From Prevotella sp. (GTDB lineage: Bacteria > Bacteroidota > Bacteroidia > Bacteroidales > Bacteroidaceae), in the NCBI GenBank assembly GCA_017960525.1, contig JAGCZA010000083.1:1-34741 (forward strand): DNA of 34,741 nt. The letters are read 5' to 3'. The position numbers and the translations under genes were made by a program. The notes beneath the pieces were generated by a model, which saw only the letters and a program-made list of their open reading frames with translations, was not told the DNA's origin and searched no databases. Of the stretch, positions 1-34,741 are shown piece after piece (positions within the stretch are counted from its first letter, which is position 1; the number at the start of each line of letters is the position of its first letter).

Positions 1-245
1 AGATTCAGGAAGAACATCATCTGGAAGAACACACGGCTCTGCAACTCCACAAAGCGATTGTAGGACACGGCATCGGGGAAATCGGACTTCAGATGCTGAC
101 GGATGAAGAACAGGTAGTAGTGCTTGAAGTTGCGGAAGGAATCGAACTCGATATCGCCTTCAAAAATGCGATTTCGATAAATGTTACGTGTTACGATGTT
201 ACGTTTTCGCTTGAAACCCCAGTAAATACGCTGGAACCCGCCCAT
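1..245 (-). pseudogene. IS982-type transposase remnant, 5'-truncated, runs off window
   Basis: Reading the minus strand from an ATG at 245 gives an open frame to the window edge. From about position 155 its product has the run FRNFKHYYLFFIRQHL followed by SYNRFVELQSRVFFQ and MMFFLN, which I recognise from the N-terminal third of IS982-family transposases of Bacteroidota. The roughly 50 residues that normally precede this run are missing. In their place is an unrelated basic stretch (GFKRKRNIVTRN) encoded by a low-complexity GTTACG-rich segment. This looks like a broken or rearranged copy, not an intact element. The catalytic part would lie left of the window and cannot be judged. A divergent member with a different N-terminus is possible. 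Confidence 0.55.
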
Positions 246-276
246 TTCAACACCTTTCGCCGCCGTACCGCTTTGC

Positions 277-342
277 TTACGGCATTTTCCCCGTTTGCTC
301 CGTCCATTTGCCCCATCCCCTTACGGCATTTTCCTGTTTCCC
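277..342. repeat. Degenerate 22-bp-period repeat array (TTACGGCATTTTCC)
   Basis: TTACGGCATTTTCC occurs at 277-290 and again at 321-334, exactly 44 bp (two 22-bp periods) apart. The intervening 22-bp register (299-320) keeps only CATTT and CCCC. The core matches the TTACGGCA core of the array upstream of lepA. It lies between the IS982 remnant and the 3' end of mutL and fills most of that 112-bp gap. No gene is visible in the gap. Confidence 0.5.
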
Positions 343-357
343 TGCTACGTCTGCCCG

Positions 358-2181
358 TCAGCCCAGCAGTTGCTCTATGTCGTGCTGGGGGAGGATGCAG
401 ATGATGGCTCGCCCGTCGGGGGTATAGTTCACGTTGGAACAGCGGAAAAGTTCGTTCACGATGTGCTCCATCTCGTCGTTGCTGAGCACTTGGCCCTGCG
501 GGATGGCAGCATAGCGGGCCAGACTCATTGCCAGTCGGGCGTTCAGGGCCTCGGCAGCGTCGGCGGCTCCCTGTGCGGCCTCCTCGACGATGCTGCGCAC
601 CATGCTGACAGGGTGCAGCCCTTCGAGACTGGCAGGCACGCCGTTGATGGCATAACTGGTGCCTCCCAGGTGGCTGATTTCAAAGCCCAGGGCGGCCAGG
701 TCGGGCAGGAGTTGCTGCAGCAGGATGTTCTCTGAAGGCGAGAACTCAACCATTTCGGGGAAGAGCAGGCGCTGGGTGCTGGCTGTGCTGTGGCTCATCT
801 GGTCCAAATATCGCTCGTAGCGGATGCGCATATCAGCCCGCTGCTGGTCGATAATCATCAGGCCCGACTTGACGGCGGTCATGATGTAGCGGCCCTTGTA
901 CTGGTAGTGTACGGGCGACTTCTCCGCCACCAGCGACTCCTCGGGAAAGAGTTCCTTGTCGGTGGGCTGTGCCGTTCCGCTGTTGACGGCCGCCGCCGGC
1001 TCATAGAGTTGCTGCCAGTCGGGGGCAATGGTGCCCTTTCTGTAGTTCTCGTCGCTCTTTGAAGCGTGACCGGCAAAGGGGTTGTACGACGGGTTGTACT
1101 TCACGTCAGGCATCTCAATGGCGTGGTGCTGCGGGTCGAAAAGCGGGATGTCCGGCTTCCCCTCAGTATCGAAGTCGATGGCGGGAATGTCGCAGAAACG
1201 CCCGAAAGCGTCCTTGACGGCGGCAGAAAGCAGTTGCCAGATGCTCTGCTCGTTCTCAAACTTCACCTCCGTCTTGGTGGGATGGATGTTCACGTCGATG
1301 TCGGCGGGGTCCACCTCGAAGTAGATGAAGTAGGGCACCTGCATCCCTTCAGGCACCAGCCGCTCGCAGGCGTTTATGACCGCCTTGTGGAAATAGGGGT
1401 GACGCATATAGCGCCCGTTGACGAAGAAATAGTCGTGCGCCCCCTTCTTGCGTGCCGCCTCCGGCTTGCCCACGAAGCCCGTGATGCGCCCGAAGGCTGT
1501 GTCCACCTCCAGGGGCAGCAAGTCCTGGCTCGTCTTCTTTCCGAAGACGTCGGCAATGCGTTGGCGCAACGAACCTGCCTTCAGGTTCATCATCTCCTGG
1601 CCGTTGCTGAAGAAAGTGAAGTTGATGGAGGGATAGACCAAGACGATGCGCTCGAAGGCCGTCAGGATATTGTTGAGTTCCGTGGCGTTGCTCTTGAGGA
1701 ACTTTCGGCGTGCCGGCACGTTGAAGAACAGGTTCTCCACCTTGAAATTGCTGCCCACAGGACAGGCCACCGGCTCCTGCCCCGTCACCCTTGACCCTTG
1801 CAGCGTGAGGCGCGTGCCAATCTCGTCGGTGGCCATACGTGTTGTCAATTCGACCTGGGCCACAGCGGCTATCGAGGGCAGGGCCTCGCCACGGAATCCC
1901 ATCGTATGAAGGGCGAAGAGGTCGTCGGCCTTGCGTATCTTCGACGTGGCGTGCCGCTCGAAGGCCAGGCGGGCGTCGGTCTCCGACATACCGCAGCCGT
2001 CGTCGACCACCTGGATGGAAGTGCGCCCCGCGTCGACCACGAGCACCCTGATGTTGAGCGCCCCCGCGTCGACGGCGTTCTCCACCAGTTCCTTGATGAC
2101 CGATGCCGGCCGCTGGATGACCTCTCCGGCGGCTATCTGGTTGGCCACGCTGTCGGGAAGTAGTTGTATGATGTCACTCAT
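358..2181 (-). CDS. mutL: DNA mismatch repair protein MutL
   Basis: A 607-residue GHKL-ATPase that couples mismatch recognition by MutS to downstream repair. The N-terminal domain has the expected motifs: ELVENAVDAG near 31-40, DDGCGM at 60-65, FRGEAL near 96-101 and PTKTEVKF at 301-308. A clamp-binding motif QRLLFP is at 470-475. The C-terminal dimerisation domain lacks a canonical endonuclease site. Where DQHA-x2-E-x4-E would be, the protein reads DQQRADMRIRYE (445-456), and the CPHGRP motif is replaced by TPDGRAI near 587. It therefore probably lacks intrinsic nicking activity. I chose the ATG at 2181 (MSDIIQLLPD) because the family starts there. The open frame reaches 2250 only by reading through the 22-bp repeat array. 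It follows uvrD on the same strand after 115 bp. Confidence 0.96.
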   Translation of the reverse strand: MSDIIQLLPDSVANQIAAGEVIQRPASVIKELVENAVDAGALNIRVLVVDAGRTSIQVVDDGCGMSETDARLAFERHATSKIRKADDLFALHTMGFRGEALPSIAAVAQVELTTRMATDEIGTRLTLQGSRVTGQEPVACPVGSNFKVENLFFNVPARRKFLKSNATELNNILTAFERIVLVYPSINFTFFSNGQEMMNLKAGSLRQRIADVFGKKTSQDLLPLEVDTAFGRITGFVGKPEAARKKGAHDYFFVNGRYMRHPYFHKAVINACERLVPEGMQVPYFIYFEVDPADIDVNIHPTKTEVKFENEQSIWQLLSAAVKDAFGRFCDIPAIDFDTEGKPDIPLFDPQHHAIEMPDVKYNPSYNPFAGHASKSDENYRKGTIAPDWQQLYEPAAAVNSGTAQPTDKELFPEESLVAEKSPVHYQYKGRYIMTAVKSGLMIIDQQRADMRIRYERYLDQMSHSTASTQRLLFPEMVEFSPSENILLQQLLPDLAALGFEISHLGGTSYAINGVPASLEGLHPVSMVRSIVEEAAQGAADAAEALNARLAMSLARYAAIPQGQVLSNDEMEHIVNELFRCSNVNYTPDGRAIICILPQHDIEQLLG

Positions 2182-2214
2182 CTCCTTTAGATGTGTCTTT
2201 GTCTGTTCATTTTT

Positions 2215-2302
2215 TGGGGTTCGTCCGGTCGAAAAGTTTGGTTCGTCCAAACTACCAGTTTGGTTCGTCCAAAGTCATAGTTTGGTTCGTCCAAACTTAA
2301 AG
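2215..2302. repeat. 22-bp tandem array with hairpin core TTTGG-TTCGT-CCAAA
   Basis: Three copies (2237-2258, 2259-2280, 2281-2302) share the 15-bp core TTTGGTTCGTCCAAA followed by a 7-nt linker (CTACCAG, GTCATAG, CTTAAAG). A fourth, degenerate copy (2215-2236) keeps GGTTCGTCC in register. Each core is an inverted repeat: 5-bp arms TTTGG/CCAAA around a 5-nt loop. The array lies in the uvrD-mutL gap, and its last copy overlaps the uvrD stop codon. Confidence 0.9.
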
Positions 2303-4654
2303 GGTCTTGAACTTGGCGAATTTCAACAGCAACTGCTTGGTGCCGACATTGCGGAACTCCACGGTGGCTTTCTCGTTCTCGCCCGTCCCCTCCAGTTTCA
2401 GCACTTTGCCGATGCCGAAGCGCTGGTGCTCGATGACGCTGCCCACGCTGAGGCCATAGGTCGCGGACGACTGGTGGAGGCTCGGAGCCTGCTCGCCCCT
2501 GACCTGCTGGAGCCTTCGCTTGAAGGAGGGTGAGAATGGTTCTACGGGCTTCTCCTCACGCCGTGGCGCCACCGCCCTGGGCATAGGGTCGGCCTTGAAT
2601 TGTGTGGCCACGGGATGGGCGTTCTGCATCCACGGCAGCCGGCTGGTGCCGAAGTCGTCACGGTCTTCCCCACCCTTGGCGTCCGCCGTGCGTATCAGTC
2701 GGGGATCAATGTCGCGAATGAAACGCGAAGGGGTATCGTACTCCATTCGCCCGTAGCGGAAACGGTTCTGGGCGCAGGTCAGGATGCAATGGCGCTCGGC
2801 CCTCGTGATGGCCACGTAGAGCAGTCGGCGCTCCTCCTCCAGTTCCCTCATTGACCCTACGCACATCGGCGAGGGGAAAATGTTCTCCTCCAGACCGACG
2901 ACGAACACCGTCGGGAACTCCAGGCCCTTGGCCGAGTGGATGGTCATCAGCGACACCTTCGGCTGGCTGTCGTCGCCGTCGCTGTCCAGGTCGGTGAGCA
3001 GCGCCACCTCCTGCAGGAAGTCGCCCAGGCCCACCTGGTCGCCCTGCCCTTCCTCCCGTCGGCCCTCCACGAAGTCGTGCATACCGCTGAGAAACTCCTC
3101 CAAGTTCTCCTGGCGCGAGAGGTCTTCTGGTGCTCGTCCGCTGTAGAGGTCGTGTGCCACCCCACTCTCCTGAATGATGGAATGGCCCAACTGGTAGGCA
3201 TCCTCCGCAGCCACCCGTGCCGTCCATCCCTCCACCATTTGGCGGAAGACGGCCAACTTCTTGACGGCAGCCGGCGCAATGCCCACATTCACAGCCCCCA
3301 TAGCCGGGATGTCGCCCGTCAGCCCCTTGATGACCGTCCAGAGCGACACGCCTTGGGCGTTGGCGGCGGCCACAATCTTGCCGACGGAAGTGTCGCCGAT
3401 GCCTCTGGTGGGATAGTTGATGATGCGCTTCAGGGCCTCCTCATCGTCGGGGTTGGCCACCAGTCGGAAGTAGGCAATCACATCCTTGATTTCCTTGCGC
3501 TGGTAGAAACTCAAGCCGCCGTAAATGCGGTAGGGAATGTTGTCCTTCCGCATTTGTTCCTCGAAAGAACGGCTCTGCGCATTGGTGCGGTAGAGGATGG
3601 CGAAATCACTATATTCGCCGCCCTCCTCACGGTGGAGGCGCTTGATGTCCTTGCACACGATGATGGCCTCCTCCTTGTCGCTGTAAGCCTCTTTGAGCGT
3701 GACATAATCGCCCTCATCATTCTGGCTGAAAACGTTCTTCTGTATCTGCCGCTCGTTCTTGCGTATGAGGCTGTTGGCGGCCTGCACGATGCGTTGCGTA
3801 CTGCGGTAGTTCTGCTCCAACTTGAACAACTTTGTGTTCTGGTACAACTGTCCGAAGTTCAGGATGTTGTCGATATTCGCTCCACGGAAACTATAAATGC
3901 TCTGCGCGTCGTCGCCCACCACGCAGACGCGCTGCCGCTCACGGGTGAGTTGGAACACGATTTTCTGCTGGGCGAAGTTGGTGTCCTGGTATTCGTCGAC
4001 AAGCACGTAATGGAATTTTTCCACATACTTGCGACGGATGTCCTCGTGGTGCTCGAAGAGTTGGAAGGTATAAACGAGCAGGTCGTCGAAGTCCATCGCA
4101 TTGGCCTGCCGGCACCGCTCCACATAGCGTTGGTAGATGTCGTGCACCTTGGGCCGCTTGTTGTCGAAGAGCGAGCAGTTCGGGAACTGGCTGGGCAGTA
4201 TAAGGTGGTTCTTGGCCATCGAAATCTGGTCGCTGACGGTCGTCGGCTTATAGACCTTGTCGTCGAGTTGCATCTCCTTGATGATGCTCTTCACCAGCGA
4301 TCGGGCGTCGGCCTGGTCGTAGATGGTGAAGTTTGACGAGAAGCCAATGTGCTCGGCCTCCACGCGCAGGATATGCGAGAAGACGCTGTGGAACGTGCCC
4401 ATCTGCAAGTAGCGTGCACGCTCCATACCCACCAGGTGGCCTATGCGCTCCTTCATCTCGCGGGCGGCCTTGTTGGTGAAGGTCAGGGCGAGGATGTTCC
4501 AGGGGGCCAGCCCTTTCTCCTCCAGCAGATAGGCAATCTTATAGGTCAGCACGCGGGTTTTGCCAGAGCCAGCCCCGGCAATGACCAGCGAGGCACCGTC
4601 GCAATAGGTGACGGCCTCCCGCTGGCTCTCGTTCAGTTGCGATAAGTCGGTCAT
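2297..4654 (-). CDS. uvrD: ATP-dependent DNA helicase UvrD/PcrA (superfamily 1A)
   Basis: A 785-residue 3'-5' DNA helicase acting in nucleotide-excision and mismatch repair and in removal of recombinase filaments. The superfamily 1 motifs appear in order: Walker A AGAGSGKT at 26-33, TFTNKAAREMKERI near 59-72, DEYQDTN at 220-226, VVGDDAQSIYSFRGA at 245-259, LEQNYRST near 280, GLEFPTVFVVGLEE, and RLLYVAITRAE. The last 50 residues (GSVIEHQRFGIGKVLKLEG onward) form the Tudor-like domain typical of PcrA/UvrD, so the protein is complete. It begins 15 bp after the lipoprotein gene and is followed by mutL. Clustering two mismatch-repair-linked proteins supports co-expression. Its final codons run into the 22-bp repeat array. 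The name pcrA would be equally acceptable. Confidence 0.96.
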   Translation of the reverse strand: MTDLSQLNESQREAVTYCDGASLVIAGAGSGKTRVLTYKIAYLLEEKGLAPWNILALTFTNKAAREMKERIGHLVGMERARYLQMGTFHSVFSHILRVEAEHIGFSSNFTIYDQADARSLVKSIIKEMQLDDKVYKPTTVSDQISMAKNHLILPSQFPNCSLFDNKRPKVHDIYQRYVERCRQANAMDFDDLLVYTFQLFEHHEDIRRKYVEKFHYVLVDEYQDTNFAQQKIVFQLTRERQRVCVVGDDAQSIYSFRGANIDNILNFGQLYQNTKLFKLEQNYRSTQRIVQAANSLIRKNERQIQKNVFSQNDEGDYVTLKEAYSDKEEAIIVCKDIKRLHREEGGEYSDFAILYRTNAQSRSFEEQMRKDNIPYRIYGGLSFYQRKEIKDVIAYFRLVANPDDEEALKRIINYPTRGIGDTSVGKIVAAANAQGVSLWTVIKGLTGDIPAMGAVNVGIAPAAVKKLAVFRQMVEGWTARVAAEDAYQLGHSIIQESGVAHDLYSGRAPEDLSRQENLEEFLSGMHDFVEGRREEGQGDQVGLGDFLQEVALLTDLDSDGDDSQPKVSLMTIHSAKGLEFPTVFVVGLEENIFPSPMCVGSMRELEEERRLLYVAITRAERHCILTCAQNRFRYGRMEYDTPSRFIRDIDPRLIRTADAKGGEDRDDFGTSRLPWMQNAHPVATQFKADPMPRAVAPRREEKPVEPFSPSFKRRLQQVRGEQAPSLHQSSATYGLSVGSVIEHQRFGIGKVLKLEGTGENEKATVEFRNVGTKQLLLKFAKFKTL

Positions 4655-4669
4655 ACGCTCTGCTAAGGG

Positions 4670-5320
4670 TTAGCGCATCGCCTTGGCAAACGCTCCGCTG
4701 GCAATGCTGACGGCATCCTCCTCGCCAGAGAACTCACGGGCCTGCTCCGAGCGGTCGATGAAGGGCACAACCTCGTCATCGTCGGTGAAGGAGCGTGAGT
4801 GGTAATAGTTCTGGTTGGAGAAGCCGCCGTAACTGCCCGACCGGTTATAATAGTCCCAATCGTTGTAGGCCACGTTCTCGAAGTCGAACTGTATGCGCCT
4901 GTTGCTGTAGTCGCGTATGTAGCCGTAGAAGCGGTTGTCGTACAGATGGTAATCGAGGATGTAGATGGGTGTCCAACGGTCGTCGTCGTAGATAAGGGTG
5001 ATTTCGCCGTCGACAATGAACCACTTGAACGTGCAGTAGGCATAGTCGTAGCGAGGTGAGCGCGTGTCGTAGTCGAGTTCCATGCCCCGTCCGCTGGTGT
5101 AGTAGTCCTTGGCCGACGTGAAGCGCATCACGGTGGCATACGTCGTGCCGCTCAGGCTCCAACGGTTGGTATAGTAGGCGCCCACATAACCCTGCCAGTC
5201 GGCATTGCGCAACTGCTTGGCTATATAATCGTCGTCATTGTCACGACAGCTGCTGAGAGTGGTCAGAACGCCCGTTGTCAGGACAAACAGCAAAGCCAGA
5301 TGGCTGATAGTTGTTTTCAT
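4670..5320 (-). CDS. Predicted surface lipoprotein, function unknown
   Basis: A 216-residue protein starting at the ATG at 5320 (MKTTISHLALL). An in-frame ATG at 5356 would place a hydrophilic stretch before the signal peptide and overlap pyrH. The hydrophobic signal ends in the lipobox LSSC with Cys25. The residues after it, RDNDDD, are an acidic run of the kind that marks Bacteroidota lipoproteins for the outer face of the outer membrane. The mature part is rich in Tyr, Trp and Asp (for example DWQGYVGAYYTNRW) and looks like a beta-rich domain. I recognise no catalytic motif and assign no function. It sits between pyrH (22 bp upstream) and uvrD (15 bp downstream), so it is probably carried in the housekeeping operon. 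Confidence 0.8.
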   Translation of the reverse strand: MKTTISHLALLFVLTTGVLTTLSSCRDNDDDYIAKQLRNADWQGYVGAYYTNRWSLSGTTYATVMRFTSAKDYYTSGRGMELDYDTRSPRYDYAYCTFKWFIVDGEITLIYDDDRWTPIYILDYHLYDNRFYGYIRDYSNRRIQFDFENVAYNDWDYYNRSGSYGGFSNQNYYHSRSFTDDDEVVPFIDRSEQAREFSGEEDAVSIASGAFAKAMR

Positions 5321-5342
5321 AGTTTCGCCAATGATGATGTTA

Positions 5343-6053
5343 TTATGGGTGCACAAGCGTACCGATGTCGTCGCCCTCCATCACGCGCTTCAGGTTTCCT
5401 ACCACGTCCATATTGAACACATAGATGGGCAGGCCATTGTCCTGGCACATACAGATGGCGGTGAGGTCCATCACCTTCAGCCCTCGAGCCAACACCTCTT
5501 TATATGATATATCGTGGAACTTTGTGGCCGTAGGGTCTTTCTCCGGGTCGGCGGTGTAGATGCCGTCCACGCGGGTGCCCTTCAGCATCACGTCGGCCTC
5601 AATCTCGATGCCGCGCAGCGAACTGCCCGTGTCGGTGGTGAAATAGGGCGAGCCTGTGCCGGCGGAGAAGATGCACACATAGCCCTGCTCCATCGCCTCG
5701 ATGGCACGCCACTTGTTGTAGAACTCGCCGATAGGCTCCATACGGATGGCCGTCATCACGCGGTTCTTCACGCCAATGGCCCCCAGGGCCGACGAGAGTG
5801 CCAGCGAGTTGATGACCGTGGCGCACATACCCATCTGGTCGCCCTTCACGCGGTCGAAGCCCTTCTGGCTGCCGCTCAGTCCACGGAAGATGTTGCCGCC
5901 GCCGATGACGATGCCTATCTGCACGCCCATCTCGGCCACTTCTTTAATCTGCTGGGCGTACTGCCCCAGCCTTTCAGGGTCGATGCCGTAGCCCTGACTG
6001 CCCATCAGGCTCTCGCCCGACAGTTTCAGTAGAATTCTCTTGAATCTTGCCAT
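5343..6053 (-). CDS. pyrH: Uridylate kinase (UMP kinase)
   Basis: A 236-residue cytoplasmic kinase converting UMP to UDP with ATP in pyrimidine nucleotide synthesis. It belongs to the amino-acid-kinase fold, not the eukaryotic NMP-kinase fold. The start MARFKRILLKLSGESLMG is diagnostic, as are GIVIGGGNIFRG near 46-57, the UMP-binding segment DQMGMCATVINSLAL, and GTGSPYFTTDT near 134. Length is normal. It lies 57 bp downstream of birA on the same strand. That gap contains four tandem octamers beginning CGTTAT (6077-6108) and no promoter that I can identify with confidence. Confidence 0.97.
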   Translation of the reverse strand: MARFKRILLKLSGESLMGSQGYGIDPERLGQYAQQIKEVAEMGVQIGIVIGGGNIFRGLSGSQKGFDRVKGDQMGMCATVINSLALSSALGAIGVKNRVMTAIRMEPIGEFYNKWRAIEAMEQGYVCIFSAGTGSPYFTTDTGSSLRGIEIEADVMLKGTRVDGIYTADPEKDPTATKFHDISYKEVLARGLKVMDLTAICMCQDNGLPIYVFNMDVVGNLKRVMEGDDIGTLVHP

Positions 6054-6076
6054 AGTTGTTGTTATTACTATTGTCT

Positions 6077-6108
6077 CGTTATTACGTTATATCGTTATCA
6101 CGTTATTT
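6077..6108. repeat. Four tandem octamers CGTTATnn
   Basis: CGTTATTA, CGTTATAT, CGTTATCA and CGTTATTT follow each other without gaps in the birA-pyrH spacer. The same style of sequence (TGTTACGT, GTTACGA, TGTTACGT) lies at 182-204 in the IS982 remnant. It looks like slippage-prone low-complexity DNA. Confidence 0.7.
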
Positions 6109-6110
6109 CC

Positions 6111-6845
6111 TCAGATGATGAACTGCACTTCCTTGAAGGCCAGGCGACAGGCGCCGCGTTCCTCGGAGAGTAGCAATAGATGGCCGTCGTCGGTGACGCC
6201 CGTCAGTTTGCACCGCTCCACGCTGCCGTCAGGGAACCTGTAGCCGTGCGTCTCTTCGAGGCGGTACAGGTGATTGCGGTAATGGGTGCGTATGGTCTCC
6301 CAAGCGCCGTCGGCCACCATCTCCATATATTTCTCTATATGCCTCAACACCCTCCGCAGCACCTCCTGACACTCGACCCCGTGGCCGAGGATCTGCCGGA
6401 GCGACACAGGGTTTGGCGCATCGCTGACGAACCGTTCCTGGTTCACGTTGATGCCCGTGCCGATGATGCAGTCCTTGACGTACTGCCCCTGCAGGGTGGT
6501 CTCTATGAGCGTGCCACAGAGTTTGCGGTCCCGCCAATAGATGTCGTTGGGCCACTTTATGGTGACATCGTCCACATAATCTACCAGCGTGTCCCTCAGC
6601 GCAACGGCATTGGCCATCGAGAGGATGAACTGGTCGGCAGCACGCACCTCCTTCGGGTGGATGAGCACCGAGAACAGCAGATTCTGCCCCGCCTCGCTCT
6701 CCCAACTGTTGGTGCCGCAACCGCGACCTGCCGTCTGGTGGTCGGCCCACACCGCCACATCGTCTGTTGCACCCTGACCGGCCAACTGTCTGCAATAGCA
6801 GTTGGTGGAGTCTGTCTCGCCGATATGAATGACACTCAGTTGCAT
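6111..6845 (-). CDS. birA: Biotin-[acetyl-CoA-carboxylase] ligase
   Basis: A 244-residue ligase that forms biotinyl-AMP and transfers biotin to a lysine on the biotin carboxyl carrier protein. The biotin-binding loop GRGCGTNSWES is at about 41-51 and KWPND at 97-101, followed by RKLCGTLIE with the catalytic-site lysine. The small C-terminal domain is present. There is no N-terminal helix-turn-helix, so this is the monofunctional form and not the E. coli-type repressor. Translation starts 8 nt after a TACCTTTG box, which implies a very short leader. It heads the minus-strand run birA-pyrH-lipoprotein-uvrD-mutL and is divergent from tadA. Confidence 0.95.
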   Translation of the reverse strand: MQLSVIHIGETDSTNCYCRQLAGQGATDDVAVWADHQTAGRGCGTNSWESEAGQNLLFSVLIHPKEVRAADQFILSMANAVALRDTLVDYVDDVTIKWPNDIYWRDRKLCGTLIETTLQGQYVKDCIIGTGINVNQERFVSDAPNPVSLRQILGHGVECQEVLRRVLRHIEKYMEMVADGAWETIRTHYRNHLYRLEETHGYRFPDGSVERCKLTGVTDDGHLLLLSEERGACRLAFKEVQFII

Positions 6846-6853
6846 CGTTGCTG

Positions 6854-6861
6854 CAAAGGTA
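6854..6861 (-). promoter_or_regulatory. -7 box (TACCTTTG) of the birA promoter
   Basis: The minus strand reads TACCTTTG, matching the Bacteroidota TAnnTTTG element, 8 nt before the birA ATG. No good -33 TTTG is seen at the usual 19-21 bp. The 20-bp GTTAAAG element at 6888-6907 lies 26 bp upstream of it. Confidence 0.65.
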
Positions 6862-6887
6862 GCACATTTGCGGCAATATTCGGCGGT

Positions 6888-6907
6888 CTTTAACTCCCTT
6901 TAACGCC
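6888..6907 (-). promoter_or_regulatory. Shared upstream element with two GTTAAAG half-sites (birA copy)
   Basis: On the minus strand this reads GGCGTTAAAGGGAGTTAAAG. The identical 20-mer occurs at 25186-25205 upstream of cysE. Both copies point toward the gene and end 25-26 bp before the -7 box. The half-sites are direct repeats about one helical turn (10 bp) apart, as expected for a protein binding site. Confidence 0.55.
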
Positions 6908-6936
6908 TTTTGCGCTTCTAACTGCGGAAAAAGCAC

Positions 6937-6944
6937 TACCTTTG
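6937..6944 (+). promoter_or_regulatory. -7 box (TACCTTTG) of the tadA promoter
   Basis: TACCTTTG ends 11 nt before the tadA ATG at 6956. With the birA box on the other strand it makes a compact divergent promoter region of 110 bp. The nearest TTTG upstream (6909) is 24 bp away, longer than usual. Confidence 0.6.
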
Positions 6945-6955
6945 CACCCTCATAT

Positions 6956-7408
6956 ATGACAAACGAAGAACTTCAGAAGCGCGACGAGCGCTATATGCAA
7001 CTGGCACTTGCCGAAGCCCACAAGGCTTTGGACAAGGGCGAAGTGCCCATCGGGGCCGTGGTGGTTTGCCGCGACAAGGTGCTGGCACGCGCCCACAACC
7101 TGACGGAGACGCTCTGCGACGTGACCGCCCACGCCGAAATGCAGGCCATCACGATGGCTGCCAACCAATTGGGCGGCAAATACCTGACCGACTGCACACT
7201 CTACGTCACCGTCGAGCCTTGCACCATGTGTGCCGGGGGCATCGGCTGGGCACAAGTGCCGAGGCTGGTCTATGGCTGCGCCGACGATAAGCGCGGCTAC
7301 AGCCGTTTCGCCCCCAACGCCCTCCACCCCAAGGCAACGGTCACGGCAGGCATCCTGGAAGAGGACTGCCGCCAGTTGATGCAAGACTTCTTCCGCCAGA
7401 AACGCTAA
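6956..7408 (+). CDS. tadA: tRNA-specific adenosine deaminase (TadA-type nucleoside deaminase)
   Basis: A 150-residue zinc deaminase expected to convert adenosine 34 of the tRNA-Arg anticodon to inosine. The catalytic zinc motif is complete: HAEMQAIT with His59 and Glu61, and PCTMC at 88-92 with the two zinc cysteines. The usual ending GCADDKRGY...  LEEDCRQLMQDFFRQKR follows. Length is typical of the family. It has its own promoter box 11 nt upstream, and the C69 peptidase gene begins 24 bp after its stop. A guanine or cytosine deaminase is less likely, because the surroundings of PCTMCAGGIGWAQVPRLVYG are TadA-like. Confidence 0.9.
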   Translation: MTNEELQKRDERYMQLALAEAHKALDKGEVPIGAVVVCRDKVLARAHNLTETLCDVTAHAEMQAITMAANQLGGKYLTDCTLYVTVEPCTMCAGGIGWAQVPRLVYGCADDKRGYSRFAPNALHPKATVTAGILEEDCRQLMQDFFRQKR

Positions 7409-7432
7409 AACACTAAACATAATTTATAAACA

Positions 7433-9142
7433 ATGAAAAGACAACTTATTCTTTCGGCCATGCTCATCGCCGCCAGCGGCGCAATGGCCTGCACCAATTT
7501 CATCGTGGGCAAGAAAGCCTCGAAGGACGGTTCCGTCATCTGTTCCTACTCCGCCGACAGTTACGGCATGTTCACCGGCCTGCGCCACCAGCCCGCCGCC
7601 AAGCACCAGAAGGGAGACATGCGCAAAATCTACGAGTGGGACACGAACAAATACCTGGGCGAGATTCCCGAAGCCGAGGAGACCTACAACACCATCGGCA
7701 ATATCAACGAATGGCAGGTGACCATCGGCGAGACGACCTTCGGAGGACGTGAAGAGATGGTCGACACGACGGGCATCATAGACTATGGCTCTTTGATTTA
7801 CATCGCATTGCAACGCTCGAAGACCGCCCGCGAGGCCATCAACATTATGACGACACTCGTGGAGCAGTACGGCTATTGCTCCGAGGGTGAGACGTTCACC
7901 ATCTGCGACCCCAACGAGGCCTGGATTATGGAAATGATGGGCGCCTTTATGCCCGACTCCTTGAAGGCTACGCTGAAGTCTGCCGCCCGCAAGCAACTGG
8001 GCCGCACCGTATGGGTGGCCATACGCATACCCGACGATATGATTTGCGGCCACGCCAACCAGAGCCGCATCACGACCTTCGACCAGAAGGGCAAGAAGGC
8101 CAATGGCCTGTGGTCAATGGCCAATGCGACGGGCGACGTGCTCTTCTCGAAGAACGTGGTTACCTACGCCCGCCAAAGGGGATGGTTCACGGGCAAGGAC
8201 GAGGATTTCTCGTACAACGCCGCCTATGCCAAGCCCGACTTCACAGGCCGCCGCATCTGCGACGCCCGCGTGTGGAGTTTCTTCCGCCGTTATGCCGACG
8301 GTATGGACCGCTACCTGGCCTGGGCCGACGGCCACGCCAAGGATGCCGAGGTGATGCCCCTCTGGGTGAAGCCCAACCGCCTGCTCACCGTGGCCGACGT
8401 GGAGGCAGCCATGCGCGACCATTTTGAGGGCACGCTCTTCTCGCTCGACCAGGATATGGGAGGCGGCATCTGGGAGATGCCCTACCGCCCCACCCCGCTC
8501 TACTTCGAGGTTGACGGCAAGAAATACTTCAACGAGCGCCCCACATCGACACAGCAGGCAGGCTTCGTCTACGTGAGCCAGATGCGCTCATGGCTGCCCC
8601 GACAAGTGGGCGGCTGCTTCTGGTTTGCCAACGACGACGGCAATATGGTGCCCTTCACGCCCGTCTATTGCTGCGCCACAGAGGCTCCGCGCCCCTACAA
8701 CACCCCTGGTGCTGACGACCTGAACTTCTCCTTCGACAATGCCTACTGGGTGCAGAACTGGGTCAGCAACATGGTTTACCCGCGCTACAGTGTGCTTTTC
8801 CCCAGCCTGCAAGAGGTGCGCGACTCACTCGACCAGTCCTACTTCCGCGCACAGAAAGAGGTGGAAGACCGCGCCATAGCCCTCGACGAGGCCACCCGCG
8901 TGAAATACCTTACCGCCTACACCGCCGAGAAAGCCAATCAGATGCTTGCCCGCTGGAAGCAACTGGCCACCTATCTCATCGTGAAGTACAACGATATGAT
9001 ATCCAAGCCCGAGGAAAACGGCCAGTTCGCCCGCACCCCTTACGGCTTTGGGGCCACGGTCAAGCGTCCGGGCTACCCCACGCGCTATGCCAAAGACCTC
9101 ATCAAGCAGACCGGCGACAAGTTCCTGGTGCCGAAAGAATAA
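7433..9142 (+). CDS. Secreted C69-family dipeptidase
   Basis: A 569-residue N-terminal-nucleophile peptidase of family C69 (PepD type; older name U34), expected to cleave dipeptides in the periplasm. A signal peptide of about 19 residues (MKRQLILSAMLIAASGAMA) leads directly into CTNFIVGKKASKDGS. Removal of the signal peptide should therefore expose Cys20 as the catalytic N-terminal cysteine. The family signatures GSVICSYSADSYG and TIGNINEWQVTIGETTFGGR follow, and the length is normal. The gene begins 24 bp after tadA with no clear promoter box, so read-through is possible. It may serve amino-acid or peptide nutrition, typical of asaccharolytic-leaning Prevotella metabolism. The exact substrate cannot be read from sequence. 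Confidence 0.9.
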   Translation: MKRQLILSAMLIAASGAMACTNFIVGKKASKDGSVICSYSADSYGMFTGLRHQPAAKHQKGDMRKIYEWDTNKYLGEIPEAEETYNTIGNINEWQVTIGETTFGGREEMVDTTGIIDYGSLIYIALQRSKTAREAINIMTTLVEQYGYCSEGETFTICDPNEAWIMEMMGAFMPDSLKATLKSAARKQLGRTVWVAIRIPDDMICGHANQSRITTFDQKGKKANGLWSMANATGDVLFSKNVVTYARQRGWFTGKDEDFSYNAAYAKPDFTGRRICDARVWSFFRRYADGMDRYLAWADGHAKDAEVMPLWVKPNRLLTVADVEAAMRDHFEGTLFSLDQDMGGGIWEMPYRPTPLYFEVDGKKYFNERPTSTQQAGFVYVSQMRSWLPRQVGGCFWFANDDGNMVPFTPVYCCATEAPRPYNTPGADDLNFSFDNAYWVQNWVSNMVYPRYSVLFPSLQEVRDSLDQSYFRAQKEVEDRAIALDEATRVKYLTAYTAEKANQMLARWKQLATYLIVKYNDMISKPEENGQFARTPYGFGATVKRPGYPTRYAKDLIKQTGDKFLVPKE

Positions 9143-9224
9143 GGCGACCGGATGAAAACTGGCGTCCCCACGCATTTTTAGACTTTTTATAGATAAAGAG
9201 GAGGGATAATTGCAGAAAAAGTCG

Positions 9225-9232
9225 TAACTTTG
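9225..9232 (+). promoter_or_regulatory. -7 box (TAACTTTG) of the Fur-family gene and purA
   Basis: TAACTTTG ends 10 nt before the ATG at 9243, again giving a very short leader. The 100-bp gap after the peptidase gene holds an AT-rich stretch (9170-9200) but no hairpin that I trust as a terminator. Confidence 0.6.
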
Positions 9233-9242
9233 CCCACAGTTT

Positions 9243-11168
<1,926 letters not shown>

Positions 11169-11178
11169 CAAAAACAGA

Positions 11179-12570
11179 ATGAAACCGTCAATAGTAAAAG
11201 GAACACGCGACTTCGGACCACAGGAGATGGCCCGTCGCAACTATATCTTCAACACCATACGGCAGGTGTATGAACTGTATGGCTTCCAGCAAATTGAGAC
11301 TCCAGCCCAGGAGACGCTCCAGACGCTGATGGGCAAATATGGCGAGGAAGGCGACAAACTGCTGTTCAAGATTCTGAACAGCGGCGACTTCCTGTCAAAA
11401 GTCACCGACGAAGAACTGGACGAGCGCAACACCCTCCACCTGGCCTCAAAGGTCTGTGAGAAAGGCCTGCGCTACGACCTCACCGTGCCCTTCGCCAGAT
11501 ACGTGGTGATGCACCGCGAGGAACTGCAGTTGCCCTTCAAGCGCTACCAGGTGCAGCCCGTGTGGCGCGCCGACCGTCCGCAGAAAGGCCGCTACCGCGA
11601 GTTCTACCAGTTCGACGGCGACGTAGTGGGCAGCGACTCGCTGCTCAACGAGGTGGAACTGATGCAGATAGTCGATACCGTGTTCACCCGCTTCGGCGTG
11701 CGTGTGGAAATCAAAATCAACAACCGTAAGATTCTCACCGGCATCGCCGAGGTCATCGGCGCCGCCGACAAAATTGTCGACATCACCGTGGCCATCGACA
11801 AACTCGACAAGATTGGCATCGACGCCGTGAACGACGAACTGCGCAGCGACGGCCTCACCGACGAGCAGATTGCCAAGTTGCAGCCCATCATTATGCTCCA
11901 GGGCACCAACGAGGAGAAACTCAACACCATTGCCGAGGTGCTCAAGGACAGCGAGACCGGTCTCAAGGGCATCGAAGAGACCCGCTTCATCCTCTCAACC
12001 CTCAGTTCCGTCTGTTGCGATGGCATCGCAACCAACGGAGCAGCCCTCCACAACTCCATCCAACTCGACCTCACCCTGGCCCGTGGCCTGAGTTACTATA
12101 CTGGCGCCATCTTTGAGGTGAAGGCCCTCGACACGCCTATGGGCAGCATCAGCGGCGGCGGCCGCTACGACAACCTGACGGGTATCTTCGGCATGCCCGG
12201 CCTCTCTGGCGTCGGCATCAGTTTCGGCGTAGACCGTATCTACGACGTACTCAACGCCTTAGACCTATATCCCAAAGATGCACTTCAGACCACACAGGTG
12301 CTCTTCATCAACTTTGGCGACCGTGAGACGGCCTACTGTCTGCCCATTATCGCCAAGGTGCGTGCCGCCGGCATCCGTGCCGAATACTACCCCGACCAGG
12401 CGAAGATGAAGAAGCAGATGGCCTACGCCAATGCCAAGCAGATTCCCTTTGTCGTCCTCGCCGGAGAAAGCGAAATGGCCGAAGGCAAGGTGACCCTGAA
12501 AAATATGGCCACCGGTGAGCAGATGCTGCTCACCTCAGACGAACTGTTGGAGAAGGTATCACGCGGGTAA
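11179..12570 (+). CDS. hisS: Histidine-tRNA ligase
   Basis: A 463-residue class II aminoacyl-tRNA synthetase charging tRNA-His. Motif 2 is seen as [20 protein letters not shown] near 124-143, and the histidine-A motif [12 protein letters not shown] near 304-315, followed by SGGGRYDNL. The start [17 protein letters not shown] is typical, and the C-terminal anticodon-binding domain is present. The ATG lies 10 bp beyond a large inverted repeat. No TAnnTTTG box lies in the gap, so expression may depend on read-through from the fur-purA promoter. The DUF3667 gene starts 8 bp after its stop. Confidence 0.97.
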
Positions 12571-12578
12571 TCTCGAAT

Positions 12579-13496
12579 ATGGGATACAAAGAACAATACA
12601 GAAGATTCCGCCAGTGGCAGTTGCATCCGATAGATTATCAGGAGGACACCGAAACACATCATTGCATCAACTGCGAGAGAGAATTCCGTGGCAACTTTTG
12701 CCCCACCTGCGGCCAGAATGCGAAAACTGGTGCGGTGACCTGGACCAGCATCCGTCTGGGCGTGATGGACGTATGGGGTATGGGCGGCCGCTCACTACCC
12801 TATACCATTGTCCAACTGCTCTTTCGTCCGGGCTACCTGATTGGCGACTACCTGGACGGGCGTCGGCAACTCAGTTTCCCTCCGGTGAAAATGCTGGTGC
12901 TGGTAGCATTGGTGGCCTATCTGTTTGGCGAGGTGCTATTCCCTGATGCCATTGATTCTTCGTCTCAGGAAGAATCGGTAACCATTATCGACCGATTCAT
13001 AGACTGGGTGGACGACCATTACGACTATGGTCCACTCATCTGTTTCCTGTGTTTGTCCATTCCCTCGTTCATCATTTTCCAATATTCGCCACGCCACAAT
13101 CGGCACACCATACCCCAGGAGTTCTTCATCCAGGTATTCAATTCCATCCAGTTACTTATTCTGATGATACCTTATGTTGTATTAGACGATTTCTGGGCTT
13201 TGGCATTTTTACCTTTTCTGATGGTATTATTCTGGCAAATCCTCGTCACCTACAAACAACTGTTCGGCTACAATTGGTGGGGAACGGTCTGGCGTTTATT
13301 GACCTGTCTGCTGCTTTGTTCCCTTTTCATTATCATTATCATATATGGCGTGAATGTAATTGTATTTCACGCCCCGACCGAGACCAGCCTTACGAATGTT
13401 TACTGGCAGACCGGCAGTCTCGCTCTCGGCTTCCTCCTTATCTCCTGCATCGTCACCATCATCAACCGCAGGGGGGAAGCCCGCCGAAAGCATTGA
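12579..13496 (+). CDS. DUF3667 family membrane protein with zinc ribbon
   Basis: A 305-residue protein. It has a four-cysteine zinc ribbon (CINCEREFRGNFCPTCGQ, Cys 29, 32, 41, 44), then a soluble linker, then about four or five hydrophobic spans. These include VKMLVLVALVAYLFGEVLF near 104-122, LICFLCLSIPSFIIF, IQLLILMIPYVVL, and CLLLCSLFIIIIIYGVNVIVF. The ribbon followed by RPGYLIGDYLDGRRQLSFPP matches what I remember of DUF3667, a Bacteroidota family of unknown function. It begins 8 bp after hisS, probably in the same transcript. Function is not assigned. Confidence 0.75.
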   Translation: MGYKEQYRRFRQWQLHPIDYQEDTETHHCINCEREFRGNFCPTCGQNAKTGAVTWTSIRLGVMDVWGMGGRSLPYTIVQLLFRPGYLIGDYLDGRRQLSFPPVKMLVLVALVAYLFGEVLFPDAIDSSSQEESVTIIDRFIDWVDDHYDYGPLICFLCLSIPSFIIFQYSPRHNRHTIPQEFFIQVFNSIQLLILMIPYVVLDDFWALAFLPFLMVLFWQILVTYKQLFGYNWWGTVWRLLTCLLLCSLFIIIIIYGVNVIVFHAPTETSLTNVYWQTGSLALGFLLISCIVTIINRRGEARRKH

Positions 13497-13536
13497 GCAA
13501 ACTGCCCTTTGCCATTATTTTTTTGATTTTTTCCCT

Positions 13537-13578
13537 AAGAGGGGTATTTGATTTTGCATTTTAAGGGTCATATAAGTG
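13537..13578 (+). promoter_or_regulatory. Candidate promoter of the ECF sigma-factor operon
   Basis: Upstream of the sigma-factor gene there is no TAnnTTTG box. There is a segment reading GAGGGGTATTTGATTTTGC and then AAGGGTCATATAAGTG. It resembles sequences I associate with ECF operons in this phylum, and an autoregulated ECF-type promoter would fit. This is an inference from position and absence of the usual box. Confidence 0.3.
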
Positions 13579-13600
13579 AATAAAGACAAAACAGACTTGT

Positions 13601-14092
13601 ATGGACTACAGTAAAAAAACGTTTGAACACCTGTTCAAGGACAGTTATCCGCTGATGTACCGTATGGCATTCTCGATGGTGGAGAACGCCGACGATGCGA
13701 AGGATGCCGTGAACCAAGTGTTCACCCAGATGTGGCGGGGCAAGCCCAAGGTGAGCGACGACAGCGTCAGAGGCTATCTGCTAGCGGCCACGCGCAACCA
13801 ATGCCTGCACATCCTGCGGCAACGGCAACTGCAACGACAGATGGAAGACGAACTGCTGCGACAGACGGAAGCAAGCCGGAACGAGGAGCGCGAGGAACTG
13901 CTCCAAGCGCTGCAACAAGCCATCGACAACCAACTGACGGAGCAGGACAAGCGCGTGCTGCGGCTGCACTACGACGAGGAGATGACCTACCAGGAGACGG
14001 CCACGATACTCGGCATCAGTACGGCAGCGGTGAACAAGCACATCACGCGCTCGCTGGCAAAGATTCGTGAAACCCTTAAAATTGCAAAGTAA
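13601..14092 (+). CDS. ECF-type RNA polymerase sigma factor
   Basis: A 163-residue sigma-70 family protein with only regions 2 and 4. Region 2 is LFKDSYPLMYRMAFSMVEN followed by DDAKDAVNQVFTQMWRG (about 11-47), which contacts core polymerase and the -10 element. Region 4 is EQDKRVLRLHYDEEMTYQET followed by ILGISTAAVNKHITRSLAKI (about 109-150), a helix-turn-helix. The downstream gene starts one base after the stop and encodes a single-span membrane protein, the usual position of the partner anti-sigma factor. This predicts membrane-signalled release of the sigma factor. The signal is unknown. Confidence 0.93.
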   Translation: MDYSKKTFEHLFKDSYPLMYRMAFSMVENADDAKDAVNQVFTQMWRGKPKVSDDSVRGYLLAATRNQCLHILRQRQLQRQMEDELLRQTEASRNEEREELLQALQQAIDNQLTEQDKRVLRLHYDEEMTYQETATILGISTAAVNKHITRSLAKIRETLKIAK

Positions 14093-14093
14093 G

Positions 14094-15590
14094 ATGAAGA
14101 CAGAAGATATTGACAAGAGAATCGGTATGCCCGACGTTGATGCAGAATGGGCAAAGTTCGAGCAGGAGGTCATCAGCAAGGATACGGCCTCGCACAGGAG
14201 CATCGTGTACTGGGGTCTCTCCCTCGCCGCCTCCGTCGCAATAGTGGCCGGCATCTTCCTCTTTTGGAACGATGACAAGGAACAGGCAGAAATGACGGTC
14301 GCAATGGCCGAACAACCTGTTGCACCAACCACTCAAGAAGAAGTTGAAACGCCAACCAAGACTGAGCCGGCACCAGTAGCCGAGCCACGTACAAAACCTG
14401 ACTTGATTGCTATGGCAACTCCCTCGAAGCCCAAGAGCAACAAGACTGTGGAGGCAACCGTAAAGGAAGAGAAAGTCTACGATTGTGGGGAGGTTATGCC
14501 ACGCTTCCGAGGCGGCGACAAAGCCTTAGTGGAGTTTATCAAGGAGCGTCTGGAATATCCCGACCTGGCAATGGAATACGGAGCAAGAGGGCGCGTCATC
14601 ATGACATTTATCGTAGACTCTCTTGGCTATTTGTCGAGAATGAGGGCCACCAAGTTTATGCTCAAATACGACACACTACGCATGAATCATGAACCGGAGG
14701 AAAGACAGATGGAACTGAAGGAGCAAATCCAGTTACTTATGGAGGAAGAGTGCACTCGCATCCTCTGCATGATGCCGAGATGGGCGCCCGGCAATCAGTT
14801 TGGCAGGTTTGTTTCAGTAAGATACACCGTTCCCTTCACATTCAACCCCTCCGAAGCCGAGCGACAGGAATACCTCGTCCTAAAAGACGATGCCCTGCAA
14901 GGCCGGATAGCAGGAATGGACATCGTCCCGAAATCGAAAGACGTCCCGAAATCGAAAGACTTAGGTCAGGGGAACATTATGCGACTGAGGGGACTGCGCA
15001 ACCGCAACGGCAACGACTCTATCCTCATCGTGGTCAACGGCACGCCCTTGTCCGACTCCCTGTGCTTCACTTCAAGTACCAAACTGATTGCAGACCTCTA
15101 CAGGCAAGGGCAGTTCATAGACAGTATCAAGGTGTACAAAGACGAAAATACCAAGAAACAATACGGCGAACGGGCCAAATACGGCGTAATCGCACTAACC
15201 ACCTCTCCCGACACGCTTTGCGACGCCTACATCCGCCAGCATCCGGAACTGAAGCAGACACGCCATTACGTGGAGGGCTACGTCCTGGACGAAAACGACA
15301 AGCCGCTTGCCGATGCCTGGGTCGGCATCACGCTAACAGCCGGCGCTGCCACAGATGCCAAAGGGCACTTCGCCCTTTGGCTGCCACAGACCCAACAAGA
15401 CCTCTTGGCCAGCTGCACAGGCTACAAAAGCTTACGACTTCCAGTAAAACCCGGCTCCATCCTGACCTTCCGCCTGGCTGAACTGCGAACTTTGAAGGAC
15501 ATCATCATAATGCGCGGAAAGAAAAAGGAAATCCCGGTAAGAGAAATAGCGACAAGAGGAAACGCTATCAATAAAACACAGCGAAAATGA
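14094..15590 (+). CDS. Single-span TonB / plug-like / CarboxypepD fusion protein (likely sigma-factor partner)
   Basis: A 498-residue protein starting at the ATG at 14094, one base after the sigma-factor stop. A short cytoplasmic part (1-35, MKTEDIDKRIGMPDVDAEW) precedes one membrane span at about 36-58. A Pro/Thr-rich periplasmic linker follows. Next is a TonB C-terminal-type domain at about 134-250 (MPRFRGGDKALVEFIKERL to GRFVSVRYTVPFTF). Residues about 295-370 (SILIVVNGTPLSD; IDSIKVYKD; YGVIALTT) resemble the plug domain of TonB-dependent receptors. Residues 393-465 (VEGYVLDENDKPLADAWV) are a CarboxypepD regulatory-like domain. The order is the reverse of SusC-type receptors, where CarboxypepD precedes plug. 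A six-codon tandem duplication (VPKSKD twice) lies at about residues 278-289. Its position implies an anti-sigma or signal-relay role; this is inference. Confidence 0.75.
   Translation: MKTEDIDKRIGMPDVDAEWAKFEQEVISKDTASHRSIVYWGLSLAASVAIVAGIFLFWNDDKEQAEMTVAMAEQPVAPTTQEEVETPTKTEPAPVAEPRTKPDLIAMATPSKPKSNKTVEATVKEEKVYDCGEVMPRFRGGDKALVEFIKERLEYPDLAMEYGARGRVIMTFIVDSLGYLSRMRATKFMLKYDTLRMNHEPEERQMELKEQIQLLMEEECTRILCMMPRWAPGNQFGRFVSVRYTVPFTFNPSEAERQEYLVLKDDALQGRIAGMDIVPKSKDVPKSKDLGQGNIMRLRGLRNRNGNDSILIVVNGTPLSDSLCFTSSTKLIADLYRQGQFIDSIKVYKDENTKKQYGERAKYGVIALTTSPDTLCDAYIRQHPELKQTRHYVEGYVLDENDKPLADAWVGITLTAGAATDAKGHFALWLPQTQQDLLASCTGYKSLRLPVKPGSILTFRLAELRTLKDIIIMRGKKKEIPVREIATRGNAINKTQRK
14925..14960 (+). 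repeat. 18-bp perfect tandem duplication inside the TonB-fusion gene
   Basis: GTCCCGAAATCGAAAGAC is repeated directly at 14925-14942 and 14943-14960. It adds six codons (VPKSKD) in frame in the linker before the plug-like domain. This is probably replication slippage and may vary between strains. Confidence 0.9.
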
Positions 15591-15934
15591 AAGACTTCCC
15601 AGACAGGATGACGCCGGAACAGGCGCGGACATTTCGCGACGACGTGCTGAACATTGTCAGCCAGATTCCACCTGGCCGCGTCACCACCTACGGCCACATT
15701 GCCGTCCTCGCGGGCTGGCCCAGCCACTCACGAATGGTAGGCCGCACCCTGCGCTACACGCATGGAGCCGAGTTGCTCCCTTGCCACCGCGTGGTAAACA
15801 TCACCGGTCGCACCGCCCCAGGCTGGAGCCGTCAGCGCTCCCTGTTAGAGGAAGAAGGTGTCACCTTCAGTCCCAATGGCCACGTGGATATGCGAAAGCA
15901 CTTTTGGGGCAAAGACATTACGGCAGTTACCTAA
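15587..15934 (+). CDS. MGMT/Ogt-family DNA alkyl-repair protein (short form)
   Basis: A 115-residue protein consisting of just the DNA-binding and active-site domain of O6-alkylguanine-DNA alkyltransferases. The methyl-acceptor motif is PCHRV at 65-69, so Cys66 is present. Alkyltransferase-like proteins of similar size usually have Trp there (PWHR), so this one may be a genuine suicide methyltransferase. The arginine-finger segment SRMVGRTLR and helix-turn-helix GRVTTYGHIAVLAG are visible. The ATG overlaps the stop of the preceding gene as ATGA, so translation is coupled to the ECF sigma-factor operon. The end of the gene (TTACGGCAGTTACC) resembles the repeat unit that immediately follows. 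Confidence 0.85.
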   Translation: MKDFPDRMTPEQARTFRDDVLNIVSQIPPGRVTTYGHIAVLAGWPSHSRMVGRTLRYTHGAELLPCHRVVNITGRTAPGWSRQRSLLEEEGVTFSPNGHVDMRKHFWGKDITAVT

Positions 15935-16021
15935 AAAGGTTACGGCAATTGGGGTAAAAGGTTACGGCATTTGGGGTAAAAGGTTACGGCAATTGGGCTA
16001 AAAGGTTACGGCAATTTGGGA
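15934..16021. repeat. Four-copy 22-bp tandem array (core TTACGGCAATTGGGG) upstream of lepA
   Basis: Four adjacent 22-bp units (15934, 15956, 15978, 16000) each read AAAAGG, then TTACGGCA, then a variable A/T-A/T-T and a G-run. They differ at only a few positions. They start directly after the alkyltransferase stop codon and end about 75 bp before the lepA promoter box. The rest of the 192-bp gap holds A-rich DNA (about 16045-16075). Confidence 0.92.
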
Positions 16022-16094
16022 GGGGGGAAATGGACGCGAAAAGGTAAAGTTACTAAAAAAAGCAAAAAAAATAAGCGGTATGGTTTTTTTTGCT

Positions 16095-16102
16095 TACCTT
16101 TG
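16095..16102 (+). promoter_or_regulatory. -7 box (TACCTTTG) of the lepA promoter
   Basis: TACCTTTG lies 24 nt before the ATG at 16127. Since transcription must begin after it, the in-frame upstream ATG at 16016 cannot be the start of lepA. A-tracts lie just upstream, and no clear -33 TTTG is seen. Confidence 0.65.
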
Positions 16103-16126
16103 CATCTTAAAACGGAACCTACCCAA

Positions 16127-17908
<1,782 letters not shown>

Positions 17909-17912
17909 CCGA

Positions 17913-18006
17913 TGTTGAGAGTTGAGAGTTTAGAGTTTAGAGACTTTAGACTCTCACGCTGAAGACATACTAAAGTCACTAATCTCTAAACACTAAACAC
18001 TCAACA
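17913..18006. repeat. 94-bp inverted-repeat element (copy 1), lepA-crp gap
   Basis: The outer ends are TGTTGAG at 17913 and its complement CTCAACA ending at 18006. The 37-bp arms match at all but about five positions and enclose a 20-bp centre. The arms are built from the near-repeats GTTGAGAG and GTTTAGAG and end in GACTTTAG. A second copy of the same design lies at 27070-27165. It fills the gap between lepA and the Crp-like gene, and as RNA it would form a long hairpin. Confidence 0.85.
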
Positions 18007-18010
18007 AAAT

Positions 18011-18613
18011 ATGGCAGCCTTAAGTTTAACTCCACGCGACGTGGCCCGCGAATTGGCCCGCAGATACAGTACGATGACGCACGACGAACTCGACATGCTC
18101 GAAGAGATTCTCGTGCCGATGAAGTTTGCAAAGGGTGAAAAGATACTCGACGAAGGACAAGTGTGCAACAACATCTACTGGATAGTGAAAGGCCTGGTGC
18201 GCCAGTTCTACTACAAGAACAAAAAGGAACTCACGGAGTATATGGCCACCGAGAACACCATCTGTATGAGCATCGAGAGCCTCTTCCGCGAGACACCGTC
18301 GCAACAAATCATACAGGCGGTGGAGCCTACCATCCTCTACGCCATCTCCATGCACGGCCTGGAGGCGGCGGCCATCAAGAGCGTGAACATACAGATGCTC
18401 TACAGGAAGATTCTGGAAGAATCGCTCATCATCAGCCAGCAACGCGCCGACATGCTCCGATTCGAGAGCGCACAAGACCGCTACCAGAAACTGGTGAAAA
18501 CCTCGCCACAACTCGTCCTCCGCGCCCCGCTCGTCTACATTGCCAGTTACCTGCAAATGACGCCCGAGACCCTCAGCCGCGTCCGCACCGCCGTTCTCTT
18601 CAGCAACGACTGA
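18011..18613 (+). CDS. Crp/Fnr-family transcriptional regulator
   Basis: A 200-residue protein. A cyclic-nucleotide-binding-type beta barrel spans about 30-115 (LVPMKFAKGEKILDEGQVC; IYWIVKGLVRQFYYKNKKE), followed by a long dimerisation helix. A short helix-turn-helix lies near 170-195 (APLVYIASYLQMTPETLSRV). No FNR-type cysteine cluster is present, and the glycine/arginine residues that bind cAMP are not evident, so the ligand is unknown. The ATG lies 4 bp beyond the 94-bp inverted-repeat element. Its stop is only 6 bp from the stop of the convergent GH115 gene. Confidence 0.85.
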   Translation: MAALSLTPRDVARELARRYSTMTHDELDMLEEILVPMKFAKGEKILDEGQVCNNIYWIVKGLVRQFYYKNKKELTEYMATENTICMSIESLFRETPSQQIIQAVEPTILYAISMHGLEAAAIKSVNIQMLYRKILEESLIISQQRADMLRFESAQDRYQKLVKTSPQLVLRAPLVYIASYLQMTPETLSRVRTAVLFSND

Positions 18614-18619
18614 CCACCA

Positions 18620-21115
18620 TCACCTTTCCCCCCAACGGAAACCAGCCCCGAGATAACTATAGCGCTTGTTGTCGGGATTGACCACAATTTGCTGAACGAC
18701 GATTTCGGGGTCAATCAGAATGAGTTTCAACGTGTGCTTGCCTGAAACGGCATTGGGGAAGGCGACCTCCAACCACCGGATATTGTCGAAAACCTCATCG
18801 CGGCGAAGTTGCTTCCTGCCCTTCCAGTAGCCACTAAGCAGGAGGTTGTTGTGTGGCGGCAGGGGCTTCAGCACTTTCGATTGGGCAAGATTTTTAGGCG
18901 TGTATTCACCAAACTCGTCGTGCAATCCCTGACGGGCGTCGACGGTCTGCATGGGCTGGTCGTCAAGTTGAACACCCAACCGAAGGCCACGGGCAGGATA
19001 AATGTCCTGCGTAGGCAAAATGCCTATGGCAACGTTCCCACTCCCAGCCAGTTCAATCTCATATTCCAGCCTCGGGCCATCGCCCTTGGGAAATTCCTTC
19101 ATCACATCGGCAGCACCCACGCACCCTTCTCCACGGCCAAGCCCCGGCAGGAGCACCCAGCCCTCGTTGATGCACTTGCAATCAATGGCGGGAATGGAGT
19201 ATTCCTTCGTGTCCTTCGAGGCGCTCAGGTCGTGGCCGACCTTGTAGCCAAGGGTCATCGGGTGGCGGTTCTTCTCGGGAATGCTCCACTTGGTGTAGCC
19301 AATGTGGTTGTCGAGCATCATACCGCTCCATTTGCCGCCCGCCATCACGTTATTGTAATAGTCGGTAAGCCTGCGGTCTTTCTCCATCAGGTTGCACACG
19401 GTGAGGCTATCGCCCATCGTGGCGGCGTTGTAAATCATAGCCACACCGGCACTGGCCACGGCAGGATAATAGACCAACTGGTAGAAGGCGTCTTGTGCCT
19501 CGTCGGGCATCTGCCCCTTCAGAGACTCGCAACGCAGGACAAGCGATTGCCACTGGTTGTTCAGGCGGAGCATCTCCTCGTGGTTGAAGAGGCCGGGCAC
19601 CTGCACTTCGGGCTTGCGCAAGAGGTTCAGTTTCGAGTATTGGGCGATAATCTCCGCACACTCCTTGGCGAAAGAGCCGCCGAATATGCTGGCCGTAAAG
19701 CGTTCCAGCCAAGCCTGCTCGTCGCCCGCCTTGACGCTCTCAGGGTTCCAGGCATAGTCCATTATGAACGAGATGGGCATTTCCTTCGGCTTCAAGTCGC
19801 CCACGTTGATAATCCAGATGCGGTCAATGCCTGAACGATAAGCCTGGTTCAGTTGTTCGCGGAGTTTGGGCACGGTGGTGGTGTTCACCCAGCGGTCGTT
19901 CCACGGGCCGCCGTTCATATCGATATGGTAATAAAGGCCGAGACCGCCCTTGCGCTTCCGCTCGGCTTCGGTTCCCTTGCGGCGGATATAGCCCCAGTTG
20001 TTGTCGCAAAACAAGAGCGTCACGTCGTCGGGCACGGTGAAGCCCGCGTCGTAGTAACGTTGCACCTCGGTGAAGATGGCCCACAACTGGGGCACGGCAT
20101 CAGGGCGCCCGTAGATATCCTTGATGATTTTGCGCTGGCCCTTGACGACCTCGGCCAGTGTTTTCATATTCTCCGCATCGTCACCCTTGCCCATCGCCAC
20201 GTCGCCGTCGCCTCGCATACCGATGGTCACGAGGTTGTCGTAGTCCTTGTTGCGCTCCATACCCTCACGGAAGAACTGGTCTACGCGCTCCTTGTTGGTG
20301 GCATAGTCCCAGGGGCCGACTTGCTCCTTGCGGTGCAGATACTCCTGGTGCGAGCGCATCATCGGCTCGTGATGGCTGGTGCCCATAACGATTCCCATCT
20401 CGTCGGCCAGACGCGGACTTTCCTGGTCGTCTTCGTTGAAGGCCGTCGCCCACATAGCCGGCCAGAAATAGTTTGCCTTCGAGCGAAGGAGCATCTCAAA
20501 GATTTTCTCGTAAGCCTTTGAATTGACGCCACCGAAATGCTTCTCGCACCAAGTGCCAAACGAAGGCCACTCGTCGTTGATGAAGATGCCGCGATACTTC
20601 ACCTTCGGGCCGTCAACGATGGTATTGTCGGGCCACCAGAGTTCGTCTTTGTGAGCCACAGGTGCATCGGCCATCCAGTACCAAGGCGACACGCCGATAC
20701 GACGGGAAATCTCGTAGATGCCGTAAATGGTGCCGCGCTTGTCGCTTCCGGCAACGACCAAGTTCCCGTCCGTGACACATATCTGGTATGTCTCCCAGGA
20801 GCCTTTTATCCTCTTTACGTCGAGTTTCTTCTGCTTGACGAGTTTGTCAATCACTTTGCTCTTCCCGATGGTGCCGACCACTATACAACCGCCCTTCGTT
20901 ATTTGTTCATTTGTATTGAGCGAAGCACTTGTACCCGTCACCTTTCGCACATCATCGCCGAGGTCGCGTGCCGCCCGGACAACGCCTTTCCAGTCGTTCT
21001 CGTCCACCACAATGGTTGCCGTCTTTCCTTTACTGGCGATACAAAACCGCTCCGCCTGAGCCATCACGCTCATACTCGCCCATAGCACTAAGGCCACCAA
21101 TACTACTCGTTTCAT
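18620..21115 (-). CDS. Glycoside hydrolase family 115 (xylan alpha-1,2-glucuronidase)
   Basis: An 831-residue exported enzyme. I start it at the ATG at 21115 (MKRVVLVALVLWASMSVMAQ), which gives a clean signal peptide with a cut near AQA; the frame is open 14 codons further. The central region is recognisably GH115: KYRGIFINDEWPSFGTWCE, then MLLRSKANYFWPAMWATAF, then EMGIVMGTSHHEPMMRSHQE, and later RIWIINVGDLKPKEMPISF. The family removes (4-O-methyl)glucuronic acid from xylan main chains and side branches. A beta-sandwich-like C-terminal part (after about 660) is present. It lies 16 bp downstream of the S66 peptidase gene on the same strand and close to a two-domain esterase, consistent with glucuronoxylan debranching. 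Confidence 0.9.
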   Translation of the reverse strand: MKRVVLVALVLWASMSVMAQAERFCIASKGKTATIVVDENDWKGVVRAARDLGDDVRKVTGTSASLNTNEQITKGGCIVVGTIGKSKVIDKLVKQKKLDVKRIKGSWETYQICVTDGNLVVAGSDKRGTIYGIYEISRRIGVSPWYWMADAPVAHKDELWWPDNTIVDGPKVKYRGIFINDEWPSFGTWCEKHFGGVNSKAYEKIFEMLLRSKANYFWPAMWATAFNEDDQESPRLADEMGIVMGTSHHEPMMRSHQEYLHRKEQVGPWDYATNKERVDQFFREGMERNKDYDNLVTIGMRGDGDVAMGKGDDAENMKTLAEVVKGQRKIIKDIYGRPDAVPQLWAIFTEVQRYYDAGFTVPDDVTLLFCDNNWGYIRRKGTEAERKRKGGLGLYYHIDMNGGPWNDRWVNTTTVPKLREQLNQAYRSGIDRIWIINVGDLKPKEMPISFIMDYAWNPESVKAGDEQAWLERFTASIFGGSFAKECAEIIAQYSKLNLLRKPEVQVPGLFNHEEMLRLNNQWQSLVLRCESLKGQMPDEAQDAFYQLVYYPAVASAGVAMIYNAATMGDSLTVCNLMEKDRRLTDYYNNVMAGGKWSGMMLDNHIGYTKWSIPEKNRHPMTLGYKVGHDLSASKDTKEYSIPAIDCKCINEGWVLLPGLGRGEGCVGAADVMKEFPKGDGPRLEYEIELAGSGNVAIGILPTQDIYPARGLRLGVQLDDQPMQTVDARQGLHDEFGEYTPKNLAQSKVLKPLPPHNNLLLSGYWKGRKQLRRDEVFDNIRWLEVAFPNAVSGKHTLKLILIDPEIVVQQIVVNPDNKRYSYLGAGFRWGER

Positions 21116-21131
21116 ATTATATTCTTTTTTA

Positions 21132-22088
21132 TTATTTATTGTAACGCAAAGTGACACCTTCCGAGGTGACGTTGAGAACCGCCCTTGCGCCCGTCATCAG
21201 GGGAAAGTTGCGCAGATGGGCGTGACCCACGGGGAAGTCGAAACAGACGGGAATGTCGTAGTGCCGCACATACTCGTGAAGCATCGCGTACATATCGTCG
21301 AAGCCGTTTTCAGGATGATTGTATTTGTTGAATTGCCCCACGATGATGCCCCTGACGTTTGGGAGCAGGCCGCGTATCTCCATATTGTGCAACATACGGT
21401 CCACCTTGCTCATCCCCTCCCCCGTGTCTTCCATAAACAGAATGATGCCTGGCAAGAGCAAAGGGTCGAAGTCGGAGCCTGCCAGGTCGTTGTAAACCGA
21501 CAAGTTGCCCCCAACGACAATGCCTTCTGCCTTCCCCTCGACATTGAGCGGATGAGGCGCAACGCGATACTCAGGCAACTCGCCCTCCAACATCCGTCGC
21601 AACGTCTGGCTAACGGTGTCATTGCCCTCATAGGTCTTCAGGGCGTGACACATAGAGCCGTGAATCCCCCTATTGCCCGCCCTCGCCTCGGCACAGAGCA
21701 ACGCCGTAACATCGCTAAATCCGACTATCAATTTGGGGTAGCGGCGAAGCGTATCGAGCGACAAGCGACCCAGCAGATGCGCCGCCCCATCACCACCACG
21801 AGAGCATACGACGGCCTTGACCGACGGTTCGCGCAACGCCCATAGCAAATCGGAAAGACGCTCGTCGATGGTGCCGGCAAACCCGTGGCCGTCGTCGTTG
21901 AGCGCATTTCGGCCCACCACGCAACGATAGCCCCATTTCTCCAACGTCCGCACACCGCCGTTGATGGTGGTCGTATCGGTGGCACTCGAAGGGGAAATGA
22001 TGGCGATGGTGTCGCCACTATGCAAGAACTGGGCCGAAACGACCTCCACCCAACATAGCACCAGCAGGAGCAAACAACCTTTCTTCAT
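21132..22088 (-). CDS. Secreted S66-family LD-carboxypeptidase
   Basis: A 318-residue serine peptidase of family S66, which removes the terminal D-alanine from muropeptides (L,D-bond). The nucleophile segment GFSDVTALLC places Ser125. Glu220 in LFMEDTGEG and a histidine in VGHAHLRNFPL near 289-291 complete the likely triad. I choose the ATG at 22088 (MKKGCLLLLVLCWVEVVSAQ) because it gives a signal peptide and lies 22 nt after a TACCTTTG box. Family members in E. coli are cytoplasmic, so export is notable. It heads a two-gene unit with GH115. Confidence 0.88.
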   Translation of the reverse strand: MKKGCLLLLVLCWVEVVSAQFLHSGDTIAIISPSSATDTTTINGGVRTLEKWGYRCVVGRNALNDDGHGFAGTIDERLSDLLWALREPSVKAVVCSRGGDGAAHLLGRLSLDTLRRYPKLIVGFSDVTALLCAEARAGNRGIHGSMCHALKTYEGNDTVSQTLRRMLEGELPEYRVAPHPLNVEGKAEGIVVGGNLSVYNDLAGSDFDPLLLPGIILFMEDTGEGMSKVDRMLHNMEIRGLLPNVRGIIVGQFNKYNHPENGFDDMYAMLHEYVRHYDIPVCFDFPVGHAHLRNFPLMTGARAVLNVTSEGVTLRYNK

Positions 22089-22110
22089 ACTATCAAGCCC
22101 GATTTTTGCG

Positions 22111-22141
22111 CAAAGGTACAAATTAATAGTCACCAGACAAA
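22111..22141 (-). promoter_or_regulatory. Promoter of the S66-GH115 unit (TTTG-N19-TACCTTTG)
   Basis: On the minus strand the -33 TTTG (22138-22141) is followed after 19 bp by TACCTTTG (22111-22118), then 22 nt to the ATG. This is a complete Bacteroidota-type promoter. It is back to back with the esterase promoter, with only 19 bp between the two -33 boxes. Confidence 0.75.
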
Positions 22142-22160
22142 ATAATTTTTTGTATATTAT

Positions 22161-22192
22161 TTTGCGAGAGTCGCAAATAATGCGTACCTTTG
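22161..22192 (+). promoter_or_regulatory. Promoter of the two-domain esterase with an embedded palindrome
   Basis: TTTG at 22161-22164 is followed after 20 bp by TACCTTTG (22185-22192), with a 30-nt leader before the ATG at 22223. Starting at the -33 box is a perfect inverted repeat TTTGCGA-GAG-TCGCAAA (22161-22177). A protein bound there would block the promoter, so it is a good candidate operator. Confidence 0.75.
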
Positions 22193-22222
22193 CAAAAACT
22201 TCCACAAAAACAATCATTAACT

Positions 22223-23725
22223 ATGAAACAAGCAAGAAGCATTGGCCTGCTATGGCAATTAGTGACGCTGGCACTCCTGTTGCCAGTGGCCGTTTTCGCC
22301 CAAATGCCGGAACGCACATCGGAAGCGACGGCACGTAAATTCACGTTGAACCTGACCGACGACGGGAAGGCGCAGATGGTGTGCTTCCTGCCCAAGGCTC
22401 CTTCGGGGAAAGCCGTTGTAGGCATTCCTGGCGGCGGCTACTCCATGTTGTCAAACACCCACGAGGGAACACTGGCCCACGGTTGGATGAACGAGCAGGG
22501 CATTGCCTACTTCGTGGTGAACTACCGTCTGCCCGACGGCGACCGCACCAAGCCCATCAGCGACGTGGAGCAGGGTTTCCGCATCGTCCGCGACTCGGCC
22601 CAGGTGTGGGGCATCAACCCGCACGATGTGGGCATTATGGGCTTCTCGGCTGGCGGGCACCTCTCGTCGGTCATTTCCACGCACTCGCCACTTGAGGTGC
22701 GCCCCGACTTCACCATTCTGTTCTATCCCGTCATTTCAATGGACGAGCGCGTGTCGCACGTGTGGTCGTGCCGCAACTTCCTCGGCGAAGACCAGAAGAA
22801 TCCCGCCATCGTGCGCGACTTCTCTACCGACAAGGCCGTGCGCCGACACCTCACTCCGCCCGCCTGTATCATCATGGCCAGCGACGACCGTCTCGTGCCG
22901 CCCGTGACCAACGGCGTGCAATACTACTCGGCCATGCGCAACGCCGGCAACGAGTGCGCCATGTATATCTATCCTACTGGCGACCACGGTTTCGGCTTCG
23001 GCCCTTGGTTCAAGTACCACAACCAGATGCTCACCGACCTGGGCAACTGGTTGAAGGCCCGCCATACACCGAAACCCGACGCCATCAGAGTGGCTTGTGT
23101 CGGCAATAGCATCACCGACGGCCACGGTATTGATATGGCTCCCGCCTACGGTTATCCCGCCGAACTCCAGAAGATGCTTGGCGACAAGTATTGGGTAAAG
23201 AACTTCGGCGTGAGTGGCCGCACGATGCTCAACAAGGGCGACTTGCCTTATATGAACGAAATGGCTTGGCGCGACGCCATAGCCTTCAAGCCCGACATCG
23301 TCATCATCAAGTTGGGCACCAACGATTCGAAGCCTCAGAACTGGCAACACGGCGCGGAGTTCAAGGCCGACCTGCAACAGATGATTACCACGTTGCGCCC
23401 CGACCTTGCCCAGCTGGCAACAAAGAAGAAGAAAAAGAAGGGGAAGAAAACCGTAGAACCTCGACCCACACCTGAGATTTACCTCTGCACACCCATCCCC
23501 GCCTTCAAGACGACGTGGAATATCAGCGATGAGGTCATCACCAACAACATCATTCCCATCCAGCAGGAGGTGGCCAAGGAGTACGACCTGAAGGTCATCG
23601 ACTTGCACACCCTCTTTGCCAACGATGGTGACAAGATGCTCTCCGACGGAATCCACCCCGACGGAAAAGGTGCCCGCCGAATGGCCGAAATCATTGCCGC
23701 AGAGACTGGTCTGAAGGAGCAATAA
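22223..23725 (+). CDS. Exported two-domain esterase (alpha/beta hydrolase + SGNH/GDSL)
   Basis: A 500-residue protein with a signal peptide (cut after VFA, near 26). The first half is an alpha/beta hydrolase: oxyanion loop GIPGGGYS at 67-74, nucleophile elbow GFSAGG with Ser142, acid Asp in ASDDRLV near 221, and His255 in GDHGFGFG. The second half (from about 288) is an SGNH hydrolase with block I GNSITDG (Ser296), block II Gly in GVSGRT, block III GTND (Asn367) and block V DGIHP (Asp475, His478). Both active sites look intact. A lysine-rich insert KKKKKKGKK (401-409) interrupts the SGNH domain. Such pairs occur among acetyl-xylan and feruloyl esterases. Beside GH115 the likely job is removing acyl groups from xylan; the substrates are inferred. 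Confidence 0.82.
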   Translation: MKQARSIGLLWQLVTLALLLPVAVFAQMPERTSEATARKFTLNLTDDGKAQMVCFLPKAPSGKAVVGIPGGGYSMLSNTHEGTLAHGWMNEQGIAYFVVNYRLPDGDRTKPISDVEQGFRIVRDSAQVWGINPHDVGIMGFSAGGHLSSVISTHSPLEVRPDFTILFYPVISMDERVSHVWSCRNFLGEDQKNPAIVRDFSTDKAVRRHLTPPACIIMASDDRLVPPVTNGVQYYSAMRNAGNECAMYIYPTGDHGFGFGPWFKYHNQMLTDLGNWLKARHTPKPDAIRVACVGNSITDGHGIDMAPAYGYPAELQKMLGDKYWVKNFGVSGRTMLNKGDLPYMNEMAWRDAIAFKPDIVIIKLGTNDSKPQNWQHGAEFKADLQQMITTLRPDLAQLATKKKKKKGKKTVEPRPTPEIYLCTPIPAFKTTWNISDEVITNNIIPIQQEVAKEYDLKVIDLHTLFANDGDKMLSDGIHPDGKGARRMAEIIAAETGLKEQ

Positions 23726-24746
23726 ACAGACGCTCCAGTTCGGCAGTATCCTCCTCGGTGGTAGCCCAACTAGTGACGAACCGACAGACTGTGTGGTGCT
23801 CATCGAAAGGGCACCACACTTCATATCCGATGTGCTGGCGCAGACGCTCCATATCATCGTTGGGCATAACAAAGAACTGCTGGTTGGTAGGCGAGTCGAT
23901 ATAGGGCCGATAGCCCAAACCATCTACGAAAAGACGGCGCAGGCGCATAGCCTGCCCAACAGCCTGGCGGCCAATCTCGAAATAAAGCCGTGACGAGAAC
24001 AGGGCCTCGAACTGCACGCCGACGACGCGGCTCTTGGCCAACAAGGCTCCGTGGCGCTTGATGCGACTGAGCATGTGGGCGGGTGCATCGCCCTTTGGGA
24101 ACACCACGGCCTCGCCACAAAGTGCACCGCATTTCGTGCCGCCGATATAGAAGACATCGACCGTCTGCGCCAGCAATGGCAACGTCACGTCTGGACTTGC
24201 CGCCAAACCGTAGGCCAGGCGTGCACCATCGACATAAAGCGACAGGCCGTACTCCTGACAGACATCGTGCAAGGCCGTCAGTTCCCCGGCGGTATAGAGC
24301 GTGCCCAACTCGGTGGGGAACGTCGTATAGACCATCCCGGGCCGCACCATGTGCTCGGCGGTCTCGTCGGCGAAATAGGCCTTGAGCCACGCCCGCAGTT
24401 CCTCCACATCCAGTTTCCCATCGTGAGCCGGCAGGGCAATGACCTTATGGCCAGTATACTCCACCGCACCAGCCTCGTGCACATTGATGTGGCCCGTCTC
24501 TGCGCAAAGCACGCCCTCGTAGGGTTGCAACACGCAATTGATGATGGTGGCGTTGGTCTGGGTGCCGCCAGCCAAAAACCACACCTGAGCGTCGGGTGCC
24601 TCGCACGCCTTGCGAATCAGTTGGCGTGCCGACTGGCTGAAGCGGTCGTCGCCATAGCTCTGCGTCCGCTCGCCGTTGGTTTCCACTATGTGGCGCAACA
24701 CGTCCTCATGCGCCCCGTTGTTGTAATCGCTTTCCAGATGAACCAT
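23691..24746 (-). CDS. Low-specificity threonine aldolase / beta-eliminating lyase family
   Basis: A 351-residue PLP enzyme of fold type I, expected to split threonine (or allo-threonine) into glycine and acetaldehyde. The cofactor lysine is Lys205 in YIGGTKCGAL. VDGARLAYG at 172-180 holds the Asp that pairs with the pyridine nitrogen. GGTQTNAT near 60-67 binds phosphate, and SYGDD near 30 is also typical. I start it at the ATG at 24746 (MVHLESDYNNGAHEDVL). Its last 35 bases overlap the end of the convergent esterase gene. Side activities on other beta-hydroxy amino acids are common in this family. Confidence 0.88.
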   Translation of the reverse strand: MVHLESDYNNGAHEDVLRHIVETNGERTQSYGDDRFSQSARQLIRKACEAPDAQVWFLAGGTQTNATIINCVLQPYEGVLCAETGHINVHEAGAVEYTGHKVIALPAHDGKLDVEELRAWLKAYFADETAEHMVRPGMVYTTFPTELGTLYTAGELTALHDVCQEYGLSLYVDGARLAYGLAASPDVTLPLLAQTVDVFYIGGTKCGALCGEAVVFPKGDAPAHMLSRIKRHGALLAKSRVVGVQFEALFSSRLYFEIGRQAVGQAMRLRRLFVDGLGYRPYIDSPTNQQFFVMPNDDMERLRQHIGYEVWCPFDEHHTVCRFVTSWATTEEDTAELERLFIAPSDQSLRQ

Positions 24747-24799
24747 TCTTCTTTGATTGTTTGATAAGGGCACAACTATACAAATAATGGCCATAGAAA

Positions 24800-24865
24800 T
24801 TTGGACGAACCAAACTGGGAGTTTGCCGTAAGCAAACTATGAGTTTGGACGAACCAAATTTTAAA
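24800..24865. repeat. Three-copy 22-bp array with a compensated hairpin core
   Basis: The outer copies (24800-24821 and 24844-24865) have the core TTTGGACGAACCAAA, the reverse complement of the core in the uvrD-mutL array. The middle copy (24822-24843) reads TTTGCCGTAAGCAAA: both arms have changed, so pairing is kept, and the loop now carries the TTGCCGTAA core seen in the lepA array. The array lies between the threonine-aldolase start and the stop of the GlsB-like gene. Confidence 0.9.
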
Positions 24866-24870
24866 GGGGC

Positions 24871-25116
24871 TTACTTCCTCAGGAATGAGGTGATGTAGAC
24901 AATGATGATGGCGCCGATGGTGCCAGTACCAATCTGACCCAGTATGCCTCCCCACTCAGGGATTTCGAGCAGACTGAAGAGCCAACCGCAGAGGGCACTA
25001 CCAAAAAGACCGAGCAGCACGTTGATGATGCAGCCGTAGCCTTCGCCTTTGATTAACTTGCCGGCAAGGAAGCCGGCCAAACCTCCAATGATGAGAGAAC
25101 CAATAAAACCTGTCAT
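24871..25116 (-). CDS. GlsB/YeaQ/YmgE-family small membrane protein
   Basis: An 81-residue, very hydrophobic protein with three glycine-rich spans: FIGSLIIGGLAGFLAG, CIINVLLGLFGSALCGWLF and IGTGTIGAIIIVYI. The pattern GGLAGFLAGKLIKGEGYG followed by NVLLGLFGS is the hallmark of the GlsB/YeaQ/YmgE family (transglycosylase-associated protein Pfam entry), which is linked to stress responses and has no known enzymatic role. Family length is about 80-85 residues, so it is complete. It has its own TAATTTTG box upstream and a 22-bp repeat array just after its stop. Confidence 0.9.
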   Translation of the reverse strand: MTGFIGSLIIGGLAGFLAGKLIKGEGYGCIINVLLGLFGSALCGWLFSLLEIPEWGGILGQIGTGTIGAIIIVYITSFLRK

Positions 25117-25147
25117 AATAATAAATGTGTTAAAGTGTGTTCGGGTG

Positions 25148-25155
25148 CAAAATTA
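25148..25155 (-). promoter_or_regulatory. -7 box (TAATTTTG) of the GlsB-like gene
   Basis: The minus strand reads TAATTTTG 31 nt before the ATG at 25116, fitting TAnnTTTG. No convincing -33 TTTG is found at 19-21 bp. It is divergent from the cysE promoter. Confidence 0.5.
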
Positions 25156-25185
25156 GTTCTTTTTTGCGAAGGAACAGCCATCAGG

Positions 25186-25205
25186 GGCGTTAAAGGGAGT
25201 TAAAG
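25186..25205 (+). promoter_or_regulatory. Shared upstream element with two GTTAAAG half-sites (cysE copy)
   Basis: GGCGTTAAAGGGAGTTAAAG is identical to the element upstream of birA (6888-6907, minus). It ends 25 bp before the TAACTTTG box of cysE, in the same orientation and nearly the same spacing as at birA. Confidence 0.55.
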
Positions 25206-25230
25206 GGCTGAAGAAAAGCCCAAAATGTTG

Positions 25231-25238
25231 TAACTTTG
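25231..25238 (+). promoter_or_regulatory. -7 box (TAACTTTG) of the cysE promoter
   Basis: TAACTTTG lies 24 nt before the ATG at 25263. It rules out the in-frame TTG at 25236, which lies inside the box itself. Confidence 0.65.
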
Positions 25239-25262
25239 CAGCCTGATTCATCATTATTGAGA

Positions 25263-26171
25263 ATGGAAAAGACGAAAAAGAACGAGGTGCTGCTTCACAC
25301 TACTGAAATGTTGTCGCACCTGAGCGAGAAAGAATTGTCGATGATGCCTGCCGGCTCGGCACCCCTCCCTTCTGTGGAGGAAGTGCGCCGCATCGTGAGC
25401 CTTTGCAAGGATATTTTCTTCACCGACTACTTCCATAAGCGGCAGAGCGACAACCAGATGCGTGCCTACCACATAGGCGTGAGTATGGACGAACTGTTCA
25501 CCCTGCTACTCCGTCAGATTGGGCGCGGTCTTCAGTTTTGCGAGGAGTGTAGCGAGGGCGACGTGCTCTGTGCCGCCGAGAAGACCACTATGCACTTCAT
25601 CAAGGCATTGCCCGAAGTGAAACGCCTGCTCTATACCGACGTGGAGGCGATGTTCCAGAGCGACCCTGCGGCCAGGAACTATGGCGAGGTGATTTACTGT
25701 TATCCTGTGATGAACACGATGACGCACTACCGCATCGCCCACGTATTGCACCAGATGGAGGTTCCCGTCATTCCGCGCATCATCACCGAACTTGCCCACT
25801 CACGCACGGGCATCGACATCCACCCTGGCGCACAGATAGGCGAGTATTTTGCCATCGACCACGGCACGGGTGTGGTCATCGGCGAAACGGCCATCATCGG
25901 CTCACACGTGACACTCTACCAAGGTGTGACCCTGGGCGCAAAGAGTTTCAAGTACGATGCGCAGGGCAATATGCTCAACATTCCGCGCCATCCCATCATC
26001 GAGGACCACGTGACCATCTACTCCAACGCCTCCATCCTGGGCCGCATCACCATTGGCCACCACTCCGTGATTGGCGGCAATATCTGGGTGACAACCGATG
26101 TGCCGCCCTACTCACGCATCCAGCAGAGCAAGGCCGTAGATGCCACGTTCCAAGGAGGACTGGGGATTTAA
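25263..26171 (+). CDS. cysE: Serine O-acetyltransferase
   Basis: A 302-residue enzyme transferring acetyl from acetyl-CoA to serine, the first step of cysteine synthesis. The N-terminal half is helical (HTTEMLSHLSEKELSMM onward). The C-terminal third is a left-handed beta-helix of hexapeptide repeats: IDIHPGAQIGEYFAIDHGTG, VVIGETAIIGSHVTLYQGVT, and IIEDHVTIYSNASILGRITI. The active-site His lies in IDHGTGVVIGE. The start at 25263 (MEKTKKNEVLL) is the first ATG after the promoter box. No O-acetylserine sulfhydrylase gene lies nearby, so cysE stands alone here. A hairpin follows the stop. Confidence 0.93.
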   Translation: MEKTKKNEVLLHTTEMLSHLSEKELSMMPAGSAPLPSVEEVRRIVSLCKDIFFTDYFHKRQSDNQMRAYHIGVSMDELFTLLLRQIGRGLQFCEECSEGDVLCAAEKTTMHFIKALPEVKRLLYTDVEAMFQSDPAARNYGEVIYCYPVMNTMTHYRIAHVLHQMEVPVIPRIITELAHSRTGIDIHPGAQIGEYFAIDHGTGVVIGETAIIGSHVTLYQGVTLGAKSFKYDAQGNMLNIPRHPIIEDHVTIYSNASILGRITIGHHSVIGGNIWVTTDVPPYSRIQQSKAVDATFQGGLGI

Positions 26172-26188
26172 GTGATAAGTGAAAAGTG

Positions 26189-26217
26189 ATAAGTGAAAAG
26201 TGAGAAGTTTCACTTAT
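26189..26217. terminator. Hairpin between the convergent cysE and beta-helix genes
   Basis: A perfect 10-bp stem, ATAAGTGAAA and TTTCACTTAT, encloses a 9-nt loop. It lies 17 bp after the cysE stop and overlaps the beta-helix gene's stop codon, so it could end transcription from both sides. It is AT-rich with no long T-run, so strength is uncertain. The preceding bases (26171-26200) are near-repeats of GTGATAAGTGAAAA. Confidence 0.5.
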
Positions 26218-29200
26218 AGCCGCTTTAGCCAGTAAACTTGGCCAGCACGACAGTCAGCCACGCCGAAGACGCCCTTCAGCGTGGTTTTCTTTTGCACTTG
26301 CTTCATTTCGCCTGTGGCGGCATTGATGGTATAGACGGCATACTTGCCCTCCTCTACGGGCAGGCTCACCATATCGCCAAGAGCATAGACCAGATAGCCT
26401 ACACCCTGCCCTGCCAAGACCACGCATCCCTCACCTCCATCAAGCGGCTGCATACGGGAGAGGTCTTTGAGCAGTTGGGAGTGACTGCCCAAAGGCACGT
26501 TGGATAGCGAGCCTCCAGCCATCAGGATGGCCCAGCCGTAACTGGGATATTGCTGGGCATAGAAAGTGACGGCCTTCTGCGAGTAGCGGTCGCGCATCTC
26601 ACGCACGGCACGGTAGGCCTCAGCGAAGCCCGTCTTGCCCACCTTCATCTTGCGCATCCATTGGCGCGGAGCCAGGTTGCGGCCTCCCTCTGGTGCCCAA
26701 AGGCCATCGGTGTTATAGTGCCAATAGCGGATGTCAATGATATCGACCACCTTGGCCAGCACAGGGTCGGCCAGCAGACTGTCCTGCACATCGCGGGTGC
26801 AACTCAGGGCAATGAGCGGGTGACGACCCGTCTCCTGCTCCCACTCGGCAATGGTCTGAAGCCAAAAGCGGGTGAAGTGGAGCGGCCCCGTGTATTCGGC
26901 ACTGATGAGGTGCACCACGTTTGGCTGGTCTTTCACCTGCTCTAAGCACATACGAATATATTGGCGGTGGAGGGGACGCAACACGGGGTCTTGCTCATTG
27001 TAGAACTGCTCGGCCATAAAGATGCGCTTGTCGCCAGCGAAAGGCACGGGTTCGGGGAAAGGACATTCCTGTTGAGAGTTTAGAGTTGAGAGTTGAGAGA
27101 CTTTAGTTTTGCTGGCGGAAGGACTAATGTCACTTAACTCTGAACTCTTAGCACTCATCTGAACATTGTTCACTGGCCGCCAAGGGCAGTCCACCCAATG
27201 GGCACCAGCCTCGAGGATATTGTGCTGGAAGTAGTGGTGGTGGAAGAGCAGGATATCCGCTTCTGCCGCCTTGTCGGCAAACTGGCGCAGACGGCTCCAG
27301 TACCACTCGTTAGGGCGTGTAAGGTCGTAGCGGGAGAGGCCGTCCCAAGCCGTGCCCTGACCAGAACGGGCGAAAGGCTGTTCGTAGAAGGGAGCCCACA
27401 CGTCGCCGTCGGCACGTCGCACCCGCTCGTGGTCGGTGCGCCGGAGGTCGTACCACAGACCATAGTTATGGCTCAATGAACTGTAGTGATGGGCTTTCAG
27501 GAAGGCCACAACGCTATCGATGCGGTCAGTCCACCCCCTACCCTCGCGTCCTGGCACAAAACGTGTGATGGCCGGCTTGGCCTCCCGTTGGCAGAAGTTG
27601 TCCTTCACCCGTCCGCTCCACCAGGGAATGGCATACTGGTCGCCAGTAATGACCAGACCGCCAGAGCCGACAAGCAAGCCGGCGTTGAGGGAAATAGAGT
27701 TATTAAGTTCTCTTGGACTTATGGAACTCATCGTAGCCACAGGTTTCACAGGACTTGTAGGAGCCGTAAAGGGGATGCTGTCTATCCACATTTCCATAGT
27801 GAGGCGGGGAGTGGTAAGCGACTCCTGGGCCATACGCATCGCCTCTTCGGCGGTGGGCGAACTGGTGGCATTGGTGGACATAGGCAGAAGATACGGGTTC
27901 ACCGTGCTCTTCACACGCTGCTGTAGTTGGTGGTAGAAGAGCGAGCGGGGCTGCACGTGGTCGTTGCTGCTTGTCCAGTTGCCATTGCCGGTGAGCGTAC
28001 CCCAGCAGCCGTGGGCGCTGGAGCGGTTGAGGGAGTCGGGCGAATAGCACTCTATGGTCGACGCCGTACATTGCCAGAACATAGAGTTGGCCGTGTTCCA
28101 CCCCGTACCAAATTGGAACTGCTCCAGATTGGCAAAGCGCAGGTCGTGGCCGTCGATGTTCACAATGTCGAAGAGCAGGCCTGGCGCCCACGAGCCGATG
28201 CTCCCGCTGAAACCCAGCGACTGCTCGCCCTCGCATTGCACAAAGGCGTTTGGACCTGCCGCACAATAGCCTGCGGCAAAGTCGTGGATGCCTTGGCGCG
28301 ACACACACCGCTGGAAGAGCGTCTGCTGCCCTCTGGTGAGGAACACCTGGCGGCGCCAGCCACCAATCTCGCTGACAGGCTCTTGGGCTATGCAATCCTC
28401 GACGGTGACACGGCTGACGGCGCGTTGCAGGTTGACGGCAGAGCCAGCGAAATGGCGGAACGAAACGCGGCGCACCCAGCAGTCACGCACGTTGTCCATA
28501 AAGACCGCATCCCAGCAATGGTCCTCGTCCTTGGGGTTCCAGTCGTTCACGGCACTCTCCAATGTCAGGTTCTCCACGCCGCACTCCGTCAGTTCGCCCC
28601 CGTGGCGTCCTGCCACGATGTAGGCACCACCATATTTCTTAGTAAGAGCAGTAGTGATGGGGGCGTCAATCTGAAGCGTATCGCCGCGCACACCCAGGAC
28701 GGTACGATCCCAGCGCAACTCAATATCAGTTGGCTTCCAACCCGTATAGTCCAGTCCACCACCGAAGTCGTCCATACGAAGACTCTCTATCCACTCCCAA
28801 GTGCAGGGGCGCACAATGTCGATACGGTCTCCCGCTTTTACCTTTGACCACTTGCCAACGAACTTCGTGCTGCCTGCGGGAACAATGTCGGAAGCGATGA
28901 AAAGCGTGTCTGCTCCACGCCCCTGCTCCTTAACACCTTCTATATAAAGGAGTGCGCCACGGTCTGTGCCATGCTTCACCAGACGGGTCTTATCGCGCCC
29001 CATACCCCTGAGTGTCACACCTGAAGCAGAGATGCGCAACGGCTGGTCAAGACGGAAAACGCCCTCGCCCAATAGCACGGCGCCACGATGGCCGTTGGTA
29101 TCGGGCTTGCGCCGCGACACCTCGTCGATGGCCTGCTGGATGAGGGCCGAGCAGTCGCCGTCTCGCCACTCCACGTAAGCAGCCACCGCCACGCTGGGCA

Positions 29201-29345
29201 ACGGTTGCTCCGAGGCATGGTAGCCACAGGTGGAATAGTCCATCGGCACATAGAGCGTAGGCTTGGGCTTCTTCGGGGCAGCCTGCATCTCGGCTCCAAA
29301 AGCAAGCAAGGCAAGGGCTGCAAGGCAATAGCAAAGAATCTTCAT
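26214..29345 (-). CDS. Large exported beta-helix protein with DUF6298-like C-terminal half
   Basis: A 1043-residue protein with a signal peptide (MKILCYCLAALALLAFGAEM, cut near AQA). Residues about 30-470 look like a pectate-lyase-type right-handed beta-helix. These include DCSALIQQAIDEVSRRKPD (typical N-cap), GAVLLGEGVFRLDQPLRIS, VTLRGMGRDKTRLV, and repeated turns such as NLTLESAVN and VTVEDCIAQE. From about 600 on, segments such as LFHHHYFQHNILEAGAHWVD and YIRMCLEQVKDQPNVVHLIS resemble the Bacteroidota DUF6298 region, perhaps a TIM-barrel-like domain. The substrate is probably a polysaccharide, but I cannot name it. Residues about 727-759 are encoded by an inserted 96-bp inverted-repeat element that keeps the frame open. 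Confidence 0.7.
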   Translation of the reverse strand: MKILCYCLAALALLAFGAEMQAAPKKPKPTLYVPMDYSTCGYHASEQPLPSVAVAAYVEWRDGDCSALIQQAIDEVSRRKPDTNGHRGAVLLGEGVFRLDQPLRISASGVTLRGMGRDKTRLVKHGTDRGALLYIEGVKEQGRGADTLFIASDIVPAGSTKFVGKWSKVKAGDRIDIVRPCTWEWIESLRMDDFGGGLDYTGWKPTDIELRWDRTVLGVRGDTLQIDAPITTALTKKYGGAYIVAGRHGGELTECGVENLTLESAVNDWNPKDEDHCWDAVFMDNVRDCWVRRVSFRHFAGSAVNLQRAVSRVTVEDCIAQEPVSEIGGWRRQVFLTRGQQTLFQRCVSRQGIHDFAAGYCAAGPNAFVQCEGEQSLGFSGSIGSWAPGLLFDIVNIDGHDLRFANLEQFQFGTGWNTANSMFWQCTASTIECYSPDSLNRSSAHGCWGTLTGNGNWTSSNDHVQPRSLFYHQLQQRVKSTVNPYLLPMSTNATSSPTAEEAMRMAQESLTTPRLTMEMWIDSIPFTAPTSPVKPVATMSSISPRELNNSISLNAGLLVGSGGLVITGDQYAIPWWSGRVKDNFCQREAKPAITRFVPGREGRGWTDRIDSVVAFLKAHHYSSLSHNYGLWYDLRRTDHERVRRADGDVWAPFYEQPFARSGQGTAWDGLSRYDLTRPNEWYWSRLRQFADKAAEADILLFHHHYFQHNILEAGAHWVDCPWRPVNNVQMSAKSSELSDISPSASKTKVSQLSTLNSQQECPFPEPVPFAGDKRIFMAEQFYNEQDPVLRPLHRQYIRMCLEQVKDQPNVVHLISAEYTGPLHFTRFWLQTIAEWEQETGRHPLIALSCTRDVQDSLLADPVLAKVVDIIDIRYWHYNTDGLWAPEGGRNLAPRQWMRKMKVGKTGFAEAYRAVREMRDRYSQKAVTFYAQQYPSYGWAILMAGGSLSNVPLGSHSQLLKDLSRMQPLDGGEGCVVLAGQGVGYLVYALGDMVSLPVEEGKYAVYTINAATGEMKQVQKKTTLKGVFGVADCRAGQVYWLKRL
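27070..27165. repeat. 96-bp inverted-repeat element (copy 2), in frame inside the beta-helix gene
   Basis: The left end TGTTGAGAGTTTAGAG and the segment GAGAGACTTTAG match copy 1 at 17913. The right side contains the matching GTCACTTAACTCTGAACTC and ends CTGAACA. The arms are imperfect complements. The element is 96 bp, exactly 32 codons, so it inserts a Ser-rich stretch (SAKSSELSDISPSASKTK and onward) without breaking the reading frame. Confidence 0.75.
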
Positions 29346-29371
29346 AGCTGCATCTTGGTATATTGATGGCG

Positions 29372-29379
29372 CAAAGATA
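29372..29379 (-). promoter_or_regulatory. -7 box (TATCTTTG) of the beta-helix gene
   Basis: The minus strand reads TATCTTTG 26 nt before the ATG at 29345, matching TAnnTTTG. A -33 TTTG is not clear. Confidence 0.6.
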
Positions 29380-29409
29380 CAATAAACTCTTCGTCAGAAG
29401 GCTTTAAAA

Positions 29410-29514
29410 ATGACAAAAGTGTTTCAAGAGGGTGTGCGTATCTTTAACAGTTTCAAAACACAAGTGGGCAAGAAGGGCAAATGCCACTGCTTGATTGAGG
29501 TGAAGGACATATAA
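29410..29514 (+). CDS. Possible 34-residue small protein, unrecognised
   Basis: In the 172-bp gap between the beta-helix gene and the kinase, an ATG at 29410 opens 34 codons to TAA at 29512-29514. The product begins MTKVFQEGVRIFNSFKTQVG and contains a CxC pair (CHC) near residue 26. It ends 3 bp before the kinase stop. No TAnnTTTG box precedes it. It could be a small gene, the end of a decayed gene, or chance. The balanced amino-acid make-up makes it worth recording, but nothing assigns a function. Confidence 0.25.
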   Translation: MTKVFQEGVRIFNSFKTQVGKKGKCHCLIEVKDI

Positions 29515-29517
29515 CCC

Positions 29518-30660
29518 TTATTTCTTCAGGGGAACGAGCACGCTGAACACGGAGCCATTGCCAACCTCGGACTCGACCATCACGTCGCCACCATTCTTGC
29601 GGGCAAAATCGGCGCAGAGCTGCAATCCAAGGCCGGAACCTTCCTCGCCTCCGGTGCCGTAGGTGGTCTCTCCCTTTTTGAAAATAGTGGCAAGCCTTTC
29701 AGGTGCAATGCCGACGCCGTGGTCACGGACGCTGATTTTGGCAAAGTCGCCCTCGGTAGTCATTGAGATATTGATTTCACTGTCTTCAGGCGAGAACTTG
29801 ATGGCATTCGACATAAAGTTGCGCACCACGGTCTTCAGCATATCGTTGTCGGCACGTACCACCAACGGCTCGCTGGTTTCCTGGTATTTGAGCTTAATGC
29901 GTTTTGTCTGGGCTATAATCTCGAAGATGTCCACCACGCCGGGAATGATGTCGCACAAGTCCAAATCCTGCGTCACCACATTCAGTCGTCCCGTCTGGCT
30001 CTTTGTCCACTTGAGCAGGTTGTCCAACAGGTCGTGCACTTCCTCACTCTCCTTGTTGGCCTTGTCGAGCAGTTCGTAGAGTTCGGGGCCGATAAGGTCG
30101 GGCGACATAGCCGTTGCCACCAGGTTGAGCACCATACGGATGCTGGCCATAGGCGAGCGCAGGTCATGGGCGATGACGGAGTACATCTTGTCGCGGTTGG
30201 AAATGGTTGCCCTGAGTTCGGCGTTCTGCTTCTCGATGATGCGGCGTGCGGCCACCAGTTTGATTTGGTGGAACACGCGGATGACCAGTTCCTCCTTGTT
30301 GAAGGGCTTGGTCAGGAAGTCGCTGGCGCCCACTTGGAAACCGTGCACCAGGTCGCTGGGGTTGTTGAGGGCCGTTAGGAAAATGATGGGTATATCGGCT
30401 GTAGTGGGGTCTTTCTTCAGGATGGTAGCTGTGTCGAAGCCATTGATGTCGGGCATCATCACATCGAGCAATATCAGGTCAGGACTTTCCTTCTTGGCCT
30501 GTTCAATACACATATTACCACAATTAGCCGTGCACACTTGATACTTCTCGTTGGCAAGAAGAATTTTCAGGAGGAGCACGTTGCTCACTACGTCGTCTAC
30601 AATTAATATTTTGAAGTCACTTTTGTTGATGATTGACTCCAGGTTCTCATTCTCTGTCAT
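29518..30660 (-). CDS. Cytoplasmic receiver-histidine kinase hybrid
   Basis: A 380-residue two-component protein with no membrane span. The receiver domain comes first (about 16-135): Asp22/Asp23 in LIVDDVVSN, phospho-acceptor Asp66 in LILLDVMMPD, and Lys118 in TKPF. A HisKA domain follows with His165 in VIAHDLRSPM, then a HATPase domain with N-box NFMSNAIKFSPED and G-boxes DHGVGIAPE and GSGLGLQL. The start is the ATG at 30660 (MTENENLESIINKSDF). The longer open frame up to 31200 is only the reverse of ruvC. With no sensor domain, it probably receives phosphate from, or relays it to, another protein. No cognate output regulator is adjacent. Confidence 0.9.
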   Translation of the reverse strand: MTENENLESIINKSDFKILIVDDVVSNVLLLKILLANEKYQVCTANCGNMCIEQAKKESPDLILLDVMMPDINGFDTATILKKDPTTADIPIIFLTALNNPSDLVHGFQVGASDFLTKPFNKEELVIRVFHQIKLVAARRIIEKQNAELRATISNRDKMYSVIAHDLRSPMASIRMVLNLVATAMSPDLIGPELYELLDKANKESEEVHDLLDNLLKWTKSQTGRLNVVTQDLDLCDIIPGVVDIFEIIAQTKRIKLKYQETSEPLVVRADNDMLKTVVRNFMSNAIKFSPEDSEINISMTTEGDFAKISVRDHGVGIAPERLATIFKKGETTYGTGGEEGSGLGLQLCADFARKNGGDVMVESEVGNGSVFSVLVPLKK

Positions 30661-30775
30661 GCAAAGATTAGTTCTGCTTAAGGTTTTCGAGTGCAAAAAT
30701 ACAGTTTTTATTTCTTTCCTGCAAATTCTTGGGTAATTATTTGTGTTCTTCCTGCCAAATATTCTAAATTTCTGC

Positions 30776-30804
30776 TTGTATGTGTGGGAAAAAGTGTAAC
30801 TTTG
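30776..30804 (+). promoter_or_regulatory. Promoter of ruvC (TTG-N18-TAACTTTG)
   Basis: TTG at 30776-30778 is followed after 18 bp by TAACTTTG (30797-30804), 9 nt before the ATG at 30814. The promoter excludes upstream in-frame starts such as 30691. The 153-bp region is shared with the divergent kinase gene, for which I find no clear box. Confidence 0.65.
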
Positions 30805-30813
30805 TCGCCGATT

Positions 30814-31383
30814 ATGGAAAAAATCATTATGGGCATCGACCCTGGCACCAACATTATGGGCTATGGCATCCTGCGTGTTGTCGATGGCAAGGCGCAGATG
30901 GTGACAATGGGCATCATCGACCTGCGCAAGTTTGGCGACGGCTACCTGAAGTTGGGTCATATCTTCGAGCGGGTGACGGGTATCATCGACTCTTATCTGC
31001 CCGACGAACTGGCCATCGAGGCTCCTTTCTTCGGCAAGAACGTCCAGTCGATGCTCAAACTGGGGCGGGCGCAGGGCGTGGCCATTGCCGCCGCCATCCA
31101 CCATAGCGTGCCCATCCACGAGTATGCGCCTATGAAGATTAAGATGGCCCTGACGGGCAACGGCAACGCCTCGAAGGAGCAGGTGGCGGGTATGTTGCAA
31201 CGCCTGCTGAAGATTTCAAAGGAGGAGATGGGCACCTTTATGGATGCTACCGACGCATTGGCCGCCGCCTATTGCCATTTCCTCCAGATGGGCCGCCCGG
31301 ATAGTGGTGCGCCCCATTACAAGGGGTGGAAGGATTTCGTGAACAAGAACCAAAGCAAAGTATGGACGGGAAGAAAATCATAG
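30814..31383 (+). CDS. ruvC: Crossover junction endodeoxyribonuclease RuvC
   Basis: A 189-residue Holliday-junction resolvase that cuts four-way DNA junctions, working with RuvAB. The RNase H-like fold signatures are present: [13 protein letters not shown] near 6-18 with the first catalytic Asp, [13 protein letters not shown] with the catalytic Glu, and [12 protein letters not shown] with the terminal acidic pair. Length is typical of Bacteroidota. The start is fixed by the promoter box 9 nt upstream. The ABC ATPase gene starts inside it with a 22-nt overlap, so the two are co-transcribed and probably translationally coupled. Confidence 0.95.
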
Positions 31384-32666
31384 CGATTGCCGGATTGAAC
31401 GGTAGTGGGAAGACGCAATACGTTGAGAAGATGCGCCGCCAGATGGCCAGCGACACGGTTCGCTACATCGCCTTTTGCGACTCCTACGGGGCTGCCACCG
31501 ACAGGGCCTATTATCTGCAATTGCGATGGAACCAGCACGACATCGATGCCGAGACGCCTACCGTGGGGCAATTGCTGGAGCGGTCGTTCCTGCTCTCCGG
31601 CCCTGACACCGACGAGCGGCGCACGTTGCAACGGCGGCTCTATCGGCTCTTCAACCTGGAGGGCCTGCTCGACAAGTATATCATCCTGCTCTCCAGCGGC
31701 GAGTTGCGCAAGTTCCAACTCGTGAAGACGCTGATGGCCCATCCCCAGACGCTTATCCTCGACAATCCTTTCATCGGCCTTGACGCCCAGACGCGCCAGC
31801 AATTGAGGGATTTGCTGCTCCAGTTGGCCGAGGAACAACAACTGACCGTCTATCTCGTGGTGTCGCGTTGTGACGACATTCCCGACTATGTGGACGAGAT
31901 TGTCTGGTTGACGCCAGAGAGTGAGATGAGGGCCGTGCCGTGCCGTCTGGACGAGCCAAGCCGCCAGTTGCTGCTTTTCTTGGAGTCAGGCCCCGTGCCA
32001 GCCAGCAGGGCCGGCGTGGTGGTGCAGATGAACGATGTGAGCATACGCTACGGCAACCGAACCATCCTGGACCATATAGACTGGACCATCCAGGAGGGCG
32101 AGCATTGGGCCTTGTCAGGGCAGAACGGTAGCGGCAAATCGACGTTGCTCTCGCTCATCAGCGCAGACAATCCGCAGGCCTACGCTTGTGACATCACCCT
32201 TTTCGGCAAGCAACGCGGCACGGGCGAGACCATTTGGGAAATCAAGCGGCGCATCGGCTACGTGTCGCCTGAGATGCATCGTTCCTACCAGCGGAACCTG
32301 CCTGCCCTCCAGATTGTTGCCAGCGGATTGAAGGATACCGTGGGCCTCTACACGCGCACCAATGAGGCCGAGCGCGAGACGTGCCGCTGGTGGATGCGCC
32401 TCTTCGGACTGGGCGGCAAGGAGGAGCGGCCCTTCCTGACGCTCTCAAGCGGCGAACAACGGCTGGTGCTCCTGGCACGTGCCTTTGTGAAAGACCCTGC
32501 ATTGCTCATCCTCGACGAACCGCTCCACGGCCTTGACACCCACAACCGCCAGCGCGTCAAGGACATCATCGACACCTTCTGCCTGCGCCCGGGCAAGACG
32601 CTCATTATGGTGACCCATTATAAAGAAGAACTTCCAACGTGCATTGACCATTGGAAGACTCTTTAA
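31362..32666 (+). CDS. Tandem ABC ATPase without membrane domain (ModF-like)
   Basis: A 434-residue soluble protein with two ATP-binding cassettes. The first has Walker A GLNGSGKT at 11-18, signature [12 protein letters not shown] and Walker [12 protein letters not shown], in which Asn replaces the catalytic Glu. The second has Walker [10 protein letters not shown], signature [15 protein letters not shown] and an intact [11 protein letters not shown]. This lopsided arrangement suggests that only the second site hydrolyses ATP well. No permease gene is adjacent, and the fold order matches ModF/PhrA-type proteins whose roles are poorly known. The ATG at 31362 ([14 protein letters not shown]) overlaps the end of ruvC by 22 nt. 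Confidence 0.85.
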
Positions 32667-32693
32667 AATCGAAAATCCGCAAATCGCAAACCC

Positions 32694-33470
32694 CTATAGT
32701 CTGACGTTGATGCCTTCGCCGTAGAGGTATTGCTTCAGTTCCGGGATGGGGATTTCCCCGAAGTGGAACACGCTGGCGGCCAATGCCGCATCGGCGTGTC
32801 CGAGGGCGAAAGCGTCGCGGAAATGCTCTTTACGGCCTGCCCCTCCGCTGGCGATGATGGGAATACACAATTCGTCTGACAGGCGGCGCAAAGCCTCGTT
32901 GGCGTAGCCCTCCTTCACGCCGTCGTGGTCCATCGACGTGAAGAGAATCTCGCCTGCACCACGCTCCTGCGCCTCGTGTGCCCACTCGAAGAGACCGCGC
33001 TCCACACGCTCACGGCCACCCTTGACGTAGGTGAACCACCCGTCGCTATCGTGGCGGGCATCGATGGCCACCACGCACACTTGGGAGCCGAAGCGGCGGG
33101 CTATCTCCTCAATCAGTTGCGGACGGCGCAGGGCAGCGCTGTTGATGCTCACCTTGTCGGCCCCGGCATAGAGCATGCGCTCCACGTCGGCCAGTTCGTT
33201 GATGCCGCCGCCCACGGTAAACGGGATGTTGATTTCCTGGGCCACGCGGGTCACCATATCCGTGAACGTCTTCCGCTCCTCGAAGGAGGCTGTGATGTCG
33301 AGGAACACCAGTTCGTCGGCCCCTTGCTCACTATAAGCCTTGCCCAGTTCCACGGGGTCGCCCGCACTTCGGAGGCTCACGAAGTTGATGCCCTTGACGG
33401 TCTCACCGTCCTTCACGTCGAGACAGGGGATGATGCGCTTTGCCAGCGCCGAGCCTTTTTCCTTGTTCAT
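32694..33470 (-). CDS. hisF: Imidazole glycerol phosphate synthase cyclase subunit HisF
   Basis: A 258-residue TIM-barrel enzyme that uses ammonia supplied by HisH to form imidazole glycerol phosphate and AICAR in histidine synthesis. [15 protein letters not shown] (about 8-22) carries the first catalytic Asp. [11 protein letters not shown] near 180 carries the second, and the phosphate-binding loops VGGGI and ASGGAG are intact. It begins [13 protein letters not shown] at 33470, a few residues longer than most. Its ATG overlaps the stop of the surface-protein gene as ATGA, so it is translated as the second gene of that unit. No other his gene is visible in the window. Confidence 0.96.
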
Positions 33471-34741
33471 CTCTCCCGCCTGCTATTTGCTGCCATAATG
33501 CTAAGGATTGTGGAGATGTCGGCCACGTCCACTTCATTGTCGTGATTCACGTCGGCCAGTTCCAAACTGACGTTCCCGCCTCCGGCCATACAGGTGAGCA
33601 CGGTGGAGATGTCGGCCACGTCGACCACGCCGTCCGCATTGACGTCGCCCTGACGCAAGTTGATGTAGACGGTGTAGCTCACCTGTAGCGGAGCTTGGCG
33701 GTAGTCGGTCTCAGCACCCGTGACGGTGATAGAGGCGCGGCCTGGGCCTACGGGAGTGAGTTCGCCCGTCTCAGCATCGACCTTGACAACCTTCTCGTTG
33801 CCCGACTTGAAGGTCAGCTTGCCGTCGTAGTCCTGAGAGCGAGTGACCGTCGGAGCCGTCAGCGGGTCGTTCCACAGGGCGGTGACGCTGTTGGTGGAGA
33901 GGCGAATCCACGAGGCAGGCTTCTCAACGTTGGAAATGTAGAGCCTGACGGGCAGATTGTTGTCCTTCGAGTTTTCCTCCACCCAGACGTAGGGCCACTT
34001 CGTCTCGTATTCGTAGGTGCTGGTCTTGCCCCTCAGGGTCTCGGCATTGGCTCCCTCGTTGCTGAAGACGATATAGCGGATGCCGTCGATGGTGGTCTCT
34101 GTGGCGGTCACGCTCTTGCCGTTGGTCTTCAAGTTCAGCATACGGGTAGGATCCATACGCTCGTGCACGCGCAGTCCGACCTCGGTGGGGGACAGTTTCC
34201 AGGCCATGGCGCTGGGCGTCTGGTTGTCGACCTTGAACCAGCTTACATCACTAACGTCATAGTTCTCCACATGACTCATATCCAGCCACATCAGCTTGTT
34301 GTTCTCAGCATTGACGCTATACAGGTGTGGACTGTCGTCAATAATCAGGTTATGGAGGTTGTTGTCAGCACAGCCAACACCGGTCAGTGCTGGGCAATTC
34401 TTGATGGTCAGGTTCTGGATGGAACAGCCACTGCACTCTATCCCACCCAGATTTGCCATATTCTCCACCGACAGGTTCTGTGTGTTACACTGAAACAGTT
34501 GAAGGGCGTAGAATATAGGCAGTCCACTGAGTCGGACGCTCTGTAGCTTCACGTTCCCCATTCCTAATTCCCATAGTGCGTTACAGCCGGCCACATTGAC
34601 AGAGTTCAGCTCATAATCTATCATTTCACCGTCTGCATTGTAATCTCCAGCAACGCTGAGCCATTGAAGCGTTGGATGGTTGCTGACATCAATGTCCTGA
34701 ATGCCCGTCAACTTGAATTGGAGACCTGTGGCGTTCTTGAA
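33467..34741 (-). CDS. Leucine-rich, Ig-like, dockerin-ending surface protein (N-terminus outside window)
   Basis: The open frame enters from the right edge, so only the last 424 residues are seen. The first part is leucine-rich-repeat-like with irregular ~20-residue units ([46 protein letters not shown]). A middle region of Ig-like character (Big_2 type) follows: [20 protein letters not shown] and [16 protein letters not shown]. The end holds two dockerin type I-like calcium repeats, [17 protein letters not shown] and [17 protein letters not shown], with Asp/Asn at the expected calcium ligands. It is probably exported, but the signal peptide is not in view. Its stop overlaps the hisF start (ATGA). 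Confidence 0.8.

What the first reader, a model, noticed from the sequence alone, without database searches (positions are those of the whole stretch)
24800..24865. 22-bp hairpin array with a compensatory double change that links two repeat types
Seen: three units in exact 22-bp register. The outer cores are TTTGG-ACGAA-CCAAA; the middle one is TTTGC-CGTAA-GCAAA. Both arms changed together, so the pairing survives, which suggests that the hairpin, or a dyad-binding protein, is under selection. The middle loop and arm (TTGCCGTAA) are the reverse complement of the TTACGGCAA core of the lepA array, so this copy bridges the hairpin-type and TTACGGCA-type arrays. 22 bp is about two helical turns, which would present each site on the same DNA face. 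Function unknown.
Basis: partly seen in the sequence, partly recalled or inferred. Interest (0 to 1): 0.75.

Follow-up and report, generated by a model that had tools for sequence, protein, structure and literature searches.

The report
Genome-wide 22-bp dyad repeat arrays
The three short repeats are one of probably more than a hundred similar arrays scattered between the genes of this gut bacterium, and relatives have arrays with the same 22-bp spacing but other sequences, so the spacing seems to be what is kept rather than the hairpin.

Summary
Units lie at 24800, 24822 and 24844 in exact 22-bp register. TTTGGACGAACCAAA occurs 347 times in this 4-Mb genome (reversed control 0) and in 0 of 79 other sampled genomes of the genus. 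Of 25 arrays in 419 kb none lies inside a gene; 22 have 3-4 units. In intergenic DNA a score for period plus dyad peaks only at 22 bp, here and in relatives whose arrays have other sequences; small samples outside the family gave 1 hit in 312 gaps. Three further genomes have their own genome-wide 22-bp family.

The hairpin argument fails. Arm changes do not covary: 6 compensated against 107 one-sided in 247 units here, and nothing beyond chance in 125 units of a relative. The middle unit's double change is one member of a recurrent internal-unit variant whose sisters are uncompensated.

Best reading: dispersed extragenic repeats built as arrays of double-stranded protein-binding dyads at a two-turn pitch. 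In two relatives arrays lie inside repeats of about 430 bp. No binding protein was found, and RAYT transposases do not track the arrays.

The parts
24800..24814 (+). unit 1, TTTGG-ACGAA-CCAAA
24815..24821 (+). spacer CTGGGAG; CT-NNN-AG completes the second dyad with the neighbouring arms
24822..24836 (+). unit 2, variant TTTGC-CGTAA-GCAAA (internal-position variant)
24837..24843 (+). spacer CTATGAG
24844..24858 (+). unit 3, TTTGG-ACGAA-CCAAA
2215..2295 (-). second array of the same family, 4 units (the outermost degenerate), between a UvrD-type helicase gene and mutL
15918..16027 (+). 22-bp array of another sequence, TTACGGCAATTGGGGTAAAAGG type, 5 units, before lepA
23691..24746 (-). gene downstream of the array: beta-eliminating lyase family (PF01212); start placed by my own gene caller
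24871..25116 (-). gene upstream of the array: transglycosylase-associated protein family (PF04226)

Best explanation
The array is one copy of a dispersed extragenic repeat whose working part is a row of 3 to about 8 double-stranded DNA dyads at a fixed pitch of 22 bp, about two helical turns. A dimeric (or higher) DNA-binding protein most likely sits on each dyad on nearly the same face and binds its neighbours cooperatively. The sequence it reads differs between species or clades, while the pitch and the dyad layout stay. Shown: 22-bp dihedral geometry in many members of the family, intergenic placement, genome-wide copy number, sequence-specific units without arm covariation, local unit duplication, and larger host repeats in two relatives. 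Inferred: the protein, cooperativity, and what occupancy does (insulating or silencing neighbours, or marking the element for its own spread).
For:: the intergenic period-plus-dyad score peaks only at 22 (G000 17 of 171 gaps, G016 13 of 125, genus mix 6 of 192, other genera of the family 6 of 109, G024 3 of 90, named relatives 3 of 245; shuffled means 0-0.15; other periods from 16 to 30 give 0-2 each). G016 motif with strong position-specific information, 76 of 86 neighbour spacings below 80 bp exactly 22, no covariation; no excess of compensated changes in G000; 25 arrays, none inside a called gene (two overlap a gene end by 1 and 22 bp), 22 of 25 with 3 or 4 units, either strand; 13 adjacent identical spacers against 3.6 expected; genome-wide families with 64, 37 and 214 matches and controls 0; core variants only at internal positions, 9 of 9.
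Against: No binding protein was identified, and the genes beside arrays are miscellaneous (20 downstream genes examined). The half-site spacing inside the 22 bp differs between species (7+5+7+3 here, 6+8+6+2 in G080), which one conserved dimer would not obviously allow. Arrays fold better than shuffles as RNA (mean z -4.7 for 17 in G000, -2.8 for 16 in G016), though they were picked for dyads. Loop flips within register (7 of 72 arrays; G080) suit a palindrome-based process as well. G000 arrays share little flank, so copying of whole arrays is only weakly supported there.
Confidence: 0.5

Rival explanations
1. The hairpin itself matters: the arrays act as single-stranded DNA or RNA stem-loops, for example as REP-like elements moved by a Y1 (RAYT) transposase or as mRNA stabilisers or terminators.
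For: Dyads fold better than shuffles. Register-preserving loop flips. In codirectional gaps 23 of 30 arrays lie nearer the upstream stop codon (G016 6 of 10; counted). Array-like scores near Y1_Tnp genes in 3 of 3 loci of G016 and in the one G088 locus; in G016 arrays are dense, and by my own estimate 3 of 3 would happen by chance in about 3 cases in 100.
Against: No arm covariation in 247 and 125 units. No Y1_Tnp match in 9 of the 18 genomes searched (G239, G024, G080, G084, G086, G085, G130, G003, G099), and each of these 9 has at least one array. No array within 1.5 kb of the Y1_Tnp gene fetched from G000, G236, G065, G053, G004 and G010 (some of these loci are shorter on one side). 4 of 25 arrays are between divergent genes. 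No Rfam match over an array.
Confidence: 0.25
2. The arrays are the recognition core of a non-autonomous mobile element (MITE-like, about 430 bp in some species), bound by its transposase as the 22-bp sites at Tn7 or Mu ends are (recalled); in G000 only the core remains.
For: G239: 12 of 19 distinct loci share about 430-450 bp around the array, 2 share 250-290 bp, 5 share only about 95-165 bp with L264. G016: 8 of 26 array gaps take part in alignments of 390 bp or more, 65-84% identity. A profile of the G239 element matches three G016 array gaps at E 1.6e-6, 4.3e-5 and 3.6e-4, in its right part. 7 of 10 G080 array ends begin AAAGAAA.
Against: A profile-profile comparison of the two elements was not significant (hhalign probability 0.5, E 0.11). 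No clear terminal inverted repeat or target duplication was seen by eye at the G239 ends (12 copies). Flanks of G000 arrays show only a short base-composition pattern and extended homology in a minority of pairs, part of it from another repeat. No transposase linked. The G239 element has no match in the plasmid and phage collections, and the G000 double unit none in viral contigs.
Confidence: 0.17
3. Neutral tandem slippage and gene conversion, with no function.
For: Excess of identical neighbouring spacers shows unit duplication; heptamer arrays of other kinds exist too.
Against: Slippage does not fix one period across unrelated sequences, nor keep degenerate units in 22-bp register, nor conserve the core while spacers vary (170 of 247 units exact).
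Confidence: 0.06

Closest known systems
REP/BIME elements, GTAG- and CGTC-tagged (PMC3733652; abstract and passages seen)
   Same: Short extragenic palindromes in high copy, some families species-specific, some clustered; CGTC repeats are reported from Bacteroidetes.
   Different: REPs carry GTAG or CGTC at one end of the stem, which I do not see in the G000 or G080 units; CGTC families there are rarely clustered and mostly head-to-head, whereas these units are mostly head-to-tail at one fixed pitch that is shared by unrelated sequences.
MITEs and intergenic repeat units (ERIC/RU, Correia; recalled)
   Same: Dispersed non-coding repeats of 100-450 bp between genes; the G239 and G016 host repeats are of this size.
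   Different: No terminal inverted repeats or target duplications shown; the core is a tandem dyad array; in G000 most arrays stand without a shared host repeat.
Iterons and transposon-end site arrays (R6K iterons, Tn7 and Mu 22-bp sites; recalled)
   Same: Protein-binding sites repeated at about 22 bp.
   Different: Those lie at one origin or at transposon ends; these are scattered over many intergenic loci and are dyadic.
CRISPR arrays (recalled)
   Same: Palindromic direct repeats.
   Different: Spacers are 7 bp, mostly drawn from a few triplets within a fixed frame; no long unique spacers.

Membership tests
REP elements | short palindromic stem-loop, extragenic, high copy | tested here: met
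   347 copies; 0 of 25 sampled arrays inside a gene
REP elements | GTAG or CGTC tag at one end of the stem | tested here: not met
   In TTTGGACGAACCAAA the only CGTC (reverse strand) spans loop and stem, not an end; the G080 unit GAGTCCATGTGCGCGGACTC has neither tag. Not tested for every array sequence
RAYT-linked (GTAG-type) REPs | RAYT gene in the genome, usually beside repeats (the paper's table lists this for GTAG, not for CGTC families) | tested here: not met
   No Y1_Tnp match in 9 of 18 genomes, all 9 with arrays; G000 has one partial copy without arrays nearby; G016 has three, and G088 one weak match, with an array nearby
MITE | terminal inverted repeats and target-site duplication | tested here: inconclusive
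   G239 ends inspected by eye in 12 copies: conserved ends, no clear TIR or TSD; G000 left and right flanks do not match each other more than permuted ones (p 0.58)
Structured RNA element | compensatory covariation in stems | tested here: not met
Structured RNA element | match to a known Rfam family | tested here: not met
   No match over an array at gathering scores; the two hits were a tmRNA and a cobalamin riboswitch elsewhere in two loci; one chance-level miRNA match (E 0.41) in the G239 element
Intrinsic terminator | stem followed by a T run, at 3' ends | tested here: inconclusive
   64 of 128 G000 array ends have TTTT within 16 bases outward, but 7 of 10 G080 ends begin AAAGAAA, and 4 of 25 arrays are between divergent genes
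Protein-binding dyad array | a protein that binds the unit | not testable with these tools
   no candidate found; needs pull-down or footprinting
Protein-binding dyad array | sequence-specific, position-weighted motif in fixed register without stem covariation | tested here: met
   G016; G000
CRISPR | unique spacers of about 26-72 bp (recalled) | tested here: not met
   spacers are 7 bp with recurrent triplets

The most novel reading that the evidence does not exclude
A family-wide DNA-binding system of Bacteroidaceae measures two helical turns and coats dyad arrays at a fixed 22-bp pitch, while the sequence it recognises is replaced between species or clades and the genome's arrays follow, a bacterial counterpart of fast-turnover recognition systems.
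Probability: 0.25. Interest if true: 0.85.

Novelty: new variant of a known kind. Interest (0 to 1): 0.6.

Why it matters
Dispersed bacterial repeats are usually defined by their sequence. Here the sequence differs between most species compared, yet the 22-bp dihedral layout stays, so a physical constraint seems to be conserved. That makes it testable which protein or process measures 22 bp, and why genomes carry it at tens to probably more than a hundred loci.

Tried and rejected
Hairpin under selection: rejected as a proven claim because of the covariation tests (no significance test was run for the G000 columns, only observed against expected). REP membership: tag test not met, and RAYT genes do not track arrays. 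Phased A-tract bending as the common factor: W/S spectra show an 11-bp component in G016 but not in the 20 other-species arrays. A common ACG core: 14 of 20 units against 8.8 expected, p 0.009 before correction for 32 trinucleotides, kept only as a lead. Whole-array copying in G000: weak; in 66 arrays 12 shared ordered spacer pairs against 6.4 or 6.2 (p 0.04 and 0.03), partly due to identical neighbours; I dropped two near-duplicate arrays and those with fewer than two spacers. Positional conservation: mutL was found in 60 genomes, 30 loci were given, 5 of the 30 have an array upstream (G000, three from one clade sharing a motif, and one other); three loci (L187, L190, L191) were probably read on the wrong strand by my script and say nothing. 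Viral contigs: no match to the double unit, and no relative of the neighbouring gene. The first dihedral scan over whole pieces was confounded by codon periodicity and was replaced by the intergenic scan, which left out L084-L092, L094 and two pieces of 340 bases or less. The lag scans alone also show heptamer arrays.

Full report
Observation. The window holds three units in exact 22-bp register at 24800, 24822 and 24844, as described. A second array of the same family lies at 2215-2295 and a 22-bp array of another sequence (TTACGGCA type) at 15918-16027 before lepA. In the genome (3.97 Mb, 146 contigs) the 15-mer TTTGGACGAACCAAA occurs 347 times on both strands, its reversed control 0 times; it occurs in 0 of 79 other genomes sampled from the genus. 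The double unit with up to 3 mismatches occurs 308 times here and in 0 of 60 other genomes of the family sample, 0 of 40 of the order sample and 0 of 40 of the phylum sample.

Anatomy. I looked at 72 arrays from about a fifth of the genome, partly chosen because hits were listed there; 35 have 3 units and 28 have 4. The unit is AGTTTGG-ACGAA-CCAAACT-NNN, two alternating dyads whose axes lie 11 bp apart. Of 247 units within 6 mismatches of the core, 170 are exact. The middle triplet of the spacer falls mostly into five reverse-complement pairs (CAT/ATG 40, CCC/GGG 37, ACC/GGT 28, CCT/AGG 20, CAC/GTG 10, of 176 junctions kept). Identical spacers sit side by side 13 times against 3.6 expected, so arrays grow by unit duplication. 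Core variants of the CGTAA and ACGGA-GCAAA kinds lie at internal positions in 9 of 9 cases, with one more degenerate relative at an array end (L225). From 347 exact copies and 170 exact copies in 72 arrays I estimate about 150 arrays in the genome.

Placement. Of 25 arrays in 419 kb none lies inside a called gene, two overlapping a gene end by 1 and 22 bp; 19 are between codirectional genes, 4 between divergent, 1 between convergent, 1 at the edge of a fetched piece; either strand is used (genes called by my own script). Twenty genes downstream of arrays are miscellaneous: mutL, glycoside hydrolases, cytidylate kinase, orotidine decarboxylase and others, four without a Pfam match at 1e-5. Over all groups the orientation classes of array gaps (30 codirectional, 11 divergent, 9 convergent) resemble those of all gaps (490, 134, 91). 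In codirectional gaps 23 of 30 arrays are nearer the upstream stop codon, 6 of 10 in G016.

Test of the hairpin claim. If the stem were selected, arm changes should be compensated. In G000 the five arm pairs show 6 compensated, 6 uncompensated double and 107 one-sided changes, and pairing is within 0.02 of that expected from independent columns; the second dyad shows 1 compensated and 173 one-sided. The common TTAGG variant is uncompensated. The double change in the finding is real but isolated; its sister units read TTTGC-CGTAA-TCAAA and TTTGC-CGTAA-CCAAA. Arrays do fold better than shuffles as RNA, but they were selected for dyads, so this does not decide.

Geometry in relatives. A score that joins periodicity and dyad symmetry was run on intergenic DNA for periods 16-30. 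At 0.74 or more, period 22 gives 17 of 171 gaps in G000, 13 of 125 in G016, 3 of 90 in G024, 6 of 192 in pieces of 14 genus-mates, 6 of 109 in pieces of 13 other genera of the family and 3 of 245 in 39 named loci; shuffles give 0 to 0.15 (run for periods 20, 22 and 24 only). Every other period gives 0 to 2. Ten genomes of other families of the order give 0 of 94, ten of the phylum 1 of 74 (shuffle 0.3), Collinsella loci 0 of 144. The phylum hit (L177:10591) looks like a four-unit array, so the limit of the pattern is not fixed. Outside three deeper genomes the pieces were at most 40 kb per genome, so absence in a genome is not shown. Of the 13 other genera 4 showed an array at 0.71 or more. 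The arrays have different sequences: GAGTCC-8-GGACTC-2 in G080, CTTTTAC-3-GTAAAAG-5 in G010, GTAGAAACGTTTGCGTTTCTAT in G024, and so on; the total stays 22.

Predictions that held. G080, found through one array, has 64 copies with up to 2 mismatches in 18 loci, at steps of 22 bp or a multiple, except one step of 36 bp, with strand flips that keep register; control 0. G016 has 214 double units, control 0. In the genome of Prevotella aff. ruminicola Tc2-24 (G239; an isolate by its record title) one array found among 54 gaps of about 113 kb (shuffle 0.1) led to 37 matches genome-wide, control 0. Three genus-mates with mutL proteins 78-80% alike share a motif and an array before mutL, so motifs can be shared within a clade; of the relatives of G000 with 71-74% mutL identity, L186 and L188 have none there.

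Larger host repeats. In G239 an array of about 160 bp lies inside a non-coding repeat of about 430-450 bp in 12 of 19 distinct loci fetched; 2 share 250-290 bp and 5 only about 95-165 bp with L264. In G016, 8 of 26 array gaps take part in alignments of 390 bp or more at 65-84% identity. A profile of the G239 element finds three G016 array gaps at E 1.6e-6 to 3.6e-4, in its right part, but a profile-profile comparison was not significant. In G080, 7 of 10 array ends begin AAAGAAA. G000 flanks show only a T-rich, then G+C-rich pattern and extended homology in a minority of pairs, some of it from a separate GGGGAGGGG repeat. Rfam holds no match over the arrays or the G239 element at gathering scores; the G239 element has no match in the plasmid and phage collections.

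Candidate machinery. Y1_Tnp (RAYT) genes were sought in 18 genomes over two searches: none in 9 (G239, G024, G080, G084, G086, G085, G130, G003, G099), all of which have arrays; the G000 copy is partial and has no array nearby; no array was near the copy fetched from G236, G065, G053, G004 or G010; all three G016 copies and the one weak G088 match have an array within 1.5 kb, in G016 among dense arrays. A RAYT link is therefore not general, though a local link in G016 is not excluded. CGTC-type REPs, which the literature reports from Bacteroidetes and does not tie to transposase genes (PMC3733652, passages), remain the nearest named kind, without the end tag.

Conclusion. The array is an ordinary member of a large, species-specific family here, and that family is one case of a wider pattern: dyad arrays at a fixed 22-bp pitch in many relatives. 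I favour protein-bound dyads within dispersed repeats. The protein, the function and the spreading mechanism are unproven. Literature searches (listings only, plus passages of PMC5771137 and PMC3733652) showed no description of this pattern; the library lacks most subscription papers.

Noticed in passing
window 17914-17942, 26169-26208, 27071-27099: Tandem heptamers (GTTGAGA, TAAGTGA types); lags that are multiples of 7 are also raised in relatives.
   Followed up: no
L241, L235, L020 near the arrays: A separate dispersed repeat with inverted CCCCTCCC/GGGGAGGGG blocks lies beside several arrays.
   Followed up: partly
L022:15060-15214: An ACGAA array followed within about 6 bp by a TTACGGCA array of alternating orientation, so two array types can abut.
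   Followed up: partly
L019:14349-14429, with related units beside arrays in L217 and L235: Another 22-bp unit, GTTAGAAGGYATATAACTCCCA, uses the same spacer as the ACGAA units.
   Followed up: partly
L144:1019-1633 (G000 contig C28): A partial Y1_Tnp-like reading frame whose HUH motif looks altered (motif recalled), probably a degenerate RAYT or IS200-like gene.
   Followed up: partly
L285:192: A 22-bp tandem repeat in G088 about 1.2 kb from a weak Y1_Tnp match inside a long open frame.
   Followed up: no
L121:3184 and L129:13763 (G024): Pairs of near-perfect 22-bp palindromes (AGTGATAAGGGCCTTATCACT type) 44 bp apart with an unrelated 22 bp between them.
   Followed up: no
L177:10591: A four-unit 22-bp dyad array in a genome of the phylum sample (same class, outside the order), the only hit there at 0.74.
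   Followed up: no
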